Below, piece after piece: positions 1 through 64,000 of a DNA stretch of 64,000 nt. The position numbers and the translations under genes were made by a program. The stretch's first letter is position 1. Every line of letters starts with the position of its first letter. The DNA comes from Halomonas alkaliantarctica (GTDB lineage: Bacteria > Pseudomonadota > Gammaproteobacteria > Pseudomonadales > Halomonadaceae), in assembly GCF_029854215.1 (NCBI RefSeq), contig NZ_CP122961.1, positions 2,666,001 through 2,730,000 on the forward strand, written 5' to 3'. The notes below the pieces were generated by a model. That model was not told where the DNA came from and did no database searches. It was given only the letters and a program-made list of their open reading frames with translations.

Positions 1-498
1 GAGCATTTTGTTGTGGCTGCCCTGAACGATGCAGTAGTGAAAATCGAGATCGCCTTCGCGCTGGTAGTAAGCTTCGCCACGCTTTAGATCGGCTTGGCCT
101 TCGTGCAGCGCCAGCACATCCCGTAAACCCTGAACCTCTTCCGGCGACATATGCTCCGCCGCCAAGCGCGCCGCCATACTTTCCAAGGCTTCGCGCAGGT
201 CAAACAGTTCTAAAAGCTCTTTCATCGAGAGCTTAACCACCCTTGCGCCCACATGGGGAACCCGCTCGATCAAGCGGTGGGCTTCAAGGCGGCGCATCGC
301 CTCGCGCAGCGGACCCCGTGAAATACCGTAGGTTTTAGATAATCCCGGCTCGGTGATCTTACTGCCGGGAGCAAGTTCGCCGCGTACAATCGTATCCTGC
401 AACTGATGAAATACCCGCTCGGCGAGCGTGCGCACTTCAGGGGTTGCCATTTCATGCAGAGAAGTATCGGAATAAGAAGAAGAAACGGGTAAGCTCAT
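1..498 (-). CDS. GntR-family regulator, FCD subfamily (5' part only)
   Basis: Transcriptional regulator truncated by the window start: 166 codons are visible from an ATG at 498 and the frame is open to base 1. Residues around 20-90 form a winged-helix GntR domain (ISRGPLREAMRRLEAHRLI is the recognition region). The rest begins an FCD ligand/metal-binding domain, with the D-x-x-F-H motif (DLDFHYCIVQGS) near the cut. Proteins of this subfamily sit upstream of the methylcitrate genes (prpB, prpC) in many gammaproteobacteria and repress them, but those genes would lie outside the window, so the target is inferred. A perfect palindrome lies immediately upstream of the start codon, consistent with autoregulation. 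The family is certain; the ligand is not. Confidence 0.85.
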   Translation of the reverse strand, partial: MSLPVSSSYSDTSLHEMATPEVRTLAERVFHQLQDTIVRGELAPGSKITEPGLSKTYGISRGPLREAMRRLEAHRLIERVPHVGARVVKLSMKELLELFDLREALESMAARLAAEHMSPEEVQGLRDVLALHEGQADLKRGEAYYQREGDLDFHYCIVQGSHNKML

Positions 499-502
499 GG
501 CG

Positions 503-516
503 AATTGTCGACAATT
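503..516. promoter_or_regulatory. Palindromic operator before the GntR gene
   Basis: Perfect 14-bp palindrome AATTGTCGACAATT, four bases upstream of the regulator's ATG. FCD-type GntR proteins bind short dyads of this kind, and TTGTCGACAA-like sites are typical for GntR regulators of methylcitrate genes. Binding by the adjacent regulator is inference. Confidence 0.6.
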
Positions 517-731
517 AGGAACATAGCGAAACTTTAGCCCCGCGAGCCACAGCCGTCAACCTGCTTATAAAGCGACCTTATGCATCTTTCGTTGTAGGCA
601 AAAAGTCTAGCCGTAAAAACAGTGTCAACAATCCTGCTTCTAGCGTGAGAAATGCGTCAATCGCGTGACTGGTGCCGATCTTCAACGACCTCTACCATAT
701 GCAGCCCTTTTACCGGCCAGGCGTTTGCTTA

Positions 732-2087
732 ATGAACCAGGCGTTGATGATAACTGCCCTGCCCTATTCACCCGACCCATTGGGAATATTCGCCTGCCTA
801 CGTGCCAGGCCTGGCGCGGTGCTGCTCGATAGTGGCCGCCCTATCGCCACCGGTCGCTTTGATATTATCAGCAGCGACCCGCTTGCGACGCTGGAAGTTG
901 CTCATCATGGCGAGGCACGTGTTGCCTCAGATCAGCTTATCCCCCCGGCGCACTTGGCTAACGATGCGTTTGCCCTTCAGCAATGGCTACTGGATCAACT
1001 GAATATCCCGGATGAAACCAGTGAACTCCCTTTTCTAGGCGGGCTAATCGGTTACTGGGGCTACGATCTAGGGCGAGAAACCTTATCGATACCGAGCGCT
1101 CAAGCAAGCCCAGTAACGTTACCGCAAGCCCGCTTAGGGCTTTACGATTGGTGTATCACGCTGGATCACATGTCGCAGCAGGCGTGGTTGATCGCCACCC
1201 AGCAGCGTCGTGAGCAGGTGGAGAGCTGGCTTACCCAGACGCCAGTACCCACTAGCGCGTTTACATTAACGGAACCCTTTAAAGCAGAACTTAGCAATGC
1301 CCAATATGTCGCGCGCTTTAACGCCGTGCAGCGCTATATTCGAGCGGGTGACTGCTATCAAATCAATCTTGCTCAGCGCTTTTATGCCGACTACCAGGGG
1401 GATGAGTGGCAGGCGTACCTGCAGTTACGCAAAGCGACTCCCACGCCCTATTCAGGTTTTATGGCCTGGGGCGATAAGGCCGTACTGTCACTTTCGCCCG
1501 AGCGGTTTATTCAGTGCCGCAACGGCGAGGTCGAAACACGGCCGATTAAAGGTACCCGCCCGAGAGGCGCGACGCATGAAGAGGATCTGGCGCTGGCTGA
1601 AGAGCTAATGAGCAGCACTAAAGATCGCGCTGAAAATGTGATGATCGTTGACCTGATGCGCAATGACCTGGGTCGCGTGTGTCAGCCCGGCTCCATTCGC
1701 GTGCCGCAGTTGTGTCACTTAGAGAGCTACCCTAACGTTCACCATTTAGTTAGCGTCGTACAAGGGGCCCTGGCTGAAAACCACACCCCACTGGCACTGC
1801 TTAAGGCAGCTTTTCCCGGCGGCTCAATTACCGGCGCCCCCAAAATTCGCGCGATGCAGATCATCGATGAACTAGAACCCTGCCAGCGCAGTGTTTATTG
1901 CGGCAGCCTGGGCTATGTCGATGTGCGCGGCAGCATGGATACCTCCATCGCTATTCGCACGATGGTTGCCGAAGCGGGAAGAGTGCATGTATGGGGCGGC
2001 GGGGGCTTAGTAGCAGACTCCCAAGCGGACGAAGAGTACACCGAGACACTGGATAAAATTCGTCACCTTATTGGCGCTTTGGAATAA
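732..2087 (+). CDS. pabB: Aminodeoxychorismate synthase component I
   Basis: Converts chorismate plus ammonia (from the glutaminase PabA/TrpG) to 4-amino-4-deoxychorismate in folate synthesis. The C-terminal chorismate-binding domain carries PIKGTRPRG, DLMRNDLGR, and FPGGSITGAPKIRAMQI. The Lys of PIKGT (residue 273 from this start) is the nucleophile that distinguishes PabB from anthranilate synthase TrpE, which has PIAGT; its position matches Lys274 of the E. coli enzyme. The frame stays open upstream to a GTG at 672 with no ribosome site. I chose ATG 732, which gives 451 residues (E. coli has 453) and has AGG ten bases upstream; ATG 747 is another possibility. It is monocistronic, with cysH following after 118 bases. 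Confidence 0.93.
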   Translation: MNQALMITALPYSPDPLGIFACLRARPGAVLLDSGRPIATGRFDIISSDPLATLEVAHHGEARVASDQLIPPAHLANDAFALQQWLLDQLNIPDETSELPFLGGLIGYWGYDLGRETLSIPSAQASPVTLPQARLGLYDWCITLDHMSQQAWLIATQQRREQVESWLTQTPVPTSAFTLTEPFKAELSNAQYVARFNAVQRYIRAGDCYQINLAQRFYADYQGDEWQAYLQLRKATPTPYSGFMAWGDKAVLSLSPERFIQCRNGEVETRPIKGTRPRGATHEEDLALAEELMSSTKDRAENVMIVDLMRNDLGRVCQPGSIRVPQLCHLESYPNVHHLVSVVQGALAENHTPLALLKAAFPGGSITGAPKIRAMQIIDELEPCQRSVYCGSLGYVDVRGSMDTSIAIRTMVAEAGRVHVWGGGGLVADSQADEEYTETLDKIRHLIGALE

Positions 2088-2205
2088 GCAACACATCTTT
2101 CTAAATCAAAAAGGAATATAAAAGCCTAACTAAACGGTATTGGGGAGTCAGGGTTTGAGTTTGGTAGCCTAGTCACCATGACTCTACACCCGAACAGGAG
2201 GCAGC

Positions 2206-2826
2206 ATGTCCTCAGAGCTTGAAGCGATCAATAACGAATTTGCTAACAATCCCCAGGGGTTGGTTGAGTGGGCATTAGCCCAGAGTTCACGACCTATTTG
2301 CACCACCAACTTTCGCCCCTTCGAGGCGGTGATTCTGCATATGGTCAGCCAAGCCCGCCCGGACATTCCCATTGTGTGGATGGACAGCGGCTACAACACC
2401 GAAGCGACCTATCAATTCGCCGACGAGGTGATAAAGCAGCTCAACCTGAACATCGTGAGCTTTGTGCCGAGGCGCACCCGCGCTCACCGTGAAGCGCTGG
2501 AAGGCCCCATGCCGGGTATCGACGACCCACGCCACGCAGCCTTTACTCAGGAAGTTAAAATCGAGCCCTTTGAGCGCGCGCTGCGTGAAATGCAGCCCGA
2601 CGTATGGTTCACCGCACTACGCGCTGAAGACACCCCCGAGCGGGCCAAGATGCAGCCGGTTAGCCGCAACAGCGATGGACTATTGAAAGTCGCACCACTG
2701 CTACAGTGGAGCGCCAAAGATATGTACCAGTATCTACAGGCGCATAATCTGCCCAACAACTTCGACTACTTCGACCCCACCAAGGTGGAAGAGAAGCGCG
2801 AGTGCGGGCTGCATTTACAGCACTAA
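2206..2826 (+). CDS. cysH: Phosphoadenosine phosphosulfate reductase
   Basis: Reduces PAPS to sulfite using thioredoxin, the third step of assimilatory sulfate reduction. The 206-residue cytoplasmic protein has the adenine-nucleotide alpha-hydrolase fold: a PP-loop-like region near residue 30, WMDSGYNTEATYQFAD, and the C-terminal ECGLH signature with catalytic Cys200. The two CysCys pairs that ligate an Fe-S cluster in APS reductases are absent, so this is the PAPS-specific type. It is shorter than the E. coli enzyme (244), mostly at the N-terminus. A strong ribosome site (AGGAGG) precedes the ATG. Convergent with cysB, 13 bases between stops; trxA, encoding its likely reductant, lies 1.4 kb downstream. 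Confidence 0.94.
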   Translation: MSSELEAINNEFANNPQGLVEWALAQSSRPICTTNFRPFEAVILHMVSQARPDIPIVWMDSGYNTEATYQFADEVIKQLNLNIVSFVPRRTRAHREALEGPMPGIDDPRHAAFTQEVKIEPFERALREMQPDVWFTALRAEDTPERAKMQPVSRNSDGLLKVAPLLQWSAKDMYQYLQAHNLPNNFDYFDPTKVEEKRECGLHLQH

Positions 2827-2839
2827 CTTACACTGCGGG

Positions 2840-4206
<1,367 letters not shown>

Positions 4207-4530
4207 ATGGCTAATAATGTTGATGTCACCAACGCCAATTTTGAGCAAGAAGTCCTCAACGCTGAACAGCCTGTGCTAATGAAATTCTGGGCGCCCTGGT
4301 GTGGCCCATGCAAAGTCATGGCCCCGGTCGTTGATGAAGTAGCTGCAGAACGTCAGGAAAGTCTGAAAGTTGTTAGCGTCAATGTAGACGACGCACCAGA
4401 GATTGCTGCCGAGCAAGGCGTGCGCGGTGTACCTACCGTCATGCTGTTTAAGTCCGGCACCAAAGTCGCATCACTGGTTGGCGCTCAATCGAAATCACAG
4501 CTGACGCAGTTCATCGAACAAAACGCCTGA
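4207..4530 (+). CDS. trxA: Thioredoxin 1
   Basis: Small cytoplasmic protein-disulfide reductase of 107 residues. The active site WCGPCK (Cys32, Cys35) and the cis-Pro loop VRGVPTVMLF are intact; FWAPWCGPC is the classic beta-strand/helix junction. Ribosome site GGGAGAAG lies eight bases before the ATG. A Rho-independent terminator follows, so it is transcribed alone. It would supply electrons to the PAPS reductase CysH nearby, to ribonucleotide reductase and to methionine sulfoxide reductases. In enterics trxA sits next to rho, but that is not so here. Confidence 0.97.
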   Translation: MANNVDVTNANFEQEVLNAEQPVLMKFWAPWCGPCKVMAPVVDEVAAERQESLKVVSVNVDDAPEIAAEQGVRGVPTVMLFKSGTKVASLVGAQSKSQLTQFIEQNA

Positions 4531-4554
4531 TAACTCAGTAAGCATTTGTCGCAG

Positions 4555-4586
4555 CCGCCGACCTAGTCGGCGGTAGTTTTATCTTT
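4555..4586 (+). terminator. Rho-independent terminator of trxA
   Basis: Stem CCGCCGAC/GTCGGCGG (4555-4562 and 4566-4573) with a CTA loop, followed by TAGTTTTATCTTTT. It ends over the stop codon of the convergent exporter gene. Confidence 0.85.
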
Positions 4587-5682
4587 TACGCTTCCACGGC
4601 GGCAAGCTTGCATCACTTGCGCGGCTATCTTTTAAGCGCCGCTTACCAGGACCCAGCAATCGTGCAATCCAGCGCGTCTCCGGGTGGCTGTCCAAGGCAA
4701 TTTTCAGCGTCATTGTCAGCATCACCGAAAGCAACATTCCCGCTGCACCGAATATCCACCCCCATACCACCAACGATAAAAATGCCACAAAGGTAGAAAG
4801 CCCGAGCGCTTGCCCCATTACCCGAGGCTCGATCAAGTTACCGAGCACAAAGTTGATAACCAGATAGGCCGAAGCCAGAAGCATCGCTTGGAAAGGACCA
4901 CCATCTTGCGCAATCAGCAGTAAGAGTACCGGCGGTATAGCAGCCAGCGCGGAGCCAATATTAGGAATAAAGTTGAGCGCAAAGGCTAACACTCCCCATA
5001 GTAGCGGAAACTCAACGCCTACAATCAGGCAGGAGAGCCAAACCAGCACACCCGTGGCTAGACTGATCATGGTTTTAACGGCAAGGTAGCGCTTTAGTGT
5101 TAGGCTGAACTCACTGAAACGCTTCAAGCTGGGCGCAGGGTTCTCTAATGCTCGTGAGACTTTGTCACGTACATTTAATGTTTCAAACAACATGAATATG
5201 ACCAGCAGCCCGACAATGATGCTCTGCATGAAGAGGTTGCCGAGCTGGCCCAATAACGCCGGCATCCAGGAGCCTTCATCTTCTCCTTCGAACAGCGAGT
5301 TGATCTGGTCGGGGTTGATGGCTAGTCCGCGTGAAGAGAGCGCATTAAGCAAGTTCCAATACTGCTCATAAAGCCGCGACTCTATCTCCGGCAACGCTGT
5401 TACAAAGGTACTAAAGCTATTAACCACCAGCAGGCCGATCAGCGATATAAACGCCAATAACACCATCAAGGTTAGAAAGGCCGACATCCGCATGCTTAAA
5501 CCACAGCGGTGCAGCCACTGCACTGGCGAGGTACACACTACCGCGATAAATATCGCCAGCAGCAGCGGTACTAATAAATCAGCACCTGCTTTCATTCCAG
5601 CGATAATCACTACCAACGCAGCGAGCGCCAAGGTGGCATTGAGTGGAATACTGCGGTAATCCTGTTCCGACAAGTTCGACAT
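4579..5682 (-). CDS. AI-2E family transporter (PerM/YdiK type)
   Basis: Inner-membrane protein of 367 residues with about eight hydrophobic segments: two near residues 15-50, one at 70-95, and a block from 155 to 330. The pattern GVLAFALNFIPNIGSALAAIPP is the conserved region of the AI-2E exporter/PerM family. Members have been linked to autoinducer-2 export, or to Na+/H+ exchange in halophiles, but most are uncharacterised, and this sequence does not decide the substrate. The cytoplasmic tail after residue 335 is very basic (GKRRLKDSR, PWKRKR). It is convergent with trxA and transcribed alone. Confidence 0.85.
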   Translation of the reverse strand: MSNLSEQDYRSIPLNATLALAALVVIIAGMKAGADLLVPLLLAIFIAVVCTSPVQWLHRCGLSMRMSAFLTLMVLLAFISLIGLLVVNSFSTFVTALPEIESRLYEQYWNLLNALSSRGLAINPDQINSLFEGEDEGSWMPALLGQLGNLFMQSIIVGLLVIFMLFETLNVRDKVSRALENPAPSLKRFSEFSLTLKRYLAVKTMISLATGVLVWLSCLIVGVEFPLLWGVLAFALNFIPNIGSALAAIPPVLLLLIAQDGGPFQAMLLASAYLVINFVLGNLIEPRVMGQALGLSTFVAFLSLVVWGWIFGAAGMLLSVMLTMTLKIALDSHPETRWIARLLGPGKRRLKDSRASDASLPPWKRKR

Positions 5683-5899
5683 AATCCATCCCTAGCTTGT
5701 TATCCATATATAATGGCTGCATTCGACATATTGCACAAACCGTGCAATTAATAAGTAACTGTTAGACGTCCACTCTTCCGTACTGAACTTTCTCTCTCAC
5801 TTTTCTTCCAAGCTGAGTCTGTCCTAACTTCCTGAAAGAGCTTTTAAAATCAGGATTTAACTTGGCGGCGCGACTGTCTGTTCTTTAAGGAAAACATTT

Positions 5900-8321
<2,422 letters not shown>

Positions 8322-9569
8322 GTGCAGGAGACAGCACAGCAAGGAAAGTTTGCCTGGTGGCGACGAATTGCTCTATGGAAGAAGATTCTCGCCGGCTTGG
8401 CGTTGGGTATTTTGGCAGGCGCGCTATTAGGTGAGACCGCCAGCGTGTTTAAACCGCTGGGCGATATTTTTATTAACGCCATTATGATGCTGATTGTGCC
8501 ACTAGTGTTCTCCACTCTGGTGGTGGGTATTACCTCGATGCGCGACCCCCAGAAAATGGGCCGTATTGGCGCGCGTACCATTACGCTCTATTTGGTCACC
8601 ACCGCCTTTGCAATCTCCATCGGTCTGGTGCTTTCCACCCTGCTGCAGCCGGGTGTAGGCGTTGATATAAGTTTCGACTCTGAAGTGGCCGCTAACGAAG
8701 CACCCTCGTTGGTCTCTATTCTGGTTAACTTAGTGCCACGCAACCCGCTGGACGCCCTGGCCAACGGCAACATTATGCAGATCATTGTGTTTGCCATTGG
8801 TTTAGGTATTTCGCTGACGTTGATCGGCGATAAAGGCGAGCCGGTCATGAAGGTCTTCGATAGCTTTGCCGAGGCAATGTACAAGCTCACCGGCATTGTG
8901 ATGGCGTTTGCGCCCTTCGGCGTCTTTGGCTTAATCGCCCACGTCTCCGGCCAGTACGGATTAGAGATATTGCTGCCGCTGGCCAAGCTGATTGGCGTTG
9001 CATATCTGGCCAGCATACTTCACGTGTTGGTGATCTACTCGGGCTTTATCTCTCTGCTGGGGCGGCTAAACCCTATGCGCTACTTGCATGGCAGCCTGGA
9101 CGCTATTGTCGTGGCGTTCTCATCCGCCTCTTCTGCGGGCACCCTGCCGGTCTCTATACGCTGTGCGCAGAAAAACCTGGGCGTTCCCGAAGGGGTTTCC
9201 GGGTTTGTGCTGCCCGTGGGCGCCACCATCAATATGGACGGTACGGCGCTTTACCAGGGCGTGGTGGTGCTATTTATTGCCCAAATGACCGGCACTGATT
9301 TGAGCATGATGGATTACGGCATGATTGTCGCCACCGGCACGCTGGCTTCCATTGGTACCGCAGGCGTACCAGGCGCTGGCCTGATTATGCTCTCGATTGT
9401 AATGGCCCAAGTTGGCCTGCCGCTGGAAGCTATCGCCGTGGTCGCGGGAATTGATAGGATCCTTGATATGGCACGCACCAGCGTCAACGTTGCGGGCGAT
9501 TTAATGGTCACCACGCTGGTAGGTAAAAGCGAGGGTGAGCTCAACGAAGAAATCTACAACCGTCGCTAA
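8322..9569 (+). CDS. Dicarboxylate/amino acid:cation symporter (DAACS)
   Basis: Inner-membrane secondary transporter of 415 residues of the glutamate/aspartate/C4-dicarboxylate family (GltP, GltT, DctA). Diagnostic motifs are all present: the serine-rich hairpin SSASSAGTLP, the NMDGTALYQ motif of TM7, and the substrate-binding stretch DRILDMARTSVNVAGD of TM8. The Arg of DRILD and the Asp and Asn near NVAGD favour amino acid substrates, by analogy with GltPh, but this is not decisive. Start is GTG with AGGAG ten bases upstream. It stands alone, followed by a weak hairpin. Confidence 0.92.
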   Translation: MQETAQQGKFAWWRRIALWKKILAGLALGILAGALLGETASVFKPLGDIFINAIMMLIVPLVFSTLVVGITSMRDPQKMGRIGARTITLYLVTTAFAISIGLVLSTLLQPGVGVDISFDSEVAANEAPSLVSILVNLVPRNPLDALANGNIMQIIVFAIGLGISLTLIGDKGEPVMKVFDSFAEAMYKLTGIVMAFAPFGVFGLIAHVSGQYGLEILLPLAKLIGVAYLASILHVLVIYSGFISLLGRLNPMRYLHGSLDAIVVAFSSASSAGTLPVSIRCAQKNLGVPEGVSGFVLPVGATINMDGTALYQGVVVLFIAQMTGTDLSMMDYGMIVATGTLASIGTAGVPGAGLIMLSIVMAQVGLPLEAIAVVAGIDRILDMARTSVNVAGDLMVTTLVGKSEGELNEEIYNRR

Positions 9570-9601
9570 CTTTAACGCTAGCATTTATAGCGTAAGAAAA
9601 G

Positions 9602-9628
9602 GCGTCCGCTGTGCTTAGCAGCGGGCGC
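9602..9628 (+). terminator. Possible terminator of the symporter gene
   Basis: Stem GCGTCCGCTG/CAGCGGGCGC (one G-U pair) with loop TGCTTAG. The T-tract after it is poor (TGCGCTTTACC), so strength is doubtful. Confidence 0.45.
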
Positions 9629-9731
9629 TGCGCTTTACCGCCTTTCATAACCTCCCCTCTCATACAGCAGTTGTGATTCGCACAGTTTCTCGGCAACCTA
9701 CTAGCATCATTTCTAGCCGAGCAACGTAACC

Positions 9732-10322
9732 ATGCCTACTGCCTTTGATCAAACGCTCGCCGCCATCGATGCCCTGCATGCTGAGGATCCGCGCGCCACG
9801 ACGCTTGCCGATGGCATGTCCATGCCCCAGGAACTGGCCTACGCCCAGCGCATGAGCGACTGGCTAGACCGCGTGCATGACGCGCCCGATGACGTGCTGC
9901 GCTTAGCCGTACGTGCACAGCACTTACAGCGCTGGTTAGTGCCGCGGGAGGAGTATCCCGAAGGGCGTGTGGGCTACTTAACCTGGCGGCGCGACCAGGG
10001 TAAGCGCGCAGGCGATACCACCGCCCAGCTAATGTGCGACGCAGGCTACAGTGACAAAGAAGCTGAGCGCGCCGCAGCGATTATTGGCAAGAAAGGCCTA
10101 GGCCGAGACCCCGATGTGCAAGCGCTGGAGGATTGCGCCTGTCTGGTATTTCTAGAGAACTACTTTGGCGACTTTTCGCGCAAGATTGAGCACGACCATA
10201 TGGTGCGGATCGTGCAGATGACCTGGCGCAAAATGTCGCCCCGCGCCCACGATCTGGCTCTAACACTGCCCATGTCGGACGCCTCATTAGCGCTGGTAAA
10301 AGAGGCTCTGGGAGTGGATTAA
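9732..10322 (+). CDS. DUF4202 domain-containing protein
   Basis: Predicted soluble protein of 196 residues matching the DUF4202 family over its whole length. Visible hallmarks are HLQRWLVPREEYPEGRVGYLTWRRDQ, and a second block with DPDVQALEDCACLVFLENYF and KIEHDHMVRIVQMTWRKM. The spaced His, Glu and Asp residues suggest a helical metal-binding (HD-like) fold, but no activity is known to me. It has its own promoter region, 162 bases after the symporter gene, and 126 bases before the large dehydrogenase gene. Confidence 0.8.
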   Translation: MPTAFDQTLAAIDALHAEDPRATTLADGMSMPQELAYAQRMSDWLDRVHDAPDDVLRLAVRAQHLQRWLVPREEYPEGRVGYLTWRRDQGKRAGDTTAQLMCDAGYSDKEAERAAAIIGKKGLGRDPDVQALEDCACLVFLENYFGDFSRKIEHDHMVRIVQMTWRKMSPRAHDLALTLPMSDASLALVKEALGVD

Positions 10323-10448
10323 GGAGAGGAGTAAGGTGTGGGGTAAGCAACAGAGCAATGCGCTACCGTGAGATGCAGCGGGGCAGCCGCTGCGGTAAAG
10401 TAGCGGTCTTCTTTTATTGCGCCCCCGGCACTGACGGCTTGATCAACT

Positions 10449-13400
10449 ATGATTGCATCCCTGGACACCCGTACCGCCCCGTTCGAACGCTTGGGCAATG
10501 AGTATCAACGTTTTCTACAGGCGCTTAAAACGCGCGGTTTTGAAGGCGAAATCGCGCCCGATTACGCCAACCGCACGGTGCTGGCGACGGATAACTCGAT
10601 TTATCAGCGCCTGCCCCAGGCGGCGGTCTACCCCAAGCATGCCGAAGACCTAGAGCGCCTTACCCGGCTGGCCGCCCAAACCACTCACCGAAGCATTGTA
10701 TTAACGCCCAGGGGCGGCGGCACCGGCACCAACGGCCAGTCACTCACCGACGGTATCGTGGTGGATGTCTCCCGCCACATGAACAAGATCATTGAGATTG
10801 ACGTGGAAGCTCGGCGGGTGCGCGTCCAGGCAGGCGTGGTGAAGGATCAATTAAACGCGGCGCTCAAGCCCCATGGGCTGTTTTTCGCTCCGGAGCTTTC
10901 GACCTCTAATCGCGCCACTATAGGCGGCATGATCTCTACCGATGCCAGCGGCCAGGGCAGCTGCGAATACGGTAAAACCCGCGACCATGTGTTAGAGCTC
11001 GATACGATTCTGATCGGTGGAAAGCACCTGCAAAGCCGCGTGTTAACACAAGATGAAGAGCAGGCTGAGTGCCAGCAGGAAGGCATTCTGGGCCGCGTTC
11101 ATACCACCGCTGCCGAGATTATTGACCAACAGCGCGACTTGATTGCAGCCAAGTTCCCGCCGCTCAACCGCTGCTTAACCGGCTACGATTTGGCTCACCT
11201 GCGCGACGACGAGGGGCAGCTCAACCTCAACAGCCTGCTGTGCGGCTCGGAAGGCTCGCTGGGCTTTTTAAACGAAGCCGTCCTCAATGTATTGCCGATT
11301 CCCAAGCACGCCACCCTGGTCAACGTTCGCTATACCAGCTTTATGGATGCGTTGCGGGATGCAAAGGCATTAATGACTGCCAGCGCGAAGCCTACCTCGA
11401 TTGAGACCATCGACGACAGCGTGCTGCAACTGGCCATGGAGGACTTTGTCTGGGACAGCGTGGCGGAGTTCTTCCCGGCGACCGCTAACACGGCGATTCG
11501 CGGCATTAACCTGATCGAATTTAATGACGACGATGAGAGCGCCCTCACCGAACGGGTACGCGCCTTCACCGAGCATCTAAGCCAAGATACCACCGTCGAA
11601 CGCCTGGGCTACACCCTGGCCGAGGGGCGCAGTCAGATCCAGAAAGTCTACGGAATGCGCAAGCGCTCGGTGGGTTTGCTCGGCAATGTGCAGGGCGAGA
11701 AACGGCCGATTCCGTTTGTCGAAGATACCGCCGTACCGCCGGAGCACTTGGCCGAGTTTATCGCCGAGTTTCGCGCCGCGCTGGATGCCCGAGGGCTCTC
11801 TTACGGGATGTTTGGCCATGTAGACGCTGGTGTACTGCACGTGCGCCCCGCCATCGATATGAAGGATCCCGAGCAGGAAAAACTGATACGTGCGGTGTCC
11901 GATGAAGTGGCGGCGCTGACCCAGAAATATGGCGGTCTGCTGTGGGGCGAACACGGCAAGGGCGTACGCTCCGAATATTCGCCTACGTTCTTTGGCGAAC
12001 TCTATCCCAGCCTACAGCGGGTAAAAGCGGCTTTTGACCCCTATAACCAGCTTAACCCCGGCAAAATAGCTTCACCTGCCGAAAACGGCGAACTAATCGC
12101 CAAAGATAGCGACCCCGATTTGTTGAAGGTCGATGGTGTGCCCATGCGCGGCCAGTTTGATCGCACCATCGATGAGCGTGCCTGGCAGGCCTACGACGCC
12201 GCGGTGTACTGCAACGGTAACGGCGCCTGCTACAACTATGACCTTGATGACCCCATGTGCCCATCGTGGAAAGCGACGCGGGATCGCCGCCACTCGCCCA
12301 AAGGCCGCGCCAGCCTGATCCGCGAGTGGCTACGCCTGCAGTCCAAAGCGGGCATCGACGTGGTGGAAGAGTCACGCAAGAAGAAAGCCGAAGGTGGCTG
12401 GGGCTTTATTAAACGCTTTCCGCTGCGGGTGGCGAACACCCTAAGCCGCAAGCAGCACCACGACTACTCCCACGACGTTTATGACGCCATGGCGGGCTGT
12501 TTGGCGTGTAAGTCCTGCGCGGGACAGTGCCCGGTTAAGGTCAACGTCCCTCAGTTCCGTTCACAGTTTTTGGAGGTCTACCACGGCCGCTACCTGCGCC
12601 CGCTGCGCGACTACGTGATTGGCGGAACTGAATTTATGCTTCCCACTCTGGCCAAGGCTGCGCCACTGTATAACGCCGTGATTGGCCAGCGCTGGGTAGA
12701 GCAACTGATGCGTCGCACACTGGGCATAAGCGACTCCCCGGCGCTTTCGCGGGCCAGCGTTAAAAAGCAGCTCAACGCCTGGGGCGTCGCCGAAGCAACG
12801 CCGCTCTCACTGGCCCTGTTAACCGAACAGCAGCGCGCCAATAGCGTGATTATTGTCCAGGACGCCTTTACCACCCACTTTGAAGCCAAGCTGGTCATGG
12901 ACGTGGTAGAGCTACTCTCGCGTCTCAATCTACGCGTGTTCGTGATGCCCTATTCGGCGAACGGTAAACCACTCCAGGTTCAGGGCTTCTTGGGCGCCTT
13001 CGAGCGCACCGCCGCCAAGCAGGCCGAACGGCTACGCACGTTGGCCCGCTTTGATATCCCCATGGTGGGCATCGACCCGGCGATGACGCTCACCTATCGC
13101 CAGGAGTACGTCAAAGCGCTAGGCGATGAGGCGGTGCCGGAGGTGCTGATGCTACAGGAGTGGCTGGCGACCCGGATAAACACGCTTGCGCCCAACCAGC
13201 TTAAGCTAACCGACCCAGGGTTTAAGCTGCTCTCCCACTGCACCGAGAAAACCAACGCGCCGGGCAGTCCCAAAGCGTGGCAGCAGGTGTTTGCGGCGTT
13301 TGGGTTGGAGCTTGAGCTAGTGGCCACCGGCTGCTGCGGTATGTCCGGCACCTACGGCCACGAAACCCGCAACGCCGCTACGTCAAAAACGATCTATGCC

Positions 13401-13550
13401 CAGTCGTGGCAGCCCCAAGTGGAAGCCAAAAACAGCGCAGGCAAGTTGCTAGCCACGGGCTATTCCTGCCGCAGCCAGGTAAAGCGCTACTCGGAACAAG
13501 TTCTGCTGCATCCTTTGCAGGCGCTACTCATCGCCCTAAAGCGCAGCTAA
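10449..13550 (+). CDS. ydiJ: FAD/Fe-S D-2-hydroxyglutarate dehydrogenase (YdiJ type)
   Basis: Large 1033-residue oxidoreductase. Residues about 45-280 form a VAO-type FAD-binding domain (TPRGGGTGTNGQSL, GGMISTDASGQGS), followed by an FAD-linked oxidase C-terminal domain (GHVDAGVLHVRP). Near residue 690 is a ferredoxin-like cluster motif (GCLACKSCAGQCPVKVNVP), and at the C-terminus are the CCG-type cysteine regions (TGCCGMSGTYGHE). The layout and length match E. coli YdiJ (1018 residues), an FAD/Fe-S enzyme oxidising D-2-hydroxyglutarate, with electrons passed to the quinone pool. D-lactate or glycolate as substrate cannot be ruled out from sequence. It is monocistronic. Confidence 0.9.
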   Translation: MIASLDTRTAPFERLGNEYQRFLQALKTRGFEGEIAPDYANRTVLATDNSIYQRLPQAAVYPKHAEDLERLTRLAAQTTHRSIVLTPRGGGTGTNGQSLTDGIVVDVSRHMNKIIEIDVEARRVRVQAGVVKDQLNAALKPHGLFFAPELSTSNRATIGGMISTDASGQGSCEYGKTRDHVLELDTILIGGKHLQSRVLTQDEEQAECQQEGILGRVHTTAAEIIDQQRDLIAAKFPPLNRCLTGYDLAHLRDDEGQLNLNSLLCGSEGSLGFLNEAVLNVLPIPKHATLVNVRYTSFMDALRDAKALMTASAKPTSIETIDDSVLQLAMEDFVWDSVAEFFPATANTAIRGINLIEFNDDDESALTERVRAFTEHLSQDTTVERLGYTLAEGRSQIQKVYGMRKRSVGLLGNVQGEKRPIPFVEDTAVPPEHLAEFIAEFRAALDARGLSYGMFGHVDAGVLHVRPAIDMKDPEQEKLIRAVSDEVAALTQKYGGLLWGEHGKGVRSEYSPTFFGELYPSLQRVKAAFDPYNQLNPGKIASPAENGELIAKDSDPDLLKVDGVPMRGQFDRTIDERAWQAYDAAVYCNGNGACYNYDLDDPMCPSWKATRDRRHSPKGRASLIREWLRLQSKAGIDVVEESRKKKAEGGWGFIKRFPLRVANTLSRKQHHDYSHDVYDAMAGCLACKSCAGQCPVKVNVPQFRSQFLEVYHGRYLRPLRDYVIGGTEFMLPTLAKAAPLYNAVIGQRWVEQLMRRTLGISDSPALSRASVKKQLNAWGVAEATPLSLALLTEQQRANSVIIVQDAFTTHFEAKLVMDVVELLSRLNLRVFVMPYSANGKPLQVQGFLGAFERTAAKQAERLRTLARFDIPMVGIDPAMTLTYRQEYVKALGDEAVPEVLMLQEWLATRINTLAPNQLKLTDPGFKLLSHCTEKTNAPGSPKAWQQVFAAFGLELELVATGCCGMSGTYGHETRNAATSKTIYAQSWQPQVEAKNSAGKLLATGYSCRSQVKRYSEQVLLHPLQALLIALKRS

Positions 13551-13552
13551 AA

Positions 13553-13562
13553 TTTGTACAAA
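13553..13562. promoter_or_regulatory. TTTGTACAAA palindrome before the first RND operon
   Basis: Perfect 10-bp palindrome beginning two bases after the ydiJ stop, followed 12 bases later by the related TTGTATAA. TTGTAC and TATAAC could also be a sigma-70 promoter with a short 15-base spacer. Its role as an operator of the efflux operon is inference. Confidence 0.4.
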
Positions 13563-13654
13563 CATTAAATCTTGTATAACGTTGAGGGAGCTAACAGCGT
13601 GCGGTGGAAAAAACTGTCATGCTGTTTATTGATTGTTATTTTTCAGGAGCTGCC

Positions 13655-14716
13655 TTGTTATCTCTACTTCCCTCCTTGACTCGCCTAGGCACAGGCGCTG
13701 TTTTAACCCTGACCCTAGCGGCCCTCGCGGTCGCTCAGGAAAACCGTGTTGAGACGCAGGTAGTGGTGGAGGCTCCGCGGATTGAGATACTGCCGCTTAC
13801 CGGCAGCGTTAGCGCCCCAAAAACCTCTCAGCTGTCTAGCGCTGAAGCCGGTCAGGTCAGCGAGCTAACGGTTGAAATGGGCGACGCAGTCACTCAAGGC
13901 CAGCCCCTGTTATCACTCGATACCCGAGATATTAGCCTGGAAACCCAGCGCGCCCGCGCGGATCTAGCTCAGGCCGAAGCCGAACGTGACGAAGCGCAAC
14001 GCCTAGTCAGCGAAGCCAACCAGCTCTCGGCGCAAAACTTTGCCGCCAGCGAGCGCCGCCAGCGTGAAAGCGCTCTGGCGGCGGCCCAGGCCACCCTTGA
14101 AGCGCGCCGAGCCGACTACGAGCTAGCCCAACTGCAGCTCGAGCGTCACCAGATCCGCGCGCCCTTTGATGGCATGGTCACCCACCGGGAGAGCAATATC
14201 GGTGAGTGGGTCAACCCTGGCGACACCCTTCTCACCTTGATCGACTTAGCTTCCCTTCGTTTAGATTTCTCGGTGCCGCTTTCCGCCTATCAACGCTTTG
14301 AGGGCTCTCAATTAGAGGTGCGCTTAGAAGGCAGTGATCAATGGCACCCGGCGCGCACCCTCGCGCGCATCCCCATCGATGCCAGCTCAAGGCAGTTTCT
14401 GCTTCGCGCGGCGCCGGAAACACCACTTGAAATGCTACCGGGTATGGCGGTGGAAGGCCGTTTGCAACTTAATGGCGAAAGCGGGCCCAGCGTGCCGCGA
14501 GATGCCCTCATTCGACGCCCAGATGGCAGCGTTAGCGTTTGGCTAGCACGCCAGAGCGATGACAAATGGCAGGCGTTTGAGCAGCGGGTTGAGATCGGCA
14601 GCAGCTACCAGGGAGAGGTCGCCGTCAATGAGGGCCTATCACCGGGAGACCGCGTGATCGTCGTCGGTAATGAGCGACTTGAAGAGGGGCAAACCGTGTC
14701 CCTGAGCGACGACTAA
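13655..14716 (+). CDS. RND efflux periplasmic adaptor (MFP), first pair
   Basis: Membrane-fusion protein linking an inner-membrane RND pump to an outer-membrane channel. The N-terminus LTRLGTGAVLTLTLAALAVA is a secretory signal. Then come a split lipoyl half (SELTVEMGDAVTQGQPLLSLD), an alpha-hairpin at about residues 90-160, the second lipoyl half (IRAPFDGMVTHRESNIGEWV), and beta-barrel and membrane-proximal domains. The frame opens at GTG 13604, but TTG 13655 follows an AGGAG ribosome site by five bases and puts the signal peptide at the start, giving 354 residues. The permease gene begins 17 bases later. No outer-membrane factor gene is adjacent. Confidence 0.85.
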   Translation: MLSLLPSLTRLGTGAVLTLTLAALAVAQENRVETQVVVEAPRIEILPLTGSVSAPKTSQLSSAEAGQVSELTVEMGDAVTQGQPLLSLDTRDISLETQRARADLAQAEAERDEAQRLVSEANQLSAQNFAASERRQRESALAAAQATLEARRADYELAQLQLERHQIRAPFDGMVTHRESNIGEWVNPGDTLLTLIDLASLRLDFSVPLSAYQRFEGSQLEVRLEGSDQWHPARTLARIPIDASSRQFLLRAAPETPLEMLPGMAVEGRLQLNGESGPSVPRDALIRRPDGSVSVWLARQSDDKWQAFEQRVEIGSSYQGEVAVNEGLSPGDRVIVVGNERLEEGQTVSLSDD

Positions 14717-14733
14717 AGGAGCGATACCCGCGT

Positions 14734-17700
14734 ATGTTTGCTGCCATTATTCGTCACGGTATCTTGGTTAGCGTTATTACGCTGATCCTGCTGATTCTGG
14801 GAATCGCCGCCATCTGGCGCATCCCTGTACAGATGATCCCCGATCTGGAAACCCGCGTGGTGGGTATCGAGACCCAGTGGCCGGGTGCCACGCCGCAGGA
14901 TATTGAAAAGGATATCTTGATCGAGCAAGAGGAGTTCCTGCGCAATGTGCCCAACCTACAGCGCATGGAGTCCACCGCCAGCAGCGGCAGCGCCGAAATC
15001 GAGCTGGAGTTCCCCTTTGGCGTCGATCTCACCGAAACATTGATTCGGGTTAACAACGCGCTAAGCCAGGTGCCCTCCTACCCCAACAATGTCGATCAGC
15101 CGCGCATCGTCGCCAACTCCTTTTCCGCCAACGCCTTTATGTACTATAACGTTGGCCCTCGGGAGGGCAATCCGCGCCAGCTCGATATGCCCGCCATGCG
15201 CGACTACCTGGAAGATAACGTCCGCCCGCGCCTAGAGAGCGTTGCTGACGTATCGGAAGTCACGGTTTCCGGTGGAGCCGAGCGGCAAATGCAACTGCTG
15301 ATCGACCCCGAAGCGCTAGTCGCCCGTGAACTGAGTATCGCTGATATTCAGGCCGCCCTTCTGGCCCGCAACCAGGATGTCTCCGGCGGCAATCTAGAGA
15401 GCGGCAAACGCCGCTACCTGCTGCGAACCGTGGGCCGCTTTGAGGATGTTGAAAGCCTTGAAGCGTTGATCCTCAACCGCAACGGCGACGCGGTTACCCG
15501 GCTAAGCGATGTCGCCGAGGTGCGCCAATCCTACGCCGAACTCACATCCCGCGCTTACAGCTCTGACGGACAGCCGGTATTGAGCGTACAGGTGCGCCGG
15601 GAACCGGGCGCCAATGTGATCGATATCAAGCGCGCCATGCTCGATGAAGTCGCGGCGCTTAATCAAGGCCTGCTAGCCGAGCAGGGTATGCGTATGACGC
15701 TCTCCAGCGACGACGTGCGCTACGTGGAGTCGTCGATTGCCAATGTTTGGGTCAACCTGGGCCTGGGCGCGCTGTTTGCCACCCTGGTGATGTACGCTTT
15801 TCTTCGCTCTGCCCGCGCGACCGTGGCCGGGGTGATCGGCATTCCCATCTGCACCATCGCGGCCTTTCTAGGCCTGCTGCTGGCGGGCCGCACGCTCAAC
15901 GTCATTTCGCTGGCGGGTGTTGCTTTCGCCATTGGCATGACCATTGATAACACCATCGTGGTGCTGGAAAGCATTGAGACCCAGCGCCGCCGTGGGCTGG
16001 CACGCTTTGAAGCGGCTCTCGAGGGCGTCAAGCAAGTGTGGCCAGCAGTGCTCGCCTCAACGCTGACCACTATTTTAGTCTTTGTGCCGATCTTCTTTAT
16101 TCAGCAGGAAGCCGGGCAGCTCTACTCTGATATTGCGGTGGCCATCTCGACCTCAATTATTGTCTCCATGGTGGTCGCCATTACCGTTATTCCCACCTTG
16201 GGCGCACATATCGATTTTCGCGGTAAGGAGAGTACTTCAAACTCATCGCCACGCTGGGTACGCGGCTGCCTGTGGGTGGTGGATGGCATGATTCGTACGG
16301 CTTCCCGACGCTTTCTCTCTATCCTGCTGGGCATCGTGGGTGGTATCGGCATTTTTGTCTGGCTGACGCCCCCGGCGGAATACCTGCCCGAAGGCGAGGA
16401 GGCCAAAACCTTTGCCAGTATGAACGCCCCGGCGAGCTACAACCTGGCCACCATGGATGCGATTGCCCAAACCCTGCAACAGGAGTTAGAGCCCCATGTG
16501 GGCGCTGAGCCGGAGCGCTTCGAGCGCGGCGATACCGACATCCCGCCGATTCGCACCATGGGCATTCAAGCCGAAGCCCAAAGCCTGCGGATCATTGCGG
16601 AAACCATCGACCCCACCCATATTGAAGCCTTGATGGACGCCCTCACCCGGCGCTTTGAGAAATACCCGGACATGCGCGCCTTTGCCGCCCGCGGCTCAAT
16701 TATCTCCAGCAATGACGGCGGAACGCGCAGTATCACTTTGGATATTGCTGGCAACGATCTAAACGAACTCTACACCACCGCCAATGCGATTTATCAGCGC
16801 GCCGAGACAGTGTTTGACAACCCGCGCATTCAGTCGCGGCCCTCCGCCCTGGATCTTGGCCAGCCGCTGATTGAGGTGTATCCCCATTGGGAGCGCGCCG
16901 CAGAAGTCGGCCTGGATACCAACGCATTGGGCACCACCGTCGCGGTGCTCACCAACGGCGCCTACCTGGATGACTTTTACCTCGATGACGAGAAAATCGA
17001 CCTTTACGGCTATGGCCCCGAGGCGGGCGATATCGACCTGGACGCCCTCGCTACCCTGCCTATCTATACCCCTTCTGGGGTGAGCGTGCCGCTCAATACC
17101 CTTGCCGAAATTCGCGAAACCGTGGGAACAGCCACCCTTCGGCGGGTGGATGGCCGCCGCAGCGTCACGCTGGACGTTATTCCACCCCGCAGCGTGGCAC
17201 TGGAAGCCGGCATCGAGCGGATGCAGCGGGAGGTGATCGACCCACTGCGCGATGAGGGCGTCATACCCGCCAACATTAATGTCAGCGTGACCGGCGCGGG
17301 GGATCAGTTAGACGCCACCCGCCAGGCACTTACCGGCAATGCGTTAATCGCGTTGGCGATTGTGTATCTGCTGCTGGTGGCGATTTTTGCCCACTGGGGT
17401 TACCCGCTGCTGATTCTCGCCACTATTCCGTTAGGTGCCGCCGGGGGGATTGTAGGGCTGTGGCTGATGAATACGGTGGGCGCTCAGCTGCCGAAAATCG
17501 GCTTGAATGCCATCAGCCAGCCGTTCGATATGATCACCATGTTGGGCTTTCTGATTCTGATGGGGACAGTGGTCAACAACCCGATACTGGTGGTTCATCA
17601 GGCGAGGGAGAATCTACGCACAGCATCGATGGGCCTTCGTGAGGCCGTTCAACAGGCAGTAGAGAGTCGCTTACGGCCGATTGCCATGACGACGCTTACC

Positions 17701-17877
17701 ACCCTGTGCGGGCTATCACCACTGGTGTTTCTACCGGGGGAAGGCACCGAGCTTTACCGCGGCGTCGGTGCCATTGTGCTATTTGGGCTGCTCGGTACGG
17801 CAATTGTCACCGTCACCTTCTTACCCGCGCTTACTGTTGCCGTGCTCAGTTGGAGAACCAAACGGTCAGCGAGCTAA
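14734..17877 (+). CDS. RND efflux permease with atypical proton-relay residues
   Basis: Inner-membrane pump of 1047 residues with the two-repeat RND layout: TM1 near the N-terminus, a large periplasmic loop, TM2-6 at about 335-480, TM7 near 530, a second loop, and TM8-12 at 865-1040. Its family is HAE1/AcrB-like. The TM4 motif reads GMTIDNTIVVLES, where AcrB has VDDAIVV, so the second aspartate is Asn406. The TM10 motif reads GTVVNNPILVV where AcrB has AKNAILIV, so the relay lysine is Asn948. Asp405 alone remains. The substrate is unknown. It is coupled with the upstream adaptor gene. Confidence 0.88.
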   Translation: MFAAIIRHGILVSVITLILLILGIAAIWRIPVQMIPDLETRVVGIETQWPGATPQDIEKDILIEQEEFLRNVPNLQRMESTASSGSAEIELEFPFGVDLTETLIRVNNALSQVPSYPNNVDQPRIVANSFSANAFMYYNVGPREGNPRQLDMPAMRDYLEDNVRPRLESVADVSEVTVSGGAERQMQLLIDPEALVARELSIADIQAALLARNQDVSGGNLESGKRRYLLRTVGRFEDVESLEALILNRNGDAVTRLSDVAEVRQSYAELTSRAYSSDGQPVLSVQVRREPGANVIDIKRAMLDEVAALNQGLLAEQGMRMTLSSDDVRYVESSIANVWVNLGLGALFATLVMYAFLRSARATVAGVIGIPICTIAAFLGLLLAGRTLNVISLAGVAFAIGMTIDNTIVVLESIETQRRRGLARFEAALEGVKQVWPAVLASTLTTILVFVPIFFIQQEAGQLYSDIAVAISTSIIVSMVVAITVIPTLGAHIDFRGKESTSNSSPRWVRGCLWVVDGMIRTASRRFLSILLGIVGGIGIFVWLTPPAEYLPEGEEAKTFASMNAPASYNLATMDAIAQTLQQELEPHVGAEPERFERGDTDIPPIRTMGIQAEAQSLRIIAETIDPTHIEALMDALTRRFEKYPDMRAFAARGSIISSNDGGTRSITLDIAGNDLNELYTTANAIYQRAETVFDNPRIQSRPSALDLGQPLIEVYPHWERAAEVGLDTNALGTTVAVLTNGAYLDDFYLDDEKIDLYGYGPEAGDIDLDALATLPIYTPSGVSVPLNTLAEIRETVGTATLRRVDGRRSVTLDVIPPRSVALEAGIERMQREVIDPLRDEGVIPANINVSVTGAGDQLDATRQALTGNALIALAIVYLLLVAIFAHWGYPLLILATIPLGAAGGIVGLWLMNTVGAQLPKIGLNAISQPFDMITMLGFLILMGTVVNNPILVVHQARENLRTASMGLREAVQQAVESRLRPIAMTTLTTLCGLSPLVFLPGEGTELYRGVGAIVLFGLLGTAIVTVTFLPALTVAVLSWRTKRSAS

Positions 17878-17889
17878 CAAGCTGCGGCG

Positions 17890-18693
17890 TTAAAAGAATA
17901 ACCGCTTAAGTGCCAAGCCTGGATCGCTTTCGCGCATAAAGACTTCGCCAACCAGAAACCCGTTAACGTTGTGGTCACGCATTAGCTCAACGTCATCGCG
18001 GGTATGGATACCCGATTCGGTAATCACCGTGACGCCCTCTGGAATGCGCGGCAGCAGATCCAGAGTGGTATTCAGGCTGGTTTCAAAGGTATGCAGGTTG
18101 CGGTTGTTGATGCCGACCAGCTTTAGATCCAGCGCCAGGGCGCGCTCAAGCTCCTCTGCGTCGTGCACCTCGACCAATACATCCATCCCCAACTGGTTGG
18201 CCTGCTGGTGCAGGTCGCGCAGTTGTGCATCGTCCAGGGCAGCAACAATCAGCAGTATGCAGTCCGAACCAATCGCCCGTGCTTCACTGACTTGATAGCC
18301 GTAGGTGATAAAGTCTTTGCGAATCACCGGCAGCGTGCAGACATCACGAGCAGCGATCAAATAGTCTTCGTGGCCTTGAAAAAAGTCGGCGTCGGTGAGC
18401 ACCGACAGACAGGCAGCGCCGCCCTGGGCGTAGCTTTTAGCGATATCCGAGGGGTGAAACTCTTCGCGAATAATGCCTTTTGACGGTGAGGCTTTTTTCA
18501 CCTCGGCGATAATCGCAGGATCACCTGTGGCGATGCGCGTATTAAGCGCCTCAATAAAGCCGCGCGGGGCGCTCTGTTGCTCCCCGAGGGCGAGCAGATC
18601 GGATTCCGAGACCGCTTGACGACGCTCAGCTACTTCTTGATCTTTGCGAGCCAGAATGCGCGTTAAAATAGTTGGCGTTGCCTGTTGAGTCAT
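17890..18693 (-). CDS. trpC: Indole-3-glycerol phosphate synthase
   Basis: Closes the indole ring from CdRP in tryptophan synthesis. A 267-residue TIM barrel with the usual motifs: [15 protein letters not shown] carrying the first catalytic lysine, the lysine of [25 protein letters not shown], the [14 protein letters not shown] loop and [11 protein letters not shown]. It is monofunctional (no TrpF fusion) and the last gene of trpG-trpD-trpC, 38 bases after trpD. Its 3' end lies only 12 bases from the stop of the RND permease on the other strand. Confidence 0.96.
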
Positions 18694-18731
18694 GTTGATC
18701 TCTTCTTGTTTAAGAACTTATGCTGAAAAAC

Positions 18732-19751
18732 TTACTGCTTAAACACGCTGGTGAAGTGAGAAAGCTCTTTAAGTTTCTCAAGCGGCAGTTTGGAGGCTTG
18801 CGCGTCCTGGGCCACCATCACACCCTCTTTTAAGGTATCCGCGACTCCCGAACAGTAAAGCGCGGCCCCGGCGTTTAGCGCGACCATATCGGCAGCGGCA
18901 TCTTCACCGGAAAGCGCTGCCTTGACCAAGCGCAGGCTGTCTTCGGCACTGGCGGCTTTCAGCGTTGCCAGGCTCTGGCGCTCAATGCCCAGTTCTTCAG
19001 GCGTAATGGTGTATTGGGTAATCTCACCCTCTTTTAGCTCAGCTACCAAGGTGGGGCTGGCCAGAGAGATCTCATCCAGACCGTCCTCTGAATGGACGAC
19101 CATCACGTGGCGGCTGCCCAAGGTTTTCAGCACTTCCGCCATTAATGGCACTAATTCTGGGGCGTAAACACCCAGCACCTGGTTGGGCGCACCAGCAGGG
19201 TTGGTCAACGGGCCCAAAATATTAAACAGCGTGCGTACGCCCATTTCCCGGCGCGGACCAATGGCATAGCGCATGGCCGGGTGATGATTGGGTGCAAACA
19301 TAAAGCCTACGCCCACCTGTTCGATACAGCGCGCTACCTGGTCAGGTTTGAGATCCAGGTAGATACCCGCCACATCAAACAGATCAGCGCTGCCCGAAGA
19401 CGACGAAACGCTGCGATTACCGTGTTTGGCTACATGGGCACCAGCGGCAGCGGCGACAAAACTGGCAGCCGTGGAAACGTTAAACAGGTTGGCGCCATCG
19501 CCACCCGTGCCGACGATATCCACGATGTTTTCAGCATTCAGTTCAACGCGCTTCATTAGCTCGCGCATTACCTGAGCCGCGGCGCTAATTTCAACGGCGC
19601 TTTCGCCTTTCATGGCTAGGCCTACCAGCAGGCCACCGATTTGCGCATCGCTGGCATCGCCAGTCATGATCTGGCGCATCAAGGCGTGCATGGCATCGAA
19701 AGAGAGGTCTTCGCGGCGCATCACCGCATTAATCGCATCTCGCATTTGCAT
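18732..19751 (-). CDS. trpD: Anthranilate phosphoribosyltransferase
   Basis: Transfers the phosphoribosyl group of PRPP to anthranilate. The 339 residues match the family length. The glycine-rich PRPP loop DIVGTGGDGANLFNVSTA, the HGNRSVSSSSGSADL anthranilate/PRPP segment and the FNILGPLTNPAG motif are present, with the alpha-helical N-terminal domain before them. It is separated from trpG by 37 bases and from trpC by 38, with the same orientation, so it is the middle gene of an operon. It is not fused to the glutaminase domain as in enterics. Confidence 0.97.
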   Translation of the reverse strand: MQMRDAINAVMRREDLSFDAMHALMRQIMTGDASDAQIGGLLVGLAMKGESAVEISAAAQVMRELMKRVELNAENIVDIVGTGGDGANLFNVSTAASFVAAAAGAHVAKHGNRSVSSSSGSADLFDVAGIYLDLKPDQVARCIEQVGVGFMFAPNHHPAMRYAIGPRREMGVRTLFNILGPLTNPAGAPNQVLGVYAPELVPLMAEVLKTLGSRHVMVVHSEDGLDEISLASPTLVAELKEGEITQYTITPEELGIERQSLATLKAASAEDSLRLVKAALSGEDAAADMVALNAGAALYCSGVADTLKEGVMVAQDAQASKLPLEKLKELSHFTSVFKQ

Positions 19752-19788
19752 GAGCAGAGGGGCCCCTAAAAGCGTGTGAAACCGGCCA

Positions 19789-20424
19789 TCAGCCGCGTTT
19801 TAAAAAATTGGCCAACAGCTCGTGGCCTTGGCGGGTAAGAATCGACTCGGGGTGAAACTGCACCCCTTCAATATCCAGCTCGCGGTGACGAAACCCCATG
19901 ACTAAACCGGGGGTTACATCGTCATCGCCTGTCCAGGCAGTGACGTCTAAGCAGTCGGGCAGGCTCGCTTTATCGACCACCAGGGAGTGATAGCGGGTAA
20001 CCTCAACAGGATTATCCAGCCCTTCAAATACGCCCTGGTTAGCGTGCAGGACGGCAGAAGTTTTGCCGTGCATAACCTTCGGAGCGTGCACGACCTTGCC
20101 ACCATAAACCTGGCCAATCGCCTGATGGCCCAGGCAGACACCTAAAATAGGCAGCCTACCTGCAAAGTGTTTAATGGCGGCCATGGAGATTCCAGCCTCG
20201 TTGGGAGTGCAGGGTCCCGGCGATACCACCAAATGCGTCGGCGCCAGCGCTTCGATTTGCTCAATGGTGATGTCATCATTGAGGTGAGTGATCACTTCCG
20301 CGCCCAACTCACCCAGGTACTGGACAATGTTGAACGTGAAGCTGTCGTAATTATCGATCATCACCACTTTCGGCGCTGCCTGTTGCTGTGATGGCTGTTT
20401 GTGCACCGACTGAGCTTGCGCCAT
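19789..20424 (-). CDS. trpG: Anthranilate synthase component II (glutamine amidotransferase)
   Basis: Class I glutaminase of 211 residues that supplies ammonia to TrpE; in many bacteria the same subunit also serves PabB. The triad is visible as the Cys in [10 protein letters not shown] and the His and Glu in [30 protein letters not shown] is the family N-terminus. A Gln-rich extension of about 20 residues precedes it; an internal ATG at VVMIDNYD is a possible shorter start. First gene of trpGDC. The expected trpE partner is not in the window, while pabB lies 18 kb away. Confidence 0.93.
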
Positions 20425-20542
20425 TGCCCCATTTGCTCCATTGCGTCATTTCGACCACAGATTAAATCTGTTGATAGAGTGATGATAACGCAACCGAGCA
20501 CTTCCTTGCAGGGGTTAAGTGTCAACCTGCCTCCCCTTTCGA

Positions 20543-20818
20543 CTACCAGCACTCCGGGCAATAGATCACAGCTTTGGATGACCAAGTCGATGCGCCAAAG
20601 AAGAAACCATTCGGACGGTCATAAGGAACGCTATGTTTAGGAGTGAAATACAGGCTCTTTTCAGCATAGTGGCCCTTTCCACTTGAGAGTATTCTGCCTT
20701 GAGCAATACTTGTTTCGGCCTGGCGCTGTATCGGAACTGGCAACCAGCCACCGCAGTCTTTATTATCTGCCGTCTTTTTAGATAGCCTTTTTAACCAGTT
20801 AGGAGCGTGGGATGTCAA
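20543..20818 (-). CDS. Candidate small hypothetical protein (91 residues)
   Basis: Unrecognised reading frame filling most of the gap between trpG and the metal-binding protein gene. It can start only at TTG 20818, which overlaps the first codons of the gene on the other strand by seven bases. The composition is protein-like, with GGWLPVP, DRPNGFFFGASTWSS and a final YCPECW that ends in a CxxC pair. No ribosome site is convincing, and there is no internal ATG in frame. It may be a genuine small gene, the 3' remnant of a longer one, or chance. I do not assign a function. Confidence 0.35.
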   Translation of the reverse strand: MTSHAPNWLKRLSKKTADNKDCGGWLPVPIQRQAETSIAQGRILSSGKGHYAEKSLYFTPKHSVPYDRPNGFFFGASTWSSKAVIYCPECW

Positions 20819-21732
20819 AGCGGGTTACCTGGGTGTGTACGCTCTTATGCGTCGCGCTGATAAGCACTGCGCCAGCCTATGCCAGCACAACATTACGCGT
20901 TATTGCCTCTTTTTCGGTCATGGAAGAATTGGTCAAACGAGTGGCGGGCGATACGGTTAGTGTCAACGTCATCGTTCCACGAGGTGAAGATGTTCACCGC
21001 TGGGAGCTAACCCCGCCCAACGTACTGGCACTCGAAGAGACCCAAATCGTGTTTTATAACGGACTTGGGCTAGAACCCTGGATACGCCATATTGAAGCGA
21101 TGTCTGACGATGAATTAACGCTTGTGGAAGTGGCCAAAAAGGCCGATTACACGCCGCTAATGATCTCGACTGGTGAGTATCAGGGCGAGCCAGACCCCCA
21201 CATGTGGATGGATCCGGAGGGAGCTGCGGCCTACATTGATGTCATTGCCGAGACCCTCGCCGAGCATCTTCCCGACCAGGCCGACGAATTTTATACCCGT
21301 GCTGAACAGGCTCGCAAGGCGCTGGATAATCTGAATCTAGCGGTGAAAGAGCGCCTCGAGGGGATTCCACAAACTAACCGCACGTTACTGACCAGTGAAG
21401 CAGGTTTTGGCTATTTCGCCCGTGCCTACGACTTTGAAGCCCAAGGGGTGTGGGGTGTTAATCACGAAACCCAAGGCAGTGCCGAGGCAATGGCCAATAT
21501 GAGCGAATATCTTGCTAATAATCGCCCACGCCCTCCAGCGCTGTTTTTTGAAAGCACTACGCCCAGTATTCATATGGACGCCCTATCACGGGAGTCATCG
21601 CTTCCCCTGGCAGGACCGCTATATGTCGACTCGCTGAGCGGTGAAGACGGCCCGGCAGCCAACTACTCAGATATGCTGCACCATAACGCAGAGGTCATGC
21701 ACACCGCTCTAGGTGGCGCTACGGCTGAGTAA
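20812..21732 (+). CDS. Metal ABC transporter substrate-binding protein, Mn/Fe-type (cluster A-I)
   Basis: Periplasmic metal-binding protein of 306 residues with a signal peptide (cut after AYA, about residue 24). Four ligand positions can be read: His in GEDVHRWEL, His in DPHMWMD, Glu in TSEAGFGYFARAY, and Asp in YVDSLSGED. A glutamate at the third position is typical of PsaA/MntC-type Mn or Fe binders, whereas Zn-specific ZnuA has His and a His-rich loop, absent here. No ATPase or permease gene is adjacent, so its transporter is unknown. It sits between gph and trpG, which is not a usual neighbourhood. Ribosome site AGGAG lies nine bases before the ATG. Confidence 0.85.
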   Translation: MSKRVTWVCTLLCVALISTAPAYASTTLRVIASFSVMEELVKRVAGDTVSVNVIVPRGEDVHRWELTPPNVLALEETQIVFYNGLGLEPWIRHIEAMSDDELTLVEVAKKADYTPLMISTGEYQGEPDPHMWMDPEGAAAYIDVIAETLAEHLPDQADEFYTRAEQARKALDNLNLAVKERLEGIPQTNRTLLTSEAGFGYFARAYDFEAQGVWGVNHETQGSAEAMANMSEYLANNRPRPPALFFESTTPSIHMDALSRESSLPLAGPLYVDSLSGEDGPAANYSDMLHHNAEVMHTALGGATAE

Positions 21733-21757
21733 CTTGCCCTTGGCATTTAATCAATCG

Positions 21758-22507
21758 CTAGGCTCCTCGGGGAGGGGTTATTAGCAATTCGGTTAACGAA
21801 CTAAGCACTAAATCGGGGTGACTGTTTTCAATCGGCTCACCGTGGTTATAACCATAGGGTAGCGCCAGGGTGGTAAAGCCCGCCGCCTTACCGGCAGCAA
21901 TATCGTGGCGTGAATCGCCGACCATCACACACTCAGCTGGCGATATTTGGCAGTGTTGCGCAGCGTGCAGCAGCGGCAATGGGTGGGGCTTCTTTTCTGC
22001 TAGAGAATCACCGCCGAGCCATAGGGTAAAAAAGTCCAGCAGCTCGAAGTGCTTTAGCAGCGGCTCAATAAAGCGCTCTGGCTTATTGGTAATCAGCACC
22101 AGAGTCATACCCTGCTGATGCAGCGCCCCTAGCGCTTGCTTTACCCCAGGGTAGAGCGTTGTCAGGGTATTGGGTGCCGCGCCGTAGTACTCTATAAACG
22201 CATCATAGGCACGCTGTTGTCGTTCGTAACAAGGCGTTGGCTCAGATGTGTCCTGCAACGCCCAGGCCAGTGCCCTTTCCACTAATACCGGCGCCCCATT
22301 GCCAACCCAGTCTCGGACCTTCGCTTCGCCCGGCGAAGGCAGGCCAAGTTCGTTTAACATCTTCCCCACTGCGGCGGAAAGGTCGGGCACTGAATCGATT
22401 AGCGTGCCATCCAAGTCGAACGCAACTAGCCGTTTACCCTGTAGTATTGTGTGTAACTCTGAATAGTGTATTGGATGCGCTTTCAATGCTCTCTGCCTCA
22501 TCTTCAT
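21758..22507 (-). CDS. gph: Phosphoglycolate phosphatase
   Basis: HAD-superfamily hydrolase removing 2-phosphoglycolate, a product of DNA 3'-end repair and oxygenation. The 249 residues show motif I FDLDGTLIDS, motif II LITNKP, motif III lysine (SLAEKKPHP) and motif IV VMVGDSRHDI, with an inserted helical cap between I and II. The N-terminal 25 residues exceed the family minimum, so a start slightly downstream is possible. The pairing with rpe in the same region is known from other gammaproteobacteria, but here ndh is inserted in opposite orientation between them. Confidence 0.92.
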   Translation of the reverse strand: MKMRQRALKAHPIHYSELHTILQGKRLVAFDLDGTLIDSVPDLSAAVGKMLNELGLPSPGEAKVRDWVGNGAPVLVERALAWALQDTSEPTPCYERQQRAYDAFIEYYGAAPNTLTTLYPGVKQALGALHQQGMTLVLITNKPERFIEPLLKHFELLDFFTLWLGGDSLAEKKPHPLPLLHAAQHCQISPAECVMVGDSRHDIAAGKAAGFTTLALPYGYNHGEPIENSHPDLVLSSLTELLITPPRGA

Positions 22508-22604
22508 TAGAAAACCATCTTACCTGCTTAGGGCAAATGTTCGCATTAGTCAGAAGCGTAAGAACCTTCTATGCTGTGGCTAATTTAGTTAAGGAGGTAG
22601 TGAT

Positions 22605-23903
22605 ATGCCCACTCCCAGAATCGTGATTGTTGGCGGCGGTGCGGGCGGCTTAGCCCTCGCCACGCGATTAGGCCGCACCTTAGGTAAGCGCAAACGCGCA
22701 GAAATCGTGCTGCTGGATCGCAACACCACCCACGTATGGAAACCGCTGCTCCACGAACTGGCCACCGGCGTACTCAATTCCAGCATGGATGAGGTGGATC
22801 TTCGCGGGCATTCATCTGCTCACTTCTACCGCTATCAGCGCGGCTCTCTAAGCGGAGTAGATCGCGAGCAGCAGACGCTGCAGTTAGCGCCAATCCATGA
22901 TGAAGATGGTCAAGAAGTGCTACCCGCCCGCGAGCTTTCCTATGACTACCTGGTCATGGCCATAGGCAGCGTTTCCAATGATTTCGGTACGCCCGGCGTG
23001 GCAGAGCACTGCCATTTTATTGATTCGCCCCAGCAGGCCAAGGCGTTCCAGCGCGATATGATCAATACCTTTTTGCGCTACACCGACCCCAATCTTCGCC
23101 AGCATACTCAGTTGACCATTGGCATTGTGGGCGGCGGCGCGACGGGCGTAGAGCTTGCAGCCGAATTATTTGACGCTTCGCGCATGCTCAATGCTTATGG
23201 AGTGACGGCATTGGATAACCAGCAAATCAGCGTTCACCTGCTGGAAGCAGCACCGCGCTTACTACCGGGGCTTTCCGAGCGGGTTAGCCAAACGGTTAAA
23301 ACAGAGCTTGAGAGCATGGGCGTAACCATCCACACCGACACCGCGGTTAAAGAAGCTCATGCACATCAGTTAATCACCGGTGACGATGAAGTGATCAAGA
23401 CCGACATCAACGTGTGGGCAGCAGGTATCAAGGCGCCACCGTTTTTGGCTGAGCTAGGCCTAACGACGAATAAGAAAAACCAAATTGAAGTAAAACGCAC
23501 CCTGCAGAGCGTCGATGATGAGAAGATTTTTGCCCTCGGCGACTGCGCCAGCTGCCCGATGGGGGAAGATAGCGCCGTTCCCCCTCGCGCCCAGGCGGCT
23601 CACCAGCAGGCTAAGCTGCTCGCCAAGAACCTGGTCAATCAACTCGAAGGCAAACCGCTCGCCGATTTTCGCTACCGTGACCATGGTTCACTGGTATCGC
23701 TGGCCCGCTACGATGCTGTGGGCAATTTAATGCGCAGCTCCGCCTCCCGCGGCCTATTTTTAGAGGGCTGGCTGGCACGCCAAGCCTATGCATCGCTCTA
23801 TCGGATGCACCAGCTCTCTATTCATGGGGCGCCGAAGACGGGGCTAGCGTGGCTGGTCGATAAGCTTAATCGCTATTTGAAGCCGCGTATGAAATTGCAC
23901 TAA
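22605..23903 (+). CDS. ndh: Type II NADH dehydrogenase
   Basis: Single-subunit, non-proton-pumping NADH:quinone oxidoreductase, peripheral on the inner membrane. The 432 residues contain two Rossmann folds: IVGGGAGGLALATRLG near the N-terminus for FAD and GIVGGGATGVELAAELF near 170 for NADH. IFALGDCASCP and the Gln-rich RAQAAHQQAKLL quinone-site region follow, and a C-terminal amphipathic helix mediates membrane contact. A near-ideal ribosome site AAGGAGG lies eight bases before the ATG. It is divergent from gph. Confidence 0.94.
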   Translation: MPTPRIVIVGGGAGGLALATRLGRTLGKRKRAEIVLLDRNTTHVWKPLLHELATGVLNSSMDEVDLRGHSSAHFYRYQRGSLSGVDREQQTLQLAPIHDEDGQEVLPARELSYDYLVMAIGSVSNDFGTPGVAEHCHFIDSPQQAKAFQRDMINTFLRYTDPNLRQHTQLTIGIVGGGATGVELAAELFDASRMLNAYGVTALDNQQISVHLLEAAPRLLPGLSERVSQTVKTELESMGVTIHTDTAVKEAHAHQLITGDDEVIKTDINVWAAGIKAPPFLAELGLTTNKKNQIEVKRTLQSVDDEKIFALGDCASCPMGEDSAVPPRAQAAHQQAKLLAKNLVNQLEGKPLADFRYRDHGSLVSLARYDAVGNLMRSSASRGLFLEGWLARQAYASLYRMHQLSIHGAPKTGLAWLVDKLNRYLKPRMKLH

Positions 23904-23917
23904 ACAACACTTGCTTA

Positions 23918-24610
23918 TTACCTGGCCAGCGCCGCCCGCATCTGCTTGATCACCGTGTCATAGCCGTGCGGGTCGCTGGCTTGGTGGGCGCTGAAAATGG
24001 CGGAACCCGCCACAAAGGTATCGGCGCCCGCTGCGGCAATCTCGGCGATGTTGTCCACTTTCACCCCACCGTCGATTTCCAGGCGCATATCAAATTCTGA
24101 CGCATCAATCTTCGCCCGCGCTTCACGTAGCTTATCAAGCGTACCAGGGATAAAGGATTGCCCACCAAAACCTGGGTTAACGCTCATCAGCAGCACCATA
24201 TCGATCTTATCCATCACATAGTCGAGGTAGGAGAGCGGTGTAGCCGGATTAAACACCAGACCTGCTTTACAGCCGCCATCACGAATTAGCTGCAGCGAGC
24301 GGTCAATGTGCTCAGACGCTTCGGGGTGAAAGGTAATATAGCTGGCGCCCGCTTCAATAAACTCGCTGATCATGCGGTCTACCGGCTTAACCATCAAATG
24401 CACATCAATCGGCGCCGTCACTCCGTGCTTACGCAATGCTTTGCACACCATGGGACCAATAGTGAGATTGGGTACATAGTGATTATCCATTACGTCGAAG
24501 TGCACCACATCCGCGCCTGCAGCCAGCACGTTATCCACTTCCTCGCCAAGCCGCGCAAAGTTAGCGGAAAGGATAGAGGGGGCAATCAAAAAGTCCTGCG
24601 CAGCGGTCAT
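23918..24610 (-). CDS. rpe: Ribulose-phosphate 3-epimerase
   Basis: Interconverts ribulose 5-phosphate and xylulose 5-phosphate. The 230-residue TIM barrel shows [34 protein letters not shown], the [16 protein letters not shown] motif with the metal ligands nearby, and IDGGVKVDN. It is convergent with ndh (14 bases between stops) and has a 223-base divergent spacer to the sulfate transporter operon. Confidence 0.97.
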
Positions 24611-24713
24611 AACACTTTCCTAAATTAACAGGGGAATGAGTTGGCTATCTTAACAGAGCCACCCACCAAGCCCATCACTCACACGCCTTTGCATTGGTCA
24701 TCTACGCACACTC

Positions 24714-24732
24714 ATATTCTTAAATAGAATAT
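24714..24732. promoter_or_regulatory. Inverted repeat, probable CysB-type site of the sulfate operon
   Basis: Perfect 7-bp arms ATATTCT and AGAATAT with a TAAAT spacer, 101 bases before the sbp start. It contains the T-N11-A core typical of LysR-type regulators. cysB is encoded in the same window and controls sulfate uptake in other gammaproteobacteria. The assignment is inference. Confidence 0.55.
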
Positions 24733-24833
24733 AAAACATAATTGTAATTCCACATTGATAGATTTACCCTTACCGATATTGCGACACTACTTTTTGGCGA
24801 TACTTTGCGCTAACTGTTTTAAGGAGTTTTTCT

Positions 24834-25844
24834 ATGGCATTGCCCACAATTTTCCGCCGCAGCCTGGTTGCCATTGCGCTAGGCGTTACGGTAAGTGGTA
24901 CCGCCGTTGCCCAGGAGCGGGAACTGCTCAACTCGTCTTACGATATCGCTCGCGAACTGTTTGCCGCGATCAACCCAGAGTTTCAAGCCAAGTGGCAGGA
25001 AGAGCACGGTGAAGAGATCGCCATCAGCCAATCTCACGGCGGTTCTTCAGCCCAAGCCCGCGCCATCCTGCAGGGTCTGCGTGCCGATGTGGTGACCTTT
25101 AACCAGGTGACCGACGTACAGGTACTCGCCGATGCAGGGCTGGTAGCCGAAGATTGGCAAGATGCCTTTGAAAATAATGCGTCGCCTTACTACTCCACCA
25201 CTGCCTTCTTGGTACGTAAAGGCAACCCCAAAGGCATCGAAAGCTGGGACGATCTAGTCCAAGAAGATGTAGAAGTGGTCTTCCCTAACCCGAAAACCTC
25301 GGGTAATGGCCGCTACACCTATCTAGCTGCCTGGGGCTTTGCCGAGAACGAATTCGATGGCGATGAAGAGCAAATCGAAGATTTCATGCGTACTTTCTTA
25401 GCCAATGTAGCGGTATTTGATACCGGCGGCCGTGGCGCAACCACGAGTTTTATCGAGCGTGAAATTGGCGATGTGCTGATTAGCTTCGAGTCTGAAGTTA
25501 ACAACATCCGCAGCGAGTACGGCAGCGACGATTACGAGGTGATTGTACCGCCGGTCAGCATCTTGGCTGAATTCCCTGTTGCCGTGGTTGGCGAAAACGC
25601 TGAGCGCAACGGTAACAGCGATCTGGCCCAAAGCTACTTAGAGTATCTCTACACGGAAGAGACGCAGCGCCTGCTAGCGGGTTTCAACTACCGGGTGCAT
25701 AACGAGACTGTGGTCGAAGAGTTCGCCGACCAGTTCCCGGAAACCCAACTGCTTGAGGTGAATGAAGTGTTTGGTAGCTGGGATGAGGCGATGGAGACCC
25801 ACTTTGAGGGTGGCGGCCTTCTCGACCAGCTACAGCGCCGCTAA
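24834..25844 (+). CDS. sbp: Sulfate ABC transporter substrate-binding protein
   Basis: Periplasmic sulfate (or thiosulfate) binding protein, 336 residues. Signal peptide 1-26 (core SLVAIALGVTVSGTAVA, cut after AQE or before). The mature start RELLNSSYDIARELFAAINP, the SHGGSSAQARAILQGLRADVV segment and the FPNPKTSGNGRYT loop are hallmarks that place the oxyanion in a cleft of main-chain amides and Ser side chains. First gene of sbp-cysT-cysW-cysA, 26 bases ahead of cysT, behind a likely CysB site. Confidence 0.95.
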   Translation: MALPTIFRRSLVAIALGVTVSGTAVAQERELLNSSYDIARELFAAINPEFQAKWQEEHGEEIAISQSHGGSSAQARAILQGLRADVVTFNQVTDVQVLADAGLVAEDWQDAFENNASPYYSTTAFLVRKGNPKGIESWDDLVQEDVEVVFPNPKTSGNGRYTYLAAWGFAENEFDGDEEQIEDFMRTFLANVAVFDTGGRGATTSFIEREIGDVLISFESEVNNIRSEYGSDDYEVIVPPVSILAEFPVAVVGENAERNGNSDLAQSYLEYLYTEETQRLLAGFNYRVHNETVVEEFADQFPETQLLEVNEVFGSWDEAMETHFEGGGLLDQLQRR

Positions 25845-25870
25845 TATTCACTCATGAGCCAGCCTGAACT

Positions 25871-26725
25871 ATGAGTCAACTTGCCACCTGGCGAACCGGC
25901 AGCACACGCGTGCTGCCGGGTTTTGGCCTTTCTATGGGTATCAGCGTACTGTTTATCTCGCTGGTGCTGCTGTTGCCGATTACCGGCCTGTTTGGCCAGT
26001 TAGCAGGGCTTAGCCTTGCCGAATACTGGGCGATCATCACCGAAGGTCGTGTAGTGGCCAGCTATATGGTCACCATTGGCGCGGCAGCCGTTGCGGCGCT
26101 AATTAACGCCGTGTTTGGCCTGTTACTGGCCTGGGTGCTAGTTCGCTACGACTTCCCTGGCAAGCGCTTACTTGATGCCTTAATGGATCTCCCCTTCGCA
26201 CTGCCCACCGCCGTGGCCGGCATTACCCTGGCAACGCTTTACGCCAGCAGCGGCTGGATGGGTGGACTGCTGGAGCCGCTAGGGTTTCAAGTCGCTTATA
26301 CCTGGGTGGGTATCGCTCTGGCCATGGCCTTCACCAGCATCCCTTTCGTGGTGCGCACGGTGCAGCCGGTACTGGAAGACTTGCCCGCTGAGGTCGATGA
26401 AGCCGCTATGTCGCTGGGTGCCACCGACGGGGTGGCCTTTCGCCGCGTGATCTTGCCGCATATCTGGCCTGCCTTGGTGACCGGCACGGGGCTGGCGTTT
26501 GTTCGTTCGCTGGGCGAGTTCGGAGCGATCATTTTTATTGCCGGTAATATGCCCTACGAAACGGAGATCACCGCACTGATGATTTTCGTCAAGCTGCAAG
26601 AGTATGACTATGCAGGGGCCTCGGCGATTGCTTCGGTGGTGCTGTTTGTCTCGCTGTCGCTGCTACTGGCGATTAATGTTTGGCAGGGCCGCTTTGTGCG
26701 CCGCCTGCATGGAGGTAAGGGGTAA
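25871..26725 (+). CDS. cysT: Sulfate ABC transporter permease CysT (CysU)
   Basis: First of two inner-membrane permeases of the sulfate importer, 284 residues with six predicted helices. The EAA loop that docks onto the ATPase reads EVDEAAMSLGATDGVAFRRV at about residues 175-195. LDALMDLPFALPTAVAGITL precedes it, a stretch strongly conserved in CysT. The stop overlaps the next start by one base (TAATG), so translation is coupled to cysW. Confidence 0.95.
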   Translation: MSQLATWRTGSTRVLPGFGLSMGISVLFISLVLLLPITGLFGQLAGLSLAEYWAIITEGRVVASYMVTIGAAAVAALINAVFGLLLAWVLVRYDFPGKRLLDALMDLPFALPTAVAGITLATLYASSGWMGGLLEPLGFQVAYTWVGIALAMAFTSIPFVVRTVQPVLEDLPAEVDEAAMSLGATDGVAFRRVILPHIWPALVTGTGLAFVRSLGEFGAIIFIAGNMPYETEITALMIFVKLQEYDYAGASAIASVVLFVSLSLLLAINVWQGRFVRRLHGGKG

Positions 26726-27552
26726 TGCGTCGAATTGGTGATGCGCCGCTTATCCGGCGCCTGCTGATAGGTGCCGCCTTGGTGCTATCAGCGCTGTTTT
26801 TACTGTTGCCGCTGGTGGCCATTTTTGCTCAGGCGTTCTCCCAGGGCGTCATGGTGTTCTGGTCGAACGTCAGTAACACCTTCACCCTGCACGCGATTGG
26901 TCTGACGCTGATGATTGCGCTATTGACCATTCCCGTGTGCCTGGTATTTGGCGTTGCCCTGGCGTGGCTGGTCACGCGTTTCAGTTTTCCGGGGCGGCGC
27001 ATTCTGCAAACCCTGATCGATATTCCCTTTGCAGTCTCGCCCGTTGTTGCTGGCCTTATCTACCTGCTGCTGTATGGCCGCAACGGCTGGATCGGCAATT
27101 GGCTGGACGGCTATGATATTCAGTTGATGTTTTCTTGGCCGGGCATTCTCATGGTGACCATTTTTGTTACCTGCCCCTTTGTGGCCCGGGAACTGATCCC
27201 GTTGATGCAGGCTCAAGGCTCCCGTGAAGAGGAGGCGGCGGTAACCCTGGGCGCTTCCGGCTGGACGACCTTCCGTCGCGTTACGCTGCCCAACATCCGC
27301 TGGGCACTGCTTTATGGCGTTATCCTGACTAACGCCCGGGCTGTGGGAGAGTTTGGCGCTGTCTCGGTAGTCTCTGGCGCTATTCGCGGCAAAACCAATA
27401 CGCTACCCCTGCACCTTGAGCAGTTGTATCAGGATTATAACGCCGTGGGGGCGTTTGCCTGCGCGGCCCTACTCGCCTTTATTGCCCTACTGACGCTCGC
27501 CGCCAAGGCCGGGCTGGAATGGCGCGCAGCGCGCCGGGAGGCATTTGCATGA
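26725..27552 (+). CDS. cysW: Sulfate ABC transporter permease CysW
   Basis: Second permease of the sulfate importer, 275 residues, six predicted helices, paired with CysT. The EAA motif is [19 protein letters not shown], and [20 protein letters not shown] and [15 protein letters not shown] are CysW-specific stretches. It overlaps cysT by one base and cysA by four (ATGA), which implies tight translational coupling across the operon. Confidence 0.95.
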
Positions 27553-28643
27553 GCATTCACTTACACAATATCGCTAAACACTTCGGCAATACCCAGGCGT
27601 TAGAGCCGATCAACCTGGATATTCACGAAGGTGAATTGGTAGGCTTACTCGGCCCGTCGGGCTCGGGCAAGACCACGCTGCTGCGGATTATCGCCGGCCT
27701 GGAAAATGCTGACCGCACCGCCCAGCCGGGTAAAATCCTGTTTGGCGACCGCGACGTGACCAACGTACATGTGCGCGACCGTCGGATTGGCTTTGTCTTC
27801 CAGCACTATGCGTTATTTCGCCATATGAGTGTCTACGACAACGTGGCTTTCGGTCTGACCGTGCTGTCGCGTAAACGCCGCCCCAGCAGCGGAGAGATTC
27901 GTGCCCGGGTGTTTAGGCTGCTGGAAATGGTCAAGCTGGAGCACCTTGCCAATCGCTACCCTGCCCAACTTTCGGGCGGCCAGCAGCAGCGGGTGTCGCT
28001 GGCCCGCGCTCTCGCCGTGGAGCCGGAAGTATTGCTGCTGGACGAACCGTTTGGCGCACTCGATGCCAAAGTGCGCCAGGAGCTACGCCGCTGGCTGCGT
28101 CATTTACACGACGAGCTCAATTTCACTAGTGTTTTCGTTACCCACGACCAGGAAGAAGCGCTGGAGTTATCTGACCGTGTGGTGGTAATGAGCAACGGCC
28201 GCATCGAACAGGTTGATACGCCCGATGAGCTCTACCGCACACCGAAAAATCGCTTTGTGTTTGAGTTTTTAGGTGATGTGAACCATTTGGAAGGCAAAGT
28301 GACCAACGGCGTACTCACCTGCGGCGACGCCTATTGGCACGTTGATCTCCCTGATGGCCATGAAGAGCTGCTGCTGCGCCCCCATGAAGTGCGGCTGACC
28401 GAGCAACCTACCTCTGAGAGCCATCTACCGGTTACGATCACGGCGATCTCGCCGGTGGGCGCCGAAGTGCGCGTGGAGCTAGAGGCTGATTGGCTCGCCC
28501 AGCCTTGGCTCGCTACCGTGCGCCACACTGACTTTGAGCACTTGGCGCTACGCCGCGGGCAACGCTTATTCGCGCACCCCCGTCACTGGCGACGCTTCCC
28601 CAAGACCGAGCCGAAACCGACGCAACAAAGCCACGTCGCTTAA
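27549..28643 (+). CDS. cysA: Sulfate/thiosulfate import ATP-binding protein CysA
   Basis: ATPase of the sulfate importer, 364 residues. Walker [11 protein letters not shown]-loop FVFQHYALF, signature [15 protein letters not shown], Walker [15 protein letters not shown] and the H-loop VTHDQEEAL are all intact. The C-terminal third is a TOBE-like regulatory domain. I chose the ATG at 27549, four bases inside the cysW end; the frame is open 30 bases further up but that region belongs to cysW. Final gene of the operon, followed by a hairpin. Confidence 0.95.
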
Positions 28644-28651
28644 TGCAACGG

Positions 28652-28674
28652 CAGTTGCCCCACGTGGGCAACTG
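28652..28674 (+). terminator. Hairpin after cysA
   Basis: Nine-bp perfect stem CAGTTGCCC/GGGCAACTG with loop CACGT, 8 bases after the cysA stop. The tail ATTTAG is T-poor, so it is a weak terminator or an mRNA 3'-end stabiliser. Confidence 0.55.
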
Positions 28675-28718
28675 ATTTAGCTCGCGACCACTCAAGCTTT
28701 CAACCTAATCGCGACAAC

Positions 28719-28806
28719 TGTGGGAGGGAACTTCAGCTCGCGAATGTTGGGGCTGCCAGCTTGGGGTGTTTTCAACACCCTTCGCGCGCTAAAGCGCCCT
28801 CCCACA
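28719..28806. repeat. REPIN-like pair of inverted REP sequences
   Basis: Two 26-base arms face each other. Arm one (28719-28744) begins TGTGGGAGGG and ends GCGAA. Arm two (28781-28806), read on the other strand, also begins TGTGGGAGGG and ends GCGAA; the arms agree at 22 of 26 positions. Between them lies a small GGTGTT/AACACC hairpin. The pattern resembles Pseudomonas REP elements (TGTGGGAGCGGG...), which move through a RAYT (TnpA-REP) transposase. No RAYT gene is in this window. It lies between cysA and the AlkB-like gene. Confidence 0.7.
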
Positions 28807-28846
28807 ATAGCCTTGAGCCTGATACCAATCCTGCCAAAGCCAATGA

Positions 28847-29461
28847 CTAGCGCATTTGCCTAAAGGTTAGGCTTACCCGGGGCCCAACATCTTTCTTAGT
28901 TTTAGGAAGACTGTGCAGCCAGTTGGCTTGAGTAGCCCCCTTCATAATTAATAAACTGCCGTGCTCTAGGGTAAGCGACACACTCTCCCCTGTTTGTTTA
29001 TGTTTAAACGAGAACTTCCTTTCGCCGCCTAAGGTCAACGCCCCGATTGCCCCATTCTCAACAAGGTCTTTTTCGGCATCACTGTGCCAGCTCATGCCTT
29101 CCTCGCCTGAACTATACAAATTACCCAGGCACGAATTAAATACCTCTCCGCAGTGGCTCTCCACGACCTGCTTAAGCTCACACAAAAAGTCCGGCCACAC
29201 CAACGCCCTTTTTGTGTAGCCAGAGTAGGTATAGGAAACCGGTTTATCTGCATACCAGGCTATTTTCCTCTTTGTAACGATCTCTTTGCCGTAAATAAAC
29301 GCGCGATCATGCTCCCAGCTTAGTTCGCTAATACACCTACTTAAATACATATCAGCAGTAAAAGCGTCTAGGATTTTGCCGTGGTAATAAGCCGCCCCAT
29401 CCTGTGAAAGCAGATTAATCAACTTCATATCGTCGTTTTCAAACAGATCTGTATACGTCAT
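28847..29461 (-). CDS. AlkB-like 2-oxoglutarate/Fe(II) dioxygenase
   Basis: Predicted repair enzyme of 204 residues that oxidatively removes methyl groups from nucleic acid bases. The Fe(II) triad is His126 and Asp128 (HSDAEKDL) with His183 (LHSLPK), and Arg195 in GPRVSLTFR binds 2-oxoglutarate. The layout fits AlkB homologues of the ALKBH2/3-like group, found in many proteobacteria besides the Ada-linked AlkB. Codon use is AT-richer than its neighbours and it sits between a REPIN and an AT-rich exporter gene, which suggests acquisition. RNA or protein could also be substrates. Confidence 0.85.
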   Translation of the reverse strand: MTYTDLFENDDMKLINLLSQDGAAYYHGKILDAFTADMYLSRCISELSWEHDRAFIYGKEIVTKRKIAWYADKPVSYTYSGYTKRALVWPDFLCELKQVVESHCGEVFNSCLGNLYSSGEEGMSWHSDAEKDLVENGAIGALTLGGERKFSFKHKQTGESVSLTLEHGSLLIMKGATQANWLHSLPKTKKDVGPRVSLTFRQMR

Positions 29462-29610
29462 AGCTGTGCCTATTGTGTGCTCATTGCAAAGACAGCAAGA
29501 AACGGGTTTTTCTCACACTAACAGGGAAGCAATACTGAACGCCATGGGGCAAAGCTCCAGGGTCTGGCCGGGTCTTTTGGCTAATGGAAAACATTGAAAT
29601 GGGGCACAAA

Positions 29611-30504
29611 ATGAGAGCAATAGACTATATACGACTACTGTCGCTAGCAGCTATCTGGGGAGCTAGCTTTCTTTTTATGAGAATCGCCTCACCGGCGATA
29701 GGTCCAGTCAACACAGCATTTTTTAGAGTCTTTTTTGGCCTCATTGGTTTGGCTTTTATCATCGTTATCATACGTAAAAGCATGGCGTTCAGAGGTAAGC
29801 TAGGCAAAATTATGATTTTGGGTGCCATTAACTCTGGCATCCCATTTCTTATGTACAGCATAGCAGCAACATTACTACCTGCTGGCTATTCAGCGATTCT
29901 AAATGCGACAACGCCTTTAACAGGTGCCCTGATTGGCTTTTTTATCTTTAGCGAGAGTTTAACTATAAAAAAATGGCTGGGAGTAACGCTAGGAATTGTC
30001 GGTATCACAGTTATTACCACTGTGGGTGATTCAAATATCGTTGGTAACATTTATATTGGCGTTACTGCTTGCATCATAGCCACTATTGGTTACGGCTTTG
30101 CGGGGTTTCTTACTAGAAAATGGATAACCCAACAGGGCGGGCTGGATCCAACGTTAGTGGCGTTTGGCAGCCAACTAGGCGCGACCATTTTTCTCGCGCC
30201 ATTTTTGCTTTGGAACCTTTCATCTGGCCCCGGCATTGATTGGCTTCAAGGTGATGTTTGGATCAGCCTGCTGGCCGTCGGTTTTGTATGCACCTCTCTA
30301 GCCTATATTCTGTATTTTAGATTGATCGCTGACATTGGGCCATTACGGTCGCTCACCGTTACATTCTTGGTGCCGCCCTTCGCTGTGTTATGGGGCTTTT
30401 TAGTCCTCGATGAAACGATTTCCAGCGGATTCTTACTTGGCTCTTTTATCGTTTTACTTTCCGTTTGGCTAATCGTGAGTCCCGATTCTCAAAAAACAGC
30501 CTAG
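29611..30504 (+). CDS. EamA/DMT-family exporter
   Basis: Inner-membrane transporter of the drug/metabolite superfamily with ten predicted helices in two EamA repeats of five (about residues 1-135 and 145-290). The first repeat shows LAAIWGASFLFMRIA and the second ends LGSFIVLLSVWLIV. Substrates of this group are amino acids, metabolites or toxic amines, and cannot be told from sequence. The frame is open to ATG 29584; ATG 29611 (297 residues) gives the usual family N-terminus. The gene is markedly richer in A+T than the surroundings (ATA, AGA, TTA and AAA codons are frequent), suggesting horizontal transfer. Confidence 0.85.
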   Translation: MRAIDYIRLLSLAAIWGASFLFMRIASPAIGPVNTAFFRVFFGLIGLAFIIVIIRKSMAFRGKLGKIMILGAINSGIPFLMYSIAATLLPAGYSAILNATTPLTGALIGFFIFSESLTIKKWLGVTLGIVGITVITTVGDSNIVGNIYIGVTACIIATIGYGFAGFLTRKWITQQGGLDPTLVAFGSQLGATIFLAPFLLWNLSSGPGIDWLQGDVWISLLAVGFVCTSLAYILYFRLIADIGPLRSLTVTFLVPPFAVLWGFLVLDETISSGFLLGSFIVLLSVWLIVSPDSQKTA

Positions 30505-30663
30505 CGCACTAGCTGACTTCACTTCTTTCGCAATAGCAGCGGCCGTGCCATTGCAATAAACAATGAGTCGTTAAAAGTAGCTGAACAAAGCCGCAACGCC
30601 AGAACATACCGCCAGCGCGCTACCCGCGTTATACTGGCCTTTTAGCCATAGCGGAGGAAGACC

Positions 30664-31257
30664 ATGCTTCGGCGTCACTTTTTACGGATTTCAGGTGTAC
30701 TGCTTGCCAGTGCATGGCTTGCCGGTTGCACCAGCCCGCAATACTTACAGCTCAGCCCTGAACGCAGTGCGCAGGTGCCGCAGGTCGGCTCTGGCCAGCA
30801 GGTTACTGTGATTGCCCAGGATGGCCGTGAGAGCGACATTATTGGCAACCGTGCTGGCGGCGACATGTCGACAGCCCACATTACCGTGAGTAGCCATGAG
30901 CTTATACCGCGCTTACAGCAAGAAGCTGAGCGCGCAGTACGCGATATGGGCTTTAGCCCCACCACCGAGCAGGCCGAGGGCCGCCCAAGCTTAACGCTGG
31001 AGCTTGCCAGTCTGAACTACGCACGCGGTGATAGCGGCCAGCCATTGGTAGACGAAGCGCGACTTGAAGGTGTTTTACGCGCTATCGCTCAAAACAAGGG
31101 CACTACCTATACCGGCACATACACCTCGCGCCGTACCCAGGGCTATGCCCTTAAACCCGATGCCGACAGCAACGCGCGAATGTTAAGCGATCTGCTTAGC
31201 GATGGTATGAACCGTGCTTTTAGCGATCCGGAATTGGGTCGTTTACTCGCACGTTGA
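30664..31257 (+). CDS. YajG family lipoprotein
   Basis: Predicted outer-membrane lipoprotein of 197 residues. The signal ends in the lipobox LAGC (Cys22), followed by TSPQYLQLSPE. The +2 residue Thr does not retain the protein in the inner membrane, so Lol sorting to the outer membrane is expected. The conserved DGR-E...IGNR stretch and the NYARG segment match the YajG family (E. coli yajG lies upstream of ampG). The function is unknown. It is monocistronic, with tpm convergent. Confidence 0.8.
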   Translation: MLRRHFLRISGVLLASAWLAGCTSPQYLQLSPERSAQVPQVGSGQQVTVIAQDGRESDIIGNRAGGDMSTAHITVSSHELIPRLQQEAERAVRDMGFSPTTEQAEGRPSLTLELASLNYARGDSGQPLVDEARLEGVLRAIAQNKGTTYTGTYTSRRTQGYALKPDADSNARMLSDLLSDGMNRAFSDPELGRLLAR

Positions 31258-31308
31258 GAAGTTCCTTCTTCACAGAATCACTTCAGACTCGGGCTGCGTC
31301 TTTTACCA

Positions 31309-31941
31309 CTAGAGGCGCGGCCCGCGTCGTTCTAGCGCCCACACACTCTCCGTTCGGCCGCGCTCATCAGGGCTGCCCTCTTCCAGAAAAGTTAGCGTGA
31401 AATTTGGAGTAAACAGGCTTTCTATCTCGCCAGCGGGAACGCTATAAGGCGGGCCCGCACTGCCATCGGTATGCGACAAACTAATCAACAGGCCTTTGGC
31501 GCCGGGCGGCACCAACTGCGCAAGGTGAAACGCATAGCGCTGCCGAGTTGGTGGCGGTAACGCTATCAGCGAGGCGCGATCATAAAACGCGCCAATCTCG
31601 GCAGCCTGCTGAATATGCAGGTGAAAAAAGTCACCGCACCATAACTCCACGCTGCCTTGGCGGGAAATCGTAAACCCTGCCTGACGGTAGCGGGATACCG
31701 ATGTGCTGCGCTGTAGCAAAAACTGCTCAATGGCCTCTGGGGCAAACTCTATACCTAAAACTGGGTGCCCCTCATCCGCCAACCAGCGCATATCAAGACT
31801 TTTACCGCACAGCGGCACCAACACCTTGGTGCGATTGGCCACGCCGAGCGACTTCCAATGGCGCAGCAACGCTGGATGCGCCTGCTGCAGGTGAAAACCA
31901 ATACGCCCTTCCTGCCAGCGCTTGCGCCATTGATCGCTCAT
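31309..31941 (-). CDS. tpm: Thiopurine S-methyltransferase
   Basis: SAM-dependent methyltransferase of 210 residues. The N-terminus WRKRWQEGRIGFH and the SAM motif VLVPLCGKSLDMRWLADEGH with GIEFAPEAIEQF identify the TPMT family; the segment FYDRASLIALPPPTRQRY is also typical. In bacteria these enzymes methylate thiopurines and detoxify tellurite or selenite as volatile methyl derivatives. The physiological substrate here is unknown. 55 bases separate it from the SH3-domain gene upstream in the same orientation. Confidence 0.92.
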   Translation of the reverse strand: MSDQWRKRWQEGRIGFHLQQAHPALLRHWKSLGVANRTKVLVPLCGKSLDMRWLADEGHPVLGIEFAPEAIEQFLLQRSTSVSRYRQAGFTISRQGSVELWCGDFFHLHIQQAAEIGAFYDRASLIALPPPTRQRYAFHLAQLVPPGAKGLLISLSHTDGSAGPPYSVPAGEIESLFTPNFTLTFLEEGSPDERGRTESVWALERRGPRL

Positions 31942-31996
31942 TATTTGGCCACCGTGAAGTCGATTGCACTATCCGTTGAGGAGACTTATCGTGCCT

Positions 31997-32632
31997 TTAA
32001 AACCAACGGTCACGCTTCTTACGCCGACGAGGAAGATGCGGCACAATCAGGCCCACCAACAAGCCCGCACCAGCAACACCTCCGCCATACATGAAGTAGC
32101 GCATCAGCAGGTCTTCTTCCTGGGTCTCCAGCCGCGCTTGGAGCGCCCTAACTTGCCGACGGGACTGCTCCGCTTGCGCATCCAGCTCTTGGTTGCTGGC
32201 CTCAAGCTCGGCAATGCGACTCTCACGCAACTCTAGGGTCTCAGTCATTGAGGCCGTACGCTGTTCCCAGGTTTCATTGATACCCTCAAGCTCGGCGGTG
32301 AGTTCCTCTACCTGGGCTTCTAACGCAGGTAGCTGTTCAACCGCACTGGGTGTTTCTTGAAGCTCATTGCTCAACACCCAGACCGCATTGCCATCACTGT
32401 TGCGCACTCGGGTATAGTCACCGCTGGTTTCCAACACCTCTACCTGCTCACCTGCATTGAGCGTGCCAATGATGCGGTAACCATCGGTTGGGCCGCTGCG
32501 CACATAGGTGCTTAACTCATCGGTCACCCAGGCTTGATTCGCGGATTGGGCCGTGGCATTGAAGCTGGTAACACTGAGTAAAATGCCAGCCGCAGCGGCA
32601 TATTTTCGATAACGAGTTCTATTTACTAGCAT
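31997..32632 (-). CDS. TIGR04211-type SH3 domain protein (YgiM-like)
   Basis: Membrane-anchored periplasmic protein of 211 residues. A signal peptide ends near AQS (residues 28-30). Residues about 33-95 form a bacterial SH3 domain (VTDELSTYVRSGPTDGYRI), followed by a long coiled coil (about 105-175, rich in Glu/Leu heptads), a single transmembrane helix (YGGGVAGAGLLVGLIVPHL), and a basic tail (RRRKKRDRWF). The same layout is seen in E. coli YgiM. The role is thought to concern the cell envelope but is not known. Confidence 0.85.
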   Translation of the reverse strand: MLVNRTRYRKYAAAAGILLSVTSFNATAQSANQAWVTDELSTYVRSGPTDGYRIIGTLNAGEQVEVLETSGDYTRVRNSDGNAVWVLSNELQETPSAVEQLPALEAQVEELTAELEGINETWEQRTASMTETLELRESRIAELEASNQELDAQAEQSRRQVRALQARLETQEEDLLMRYFMYGGGVAGAGLLVGLIVPHLPRRRKKRDRWF

Positions 32633-32720
32633 GACATCATGTCCTGATTAAAAACGCTGCAAGGCGGACGAAGCCAACAGCGCTTATCGGCTAACTGATC
32701 GGAGCGCTTGTCTCATACGC

Positions 32721-33050
32721 TTACCCTTCGCCGCGCGGGGGCAACGGAAAGGAACGGGGAAACTCCGCAACCCGGGCATCGGTTTTGACCGCTTTCAATG
32801 GCCCTTCACGCTCTACTTCATCAATGCGCACAATAGCATTTAACGGTAGGTAGCTACGTTTGACACCATCGAAGGTTCGTTGCAATTTTTCAGTCGCGGG
32901 GTCAACCACTACCCGTGAAGCATCGTCAAAGACAAACTCCTCGACTTCAATAAAGCCCCAGAGTTCGCTTTGAAAGATCTCTCGGACGTATAAATCCCAA
33001 ATTTCACCCTGCTGGTGAACCACTACACGGTAGATCGGCTTGGCCGCCAT
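32721..33050 (-). CDS. DUF1820 family protein
   Basis: Small cytoplasmic protein of 109 residues. The whole length resembles the DUF1820 family found in gammaproteobacteria: MAAKPIYRVVVHQQGEIWDL at the N-terminus, the central FIEVEEFVFDD, LQRTFDGVKRSYLPLNAIVR and IDEVEREG. The last 25 residues (FPRSFPLPPRGEG) are an extra flexible tail. No function is known to me. It is divergent from the ATP-grasp gene. Confidence 0.8.
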   Translation of the reverse strand: MAAKPIYRVVVHQQGEIWDLYVREIFQSELWGFIEVEEFVFDDASRVVVDPATEKLQRTFDGVKRSYLPLNAIVRIDEVEREGPLKAVKTDARVAEFPRSFPLPPRGEG

Positions 33051-33256
33051 CTTGGCCTAATCCTCTTGCCATTCGTACATTAAGTTGAACCGCCTAGCTT
33101 ACCATATTCCCACCGCCGCGCCTTTAAGCTAAACCCTTAGCGAGCTTAGCATTAAGGCTATGAATAATATGCTCATTAGCCGCGCATGCCCCCCTCGTGT
33201 ATGGTGGTGAGCGTGATTTGGCAATTATGTTCGTTCACCAAGCTGGAGTCATCAAC

Positions 33257-34480
33257 ATGCAGAAGGATCCCAATAAGGGCTATATCGCTCTATTAGGCTG
33301 GAGTCTCAATGCGATTGAAGCGGCCGAGAATTTTGACCGTCGCTACATTGTCGTTGCACCCGATTGGGCGGAAGAGTATTGCCAAAAACACGACATTCCC
33401 TACGTGCCTTGGAATTTCGAGCGACTCAATGACCGCTCGATGGAAATTGCCGAGACACTGAAGGAAAAAGGTGTCGATGTCGCCATTCCGCTCTACGAAG
33501 AGACCGTTGAGTGGGCAGGGGCCATCAACTCTGTGCTACTGGATAACCCGCGCATTTACGGCCAATCGCTGCTATTGCGTGATAAGGCGCTAATGAAGCG
33601 TCGTGCCCAACTAGGCGGCATCCGCGTGGGTATTTTTGAAGAAGCCCACGATAAAGAAGATGTAGTGCGCTTTCTGAAGCGCGTTAACCAGACGCTGCTG
33701 AAGCTGGACGGCGACCCCAACGACCCGATTCACCTGAAAGCGTTTGATAAAGCAGGCTGTCTTGGTCACCGCGTTATTCGCACCCCAGATGAAGTCGATA
33801 CCATTCCCGATGAAGAGTTTCCGGTGTTGATGGAATCGCACCTGGATGGCTGGGAATTTGCCGTTGAAGCATGGATTCACGATGGCAAAATCGCCTTCTT
33901 GAATATTTCCGAATACGTGACGCTTGGGTACTCGGTGTTTGTGCCCGCATCGCCTGAGCTCGAGATTTACCGCGAACAGATCACTCAACAAATCGAAAAG
34001 CTGATTAAAGCATTCGATATTGAGTTTGGTATGATCCACCCGGAATACTTTGTCACCAGCGATGGTGAGATGTACTTTGGCGAAGTGGCTTACCGTCCAC
34101 CCGGTTTTAAGGTATTTGAACTGCTAGAGCGTGTTTACGGCTTTAACGCTTACGAAGCTTCGATGCTAGTGTTCGACCCAAAAACCACGAAAGAAGAAGT
34201 GGCCAACTTCTTCCCCAAAGAAGTGGTCGATGCCGATGGCTTTGCCGGTTGCTTTGGCGTTTATCCCCGCCGTCGTGTGGTCAGCCGCTTGGAAATTCCC
34301 GAAGAGACCGAAGATCACCCCTATTTTGAGTCTCATGAGCTAACCTCACCAGTAGAAGAAACCGTTACTAAACGCACTGCGTTTGGTACCCATTGGGGTC
34401 TGATCTACTTTAAAGGCGAGGATGCGCATACGATTCGCGATCTGCTAAAACGCCAAGAAGATCTCGACTTCTATGTATAA
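33257..34480 (+). CDS. ATP-grasp ligase, first gene of a pair with a papain-like protein
   Basis: Predicted carboxylate-amine/thiol ligase of 407 residues. The N-terminal Rossmann-like domain covers about 1-110. The ATP-grasp core follows, with RDKALMKRRAQL, the central strand ESHLDGWEFAVEAW (Glu193, Glu200), and the metal-binding EVAYRPPG (Glu276, Arg280). It resembles the carbamoyl-phosphate-synthase-like ATP-grasp group that forms amide bonds. The substrate is unknown. The frame opens at GTG 33197; I chose ATG 33257, which has GGAG nine bases upstream. A gene for a large protein with a Cys-His-Asn pattern begins 30 bases downstream, suggesting a joint peptide- or amide-making and -cutting job. 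Confidence 0.8.
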   Translation: MQKDPNKGYIALLGWSLNAIEAAENFDRRYIVVAPDWAEEYCQKHDIPYVPWNFERLNDRSMEIAETLKEKGVDVAIPLYEETVEWAGAINSVLLDNPRIYGQSLLLRDKALMKRRAQLGGIRVGIFEEAHDKEDVVRFLKRVNQTLLKLDGDPNDPIHLKAFDKAGCLGHRVIRTPDEVDTIPDEEFPVLMESHLDGWEFAVEAWIHDGKIAFLNISEYVTLGYSVFVPASPELEIYREQITQQIEKLIKAFDIEFGMIHPEYFVTSDGEMYFGEVAYRPPGFKVFELLERVYGFNAYEASMLVFDPKTTKEEVANFFPKEVVDADGFAGCFGVYPRRRVVSRLEIPEETEDHPYFESHELTSPVEETVTKRTAFGTHWGLIYFKGEDAHTIRDLLKRQEDLDFYV

Positions 34481-34510
34481 TCCCCGCTAACGCAGGGATA
34501 AGGAGTCACC

Positions 34511-36583
34511 GTGGAGACTGATCAAGTTACGTCTTCTCAAGAAGATAGCAAGCTCAATGGACTGTTGAGCAAATTTGATGATGCCGTGCGCCTGCTAACC
34601 CAGGCGCCCGCCTTCTCAAAACCCGCCAAACTACCGCGAGTAATGGACACTGCGCGGAGAGTACTGCTTCAGGATGGCGGTTGTGAAGCACTAGAGTCCC
34701 GCGCGCAAGCGTTTGAGGACTCTGGCGTTTTTTGGGGCTCCGATTGGGAAACTCCTCAATACCTGGTACCGACCCTGACGACCTTCTCGCTGAAAAGCGC
34801 GGATGCCAATGTGGTCGTCATTGAGGCATTAAGCGAGCTTCGGCTTCTTGCTGTCGCTAAAGGCAATTTTGAACACCCGCTGGTTTCCGCCGAGCATGCG
34901 CACCACTACCTTACGCAGGTAATGGCAATTAATTTATGGCTGCTGTTCTTGCCGCCCAGTGAGGCGGAACGGGAAACCCAAGGGCGATTGGCAACCATCC
35001 CCCGCCAGCTTTTCCAGCACTTAGCCGAACGCATCGGCTACGAACATATCGTTGATCGCCTGATTGATGAGATATGGCGCATTTTGAAACAGCGCCCTAT
35101 TCAGGTTGATTCGATCAAACAGATGATCACTCAAATTGCGCTGTGTCAGGCCAACCCAGAGATTGACCTTGGCGCTAGCGGCCAAGGCGCCGACCGGCTT
35201 GTGAGTTCGCTTTACGGGCCCACCCAGGCCTGCCGTGAAGATCCTGGCGTCGACATTTACCGTGATCGATTGGAGCATATGGATCAGGCTGCTCTGCAGG
35301 CTGAATCTACCGGTTTCGCACGGGCGATGCACGACACCGGCCTGGTATCGCCGTATCACGCCGTGTTGTTGCGTCACCTGCTCGAAGAGGGTGATCACTT
35401 ACTCTCCGAGGCGCTGGGCCTTTCATCGACTGGCCGCGACTGCCTACTCTGCTATCGCGAACTGGTTCAAGCGCTGATTCGTGGCGGCGTTTATCCTGCC
35501 ACCGCTCAAGCGGTTTACGGCTTGGCGCTGATGCTTGAGCGCGGCATTCTCTATCAACCGCCGGTAGCACCCGCCATGTGGCGTCAGCTTAACCTACCGC
35601 TATCCGAGTGGGCGCAGTCACGACTCAATATCGCCTATGGCGATACTGTTTCTCCCCGCGCGCGCCTGATTGAAGGTGTACTCTGCATGCTGGGATTGCC
35701 GCTAGGCGTTGGCCAGGGTAACAATCCTACCTGCCAGTCAGCACGGGCACTCTCCATGTGGGCCTACAACGACCCAGACTATCTGCTGCAGATGGTAGCC
35801 TGGGCAGCCCGCGACGACGAAATCATCATGCATTTTGAGGGCCAAGCCATTTCATCAATGGCGAGCCTCTCAGGTGTGGCGACGCAACTCCCCATGGATC
35901 TTGATCCGGTTTCGTTGATTGTCGTACCGCATCTGGATCGCATTTACGCTGAAATGGGTCGGCGTTGTATTGGCCGCGAAGGCGATCCCCACCGCTGGGT
36001 GAATCCCGAATTTCACGGCTGGTGGTCGGGCCGTGGTTTTCTTATTAATGTTGATGTGGCCACCGGTCAGCTCAGCAATGTGGACAACTTTATACGCCAC
36101 TTCTTTGCCTACTATCACCCCTACTACAATGGCAACCAGCCGCTGATTCATCCCCAACCAGCGGGTATTGCGGTCACCGATAGCGCGGCGCGTTTTATCG
36201 GCTGGCACGCGATTACCATTTTGCGGGCGTCCCTCGACCCGACGGATGTCATGCGGATTTACTTCTACAATCCCAACAATGATAGCGGGCAGGATTGGGG
36301 CGATGGCGTTATTGTCAGCACATCGGGCAATGGCGAACGCTTTGGCGAGGCCTCACTACCTTTCGAACGCTTTGCATCGCGGCTGTATATTTATCACTAC
36401 GATCCTCTTGAGCGGGTTGATATAGCCGACGTCACCAGCGAAGAGGTGGAAAAAGTTAAACACTTCCTACACCGGAGCTGGGGGGCTTCACGCCTTCCAC
36501 CTACCGAGCTGCAGGCAGATCAAGGCTCCAATTCCACCCTCCCCAATCCACCGCTACCCGACACGCCTCCCGACGAAGGGTAA
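34511..36583 (+). CDS. Uncharacterised 690-residue protein with papain-like catalytic pattern
   Basis: I recognise no named family. There is no signal peptide and no clear membrane helix. Residues 1-390 look alpha-helical. From about 395 a pattern typical of papain-fold enzymes appears: Gln402, then Cys408 six residues later (GQGNNPTCQSARALSMW), as for Gln19-Cys25 of papain; His566 in GWHAITILRA; and Asn587 or Asp591 in YFYNPNNDSGQDW. Order and local context fit a Cys-His-Asn triad of a peptidase, transglutaminase or amidase. The tail is Pro/Asp-rich. GTG start with AAGGAG six bases upstream. It is in an operon-like string with the ATP-grasp gene (30-base gap) and tlyA (30-base gap). The catalytic assignment is inference. 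Confidence 0.75.
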   Translation: METDQVTSSQEDSKLNGLLSKFDDAVRLLTQAPAFSKPAKLPRVMDTARRVLLQDGGCEALESRAQAFEDSGVFWGSDWETPQYLVPTLTTFSLKSADANVVVIEALSELRLLAVAKGNFEHPLVSAEHAHHYLTQVMAINLWLLFLPPSEAERETQGRLATIPRQLFQHLAERIGYEHIVDRLIDEIWRILKQRPIQVDSIKQMITQIALCQANPEIDLGASGQGADRLVSSLYGPTQACREDPGVDIYRDRLEHMDQAALQAESTGFARAMHDTGLVSPYHAVLLRHLLEEGDHLLSEALGLSSTGRDCLLCYRELVQALIRGGVYPATAQAVYGLALMLERGILYQPPVAPAMWRQLNLPLSEWAQSRLNIAYGDTVSPRARLIEGVLCMLGLPLGVGQGNNPTCQSARALSMWAYNDPDYLLQMVAWAARDDEIIMHFEGQAISSMASLSGVATQLPMDLDPVSLIVVPHLDRIYAEMGRRCIGREGDPHRWVNPEFHGWWSGRGFLINVDVATGQLSNVDNFIRHFFAYYHPYYNGNQPLIHPQPAGIAVTDSAARFIGWHAITILRASLDPTDVMRIYFYNPNNDSGQDWGDGVIVSTSGNGERFGEASLPFERFASRLYIYHYDPLERVDIADVTSEEVEKVKHFLHRSWGASRLPPTELQADQGSNSTLPNPPLPDTPPDEG

Positions 36584-36613
36584 CAAGCACGCTTAGCGAC
36601 ACTCTCAATCACT

Positions 36614-37372
36614 ATGATGCGACTCGATCAACTGTTGGTCAGCCAGGGGCTGGCCAACTCCCGTACCCGCGCCCAAAGGCTTATTCGGCACGGGCGGATA
36701 AGCCTTGCCGAGAACGGTAAGCCGTTAACCAAAGCGTCAGAAAAGTGGCCCGACGATACACGGTTCGAAGTAGAAGACGACCCCGAAGAGCGCTATGTAT
36801 CGCGGGCAGGGTTGAAATTAGAAGCGGTACTTAAAGCACTTGAGCTGCGTTTTGACGACGATGTTGTGCTGGATATAGGTCAATCAACCGGCGGCTTCAG
36901 CGACTGCGCGCTGCGCTTTGGCGCCCGCCATGTGATCGGTGTAGAAGTTGGCCACGGCCAGCTTGCACCTGAGTTGCGCGGCGACCCACGCGTCACTTGC
37001 CTTGAGGGGGTAAATGCGCGCTCGATGAGCAGCAGTGAAGCCCTGAACAGCGTGCTGGCCACTCATCCCATCGATAGTGCCATCATGGACGTTTCCTTTA
37101 TCTCCCAAACGCTGATTCTGCCCGAGATTGCTGCCCTGTTGCCATCAAGCGGTCAGTTGATCTCGTTGGTAAAACCGCAATTTGAGCTAACCCCTGGCGC
37201 CCTGGATAAACGCGGCGTTGTACGCGACCCTAAGCGCTTCACAGAAGTAGAAGCCAGTATTCGCAGCGCCTGCGAAGCTTGCGGACTGACTATTCGCCAC
37301 TGGCAGGAGAGCCCAATTACCGGCGGCGACGGCAACCGCGAATTTCTTCTGCACGCCGTAAAGGACACTTAA
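36614..37372 (+). CDS. tlyA: TlyA-family rRNA 2'-O-methyltransferase/hemolysin-like protein
   Basis: Predicted RNA ribose methyltransferase of 252 residues. The N-terminal S4 RNA-binding domain (MRLDQLLVSQGLANSRTRAQ) is followed by an FtsJ/RrmJ-type SAM-binding domain (DIGQSTGGFSDCALRFGA), with catalytic Asp in IMDVSFISQ and lysine in LVKPQFE. TlyA of mycobacteria methylates 16S and 23S rRNA and gives capreomycin sensitivity; hemolysis by relatives is disputed. It starts 30 bases after the papain-like gene, so it may be cotranscribed. Confidence 0.92.
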   Translation: MMRLDQLLVSQGLANSRTRAQRLIRHGRISLAENGKPLTKASEKWPDDTRFEVEDDPEERYVSRAGLKLEAVLKALELRFDDDVVLDIGQSTGGFSDCALRFGARHVIGVEVGHGQLAPELRGDPRVTCLEGVNARSMSSSEALNSVLATHPIDSAIMDVSFISQTLILPEIAALLPSSGQLISLVKPQFELTPGALDKRGVVRDPKRFTEVEASIRSACEACGLTIRHWQESPITGGDGNREFLLHAVKDT

Positions 37373-37391
37373 AAAGAGGCTTAAAAGTGCA

Positions 37392-40300
37392 TTATGTCGA
37401 TGCTGAGGGCAACTGATTAGCCGACTGCACTTTAACCGCTTCACCCTGCTCAGGATGAAGCCACACATCCATCTGCTCAAATGCCACGCGTACACCCGCT
37501 TCCCGAAACAACGCATCCACCCGGCAATTAATTTCATCGGCGGCAAACAGCCGGTCGAGCAGATCGTTGACGAAAATACGCAGCTCAAAATTGAGGCTGT
37601 GCTGCCCGTAGCTTAAACAGAAAACCTGGGGTTCTGGGTCGGTTAGCACGCGGGGGTTTTCATCCGCCACCTTACGTAATAGCTGGTGCACCTTGGCCAT
37701 ATCGGAGCCGTGGGCTACGCCATAGGTGAGCACGACGCGGGTGATATTATCCGACAACGACCAGTTGATCAGTTGGTCGGTCACAAAGGTTTTATTGGGG
37801 ATAATGATCTCTTTACGATCAAAATCGGTAACGGTGGTGGCGCGGATACGGATACGGCTGACGGTTCCGTGTAAATTGCCAATCGTGATGGTGTCACCAA
37901 TACGTATCGGGCGCTCAAACAGAATGATCAAACCGGATATAAAGTTGGCAAAAATCTCCTGTAAGCCAAACCCCAACCCCACACTCAAGGCGGCGACCAG
38001 CCACTGTAGTTTATCCCAGGAAACGCCGAGGGTTGACAGACCCATGACAATCCCCGTACCTACAATGGTGTAAGAGAGCAACGAGCTAATGGCATAGGCG
38101 CTACCCTGCTTCAATGACAGCCGGGATAGCACCATCACTTCCAGCAGACCGGGTAAGTTGCCCGCCATGATAAAGGTAATAGCTACAATCAACAGGGCAG
38201 CAAAGATGTCTGATATCGATAGCGCGTTATCGACCAGATCCCCTTCTTGCGCCTCCCACAGTGACACGTTGTCCAAATAGCCGAGCACCGAGAGTAAGTC
38301 TGACCAGACCAAATAGAGCAGCGCACTAAAGCCAATCAACACAATCAACTTGGAAAGCCGCAGCGATTGGCTATTGATCTGCGCCATATCAAGCGGGGGT
38401 TCTTCGACTACTTCGAGACCACCTTCCGCACCCTCTTGTACTTGAGCACGACGACGGGCCAGAGCGCGGCGATAGGCGAGCCGCCGCGCGGCCACCGCGA
38501 GACTTCTCACCAAAGTAGCCTCCACCACGACCCATAGCCCCAGCAAGTAAAGGGTAATAGCGAACCGTCCCACTAAGCGTAGCGCGGTGTATTCGTAACC
38601 CCAGACCACTAGGCCCAGCAGCATAAGCGGCACCGACGCCATAGCGAGCCCTAGCATTAAGCGAAATAGGTGTACGCCAAATATGGGGATATGGGCCAGT
38701 ATCAACTTCGCCAACCACCAGCTCATCGCCATCAAGCCAAACGACAACAGACCCAAGGCGACCGGACGCAGTGCTAGCGGTGTTTCCATCTCCCCGGACA
38801 TTGCCGCAATGGCAATGACTGGCACCAAGGCAATGCCTAGCCCACCTAGCTGTTGGCGTAACTGGGCGGTGTACTGGGGCGACCAGGTAAAGTGGCGCTC
38901 GGCTACGCCATCGGCTACCAGGAGCCTACGTCCCCATGCGACTACGGCCCAACTCAAGGCCAGTTGAAGCAGCGCTGGGGCAACGCTATTAGCCAATGGC
39001 TCAGCGGCACCAAGCAGCCCAATGCCAATACCTGCTAATGCCAGCGGCCCGGGGAGCGCTAGCAGCACATTCAGCAGCACCGCTTTGGGGGTATGCAGTT
39101 GGGTATCGCTTTTCAACCGACCGATCTGCGAATGCAGCTTGGCCAAGCGGGCCTTAATCTGGCGTCGCAACCCGATTAAAACCAGACTTAACACCACCAG
39201 AGGTGCCCCTTTGAGTACCTCCCAAGAGAGCCCTTGCCAACGTGTGGGTAAAATGGCCCGCCACTCCCCTTCCTGCCACTCTAGCTGTAGGTTGCGCGGC
39301 AATTGACGTAGCCAATTAATATCTAAAGGGCGGCTATTCGCGACCCAAAATAGCTGCTCATTGATAGTTTTACGTAGCTCACTGGTCGTTGCGACTAGCT
39401 GCTGTTGGTTAAGCTGTAGTTCAATAGCCGCGCTTAATAAGCTGCCATAAGACTGTTCCAGTTGCTCGACCAGTTCACGGCGCGATTGATAAAGCTGCGA
39501 GAGTGAATTGACCAATCCAGGGGTCGCCTCTATGTTCGCCTCTGCTAAACGCGAGGTGGCGTACTGCTCGCTTTGACGTAGCTGGTCGCGCTGACGAACC
39601 AAATCAAACTGTTTTAAGCGCAGGTCGGCAATTTCGTCCTGTAAATCTCGTGGTGCCGACAAGGGAGGCAAGGACTTGCGCTGTTCACGCAGAATACGCG
39701 ACAGCAGCTGGCTGCCGCGGATAGCCTCAATTTGCTCATTAAGGCTGCGCTGAAGCTGACGCACGTTCTCTAACTGCCGCTGGGCTTCAATATTGTCGCG
39801 CACTATACTGTTTGCGCGATCTGTCGCCCGCAGCAGCTCTAAACTTAGCATTTGATTGTTTTGCTGCTCTTGCACCAGCACCGGATGCCCAGCGGCGATT
39901 AACGGGTTATCCCTGGCGGCATCGGCAATGGCTTGCTCAGAGGCCAATCGGCGTTGCCGATCAATAACGCCTTGCAACATCGTTAGCTGCTGCTGTTGAT
40001 AATCGATCTGCACCATCAACACATCACGGCGCTCCTGGGCTAATTCGCGCAGGCGGCTATTAGCGCTTAGCTCACGCTGATAAAAGCTTACTTCACATTC
40101 GGCCAGTGCCCGCTCAAGGCGTAATTGGATAAGCCGTGCATCGCTCAGTGCAGAAAGTTGGCGATCCGCTAGCAAAGCCTCGCGCTCATCGTGTTGTCGG
40201 CGTAAACTTTCTGCGCGTTGGAGAGTTTCAGCGATGGACTGCTGGGCACGTTCAGGCAGTGTTTGGGCGGCCAGCAGTTGCGAGTTCACTTCTGCCAGTT

Positions 40301-40757
40301 GGCTTTGCAACTGCTGCAGCTCGACCACGGCGTTAGTTTGCAACGTTTCCAGCTCATCAAGGGGGCGGTTGCTCAAGTCAGCCACCGTTAGCTGCTGGGA
40401 AGCCTCTTCCGCTTCGCTCAACTCGCGCTGCAGTCGTGCTAACATTTCAGGGGCTTGTTCTACTCGGGTGTCTAGAGCCGCTAGACGCTCGTCCACAGAA
40501 GCCAGCCGCTCATAAGCTTCAAGAGCCGCTTCCAGGGCCTCTTTATCGCTGACCTGCTGGGCGGTCAAGGGTTCTTCAAGAGCTTCTAACTGAGCAAGCC
40601 TTGATGCCAATTCAGCCTGTTCGGGCACCCGCTCAAGCATATTGGACTGAAGCGCAGCGTGGGCTGGATTAAAAGCGACACTGCTCATAACAAACAGCAG
40701 GAACAAACAGGTTATACTCCACTGACAGGCGCATCTCACCACGTTACGTATCAACAC
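37392..40757 (-). CDS. mscK: MscK/KefA-type mechanosensitive channel
   Basis: Large inner-membrane channel releasing osmolytes on hypo-osmotic shock. A signal peptide (CLFLLFVMSSVAFNPAHA) precedes a long periplasmic coiled-coil region (about 40-480). A block of helices follows, then the MscS core at the C-terminus: the pore helix GLGFGLQEIFANFISGLIIL, the beta domain ERPIRIGDTITIGNLHGTV, and the vestibule domain. With GTG at 40757 the length is 1121 residues, matching E. coli MscK (1120). The frame stays open to ATG 40889, but that would collide with the divergent phospholipase upstream region. K+-dependence is a family property, not visible here. Osmotic valves fit a halophile. Confidence 0.88.
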   Translation of the reverse strand: MLIRNVVRCACQWSITCLFLLFVMSSVAFNPAHAALQSNMLERVPEQAELASRLAQLEALEEPLTAQQVSDKEALEAALEAYERLASVDERLAALDTRVEQAPEMLARLQRELSEAEEASQQLTVADLSNRPLDELETLQTNAVVELQQLQSQLAEVNSQLLAAQTLPERAQQSIAETLQRAESLRRQHDEREALLADRQLSALSDARLIQLRLERALAECEVSFYQRELSANSRLRELAQERRDVLMVQIDYQQQQLTMLQGVIDRQRRLASEQAIADAARDNPLIAAGHPVLVQEQQNNQMLSLELLRATDRANSIVRDNIEAQRQLENVRQLQRSLNEQIEAIRGSQLLSRILREQRKSLPPLSAPRDLQDEIADLRLKQFDLVRQRDQLRQSEQYATSRLAEANIEATPGLVNSLSQLYQSRRELVEQLEQSYGSLLSAAIELQLNQQQLVATTSELRKTINEQLFWVANSRPLDINWLRQLPRNLQLEWQEGEWRAILPTRWQGLSWEVLKGAPLVVLSLVLIGLRRQIKARLAKLHSQIGRLKSDTQLHTPKAVLLNVLLALPGPLALAGIGIGLLGAAEPLANSVAPALLQLALSWAVVAWGRRLLVADGVAERHFTWSPQYTAQLRQQLGGLGIALVPVIAIAAMSGEMETPLALRPVALGLLSFGLMAMSWWLAKLILAHIPIFGVHLFRLMLGLAMASVPLMLLGLVVWGYEYTALRLVGRFAITLYLLGLWVVVEATLVRSLAVAARRLAYRRALARRRAQVQEGAEGGLEVVEEPPLDMAQINSQSLRLSKLIVLIGFSALLYLVWSDLLSVLGYLDNVSLWEAQEGDLVDNALSISDIFAALLIVAITFIMAGNLPGLLEVMVLSRLSLKQGSAYAISSLLSYTIVGTGIVMGLSTLGVSWDKLQWLVAALSVGLGFGLQEIFANFISGLIILFERPIRIGDTITIGNLHGTVSRIRIRATTVTDFDRKEIIIPNKTFVTDQLINWSLSDNITRVVLTYGVAHGSDMAKVHQLLRKVADENPRVLTDPEPQVFCLSYGQHSLNFELRIFVNDLLDRLFAADEINCRVDALFREAGVRVAFEQMDVWLHPEQGEAVKVQSANQLPSAST

Positions 40758-40921
40758 GTTACTTAGGGCCTCGCTGACATCAAATGCTCCGCAGAGACGG
40801 AGAATGATGCTATTGTCAGGCGTTCTGATGGTCAGCGCAATCAGAGGTGTTGACTTCCTCAGGCGGCGTGATAGAAACACGCTTGGCATTTGCCTATTCC
40901 TTTATTTTGCGAGTCACCTTG

Positions 40922-41953
40922 ATGGTCACCCGAAAACTGCCGTTAACGAAACTTATTGTCCTGCTGAGTCTTGCAACTTTTAGTGCGAGTGCCGTCGCTG
41001 AGTCTCAACAAGAGATTGAGGAGCGTATCCGTGCCCTCAACGCCGAGCTGTATGACCTGCATCAACAGTTGCAGCAGATTGAGAGCCCCGAAGATGCCGC
41101 GCAGGGCATGCCGTTTGAACAGTTGCCTGAAGAAGCTGCACGGGAAGATTTAAGCGAGCGCCGTGAGCTTGAACAGGCATCAACCCGCAACCCGTTTTCC
41201 ATCACTACCCACCGCACCAACTACCTTTTTCCAGTTAGCTATAACGCCAATCAAAACCGTGAAAGCTTCCGAAATATTTCTGGTGATACCCCGATTGATA
41301 ACGTTGAGTTGAAATTCCAGTTTAGTGCCAAGGTTAATCTGGCGGAGCAGGTATTGGGCAACTATGGCGATGTTTACTTTGGCTACACCCAACGCAGTTG
41401 GTGGCAGGCTTATAATACTGACGCCTCATCGCCTTTCCGGGAAACCAACTACGAGCCGGAAGTGTTTATCGACTTTGACAATGCCTGGGGGGCGCTGGGC
41501 TGGGTGAATACCCGCAACCGAGTTTCCCTCAATCACCAGTCTAATGGACGCTCGTCTCCTCTCTCGCGTAGCTGGAATCGGGTTTATCTCGAAAGCACCT
41601 TTCAACGCGGCGACTGGGCGTTCACCCTGGCACCGCATTGGCGCATTCCAGAATCCTCAAAGGATGATGACAACCCAGATATCGAACGCTACATGGGATA
41701 CGGCGATATTCGTCTCGCCAAACGCCTCAATAATAACCATGAAGTGAGCGGTCAGTTACGCGGCAACCCCAGCGCAGGGAATATAGGCACCCAGATTGAT
41801 TACAGTTGGCCTGCTTTCAACAGTTTGCGGGCACATGTACAGTACTACTACGGATACGGTGAAAGCATGATTGATTATGATCATCGCGTGCATCGCTTGA
41901 GCCTTGGGTTTAGCTTAAATCCCTTATTTAGTGCGACAGGGCTGAACCGATAG
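40922..41953 (+). CDS. pldA: Outer-membrane phospholipase A
   Basis: Calcium-dependent beta-barrel phospholipase A1/A2 that removes misplaced phospholipids from the outer leaflet. A signal peptide (LIVLLSLATFSASAVA) is followed by a coiled-coil segment of about 50 residues absent from the short E. coli enzyme, then the barrel. Catalytic residues are readable in NHQSNGRSSPLSRSWN: His205, Ser207 and Asn219, with the same His-x-Ser and Ser-Asn spacing of 12 as in E. coli (142/144/156). The barrel ends in phenylalanine-rich strands (LSLGFSLNPLF). The frame opens at 40847; ATG 40922 gives a normal signal peptide. Confidence 0.9.
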   Translation: MVTRKLPLTKLIVLLSLATFSASAVAESQQEIEERIRALNAELYDLHQQLQQIESPEDAAQGMPFEQLPEEAAREDLSERRELEQASTRNPFSITTHRTNYLFPVSYNANQNRESFRNISGDTPIDNVELKFQFSAKVNLAEQVLGNYGDVYFGYTQRSWWQAYNTDASSPFRETNYEPEVFIDFDNAWGALGWVNTRNRVSLNHQSNGRSSPLSRSWNRVYLESTFQRGDWAFTLAPHWRIPESSKDDDNPDIERYMGYGDIRLAKRLNNNHEVSGQLRGNPSAGNIGTQIDYSWPAFNSLRAHVQYYYGYGESMIDYDHRVHRLSLGFSLNPLFSATGLNR

Positions 41954-42030
41954 GCTCACTTGCTTGTCTGTTGTTAGATGGCTGCTATGCTCATAGTAGT
42001 TAAATCATTCATTCGTCAAAGGAAGACTCC

Positions 42031-42363
42031 ATGGCTAAACGTCAGCCCACTTACTCTACTCAAGCAGATCAACTCAAAGACGATCTGCGCCACTTGAGTG
42101 AAACCGTTGAAGAGCTGGTCAATGCGACCGCTAAAGATGCCAGCGGAGAGATGAACGATCTACGTACTCGTGCCGAACGCCGCCTGAAAGACACCCGCGC
42201 ACGCCTTGAAGCTCGCGGCGAACGGATCTACGACGAAACTCGTGACTCATTGACCCAACAAGCCGATGCATGTGATCGCTATGTCCACGAAAACCCCTGG
42301 ACGAGCATTGGCATTGGTGCCGCAGCAGGTATGGTTGTGGGTATGCTGCTCGGTCGACGCTAA
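42031..42363 (+). CDS. DUF883 family protein (YqjD/ElaB-like)
   Basis: Short, charged coiled-coil protein of 110 residues ending in one membrane helix (WTSIGIGAAAGMVVGMLLGRR) with Gly-x-x-x-Gly packing, the pattern of YqjD and ElaB. In E. coli such proteins are tail-anchored, induced in stationary phase and associate with ribosomes at the inner membrane. AGGAAG ribosome site precedes the ATG. First of a three-gene set whose order matches yqjD-yqjE-yqjK of E. coli; the stop overlaps the next start by one base. Confidence 0.85.
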   Translation: MAKRQPTYSTQADQLKDDLRHLSETVEELVNATAKDASGEMNDLRTRAERRLKDTRARLEARGERIYDETRDSLTQQADACDRYVHENPWTSIGIGAAAGMVVGMLLGRR

Positions 42364-42767
42364 TGGCTTTGGGTCCAACCCAACGCGTCTTCTCTGCCGC
42401 CAAACGCTTGCTGAAATCGCTGATTGCTAATAGCGAAACCCGTCTGCGTTTGGCGGTGTTTGAGTTAGAAGAGGAACGTGCTCGCCTACTGGTTTTGCTT
42501 CTTCTTGCAGGAGCAAGCTTACTGCTGCTCTTATTGGGCATTGCCACCCTGACAGCCTTGGTAGTGGTTCTGTTCTGGGATACTTATCGCTTAACCGCCA
42601 TTGCCATCAGTGCTGGTGTGTTGATCGGTGCCAGTTTGCTACTCGCGGTTATCGCGATTCGCCAGTCCAAGCAACACTCTCTTTTAAAAGAAACACTCAA
42701 ACAGCTGGCTGCAGACCGAGCACTGCTTGAGGAGCCAAGTGATGAAACCATCCGCAGACACCGCTAA
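42363..42767 (+). CDS. YqjE-like phage-holin superfamily membrane protein
   Basis: Membrane protein of 134 residues with two helices: LLVLLLLAGASLLLLLLGIATLTALVV around 45-72 and a second at about 80-100, between a basic amphipathic N-terminus and a charged tail. It matches the YqjE/holin III-like family, a chromosomal stress-linked protein rather than a lysis gene. It is translationally coupled on both sides (one-base overlap with the DUF883 gene, 26-base overlap with the YqjK-like gene). Confidence 0.83.
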   Translation: MALGPTQRVFSAAKRLLKSLIANSETRLRLAVFELEEERARLLVLLLLAGASLLLLLLGIATLTALVVVLFWDTYRLTAIAISAGVLIGASLLLAVIAIRQSKQHSLLKETLKQLAADRALLEEPSDETIRRHR

Positions 42768-43053
42768 GCCGCCAACAAAACCCCTTAGCCGCGCTGAGCG
42801 CAAAGCGCTGCTGCTGGCTGAGCTGGAACAGCAGCGCGTAGATATTTTGGTCGAAAGTGAATATTTACAGCAAGCCGCTTCACCACTGGATAGAAACTGG
42901 CAAAGCTTCAAGCTACCGCTTTACGCTGTCGGTGGCTTTGCTGCATTCAAGCTAATGCGCCATCCAGGCGGTGCCATGGCAGCAGGCAGAAAGGCGCTTG
43001 CGGGCTATATGCTGTTCAAGAAGCTTAAATTATTATCCAAAGTGGCTACTTAA
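42742..43053 (+). CDS. YqjK-like family protein
   Basis: Small basic protein of 103 residues that completes the yqjD-yqjE-yqjK order. It has a charged N-terminal half (PLSRAERKALLLAELEQQRVDI), a short hydrophobic stretch (LPLYAVGGFAAFKLMRH), and a Lys-rich end (FKKLKLLSKVAT). The frame opens at 42727, but ATG 42742 has GAGGAG nine bases upstream and is preferred. It overlaps the previous gene by 26 bases. The function is unknown. Confidence 0.75.
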   Translation: MKPSADTAKPPTKPLSRAERKALLLAELEQQRVDILVESEYLQQAASPLDRNWQSFKLPLYAVGGFAAFKLMRHPGGAMAAGRKALAGYMLFKKLKLLSKVAT

Positions 43054-43087
43054 GCTTGTTGCTCTTGCCCTGGGACAGTGGGGCCGC

Positions 43088-44272
43088 CTAGCAAGATTGA
43101 CCGCAGGCCACCCCACTCGCCCACGCCCATTGAAAGTTATACCCGCCAAGCTCCCCCGTTACATCCAATACCTCACCGATAAAGCGTAACTGCGGCAACT
43201 CTTTTACTTCAAAGGTTTTGGAGGAAATCGCGTCGGTATTAACACCGCCCATGGTGACCTCAGCGGTACGCCACCCTTCTGTTCCCGCTGGCTTCAGTTG
43301 CCAGGCATTGATTCTTTCCGCCCACTCCTCCAGCGCTGCGTTGGCATACTGAGCCAAGGGCCGCGCCAAGTCATGGTCGGGATACCACTCCAGCAGTGCT
43401 TGCGCAAAGCGTTTCGGAAAGCGTTCGCCAAGCCAAGTAGAGAGCTGACGCTTAGGGGTTCCTTGTCGCGCCTCGCGTAGAGATTCCGCCACGTTTTCAG
43501 TGGGCAGCAGATCAATACTGATGCTCTCCCCTGGCTGCCAAACGCTGGATATCTGTAGCATCGCCGGCCCCGACAAGCCGCGGTGGGTAAACAGCATAGG
43601 ATCCACAAAGCGGCGGCTGCCAGAACTAACGGCTACTGGCACGCTCAAACCAGAGAGCTCAGCTGCGCGCGCTTTCCAGGTATCGCTTAAGGTAAACGGT
43701 ACCAGTCCAGGGCGAGTATCAAACACCTCCAGACCAAATTGACGGGCTATGTCGTAGCCAAACCCGGTCGCACCCATGCTCGGAATGGAAAGTCCGCCGC
43801 TCGCCACTACCACCACCCCTGCATCTATTTTACCTATGGAGGTGGTTAGACGCATGGCACTGCCCTGCTGCTCCACGCGGGTAACTTGGGTGCTAAGCCT
43901 GATCTCAGCCCCCGCCCACTCACATTCGGTCAGTAGCGTACGGACAATCTCTTTGGCCGAGGTTGCACAGAATAGCTGACCCGGCGTTTTCTCAACATGT
44001 TCAACGCCATGGCGCTCAACCAGCTCAACAAAGTGCTCTGGACGATAGCGTTTTAGCGCCGAAATACAAAAGTAAGGGTTTGATGAGTAAAAGTGCTGTG
44101 GCGTAGTGCCAAGATTGGTAAAGTTGCAACGGCCGCCCCCGGACATGAGAATCTTCTTGCCCGCTTTGTTAGCATGATCAAGCACTAAGACCCGCTTTCC
44201 GGCATAGCCCGCTTGCGCTGCGCACATCAAGCCTGCAGCCCCAGCGCCGATGATGACGACGTCATAGATCAT
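43088..44272 (-). CDS. HI0933/YhiN-family flavoprotein
   Basis: Predicted FAD-dependent oxidoreductase of 394 residues. The dinucleotide-binding fold DVVIIGAGAAGLMCAAQAG starts at residue 3, and GKKILMSGGGRCNFTN, MGATGFGYDIARQFG and the C-terminal GEVLDVTGELGGYNFQWAW are family signatures. Relatives include E. coli YhiN and the clostridial bile acid reductase BaiN; the bacterial housekeeping function is unknown. It is convergent with the yqjDEK-like set. Confidence 0.9.
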   Translation of the reverse strand: MIYDVVIIGAGAAGLMCAAQAGYAGKRVLVLDHANKAGKKILMSGGGRCNFTNLGTTPQHFYSSNPYFCISALKRYRPEHFVELVERHGVEHVEKTPGQLFCATSAKEIVRTLLTECEWAGAEIRLSTQVTRVEQQGSAMRLTTSIGKIDAGVVVVASGGLSIPSMGATGFGYDIARQFGLEVFDTRPGLVPFTLSDTWKARAAELSGLSVPVAVSSGSRRFVDPMLFTHRGLSGPAMLQISSVWQPGESISIDLLPTENVAESLREARQGTPKRQLSTWLGERFPKRFAQALLEWYPDHDLARPLAQYANAALEEWAERINAWQLKPAGTEGWRTAEVTMGGVNTDAISSKTFEVKELPQLRFIGEVLDVTGELGGYNFQWAWASGVACGQSC

Positions 44273-44365
44273 AATGGACAGCTCATATTAAGGGCGATTC
44301 CCGCCGTAAAAGGCAGGCATTCTAACAGGGTCGCTCTTAAAAATTATTATATAGCCGAATTACTC

Positions 44366-44382
44366 TATACAATAATTGTATA
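44366..44382. promoter_or_regulatory. 17-bp palindrome upstream of the second RND operon
   Basis: Arms TATACAAT and ATTGTATA around a single A, 26 bases before the adaptor start. It is placed to overlap the promoter, as operators of TetR- or MarR-type efflux repressors do. No regulator gene is adjacent, so the binding protein is unknown. The core TTGTATA recurs before the first RND operon. Confidence 0.5.
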
Positions 44383-44407
44383 AATATTATCTAACGCTGA
44401 GAACACT

Positions 44408-45490
44408 ATGCTTTTGCCTTTTCATCGACGACGGCTGTTGCGACTCACGCTCGTGCCTCTCACCCTACTGCTTTCCAGTGTGACGTTCGCCCAATCGGCG
44501 CCGTCCATCATCGGCACACAGGCCATCGTGACGACTTGGTCCGATCCACTAGAAGCCTTGGGAACCCTTAGTGCCGATGAGAGCGTTACGCTATCAGCTA
44601 CCGTCACGGACATCGTTACCGAGATCAATTTCCGTGACGGCGAGCAGGTCGAAGAGGGGCAGTTGCTTATTCGCCTGGAGGATGCCGAAGAGCAAGCGCA
44701 ACTGAGGGCGTCCCAGGCACTTCGCGAAGAGCGGCGCAATGCGTCAAATCGCGCGTCCCAGCTGCAAGAACGCAACCTGGCGGCCCGGGCCGATGTAGAA
44801 GATAGCCAATCACGACTGCGTCAAGCAGATGCCGATATTCAAGCGATCGAAGCGGAATTGGCCAATTACCAGATAAAAGCGCCTTTCAGTGGCCGTGTCG
44901 GCTTTCGCAATATCAGTGTCGGCGCCCTGGTCACCCCGGGCATGGATCTGGTGACGCTCGATAAATTGGATGTTATGCAGCTCGATTTCAGCGTCCCCGA
45001 AGTATTTCTCGGCCGCCTCTCACCCGGCTTAATGCTAAATGCCACGACTGCGGCCTACCCTGACGCCCTCTTTAGCGGTGAAATTGCCGCCATCGGCACA
45101 CGGGTGGACCCAGTCACGCGCAGCGTAAGCGTCCGCGCTGATCTCGAGAATACCGATGGCCGCCTGCGCCCTGGCATGCTGATGGAAGTGATCGTTCAAC
45201 AACGCGTACGCGATACTGTCGTTATCCCTGAGGCTGCCATAGAGCCTAGCGGTGACCGCCACTTCGTGATGCTAATTGAGCAGAGTGAAGGCAGCACTCG
45301 CTTGGCACGTCGCGAAGTGTCGATAGGCGAACGGCGCAATGGCGAGGTGGAAATTCTTGAGGGACTCACCGCCAACGATTTAATTGTCTTTCATGGTCTA
45401 CAGCTAGCCAGAGATGGGCAAGAAGCCAGGTTAATCGGGATCGCCGATGACGAAACCGGTATACGAGCGCTGCTGGAGGCCGACCGCTAA
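44408..45490 (+). CDS. RND efflux periplasmic adaptor, second pair
   Basis: Membrane-fusion protein of 360 residues. The signal peptide (LTLVPLTLLLSSVTFA, cut near AQS) lacks a lipobox, so it is a soluble or N-terminally held periplasmic adaptor. The lipoyl half INFRDGEQVEEGQLLIRLED, a helical hairpin at about 95-150, the second lipoyl half IKAPFSGRVGFRNISVGALV, and beta-barrel motifs follow; it belongs to the MexE/AcrA-like HlyD_D23 group. It is coupled to the permease by a TAATG overlap. Confidence 0.9.
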   Translation: MLLPFHRRRLLRLTLVPLTLLLSSVTFAQSAPSIIGTQAIVTTWSDPLEALGTLSADESVTLSATVTDIVTEINFRDGEQVEEGQLLIRLEDAEEQAQLRASQALREERRNASNRASQLQERNLAARADVEDSQSRLRQADADIQAIEAELANYQIKAPFSGRVGFRNISVGALVTPGMDLVTLDKLDVMQLDFSVPEVFLGRLSPGLMLNATTAAYPDALFSGEIAAIGTRVDPVTRSVSVRADLENTDGRLRPGMLMEVIVQQRVRDTVVIPEAAIEPSGDRHFVMLIEQSEGSTRLARREVSIGERRNGEVEILEGLTANDLIVFHGLQLARDGQEARLIGIADDETGIRALLEADR

Positions 45491-48400
45491 TGCGCTTCTC
45501 GGATATCTCTGTACAGCGACCGGTACTGGCGATGGTGATCGCGGCGCTGATTGTTGCCTTTGGTCTGCTAGCGCTCAATCGTTTGCCGCTGCAAGAGTAC
45601 CCCACCATCGACCCGCCAGTGGTCACCATCGATACCCGCTACCCAGGCGCCTCGGCCAGCGTTGTCGAAACACGTATCACCCAGGTATTAGAAGACCGCA
45701 TTGCGGGTGTTGAAGGCATCGAGCTGATTACCTCACAAAGCGAAGATGGTCGCTCTCAGGTCGAGATCGAGTTTGGCATCGATATGGATATCAACGCCGC
45801 CGCCAATGATATTCGCGACCGCATCTCCGGCGCGCTGCGCAACCTACCCGACGACGCTGACAACCCAGAGGTTACCAAAGCCGATAGCAGCGAAGAGATA
45901 GTGGTGTGGCTAAGCCTTTCCGGCGAAGACTACTCCATCACCGAGCTGACCGACTACGCTAACCGCTTTCTGGTCGACAGCCTTTCCGTTCAGCCGGGGG
46001 TGGCACGGGTGCGTGTCGGTGGCGGCAGTGACTACGCCATGCGGGTGTGGTTGGATCGCAATGCCTTGGCCGCACGCGGACTCACCGTGAGCGATATCGA
46101 AGATGCGCTACGGGCAGAGAACGTAGAGCTACCGGCAGGCTCGCTTGAATCCAAAGACCGGCAGTTTATTGTCCGCCTCCCCCGCAGTTTTGCCAGCGCC
46201 GAAGATTTTCAGCGCCTTGCCCTCAGTTCTCCTCAAAACCAGGAGGAAAACGGCTATCTGGTGCGCCTTGCTGACGTGGCAAGAGTAGAAGTCGGTGCGG
46301 TGGAGGACCGTTCTGTCTTCCGCTCTAACGGCATCCCCATGGTGGGCCTGGGGATGATCATGCAGTCGACGGCTAATGTGATCGAGCTATCCGAGGCCGT
46401 ACAGATTGAACTTGAGCGCCTGCAAGGTACGCTGCCCGAAGGCATGTCGCTAAGCCTGAACTACGACGCATCGCTGTTCGTCTCCGGGGCGATTGAGCAG
46501 GTCGTTATGACGCTGTTTATCGCCATGGGCTTGGTGGTGGTGGTGATCTTTATGTTTTTGGGTAATTTGCGCACCACTTTGGTACCTGCGGTGACCGTTC
46601 CGATTGCCGTTATTGGGGCTTTTACCGCGCTGGCGGCGATGAACTTCTCCATCAATCTGCTAACGCTGCTGGCGTTGGTGCTGGCGATCGGCCTGATTGT
46701 CGATGATGCCATCGTCGTGCTGGAAAATATAAACCGGCGTATGCACGACTACGGCGAGACACCGCTAGTCGCTGCCTTTCGCGGTACCCGGCAAATCGCC
46801 TTTGCCGTCATCGCCACTACCCTGGTGTTGGTGGCGGTTTTCCTGCCACTCAGTATGTTGCAAGGCGATATTGGCCGACTATTTTCCGAGTTCGCACTGA
46901 CCATGGCCGCTGCGGTCGTGGTCTCTACGTTGCTGGCACTGACGCTTACACCGATGATGGCGTCTAAAATTCTGAAGCCGGGCATGCACGACAGCCGGAT
47001 TGGCAAAGCCGTACAGTGGCTGCTCAGCGGCACTCAACGTCGCTATCAGGCCACGTTAGAGTGGATGCTCAAAATGCGCTGGCTGGTGGTAGCCGCATTT
47101 GTATTACTGATGGGAGCTACCGCCTGGCTGGCCACGGTACTGCCCAACGAATACACGCCGCAGGAAGATCGCGGTAACTTTATCGTATTGGTGAATGGCC
47201 CAGAAGGCGCCACCTTCGACTACATGATGGACTACATGGATGAGATCGAAGCGCGGATGACGCCACTGGTGGAGAGCGGTGAGCTGGAGCGCGTCGTCGT
47301 TCGTGCCCCTCGTGGCTACGGCAACATTGAGAATTTCAATAGCGGCTTTATTATCGTCAATATGGCCGACTGGGGCAGTCGACGCAGTGCCTGGGAGATC
47401 ATGGGCGAAGTACGCGAAAAGCTGCGTACCTTGCCGGGGGTACAAGCTTTCCCGGTCATGCGCCAAGGGTTTGGGCAACGTACCCAGAAGCCGGTGCAGT
47501 TTGTGCTGGGCGGCGGGACTTACGAAGAGCTTGCCCGTTGGCGGGATACGCTGATCGATCATGTGCGTGAAAACAACCCGCGCTTGATGGCACTGGAGAG
47601 CAACTACAACGAAACCCAACCGCAGCTAAGAGTCGATATTGACTACGAGCGCGCCGCTTCGCTGGGCGTTACGGTTACCGAGATCGGTAGAACGCTTGAA
47701 GTGCTGTTAGGTGGCCGTAACGTCACTCGCTACGTGGATGACGGTGAAGAGTACGACGTCATTTTGGAAGGTGACCGCGGCAGTCAAAACAGCCCGAGGG
47801 CGTTAGATAACATCCAGGTTCGATCTGCTCGCACAGGTGAGCTGATCCCTCTGGCCAGCCTGGTCACCCTCTCCGACTTTGCTGGCGCCAGCACCCTGAA
47901 CCGCTTTGACCGTATACGGGCGATTACCATTGAAGCCAACCTGGCGGATGGCTACCCGCTCGGCGAAGCTTTGGCCTATTTAGAGCAGAGCGCCGCCGAG
48001 CTACTGCCCGAAGAGGCGCAAACCAATGTGGCAGGCGCCTCGCGGGACTTCCAAGAGGCCAGCGGCGCCACCGCGTTTCTGCTGATACTGGGTGCGCTAG
48101 TGGTCTTTTTGGTGTTAGCAGCGCAGTTCGAGAGCCTGATCCATCCCTTCGTGATTATGCTCACAGTGCCGCTCGCGATGAGCGGCGCGCTCCTCGCCCT
48201 GCTGCTAAGCGGTCAGTCGCTTAATATCTACAGCCAAGTTGGCTTAGTGCTGTTGATTGGGCTGGCGGCGAAAAACGGCATTTTGATTGTCGAGTTTGCC
48301 AACCAGCTGCGCGATGAGGGGAAAGCGTTCCGCGCGGCGTTGATTGAAGCCTCTGTGACGCGCTTAAGACCCATCTTAATGACTGCCGTGACCACCATGG

Positions 48401-48624
48401 CCGGCGCCATTCCGCTGATTATTTCCACGGGTCCTGGCGCAGAATCACGTTTGGTGATCGGCACTGTGATTATGGCGGGGGTCGGCTCGGCCACGCTGTT
48501 TACGCTGTTTGTCGTGCCCGTCGCTTACGATCTACTCGCTCGCCACACGGGTTCGCCAGGTGCCGTTAAGCGGCAGTTGGAGGAGGAAATTGCTAACGCG
48601 CCAGGCAGCGCACCAGATTCATAA
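45490..48624 (+). CDS. RND efflux permease, HAE1 family (canonical)
   Basis: Inner-membrane drug/proton antiporter of 1044 residues, MexF/AcrB-like. The start MRFSDISVQRPVLAMVIAAL is typical. The proton-relay residues are all in place: Asp405-Asp406 in TM4 (GLIVDDAIVVLENI) and Lys928 in TM10 (GLAAKNGILIVEF). This contrasts with the other permease in the window. The periplasmic porter and docking domains lie at about 35-330 and 560-860. The outer-membrane factor is not encoded next to it, so a shared TolC-type channel is likely. A terminator follows. Confidence 0.93.
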   Translation: MRFSDISVQRPVLAMVIAALIVAFGLLALNRLPLQEYPTIDPPVVTIDTRYPGASASVVETRITQVLEDRIAGVEGIELITSQSEDGRSQVEIEFGIDMDINAAANDIRDRISGALRNLPDDADNPEVTKADSSEEIVVWLSLSGEDYSITELTDYANRFLVDSLSVQPGVARVRVGGGSDYAMRVWLDRNALAARGLTVSDIEDALRAENVELPAGSLESKDRQFIVRLPRSFASAEDFQRLALSSPQNQEENGYLVRLADVARVEVGAVEDRSVFRSNGIPMVGLGMIMQSTANVIELSEAVQIELERLQGTLPEGMSLSLNYDASLFVSGAIEQVVMTLFIAMGLVVVVIFMFLGNLRTTLVPAVTVPIAVIGAFTALAAMNFSINLLTLLALVLAIGLIVDDAIVVLENINRRMHDYGETPLVAAFRGTRQIAFAVIATTLVLVAVFLPLSMLQGDIGRLFSEFALTMAAAVVVSTLLALTLTPMMASKILKPGMHDSRIGKAVQWLLSGTQRRYQATLEWMLKMRWLVVAAFVLLMGATAWLATVLPNEYTPQEDRGNFIVLVNGPEGATFDYMMDYMDEIEARMTPLVESGELERVVVRAPRGYGNIENFNSGFIIVNMADWGSRRSAWEIMGEVREKLRTLPGVQAFPVMRQGFGQRTQKPVQFVLGGGTYEELARWRDTLIDHVRENNPRLMALESNYNETQPQLRVDIDYERAASLGVTVTEIGRTLEVLLGGRNVTRYVDDGEEYDVILEGDRGSQNSPRALDNIQVRSARTGELIPLASLVTLSDFAGASTLNRFDRIRAITIEANLADGYPLGEALAYLEQSAAELLPEEAQTNVAGASRDFQEASGATAFLLILGALVVFLVLAAQFESLIHPFVIMLTVPLAMSGALLALLLSGQSLNIYSQVGLVLLIGLAAKNGILIVEFANQLRDEGKAFRAALIEASVTRLRPILMTAVTTMAGAIPLIISTGPGAESRLVIGTVIMAGVGSATLFTLFVVPVAYDLLARHTGSPGAVKRQLEEEIANAPGSAPDS

Positions 48625-48634
48625 AGACGGCAAG

Positions 48635-48667
48635 CCAAAAGGGCGCCCCAATGAGACGCCCTTTTGG
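48635..48667 (+). terminator. Terminator after the second RND operon
   Basis: Eleven-bp stem CCAAAAGGGCG/CGCCCTTTTGG with an 11-base loop, 10 bases after the permease stop. The A/T run lies within the stem, as often in these genomes, and it may work in both directions for the convergent DUF3617 gene. Confidence 0.75.
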
Positions 48668-48718
48668 AGAGCTACCGGTTAGTTATTAACAAATTAATTA
48701 TTAACTAAGAGGCAGTCA

Positions 48719-49147
48719 TTACTCACACTCGCCAAGGTACTCGCCTTCAATTACGGTATTCATGCTCAGCTCACCCATAGGTGATTGGGTAAGGATATCG
48801 ACGCTACCTTCGATACGCTCGCCCATAAACCGCATTTCGCCATCGATAGTGGCTTCGCCACCCTCAGCACGGCACACCATGCTGTAGCTTAGGCCGTCCG
48901 CAGTCATCTCCTGGTCGAGCAGCTCACAGCCTTCTTCTTCCTCGATGAAGCCGAATTCAGCGCCCTCAAGCTCTTCCTGACTAATACACTGGCGTTCGGT
49001 TTCAGTTTGATCCGGGATTTCCATTTCGCCGGTGACACTGGTTTTGCTCACAAACTCCCACTCACCAGCGGTGACATTGGGGGTTTCAGCCAACGCGACC
49101 ATCGGAAAGGCCACTAGGGCCGCTACTGCCATGTTACGTAACATCAT
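48719..49147 (-). CDS. DUF3617 domain-containing periplasmic protein
   Basis: Secreted acidic protein of 142 residues. The signal peptide is MAVAALVAFPMVALA, cut before ETPNV. The mature part (TAGEWEFVSKTSVTGEM, then RQCISQEEL and a conserved Cys pattern) matches DUF3617, a beta-rich family common in proteobacteria with unknown role. Four cysteines in the mature protein could form two disulfides. Monocistronic; the RND operon converges on it. Confidence 0.82.
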   Translation of the reverse strand: MMLRNMAVAALVAFPMVALAETPNVTAGEWEFVSKTSVTGEMEIPDQTETERQCISQEELEGAEFGFIEEEEGCELLDQEMTADGLSYSMVCRAEGGEATIDGEMRFMGERIEGSVDILTQSPMGELSMNTVIEGEYLGECE

Positions 49148-49294
49148 CGCTACTCTCGCTGCGTTGCTTTGGGAACTTAAATCCTGAGATATCCTACCTG
49201 ATTCAATCCCACGATGCCCTACCCGACAACCACACTGCTACACTCATTGGGTAAGAAACTGATCTAGCGCATCCGCAATATAAGGTAGCCAACC

Positions 49295-49504
49295 ATGCAA
49301 GACGACGCCCTGGTCAATTATGACTTTCACTGCCCCTACTGCGATTCGCCGCTGACCTTCCTGATTGATACGTCACAGGGCAGCCATGACACCTGGGAGG
49401 ATTGCCACCAGTGTTGCGCGCCCATCCAGCTACAAGTCATCGTCTCACCAATGAGCGGAGAACTCGACAGCGTCGTCGCTGGCCGCGACGACGACGTGCT
49501 ATAG
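49295..49504 (+). CDS. CPXCG-motif cysteine-rich protein
   Basis: Small acidic protein of 69 residues with two zinc-knuckle-like pairs, CPYC (13-16) and CHQC (37-40) followed by another Cys, suggesting one bound zinc. It matches the short CPXCG-motif family; the function is unknown. In the sequence HCPYCDSPLT the canonical Gly after the second Cys is replaced by Asp. It lies divergent from DUF3617 and convergent with potI, 6 bases between stops. Confidence 0.78.
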   Translation: MQDDALVNYDFHCPYCDSPLTFLIDTSQGSHDTWEDCHQCCAPIQLQVIVSPMSGELDSVVAGRDDDVL

Positions 49505-49510
49505 CTTGAC

Positions 49511-50341
49511 CTAACCTTCTCGTAGAGCAGCCTTCCGCCGGGTCTCATTACGGCGCATGAAAAACCACGCCAACAGTGTCGCCAGCGATACCGTTAGGAT
49601 GATCAATGTGGCAAGCGCATTGATCTTTGGTGACACCCCCATACGCACCGACGAAAATACCACCATCGGCAGGGTGTTGGCCCCTGGCCCAGAAACAAAG
49701 CTGGCGATCACAAGGTCATCTAGCGAGAGGGTAAACGCCAGCAGCCAGCCTGCGGCCAACGCGGGGCTAATGATCGGCAGCGTGATAGAGAAGAAGGTTT
49801 TCACGGGAGGTGAGCCCAAATCCATGGCGGCCTCTTCGATAGAGAGATCCACTTCCCGCAGGCGCGCAGCCACCACGACCGCTACGTAGGCACTGCAAAA
49901 GGTGGTGTGAGCAATCCAAATGGTTGCCATGCCGCGATCGGCTGGCCAGCCGGTAATCTGCGCCATCTGTACAAAAAGCAGCAGCAACGAAAGACCCGTG
50001 ATGACTTCAGGCATTACCAGCGGCGCCGTGACCATACTTGATAGCGCTGTTTTGCCACGGAAGTGGCCATAGCGTGTCATTACAAAGGCTGCCACGGTGC
50101 CCAGGCAAATCGCCATGCTGGCCGCGAAAAACGCGATGCGCAGGCTCGTCCATACCGCCGACAAAATCTGCTGATCACGAAACAGCTCGCCGTACCACTG
50201 GGTGGAGAACCCCGCCCACACCGTGACCAACTTTGAAGCGTTAAACGAATACACCACCAGCACAAACATCGGCAGGTAAAGAAACAGTAGGCCAAGTACC
50301 AGCATGACCGTCGAAAAGTTAGGCCGTCGCATTCTGATCAT
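49511..50341 (-). CDS. potI: Putrescine/spermidine ABC transporter permease PotI
   Basis: Second inner-membrane permease of a polyamine importer, 276 residues with six helices. The EAA loop reads IEEAAMDLGSPPVKTFFSI. FLYLPMFVLVVYSFNASKLV at the start and SLDDLVIASFVSGPGANTLP near the end are typical of PotI/PotC. Last gene of the potF-potG-potH-potI operon, 10 bases after potH. Confidence 0.93.
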   Translation of the reverse strand: MIRMRRPNFSTVMLVLGLLFLYLPMFVLVVYSFNASKLVTVWAGFSTQWYGELFRDQQILSAVWTSLRIAFFAASMAICLGTVAAFVMTRYGHFRGKTALSSMVTAPLVMPEVITGLSLLLLFVQMAQITGWPADRGMATIWIAHTTFCSAYVAVVVAARLREVDLSIEEAAMDLGSPPVKTFFSITLPIISPALAAGWLLAFTLSLDDLVIASFVSGPGANTLPMVVFSSVRMGVSPKINALATLIILTVSLATLLAWFFMRRNETRRKAALREG

Positions 50342-50351
50342 GATTCAAGCG

Positions 50352-51263
50352 TCACTCTTGAAATTCGCGGGACTGGTAGCGGTGGAACCAGACAATAGGC
50401 ACTAGTAACAACAGTAGCATTACCATGGCCAGCGCCGACGCCACGGGCCAGTCGCGGTTGAGGAAGAACTCCTCCCACAGCACTTTGCCGATCATTAGCG
50501 TGTCAGGGCCGCCTAGCAGCTCAGGAATCACGAACTCTCCTACCGCCGGAATAAACACCAGCATTGAACCGGCAACTATGCCCCCCGTAGAGAGCGGCAA
50601 GGTGACTTTGATAAAGGTATTGAGTTTGCGCGAGCCAAGATCAGCCGCGGCCTCTAACAGCGAGTTATCCATGCGCGTCAAGTGGGCATACAGCGGCAGC
50701 ACCATGAACGGCAAATAGGCGTAAACAATGCCGATGATGACCGCAAACTGGGTATTCATCATGCGCAGCGGCGAATCGATCAAGCCAACACCTATCAATA
50801 GGTTATTGATTAACCCACTGTTACTCAGAATCCCCATCCAGGCGTAGACACGAATCAAAAACGACGTCCATGATGGCAGCATGACCAGTAGCAGTAGCAA
50901 CAGCTGCCAGCGGGCCGGAGCTCGGGCCATGGCATACGCCATCGGGTAACCCAACAGCAAACAGGCCAGCGTGGCGATAAATGCCGTTTTCACCGAGCCC
51001 CAATAGGCGGCGATATACAGCGAGTCAGAAAGCAGGAAGAGGTAATTGCCTAAATTAAGAAATACATGCAGCGTCTGGTCGGCGTACTCAAGCAGCGGGC
51101 CATAGGGCGGAATCGCAATCGCCGCCCCGGAGAGGCTGATTTTGAGCACCAGCGCAAAGGGCAGTAAAAAAAACAGCGTCAGCCACACGAGCGGAAACGC
51201 GATCACTGCCCGACGCCCTAACTGCAAGCGTTTGAGCAGTGCTGAAGAACGAGATAACTTCAT
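50352..51263 (-). CDS. potH: Putrescine/spermidine ABC transporter permease PotH
   Basis: First permease of the polyamine importer. From ATG 51263 it has 303 residues with six helices; GAGGAG lies ten bases before that ATG. The frame is open to 51311, but that would lie only 20 bases from potG without a ribosome site. The EAA motif LLEAAADLGSRKLNTFIKV and PAVGEFVIPELLGGPDTLMI are PotH/PotB hallmarks. Confidence 0.92.
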   Translation of the reverse strand: MKLSRSSALLKRLQLGRRAVIAFPLVWLTLFFLLPFALVLKISLSGAAIAIPPYGPLLEYADQTLHVFLNLGNYLFLLSDSLYIAAYWGSVKTAFIATLACLLLGYPMAYAMARAPARWQLLLLLLVMLPSWTSFLIRVYAWMGILSNSGLINNLLIGVGLIDSPLRMMNTQFAVIIGIVYAYLPFMVLPLYAHLTRMDNSLLEAAADLGSRKLNTFIKVTLPLSTGGIVAGSMLVFIPAVGEFVIPELLGGPDTLMIGKVLWEEFFLNRDWPVASALAMVMLLLLLVPIVWFHRYQSREFQE

Positions 51264-51331
51264 TAAAGGCAGTCTCCTCGCGGTAAGGAATGCGTCACTA
51301 TCACCATTCAAAACGTTAGCAGCTCAAGACG

Positions 51332-52513
51332 CTAGCGGTTCAGAACAATCGTACTGTGATCTTCCCAGTAGACATACACACTGTCTTCCCAGGTGGGTCG
51401 ATCACCACGACGCTCGGTATTGGCCATACTGACTTTAATGATCTGGCCCGACTGGGTGCGCACGTAATAGAGCGAGAAACCACCCAGGTAGGCGATATCA
51501 TCCACCTTGCCTTCCGCCCAGTTATATTCAGTGGTGGGTTTCTCGCGGGTTAGCCAGATTTTTTCAGGGCGCAGCGCGACCCAAACCCGCCGATTCGACG
51601 CCTGGGTGGTAATACCGTGGTCAATATAGATGGGCCGCTCGAGCGCGGGAGCGGCGATGCGGCAGTGGTCGGCAGCGTCTTCGATAATCTCGCCTTCAAA
51701 CAGATTCACCGTGCCGACGAATTCCGCCACCATGCGGCTCACCGGGCTTTCATAAATATCGATCGGCGAGCCTATTTGCTCGATCCAGCCATCGGCCATG
51801 ATCGCTACACGGTCGGCCATGGTCATCGCCTCTTCCTGGTCGTGAGTGACCATAATGCAGGTCACGCCGACCTGTTCGATGATCTCGACCACTTCTAGCT
51901 GCATTTCAGTGCGCAGCTTTTTATCCAGTGCGCCCATGGGCTCGTCTAACAGCAACAGCTTGGGCCGCTTGGCCAGCGAACGTCCCAGCGCTACCCGCTG
52001 GCGCTGGCCGCCAGAGAGCTGGTGCGGTTTGCGCTTGGCAAAGCGCTGCATATGCACCAGCTTCAACATTTGCGCGACGCGAGCGTCGATATCCGCTTTG
52101 GGGAGCTTGTCCTGTTTTAAGCCAAAGGCAATATTCTGTGCCACCGTCATATGCGGAAATAGTGCATAGGACTGGAACATCATATTGATAGGCCGCTTGT
52201 GCGGGGGCATAGCGGTGATATTCTCACCGTCTAATAAAATCCGGCCTTCGGAGGGCGTTTCAAAGCCCGCCAGCATTCTCAGCAGGGTTGATTTACCCGA
52301 CCCGGAGCCACCTAACAGCGCAAAAATTTCCCCGCGCTTAACCTGCAAATTGACATCATCCACCGCCAGCGCATCATCAAACCGCTTGCTTAAGCGCTTC
52401 ACTTCCAGCACCACATCCTCAGCGAACCGCGGGGTTTTGCCCTGGGGCCGCGACGTTGAAGGCGTGATGGGTGAAGCAGATGAAGGCTCGTTCGACAGGG
52501 GCGTAGTGACCAT
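51332..52513 (-). CDS. potG: Polyamine ABC transporter ATP-binding protein PotG
   Basis: ATPase of the polyamine importer, 393 residues. Walker A GGSGSGKSTLL, signature LSGGQRQRVALGRSLA, Walker B LLLLDEPMGALDKK and H-loop VTHDQEEAM are intact; the C-terminal TOBE domain includes VALRPEKIWL. An N-terminal Ser/Pro-rich extension of about 30 residues precedes VLEVKRLSKRFDDALAVDDV. PotG rather than PotA is chosen because the operon has the potFGHI order. Confidence 0.92.
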   Translation of the reverse strand: MVTTPLSNEPSSASPITPSTSRPQGKTPRFAEDVVLEVKRLSKRFDDALAVDDVNLQVKRGEIFALLGGSGSGKSTLLRMLAGFETPSEGRILLDGENITAMPPHKRPINMMFQSYALFPHMTVAQNIAFGLKQDKLPKADIDARVAQMLKLVHMQRFAKRKPHQLSGGQRQRVALGRSLAKRPKLLLLDEPMGALDKKLRTEMQLEVVEIIEQVGVTCIMVTHDQEEAMTMADRVAIMADGWIEQIGSPIDIYESPVSRMVAEFVGTVNLFEGEIIEDAADHCRIAAPALERPIYIDHGITTQASNRRVWVALRPEKIWLTREKPTTEYNWAEGKVDDIAYLGGFSLYYVRTQSGQIIKVSMANTERRGDRPTWEDSVYVYWEDHSTIVLNR

Positions 52514-52614
52514 TCGCCACTCCCATCAAAAGGCCCGGAAACCCGGGCATTAAAAAAGACGAGCAGCGAGCCACAGAGAATTAACCCCAGGCTCGCCGTC
52601 GGATAAATATCGGT

Positions 52615-53718
52615 TTAACGACCAGACTTTACGCGGTTCCAAATGCGCGTACGTGCACGCAGCACATTTTGAGGCTTTTCAGCCTGCACGTATAGGTTTT
52701 GCATGACCTCGGTTTTCGGGTAAATAGCCGGGTCATTGATGATTTCATCAGAGAGGTACTCATCGGCCGCCGCGTTGGGATTGGCATAACGCACGTACTC
52801 GGTAATTTCAGCGGCGATTTCAGGGTCGAGGATAAAGTTGATGAAGGCGTGAGCGTTTTCACTGTTCGGCGCATCGGCGGGTACTGCCATCATATCGAAC
52901 CACAGTGCGGCGCCTTCTTTTGGAATGCTATAAGCGATGGTGAAATCACGACCAGCTTCTTCGGCACGGTCAGCGGCCTGGAAAATATCACCCGAGTAGC
53001 CAGCGGCTACGCAGATATCACCATTCGCCAGGTCGGACACATAGCGGGAAGAGTGAAAATAGGTCATGTCGTCGCGAACGTCGGCAATCAGTTCGCCAGC
53101 CGCTTCAATATCGTCCAGATTTTCACTTAGGGGGTCAAAACCCAGGTACGCCATGGCGGGCGAGAGCATTTCATCGGCAGAGTCCAGCATCGACAAGCCG
53201 CAGCCCGCTTCGCTCAACGCGGCGGTTATTTCAGGATCAAACAGTAGTGCCCAGCTATCTACCGGCGCATCATCACCCAAAATTTCTTTTACCCGGTCAA
53301 CGTTATAGCCGATCCCATTGGTGCCCCACATATAGGGAACCGAGTATTCGCTACCGGCGTCAATGGTTTCCAGGTTGGCCATCAGTTCTGGGTTGAGATT
53401 ATCTAAATTGGGCAGCAGCTCATGGTTAAGCGGCTGAAAAACACCGGCTTTCACTTGGCGGGTAAAGTAGTAGGTAGACGGTACCACTACATCGTAGCCG
53501 GAACGCCCGGCGAGCAGTGCAGCATCCAAAATTTCATTGCTGTCATAAACGTCATAAGTCACTTCAATGCCGGTACGCTCGGTAAATTTTTCCAGCGTTT
53601 CGGGGGCAATGTAGTCTGACCAGTTAAATACCCGCACCTCTTCGGCGTGGGCAGCGCTAGCCGCTGCGGCGAATGAGATAGCCGCAACGGCCGCGGAAAG
53701 TTTGTGGATGTTCCCCAT
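52615..53718 (-). CDS. potF: Polyamine-binding periplasmic protein PotF
   Basis: Periplasmic putrescine/spermidine receptor, 367 residues from ATG 53718, which has AGGAG eight bases upstream; the frame is open to 53739. The signal peptide ends SAAHA. The mature start EEVRVFNWSDYIAPETLEKF, the ligand-site WGTNGIGYN, and a run ending in aromatic and acidic residues fit PotF/SpuD. Which polyamine is preferred cannot be read. First gene of the operon; no regulator lies beside it. Confidence 0.92.
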   Translation of the reverse strand: MGNIHKLSAAVAAISFAAAASAAHAEEVRVFNWSDYIAPETLEKFTERTGIEVTYDVYDSNEILDAALLAGRSGYDVVVPSTYYFTRQVKAGVFQPLNHELLPNLDNLNPELMANLETIDAGSEYSVPYMWGTNGIGYNVDRVKEILGDDAPVDSWALLFDPEITAALSEAGCGLSMLDSADEMLSPAMAYLGFDPLSENLDDIEAAGELIADVRDDMTYFHSSRYVSDLANGDICVAAGYSGDIFQAADRAEEAGRDFTIAYSIPKEGAALWFDMMAVPADAPNSENAHAFINFILDPEIAAEITEYVRYANPNAAADEYLSDEIINDPAIYPKTEVMQNLYVQAEKPQNVLRARTRIWNRVKSGR

Positions 53719-54105
53719 TATCACTGCTCCTGTTGTCACAACTCATCATTAAACAAACCAGCATTCACTAAATAATTCAGCCAAATGTTTTGCCAAGTGT
53801 CTTCATACCAAGTTCGCCCTGCTGCTGCCGGCAACAGCCCTCACGGGCTAACAATAGCGTAGGACATAATACTGACCGTGCGAATTTTGCGGTGCGGTGA
53901 CGCCTACCGCAAGCCAATGTGAAAAATTCTTGTATTTTGCCCTACCGACCCCATTAAGTAGCTAGTAAAACAGAGACCTTTTATCCGCTAATAGGCCAAT
54001 GCTATTGGTCAGATGGTTTTTTTAAATTTTAGACATTAGTCGCTAGCCGTTAGCATTAGCACTACTTTATGAACACTTCACTCATTACAACTGGAGATTA
54101 TCTGA
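53719..54105. other. Divergent intergenic region, potF to ahpC
   Basis: 387 bases with two divergent promoters. It holds an OxyR-like motif (listed separately), a small AGCCC/GGGCT hairpin at 53836-53849, and an A+T-rich tract before ahpC. No coding frame is convincing. Confidence 0.5.
53991..54005. promoter_or_regulatory. OxyR-like half operator upstream of ahpC
   Basis: ATAG-N7-CTAT exactly matches the half-site of the OxyR consensus (ATAG-N7-CTAT repeated at 7-base spacing), 100 bases before the ahpC start. The next expected ATAG reads ATGG (54013-54016), a three-of-four match. ahpCF is the classic OxyR target. Confidence 0.65.
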
Positions 54106-54669
54106 ATGTCCTTGATCAACACTGAAGTAAAACCATTTAAAGCTACTGCTTACCTAAATGGCGAATTCGTCGATGTGACTGAAGCGGATCTGCAGGGCCA
54201 GTGGTCTATCTTCTTCTTCTACCCGGCTGATTTCACCTTTGTATGCCCGACCGAGCTAGGTGATCTGGCCGATAACTATGCTGAGTTCAAGAAGCTGGGC
54301 GTTGAAATCTACAGCGTTTCAACCGACACCCACTTTACTCACAAAGCGTGGCACGACAGCTCTGAGACCATCGGTAAACTTCAATACCCGATGATTGCGG
54401 ATCCGACACTGCGTATTTCACGCAACTTCGAAGTATTAATTGAAGAAGCCGGCCTTGCTGAGCGCGGCACCTTCGTCGTCGATCCCGATGGCAAAATCCA
54501 AATTGTTGAAATCAACGCTGGCAACATTGGCCGTAACGCTGAAGAGCTGCTGCGTAAAGTGAAGGCCGCGCAATACGTCCGTGCCAACCCGAACGAAGTG
54601 TGCCCGGCTAAATGGAAAGAAGGCGAAGAAACCCTCGCGCCTTCGCTGGATCTTGTAGGCAAAATCTAA
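54106..54669 (+). CDS. ahpC: Alkyl hydroperoxide reductase subunit C (peroxiredoxin)
   Basis: Typical 2-Cys peroxiredoxin of 187 residues reducing H2O2, organic peroxides and peroxynitrite. The peroxidatic Cys47 is in [11 protein letters not shown], and the resolving Cys166 in [10 protein letters not shown]. The PADF and GTFVVDPDG motifs are conserved. It forms decameric rings recycled by AhpF. The ribosome site is GGAG, ten bases before the ATG. It is followed by a strong hairpin and then ahpF, and preceded by an OxyR-like element. Confidence 0.97.
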
Positions 54670-54728
54670 ACCGCCTATATCTTTCACGCGCTTGCGCCTT
54701 TTTACGTAGTGCAAGTCCGTGCAGATCC

Positions 54729-54760
54729 AACACCCGGGTTTCACCCGGGTGTTCTGTTTT
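54729..54760 (+). terminator. Terminator between ahpC and ahpF
   Basis: Ten-bp stem AACACCCGGG/CCCGGGTGTT with TTTCA loop and a CTGTTTTAAAAC tail. It should reduce ahpF relative to ahpC, as expected from the greater need for AhpC. Confidence 0.85.
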
Positions 54761-54843
54761 AAAACTTTGTAAAAAATATTAATGATTAGCACCGTCACAC
54801 ACGTGTGTTCAATACGTCTGTTACCTGCGAGGAAGCTACTGTC

Positions 54844-56400
54844 ATGCTGGACGCCAATTTAAAATCCCAGTTGAAAGCGTATCTGGAAAAAGTGACTCGG
54901 CCGTTCGAGATCGTTGCCTCCCTCGATGACGGTGCCAAGTCGCAAGAACTTCTCGGCCTGCTTGAGGACATCAGCAGCTTAAGCGATAAGATTACCCTAC
55001 ACAGCGATGGTCAGGACGACCGCACACCATCGTTTGCGATTAACCGCCCGGGTGAAGAGACTGGCGTGGTGTTTGCCGGCATCCCCATGGGCCATGAGTT
55101 CACGTCGCTGGTGTTGGCGCTGCTGCAAGTCGGCGGCCATCCGCCCAAAACTTCTGCCGAGCTACTCGACCAAATCAAAGCCCTCGACGGCGATATGCTT
55201 TTCGAGACTTACTACTCGCTCTCGTGTCAGAACTGCCCAGATGTGGTTCAAGCGCTTAACCTCATGGCTATTTTCAACCCGAACGTTCGTCACGTCGCTA
55301 TCGACGGTGCACTGTTTCAGGATGAAGTTGAGTCGCGGGAAATCATGTCGGTGCCGAGCATCTATCTGAACGGTAAGCCGCTCGATCAAGGCCGTATGAC
55401 CCTTGAGCAGATTTTGGCCAAGGTTGACACGGGGGCCGCCGAACGCGATGCCAAAAAGCTCAACGAGAAAGCCGCTTTCGATACACTCGTCATTGGTGGT
55501 GGCCCGGCAGGCGCGGCGGCCGCCATTTACTCAGCGCGTAAAGGCATTAACACCGGCGTTGCCGCTGAGCGCTTCGGTGGTCAGGTGGCTGACACCATGG
55601 GAATTGAAAACTTTATCTCTGTTTCCCACACCGAAGGCCCCAAGCTGGTTAGCGCGCTTGAAGAGCACGTAAAAGATTACGAAGTCGATGTCATGAACCT
55701 GCAGCTTGCCACCTCCTTTAAGGCCGCCGAGGTGGAGGGTGGACTGCACGAAGTCGTCTTTGAATCCGGCGCAAAGCTCAAAAGTAAAACCCTGGTTCTG
55801 GCGACCGGCGCCCGCTGGCGCGAAATGAATGTGCCCGGCGAACAGCAGTACCGCAATAAAGGGGTGGCCTACTGCCCTCACTGTGACGGCCCGCTGTTCA
55901 AAGGTAAACGGGTAGCGGTGATCGGCGGTGGTAACTCTGGCGTTGAAGCGGCGATTGACCTGGCGGGTATTGTCGGCCATGTCACGCTCGTAGAGTTTAT
56001 GGGTGAGATGCGCGCCGACGCGGTGTTGCAGAAAAAGCTCAAGAGCCTGCCTAACGTCGATATCATTCTCAACGCACAAACGACCGAAGTGACGGGTGAT
56101 GGCAGCCGTGTCAATGGCTTGAACTATAAAGACCGCACGTCTGACGAGAGCAAAACCATCGCACTGGAAGGTATTTTTGTTCAGATTGGTCTGGTGCCTA
56201 ACACCGAGTGGCTGAAAGGCTCACCGATTGAAATGACACCCCGCGGTGAGATCATCGTGGATGCTCACGGTATGACCTCGGTGCCCGGCGTATTCGCCGC
56301 AGGTGACGTTACGACGGTGCCCTACAAGCAGATCATCATTGCCATGGGCGAAGGCGCAAAGGCATCACTGGGCGCCTTCGACTACTTAATTCGAAATTAA
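54844..56400 (+). CDS. ahpF: Alkyl hydroperoxide reductase subunit F
   Basis: Flavoprotein passing electrons from NADH to AhpC; 518 residues from ATG 54844 (E. coli 521). The N-terminal double-thioredoxin domain has the redox pair Cys128/Cys131 (SCQNCPD). The C-terminal thioredoxin-reductase-like part has FAD motif [17 protein letters not shown], redox pair Cys344/Cys347 (CPHCDG), NADH motif [15 protein letters not shown] and the final GVFAAGDVT. The frame opens upstream at GTG 54805, but [17 protein letters not shown] is the family N-terminus and has GAGGAAG upstream. Confidence 0.96.
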
Positions 56401-56446
56401 CGACTTAGCAGAATCGATCCTTTTGACGTAAAAGACCGTGACGTCT

Positions 56447-56475
56447 AGCCCGCTGATTTCAGCGGGCTTTTTTTT
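56447..56475 (+). terminator. Rho-independent terminator of ahpF
   Basis: Nine-bp stem AGCCCGCTG/CAGCGGGCT with ATTT loop followed by eight T. Strong classical terminator. Confidence 0.9.
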
Positions 56476-56518
56476 GGGGTTTTGGGCATCTGCTACGCCA
56501 TTGAACCCAGCTAAGTAA

Positions 56519-58450
56519 TTACTTCTTAGTTGGGATTTCACCTAGCACTTCAGGAATGGTCGCTTTTACATAGCGCCCTGGCGCAGGCTCAATCACCTTG
56601 ATTTCACCATCACCAGGGTGGCGTACGGGCACCATTTTTTCGCTATCGGCATAGCCATTTTCGGTCATCCACGCCTGCCAGTGCGGCCACCAGGACCCTT
56701 CATGAGCCGTAGCATTTTCCAGCCACTCTTCGTGAGTTTCCGGCAGTGCGTCGTTAGTCCAGTAGCCGTACTTGTTCCTATGGGGCGGGTTGACGATACC
56801 GGCAATATGCCCCGAACCGCCTAGCACAAAGGTAACCGGCCCCTTAGGTAGCAACGCCCCATAGTAAGTACTGTTCCATTTGGCGATATGATCATCTTTG
56901 GTGGAGACGAAATAGCTGGGTGTCGATACCTTGCGCAGGTCAATTTTCACGCCATCCAGCTCTATGCCACCTGGCTCAACCAAGCGGTTTTCTAAGTACA
57001 TATGGCGTAAATACCAGGCATGGGTACTTGCGGGTAAATTGGTACCGTCAGTATTCCAGTAAAGTAGATCAAACGCAGCGGGGGTTTCACCCTTCAAGTA
57101 GTTATTGATGTAAAACGACCAAAATAGATCATTTTCACGTAGCAGGTTGAAGGTGTATGCCATTGAACGGCCATCAAGGTAGCCCTTCGCGTCTAGCGTT
57201 TGCTCAATCCCGGCAACCACTCGCTCGTTAAGAAATACGCCGATGTCGCCTGGATCACGAAAATCCTGCAACGTGGCCATATAGGTCACCGATTTTACTT
57301 TGCGACCTCGCCGAGTGCTGGTGAGGTACGCCACCGTAGAAGCGGTTAGCGTGCCGCCGACGCAATAACTAAGTAGGTTAACCGACTTCTCGCCACAGGC
57401 TTGCTCGATGGCTTCCATCGCGCTAATCGGACCCATCTGCATATAGTCAGCCCAGGTGATATCGCGCTGCTCAGGGCCTGGGTTACGCCAGGAAATCAAG
57501 AACACCGTATGGCCCTGATCCACCAGCCATTTCACCATTGAGTTGTCTTCGCGCAGATCGAGTATGTAGTACTTATTGATCCACGGCGGCACCATCAACA
57601 GCGGTGTTTTAAAGGTCTTTTCCGTTGTTGGCGTGTATTGAATCAACTGGATCAGTTCGTTTTCATATACCACCGCGCCGGGGGTTACGGCGATGTTTTC
57701 GCCCACGCCGAAGGCGGCGCGATCGGTCATGCGGACATTAATGCCTTCAGCAGAGTTACCTAAATCTTCGCGTAAGCGGGCTAAACCATCCACCAAGTTT
57801 TGACCACGGGTTTCAATGGTACGGCGCATGACCTCTGGGTTGGTGGTCATAAAGTTAGTCGGCGCCATCGCGTTGACCAACTGTCGCGCGTAAAACATCA
57901 AGTTACGCTTCTGAGTTTCGTCCAATCCACTTAAGCTTTCGATCAACTCTTCCACCATCTGCGAGAACAGTAAGTACTGCTGCATAATGGCCATGTAGTG
58001 TGGGTCTTGAGTCCATGCGTCGTCTTTAAAACGGCGGTCACTTTTGTCCGGGGTGATCAGCGGCGTGACCTGCTCACCTGCCATGCCACGCACGGCATGC
58101 TGCCACAATAGCCACTGGTCTTGTAGCAAACGGCTCTGGGTTTCCCAAAGCAGGGTAGGGTTTTGCATTAGCGACTGCGCACCCGCTTCAAAGCTTTCGC
58201 GCATATCACTGTAAATTGAGTCGGCGGCTTCACTGGGTGCGATACGGGAAAGCAGATCCTGCATCAATCCCTGGTACTGTTCACTAATCTCTTTAAGCTG
58301 ATTGTTCCAAGCTTCAATCTCCGCTGAAGATAAACCTTCAGGCAGCCCTTGGGAAAGCCCTTGGGAAAAACCTTCAGAAAGCCCTTGAGACAGGCTGTCA
58401 GAGAGCCCTTGCGATATTGCCTGGAACGGGTTTTGCCATGCTGACTGCAT
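56519..58450 (-). CDS. phaC: Class I poly(3-hydroxyalkanoate) synthase
   Basis: Polymerises 3-hydroxyacyl-CoA to PHA at the granule surface. The 643-residue protein has an alpha/beta-hydrolase core with lipase-like box SYCVGG (Cys363), Asp520 in KDDHIAKW and His548 in GGSGHIAG; the Asp-His spacing of 28 equals that of Cupriavidus PhaC. The N-terminus (residues 14-41) is a tandem of seven tetrapeptides of QGLS type, unusual for the family and shared with the DUF6489 protein nearby. The start at 58450 follows GGAGA; the frame is open to 58483. Two hairpins lie between it and the phasin gene upstream. phaA and phaB are not here. Confidence 0.95.
   Translation of the reverse strand: MQSAWQNPFQAISQGLSDSLSQGLSEGFSQGLSQGLPEGLSSAEIEAWNNQLKEISEQYQGLMQDLLSRIAPSEAADSIYSDMRESFEAGAQSLMQNPTLLWETQSRLLQDQWLLWQHAVRGMAGEQVTPLITPDKSDRRFKDDAWTQDPHYMAIMQQYLLFSQMVEELIESLSGLDETQKRNLMFYARQLVNAMAPTNFMTTNPEVMRRTIETRGQNLVDGLARLREDLGNSAEGINVRMTDRAAFGVGENIAVTPGAVVYENELIQLIQYTPTTEKTFKTPLLMVPPWINKYYILDLREDNSMVKWLVDQGHTVFLISWRNPGPEQRDITWADYMQMGPISAMEAIEQACGEKSVNLLSYCVGGTLTASTVAYLTSTRRGRKVKSVTYMATLQDFRDPGDIGVFLNERVVAGIEQTLDAKGYLDGRSMAYTFNLLRENDLFWSFYINNYLKGETPAAFDLLYWNTDGTNLPASTHAWYLRHMYLENRLVEPGGIELDGVKIDLRKVSTPSYFVSTKDDHIAKWNSTYYGALLPKGPVTFVLGGSGHIAGIVNPPHRNKYGYWTNDALPETHEEWLENATAHEGSWWPHWQAWMTENGYADSEKMVPVRHPGDGEIKVIEPAPGRYVKATIPEVLGEIPTKK
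58328..58411 (-). repeat. QGLS tetrapeptide tandem repeat in PhaC
   Basis: Seven consecutive 12-base units code QGLS, DSLS, QGLS, EGFS, QGLS, QGLP and EGLS (PhaC residues 14-41). The codons vary, so the repeat is kept at protein level and not by recent slippage. Confidence 0.8.
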
Positions 58451-58515
58451 ACTTATTCTCCCTACGCCTATCTTCAGACGCACCGACCGCTTTGGCTATG
58501 ACCAATTTTAAAATA

Positions 58516-58565
58516 TATAAGCACAAGCTTATAAATACATCGCGGCGCCCTTGGGCGCCGCGATG
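58516..58565 (-). terminator. Two hairpins between phasin and phaC genes
   Basis: On the minus strand a 12-bp GC-rich stem (58538-58549 with 58554-58565, CATCGCGGCGCC type) starts 11 bases after the phasin stop. It is followed by an AT-rich hairpin TATAAGC/GCTTATA (58516-58533). The first acts as a terminator or attenuator with a weak T-tract; the second may protect or present the phaC leader. Confidence 0.6.
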
Positions 58566-58575
58566 AGTTCACTAA

Positions 58576-58989
58576 TCAGCTCTTACGCGATGACTGACTA
58601 GAGGCTTTGGCAGGTTGCTCGCTTTTATTAGCAGCAGCCTTAGCTTGCTCGGACATTTGCTGGCCGGCTTCGCTGAACATTTTTTCCATTTCAGACTTAA
58701 ACTGCAGGCTCATCTCGCTCATTACGCGCGCGTCTTCCTGCATCTGCTGGGAAAGCTCGTTCATCATTTCAGCTTGCTTGGTGCCGAAATCACGCAGGCT
58801 TTCTGCGTCTTGAATTTCAGTAGCGCTTCGCATGCGCTCGGTCCCCATCTGGCTGTAGCGCTTCATGGCTTCCAGCTGGTACTGGGTCATTTTTTCCATG
58901 TTGTTGAGCATCAACGAATTGATTTTCCGCATGGGCTCAAACATTTGCTTAGTTTGGGCGTTAAAGGCGTCCATCATGTTGTCTTGCAT
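58576..58989 (-). CDS. phaP: Phasin family protein
   Basis: Granule-coating protein of 137 residues: almost wholly amphipathic helix from 1 to 115 with many Met, Gln and Glu (FNAQTKQMFEPMRKINSLML at the N-terminus), then a Lys/Ala/Ser-rich tail (KAAANKSEQPAKASSQ) like those of histone-like phasins. It coats PHA granules and may help PhaC. Its upstream region carries a direct repeat and a palindrome that look like operators. Which phasin number this is cannot be said; the symbol follows the family. Confidence 0.85.
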   Translation of the reverse strand: MQDNMMDAFNAQTKQMFEPMRKINSLMLNNMEKMTQYQLEAMKRYSQMGTERMRSATEIQDAESLRDFGTKQAEMMNELSQQMQEDARVMSEMSLQFKSEMEKMFSEAGQQMSEQAKAAANKSEQPAKASSQSSRKS

Positions 58990-59051
58990 AGTGTCTGCTC
59001 CTGTTTAGTTCCTTGGCATGAGCCTTGGAGTGACTCATCTTGATGTAGCAT

Positions 59052-59107
59052 TGCTGCACTGCAAAAAGAGTAATCCCTGGCATGCTGCATTGCAACAACG
59101 TTGTTGC
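59052..59107. promoter_or_regulatory. Operator-like direct repeat and palindrome before phaP
   Basis: TGCTGCACTGCAA (59052-59064) recurs as TGCTGCATTGCAA (59083-59095), an offset of 31 bases (about three helical turns). The second copy runs into the perfect palindrome GCAACAACGTTGTTGC (59092-59107). TGC-N3-GCA cores resemble sites described for the PHA repressor PhaR. Assignment is inference. Confidence 0.5.
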
Positions 59108-59196
59108 TTCCAATAATGCTTTGCCGTATTACCCTGCCCTACCTCAACAGGCCTGACGCTGCCTGTTAAATTAATGCGCGATAACTGACTACGAAC

Positions 59197-59709
59197 CTAT
59201 GCATCGCTGCGCTTGGATTTAGAACGCGTGCTTGAGCCTGAACGGGAGCGCGACGACGCTGTTGCCTTGGTCTTGCCACCACTACTGGCGCTTTTATTGG
59301 CACTGTTATGAGTATTAGCACTGCTCGCCTTGTCACTGGCCGCACCGCTTTTAGTGCCGGTATTACCGCCCTGCTCAGCTGCGCTGCCGCTAGCCGAGGA
59401 GGTACTAGTGGTTTTAGTGCTGGCACTGCCCGCTTGGCGCAACATGTCCAGCATCATTTGCTGATAAGTGCCGAAGTTGGCTAGCCCTTGAGACAGTCCT
59501 TCTGATAACCCCTGAGAGAGACCTTGCTGCATCATTGGCTGCTGGAGAAAAGGCCGCATCAGGCTCATGGGGTCGTAGCCTTCTACCCCAGACTCCATCT
59601 GTCGTTGGATATTTTCCAGCAGGTTTCTCTGGAAAGCCTCGACATCCGGCAGACCGAGTGATTGACGAAATTCGTCCGGAGTAAGATCAAACTCAACGTT
59701 AATCTTCAT
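59197..59709 (-). CDS. DUF6489-type protein of the PHA cluster with QGLS repeat
   Basis: 170 residues. The N-terminal part MKINVEFDLTPDEFRQSLGL through MSLMRPFL resembles DUF6489, found near PHA genes. Residues 62-77 form four QGLS-type tetrapeptides matching the repeat in PhaC. The C-terminal 75 residues are low-complexity Ser/Thr/Ala/Lys (SSASGSAAEQ, NKSASSGGKTK), ending in basic KSKRSDA, probably disordered. ATG 59709 is preferred over 59727: GGAGC lies nine bases before it. A role in granule organisation or PhaC binding is inference from context. Confidence 0.75.
   Translation of the reverse strand: MKINVEFDLTPDEFRQSLGLPDVEAFQRNLLENIQRQMESGVEGYDPMSLMRPFLQQPMMQQGLSQGLSEGLSQGLANFGTYQQMMLDMLRQAGSASTKTTSTSSASGSAAEQGGNTGTKSGAASDKASSANTHNSANKSASSGGKTKATASSRSRSGSSTRSKSKRSDA
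59479..59526 (-). repeat. QGLS tetrapeptide tandem repeat in the DUF6489 protein
   Basis: Four 12-base units code QGLS, QGLS, EGLS and QGLA (residues 62-77), the same motif as at the N-terminus of PhaC 1.1 kb away. Confidence 0.8.
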
Positions 59710-59759
59710 AGGCGGCAGCTCCTGCACTGTTTTTCATGCATTTGTTTTGTTTGAGTGTA

Positions 59760-59771
59760 GCAGTGAACTGC
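59760..59771. promoter_or_regulatory. GCAGTGAACTGC inverted repeat before the DUF6489 gene
   Basis: Five-bp arms GCAGT/ACTGC around GA, 50 bases upstream of the start on the minus strand. The TGC/GCA content resembles the phaP upstream elements, so a common PHA regulator is possible. Confidence 0.4.
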
Positions 59772-59789
59772 AAACCTCACCGTATTGTG

Positions 59790-60881
59790 TCAGCGCTGGG
59801 TTAAACGCGGCGTATCAACGCTCACCCCACCATTTTGTCCGCGCTGACGCAACCAGTGATCCAGCAGCGTAATCGCCATCATCGCCTCTGCGATGGGCGT
59901 TGCGCGAATTCCCACGCAGGGGTCGTGACGCCCTTTGGTAATCACTTCGACGGCCTGACCATGAACATCAATGGAGCGACCCGGTGTGGTGATACTGGAC
60001 GTCGGTTTTAGCGCTAAGCGAGCCACAATGGGCTGGCCGCTAGAGATACCACCGAGCACGCCACCGGCATGATTGGAGAGAAAGCCTTCTGGCGTCATCT
60101 CGTCACGGTGTTCACTGCCCCGCTGGGCGACACAGCCAAACCCTGCACCTATCTCAACACCTTTTACCGCATTGATACTCATCAAACCATGCGCCAGATC
60201 AGCATCCAGGCGGTCAAACACGGGTTCGCCCAGCCCTACTGGTACGCCTTCAGCAATCACGGTGATCTCAGCACCTACCGAATCCTGATCGCGACGCAGC
60301 TGATCCATGTAGGCTTCCAGCTCGGCGACGCGATCTGGGTCAGGGCAGAAAAAGGCATTTTGACCTACTGCCTCCCACTGTTTGAAATCAATTTTGATGG
60401 GGCCTAGCTGGCTCATATAGCCGCGAATATGGACGCCTTGGGCGGCCAAATATTTCTTGGCAATCGCCCCAGCCGCTACCCGCATGGCGGTTTCACGGGC
60501 GCTGGAGCGCCCGCCGCCACGATAGTCGCGGTGGCCATATTTATGGTGATAGGTGTAATCCGCATGAGCGGGGCGAAACTGCTCTTTGATTTTTGAGTAG
60601 TCGTTGGAGCGCTGGTCGGTATTCTCGATTAGCAGACCAATAGAGGTACCGGTGGTCTTGCCCTCAAACACCCCTGACAGGATGCGCACTTGATCAGGCT
60701 CTTTGCGCTGAGTGGTATGCCGTGAACTGCCCGGCCGACGGCGATCCAGATCGTGCTGCAAATCTGCTTCGCTTAACGGTAGCCCCGGCGGGCAGCCATC
60801 AACGATCGCGCCGAGCGCAGGGCCGTGGCTCTCACCGAAGGTAGTGACGGTAAATAGTTTGCCAAACGTATTGCCAGACAT
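59790..60881 (-). CDS. aroC: Chorismate synthase
   Basis: Last step of the shikimate pathway: EPSP to chorismate with reduced FMN. The 363 residues carry all three signatures: [18 protein letters not shown] at the N-terminus, [17 protein letters not shown] in the middle and [17 protein letters not shown] near the C-terminus. Start 60881 ([10 protein letters not shown]) is the family N-terminus with GAGGAA upstream; the frame extends to 60914. It lies 13 bases after prmB, the same order as in E. coli. Its product feeds pabB and the tryptophan branch in this window. Confidence 0.97.
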
Positions 60882-60894
60882 GGCGGTTAGTTCC

Positions 60895-61854
60895 TCACTG
60901 GAAAGACGCCGCATGGGCGTCGAGTTCAGCGGCGCTCAAGGCTAATACGCCCTGGCCGCCACGCTCGAATTCAAGCCATAGGAAAGGCACGTCGGGAAAC
61001 GCCGCTTCCACATGGCGATCAGAGTTGCCGACTTCTACAATCAGCCAGCCTTCATCGGTTAGGTGTTCCCGCGCTTCACGCAGTATGCGCCGCACAATGT
61101 CCAGGCCATCGCTGCCTGCGCCCAGCGCTAACGAGGGCTCATGACGAAATTCGGCAGGCATGGTAGCCAAGTCGCGGGCATCCACATAGGGCGGGTTGGA
61201 AACAATGAGATCAAAACGCCGACCTTCCAAGCCGTTAAATACATCCGATTCCACCGCTCGTACCCGGTCGCCCACATCATGGCGGGTAATATTTTGCCGT
61301 GCCACGGCCAGGGCATCCTGGCTGATATCGGCAAGCGCCACTTCACATGTGGGCAAATAGAGCGCCGTAGCGATGCCGATACAACCGGAGCCCGTGCATA
61401 GATCCAGTACGCTAGCGGGCGGTTCTTCGGGAAACCAGGCGGCAAAGCCATCTTCGATCAGCTCGGCAATCGGCGAGCGCGGAATCAGCACGCGCTCATC
61501 AACGCTAAACGGGTGACCGGCAAAGAAGCTTTCGCCGAGCAGGTAAGGCAACGGGCGGCGAGTGGTGACCCGCTCCCGCGCCAGGGCAATAATCCGCTGG
61601 CGTTCAACGGGCAGCAGCCGCGCTTCTAGCACGCTGGGATCAATATTCCACGGCAGGTGCAGCGCGCCTAAGCAGAGCGCCACTGCCTCATCCCAAGCAG
61701 AGTCAGTGCCATGGCCATAATGCAGGCCCGCCAGATAAAACTCGCTGGAGACCCAGCGCAGGTAGTCGCGCAGCGTAAAGAGCTGGCTCACCAGCAACGA
61801 CTCCGACAGGGAAAGGGTTGAGTGAGAATTCTCAACATTAAGATGCGTGGTCAC
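60895..61854 (-). CDS. prmB: Ribosomal protein uL3 N5-glutamine methyltransferase
   Basis: SAM-dependent methyltransferase of 319 residues that modifies a glutamine of ribosomal protein L3. The N-terminal helical domain (1-115) is followed by the Rossmann core with SAM motif [17 protein letters not shown] and catalytic NPPY ([16 protein letters not shown]), with [15 protein letters not shown] before it. The adjacency prmB-aroC is conserved in enterics, which favours PrmB over the release-factor enzyme PrmC. Divergent from the Smr gene. Confidence 0.94.
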
Positions 61855-62028
61855 AGCGGCTCCTGGTTAACGATAATCACGACTTCAGGCAATAGAGCCT
61901 GAGCCATATGACGAATAAAAAGATTGTACCTTTCACTTCGTCCGGTTCACAGCAACGCTCAGCCCGCTATACTGTGCTCTTTTAGCTGACGCACCCTTTC
62001 TAACCCTATTTTTCCACCTGAGCCTACC

Positions 62029-62598
62029 ATGACGCGACACCGCCACCTGCCGAATGATGACGATATCAGTGCCTTCCGCGACGCCTTGAAGGCGGCGGGT
62101 GTACGCCCTATCGCCACCAATCAGGCCGACCCTGGCAAACCCAAACGCGATGGTAAGGCGCAAGAAGCGCGTCGCAACGCGGCGGTTGAAAGCAGCGCCC
62201 CGCAATCCACAGGACGCACCTCGGATGGCCGGGTGGAAGCCGTACGCCCCTCCGAGTACCTGGAGTTCAGCGTGCCCGACTTGCCATGGCGTACGTTTAG
62301 CCAGTTAAAACGCGGCCAAACGGCGTGGCAAGCGGGGCTTGATCTACATGGCTATACGCTGGAGGAGGCCCGCGTGGAGCTGGAGAGTTTTCTAAGCGAT
62401 TCGGCTGGTCAGGGTCTGCGCTGCGTACTGGTCGTGCACGGTAAAGCGTGGGGCACTACCTCGGACTTTCCGGTGCTCAAAAGCCATACCAACACCTGGC
62501 TGCGGGAATGGCCTGGGGTGCTGGCGTTCTGCTCGGCCATCGATATCGACGGTGGCACCGGGGCAGTCTATATATTGCTGCGTAAGCGTGGTCAGTAG
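62029..62598 (+). CDS. Smr-domain protein (SmrB-like)
   Basis: Predicted nuclease of 189 residues. The first 80 residues are charged and probably flexible; the C-terminal Smr domain begins with LDLHGYTLEEARVEL and continues with CVLVVHGKAWG, the HGxG-type motif with a one-residue insertion. E. coli SmrB, an endonuclease that cuts mRNA at collided ribosomes, is likewise divergent from prmB, so an SmrB-like role is likely by synteny. The DNA-repair name MutS2-related is the alternative. I leave the symbol blank for lack of proof. Confidence 0.85.
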   Translation: MTRHRHLPNDDDISAFRDALKAAGVRPIATNQADPGKPKRDGKAQEARRNAAVESSAPQSTGRTSDGRVEAVRPSEYLEFSVPDLPWRTFSQLKRGQTAWQAGLDLHGYTLEEARVELESFLSDSAGQGLRCVLVVHGKAWGTTSDFPVLKSHTNTWLREWPGVLAFCSAIDIDGGTGAVYILLRKRGQ

Positions 62599-62601
62599 TC
62601 G

Positions 62602-63627
62602 TTACTCTGTAGCGTCGGAAGCGATCCCAGGCATGCGCCGCTCCAGCGCCTCATCGGCCAAATGGCGGCCTAGGCGAATCAAATCTCGGCCCCGGTAAAA
62701 TTCGTAAGTACTACACACCGTTTTGGGTATTTCGATCAGCACATCGGGTGGGTAACCCGCCACCTTGTACTTGGCCAACGCCGCTTGAGTAATATCAAAC
62801 GACTCCAAAATCATATCGAGCTTGCTCCACTCGCGCTTGCCGCGCGCTTCAATCGTTTCTTCTTGCTCTTCACCCTCGCCGTTTGCATCCTCCCCATTGG
62901 CACCCAACCCTGCCCACAATTTTTGGGTAGCGGCGCGCACATCGCCTATCCAACGGCCCATGCGTTGATCACGGTCGATCTCTTTTTGGGTGCGACTATC
63001 GGCGGCGTTCTCCTCTTGAGGCAGTAATTCCTCTAGGGTCACCGGCAACGGGCTATGGGCAGTCACATTCACCGCCACCACATAGTGTGCTTGGTGGGCG
63101 GCTACCGTAGGCATAATCGGCAGTGGGTTGAGCAGTCCGCCATCCACCAACACTTGGTCACCTAGATGAACAGGGGTTATAACACCTGGCACGGCCATTG
63201 AGGCACGAATCGCCTGCAGCAACGGGCCACTTTGAAACCACACTTCACGTTGACGCACCAGGTCTGTCGCTACGGTGGTGACGGGGATCGCCAGGTCTTC
63301 AATCAGAATATCGCCGACCAGCGCTTCCAGTTTGCTCATGACTTTGCTGGCCCGCATCGCGCCCATTGGACTCCAGGTGACGTCCACCAGTTTGAGCACA
63401 TCCAGGTAGTCGAGTTGACACACCCAGTCACGGTATTCCGGAAGCTTACCCGCAGCATAAATACCACCAATCACCGCGCCCATCGAACACCCGGATACCG
63501 CCACAATTTCAAACCCTCGCGCCTCCAGCGCTTCGATCACGCCGATATGTGCGTAGCCGCGGGCGCCACCGCTCCCCAGCACCAGCGCGACCTTATTGCC
63601 ACTATTCAAGTGTGCCAATTCATTCAT
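62602..63627 (-). CDS. Patatin-like phospholipase (RssA-like)
   Basis: Ser-Asp dyad hydrolase of 341 residues. The oxyanion loop GSGGARGYAHIGV, the nucleophile motif GCSMG (Ser48), and DGG (Asp162 in VDGGLLNPLP) are intact. An acidic, Gln/Glu-rich insertion near 215-275 (NGEDANGEGEEQEE) is probably a surface loop. Relatives such as RssA act as membrane-associated lipases or esterases; the substrate is unknown. It is convergent with the Smr gene, three bases apart, and 14 bases downstream of the hydrolase gene at the window end. Confidence 0.88.
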   Translation of the reverse strand: MNELAHLNSGNKVALVLGSGGARGYAHIGVIEALEARGFEIVAVSGCSMGAVIGGIYAAGKLPEYRDWVCQLDYLDVLKLVDVTWSPMGAMRASKVMSKLEALVGDILIEDLAIPVTTVATDLVRQREVWFQSGPLLQAIRASMAVPGVITPVHLGDQVLVDGGLLNPLPIMPTVAAHQAHYVVAVNVTAHSPLPVTLEELLPQEENAADSRTQKEIDRDQRMGRWIGDVRAATQKLWAGLGANGEDANGEGEEQEETIEARGKREWSKLDMILESFDITQAALAKYKVAGYPPDVLIEIPKTVCSTYEFYRGRDLIRLGRHLADEALERRMPGIASDATE

Positions 63628-63641
63628 GCTACGTTCCTTGC

Positions 63642-64000
63642 CTAGATGTTAACGGTGTTACCCCAGTGACCGCGTATAACCGAGGCGACTTGCACCACAA
63701 CCTTGGGCTCCAAGTGTAAGTGATGGCCCCCCTTAAGCACTTGGCGAGTTAACCCTTTTACCGCTTGCCGCGCCTGTTGGGCCCATTGGCGCTCGCCCAA
63801 AATCCCCTGCGTCCCTTCTATCAATAGCAGCGGAACGTTAATTTCCGCCAGTAGAGATAGCACTTGCTGCGGCGTAAAGCGCACCAGGGACGGCTTCAAT
63901 AGCCGGCTGTCGGTGCGCATTTGCACGTGACCATCGGCGGTAGGTTGGGTATTGCGCTCCACTAGCGGCGTTGCCGTTATGCTGTCCACCGGCGTGACAC
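63642..64000 (-). CDS. Alpha/beta hydrolase (3' part only)
   Basis: The frame runs to the end of the window, so the gene start lies outside. About 119 C-terminal residues are seen. LLAEINVPLLLIEGTQG is the strand that carries the acid residue in alpha/beta hydrolases, and GGHHLHLEPKVVVQVASVI contains the catalytic histidine. The nucleophile is outside. The call rests on the C-terminal part only. It is followed by the patatin gene after 14 bases, so the two may be one unit. Confidence 0.7.
   Translation of the reverse strand, partial: VTPVDSITATPLVERNTQPTADGHVQMRTDSRLLKPSLVRFTPQQVLSLLAEINVPLLLIEGTQGILGERQWAQQARQAVKGLTRQVLKGGHHLHLEPKVVVQVASVIRGHWGNTVNI

Follow-up and report, generated by a model that had tools for sequence, protein, structure and literature searches.

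An ATP-grasp ligase gene and its papain-like neighbour as the candidate core of an amide-conjugation pathway linked to orphan ectoine synthases

What might an ATP-grasp enzyme do together with a protein of no recognised family that is encoded directly behind it? This question is raised by two genes within a 64,000-nucleotide stretch of the Halomonas alkaliantarctica genome (G000, a single contig of 4.23 Mb), hereafter referred to as the window. Gene A (33257..34480) and gene B (34511..36583) lie co-directionally on the forward strand with 30 nt between them and encode proteins of 407 and 690 residues, just as a preliminary description of the locus had reported. As the start of gene A we took the ATG at 33257, a longer, GTG-started form from 33197 also being contained in the list of open reading frames; gene B starts with GTG and is preceded by aaggag, a ribosome-binding-like site, at 34500..34505 of the same strand. 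Another 30 nt 3' of B follows a forward-strand gene (36614-37372), which we presume to be TlyA-like; in the neighbourhood comparison such a gene follows B in Halomonadaceae-type loci only.

Protein A is a predicted ATP-grasp carboxylate-amine ligase. It matches the Pfam family ATP-grasp_4 with an E-value of 8.4e-6 and 25.9 bits, a little short of the curated threshold of 27, and PF13535 is precomputed on many of its relatives. The closest solved structures are L-amino acid ligases: The single sequence retrieves 4wd3 (RizA type, E 8.2e-6), and a profile of A retrieves 4dim, 4wd3 and 3vot (BL00235), each with E of about 1e-3. A has the same fold and ATP-grasp core as these ligases, and dipeptide-type chemistry is plausible; however, the similarity is weak at these E-values (8e-6 and 1e-3, respectively), and A differs from them in its near-invariance and its tie to B. 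Lys161, Glu263, Glu276 and Arg280 are kept in 125 of 125 copies and Lys149 in 124, and by analogy the conserved lysines and acidic residues can be assigned putative roles in ATP and Mg binding. Both the ATP-grasp domain and the conserved residues of a carboxylate-amine ligase are thereby recognisable in the sequence of A.

Protein B had been proposed to belong to no recognised family, and searches of Pfam, NCBIfam and PADLOC indeed gave no match at E≤1, so that it falls into no curated family. Six diverse relatives of B likewise returned no family match over any cut-off, and a sequence search of the PDB yielded nothing credible, with best E-values of 0.77 for the single sequence and 0.58 for the profile. 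An anti-phage defence function was rejected for lack of a PADLOC match of either A or B at E≤1. Homologues of B are nevertheless numerous: Of 7997 proteins scored, 2686 reach E≤0.001, and one scan confirmed at least 586 loci. By B, the closest named relatives of the window genome are Halomonas/Vreelandella, and further entries stem, by their names, from Myxococcota and Thermoanaerobaculia. The protein is probably cytoplasmic, judging by the lack of an evident signal sequence. Four residues had been singled out in B, and we located all of them on the forward strand as described: Gln402 (35714..35716), which is predicted to contribute to the oxyanion hole, Cys408 (35732..35734), the predicted nucleophile, His566 (36206..36208), and Asn587 (36269..36271). 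All four are invariant in 148 of 148 genome copies (match of at least 450 residues), with no loss seen in any of these copies, as well as in 141 of 141 rows of an alignment (A2) whose most distant members share 38% identity with the window protein; the two sets overlap and include near-duplicates. As far as these alignments tell, the conservation of the four residues in every copy is far beyond chance, many other residues of B being invariant too. Their sequence order, Gln before Cys followed by His and then Asn or Asp, is that of clan CA peptidases.

A structure prediction divides B into a helical N-terminal half (residues 1-365, 34511..35605, forward strand), for which there are weak helical matches only, and a papain/calpain-like C-terminal domain (residues 370-632, 35618..36406, forward strand). 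According to DSSP, helix 408-420 of the model begins at Cys408, His566 lies within strand 562-575, and Asn587 directly follows strand 581-586, so that the predicted domain has the papain arrangement of a Cys opening the central helix with His and Asn on the sheet. The papain-like core suspected earlier is hence visible in the model, even though plain Foldseek gave no significant match and a domain-only model of residues 372-645 was unsuccessful, with a pLDDT of 47; the latter is likely due to the shallow alignment (52 of the 82 available slices including the window, 63-91% identical). Compared with the calpain- and papain-like peptidases of clan CA, B stands out by the missing sequence family match and by the fusion to the 365-residue helical half. 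Papain folds also occur in transferases of the phytochelatin synthase and BtrH types, and one may ask whether both proteins are biosynthetic, with A loading or joining an acyl group and B serving as an acyl- or peptidyl-transferase rather than as a hydrolase. The structural match of B to such transferases is weaker than that to calpain-type proteases, Pfam detects in B, at E≤1, no BtrH domain as known from the BtrH/BtrJ side-chain transfer systems, and no carrier protein was noticed adjoining the genes in neighbourhood scans from which small ORFs had been filtered. We consider this alternative to be fairly unlikely.

The two genes also occur together across genomes. In a class sample of 274 genomes, B is found in eight; the A query hits 31 genomes at E≤0.001, of which eight score at least 776 bits, the next best reaching 78, and these eight are the same that carry B. 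In an order sample, B is present in 52 of 341 genomes. Among 68 genomes queried with A, all 48 B-bearing ones score at least 733 bits, whereas none of the 20 B-less ones has an orthologue (a single match of 21 bits). Altogether, A was detected in 60 of 60 B-bearing genomes, in one of them (G286) by tblastn, so that A and B co-occur in all genomes tested, a point for which the preliminary description had suggested a neighbourhood survey. Of 78 B copies, 60 have an A no more than 2 kb away, and 71 of 80 named loci show the co-directional order with A upstream. In the remaining nine loci (L022-L025, L031, L052, L063, L068, L088), A does not adjoin B and is found elsewhere in the genome with at least 764 bits; four of the nine retain a 3'-end remnant of A 33-35 nt before B. 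In one of the nine, from a metagenome-assembled genome (L088, 9793-11532), the match to B starts at residue 100 directly after the A remnant, apparently reflecting a deletion that spans the A-B junction. Conversely, the genome of the window contains a second A paralogue (C1:2102958-2104172, 80% identical) without B; at this locus (L137) no B was seen within 20 kb, and an Exo_endo_phos protein and a BCCT transporter are among the neighbours. In a tree of 79 A sequences, 22 of the copies not placed directly before B form one clade (support 100/100) separate from the tandem type, the deepest split being weakly supported (90/32). Because genomes with a detached B hold A elsewhere, and in view of the paralogue and tree pattern, the A copies seem to be interchangeable and B seems to require one of them. 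Six genomes (G334, G399, G435, G923, G939, G956) of the genus that also includes the loci L143 and L155 discussed below contain three copies of B.

A ligase accompanied by a papain-fold protein has a precedent: Glutathionylspermidine synthetase/amidase combines an ATP-grasp ligase with a papain-fold amidase. A and B share this combination, yet they are separate genes to which further genes for an ectoine synthase (EctC), an HDAC-like protein and a GNAT acetyltransferase are linked, and neither A nor B shows a Pfam match (E≤1) to the glutathionylspermidine synthetase or the CHAP amidase domain. Passages in the literature further mention papain-like and ligase genes together in other peptide systems (PMC2922099) and an ATP-grasp protein related to glutathionylspermidine synthetase in PspA operons (PMC11237479). 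The preliminary description had cast A and B as a make-and-cut pair for an amide-linked product. The papain-like core, the conserved residues and the co-occurrence uphold this pairing, and we infer that A would make and B would break an amide; the activities are predicted, and B might act as a transferase instead. Known GNAT and HDAC-like enzymes include ones with polyamine substrates, and the conjugated amine might accordingly be putrescine or a similar compound, which A would couple to a carboxylate, B would cleave off, and the acetyltransferase and the HDAC-like protein would acetylate and deacetylate. An orphan B indeed lies directly 3' of potFGHI-type operons in two loci (L143, 9279-11237, and L155, 9917-11869), Pot-like ABC genes precede A-B in two more (L084 and L195), and the window itself harbours a potFGHI-type putrescine transporter operon on the reverse strand (49511-53739), 13 kb from B. 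The PotI, PotG and PotF proteins of this operon are 81%, 65% and 63% identical to those beside the orphan B of L155. However, L143 and L155 belong to one genus, the Pot-like proteins of L084 and L195 remain under the NCBIfam cut-offs, and the remaining A/B loci tested yielded no nearby Pot genes with the thresholds applied. We therefore rejected the polyamine link as the main explanation on account of its confinement to one genus and two loci with below-cut-off genes, and keep it as an alternative to which we give little credence.

The amide conjugation proposed for A and B is set in a wider context by genes outside the 64-kb window that lie beside them in other genomes. One of them, termed H, encodes a class II HDAC-like protein (Pfam Hist_deacetyl match for L147) and directly adjoins B in L147, L148, L152 and L222, with a distance of 0.5 kb in L226. 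H orthologues (at least 330 bits) are found in seven of the eight A/B genomes of the class sample and in none of the other 266, where the highest score is 274 bits. Of 60 B-bearing genomes, 40 have such an orthologue, as against 0 of 20 B-less ones (best score 202 bits); in seven genomes from six families (G181, G260, G454, G728, G813, G939, G950), H is located within 1 kb of A or B. Recurrently beside H stands N, a GNAT acetyltransferase of about 177 residues, which is present in 13 of 60 B-bearing genomes, all 13 with H and 12 with N directly upstream of it, and at that level in 0 of 20 B-less genomes (best 24 bits). An identification of N as EctA was rejected, no EctA-named NCBIfam model being among its matches. 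In one genome, a gene of the Tiki/ChaN superfamily (Pfam Cofac_haem_bdg) directly follows H on its 3' side (L284, 9000-10037).

A ligase, a papain-fold peptidase, a GNAT and a class II HDAC are also the fold classes of reversible protein tagging, for which the eukaryotic tubulin enzymes provide a parallel; vasohibin is described in a passage of PMC10318531 as having a papain-like fold. According to this alternative, A would ligate an amino acid or peptide onto a protein, B would remove it, and N and H would acetylate and deacetylate the same target. The strong conservation of A (86% mean column identity over 30 rows) looks as if it meets a conserved partner. Yet no conserved substrate protein was found adjoining the genes in the neighbourhood comparisons, and the strong HDAC6 score of H (1.9e-106) adds up two HDAC6 catalytic domains, for which reason the label HDAC6-like was discarded: Per single domain, the best matches of H are HDAC15 and bacterial HDAC-like amidohydrolases. 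Moreover, the linked ectoine synthase, together with the acetyltransferase and the deacetylase, favours a small molecule over the protein or peptide tag that had been offered as a second option, and we judge protein modification to be quite improbable.

In eight loci (L148, L168, L199, L234, L237, L291, L298, L313), this ectoine synthase has A, B or H as a neighbour; one of these loci (L168) lies in a named Halomonas genome, the same that contains L031; a further EctC locus in G825 adjoins fragments of A only. The linked EctC exceeds the NCBIfam PRK13290 cut-off in 6 of 6 cases tested and matches L-ectoine synthase in the PDB with E 1.8e-38. Seven of the eight loci fall within the 60 B-bearing genomes, with EctC 38-1821 nt from A or B. 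The gene orders are operon-like and varied: EctC-A-B (L199), A-B-EctC (L237), A-B-H (L152), EctC-A-N-H (L291) and B-H-A-EctC (L148). EctA and EctB were found at none of the eight loci in the surrounding sequence, which spans only 4-6 kb in L148, L168 and L237, while the same queries were positive at 6 of 20 other EctC loci including the ectABC of the window genome; as far as these sequences extend, the eight loci thus differ from a canonical ectoine cluster, in which EctC stands with EctA and EctB. In this respect they resemble the orphan EctC genes, whose role is called unresolved or unclear in passages of PMC5924519 and PMC6344544, although most other orphan ectC loci compared have no adjoining A or B. 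None of the 20 other EctC loci has an intact A, B or H, L336 showing A fragments. In ten orphan loci among L320-L332, a GTPase-like gene lies upstream and an ornithine-decarboxylase-like gene near ectC, with an MFS-like gene downstream in nine, these families being guessed from sequence. A TRAP transporter near B in L144 was rejected as an ectoine importer, its binding protein being closer to 2zzv (6.6e-27) than to TeaA (2vpn, E 2.3e-14), and BCCT choline/betaine transporters, present close to A or B in six loci, were set aside because such genes are common in halophiles.

Could H, N and EctC be associated with a genuine A-B pair through salty habitat and shared ancestry only? The B-bearing genomes are, by their names, largely from marine or saline groups, and all counts are phylogenetically non-independent. 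An EctC match of at least 94 bits is present in 60 of 60 B-bearing genomes versus 8 of 20 and 6 of 80 B-less ones; against a specific link, 4 of 4 B-less genomes of the same family have EctC too, and none was found near the window's own A-B. Physical adjacency in several arrangements and families argues otherwise: Within 2 kb, 0.26 (EctC) and 0.17 (H) loci would be expected by chance, a rough estimate that ignores shared ancestry, as opposed to seven genomes observed for each. We think mere co-inheritance very doubtful; going by gene order, H, N and the ectoine synthase without adjacent ectA or ectB are facultative linked members of the A-B set.

We tentatively favour the view that A and B form the enzymatic core of a pathway for cytoplasmic amide conjugation, with opposed making and breaking of an ectoine- or acetyl-diamine-related amide, to which we assign a probability of about 40%. 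A would use ATP to activate a carboxylate by turning it into an acyl phosphate and would couple it to an amine, and the Cys408-His566-Asn587 triad of B would attack the resulting amide, leading to hydrolysis or transfer. N would add and H remove an acetyl group on the same amine-bearing compound, and the substrate of the linked EctC would be an acetylated, 2,4-diaminobutyrate-type diamino acid. The level of the ectoine- or acetyl-diamine-related product would be set by the opposed enzymes. EctC cyclises N-gamma-acetyl-diaminobutyrate and, as a passage of PMC6344544 states, the reverse reaction is possible on analogues, which makes a diaminobutyrate-type amine the natural guess for the shared substrate. 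A bolder version, which we regard as unlikely, posits a new class of ectoine-type amides: A would join 2,4-diaminobutyrate or its acetyl form by the carboxylate to an amine, N would acetylate the side-chain amine, the orphan EctC would cyclise the conjugate to an ectoine ring, and removal of the acetyl group would fall to H, that of the amide bond to B.

No description of this gene set was found in the open-licence PMC literature, and an earlier description is possible; the A-B set is real, conserved and apparently undescribed. B represents a papain-like family that Pfam, NCBIfam and PADLOC do not contain and that accompanies a single, highly conserved ligase in many bacterial families. Thanks to the linked genes, a hypothetical protein beside an ATP-grasp enzyme can be placed in a pathway that lends itself to testing, and there is a concrete starting point for orphan EctC. 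Ectoine-type amides, if true, would give a function to at least some of these long-unexplained proteins, and a reversible amide conjugate would join the compatible-solute metabolism of bacteria that are used for ectoine and bioplastic production.
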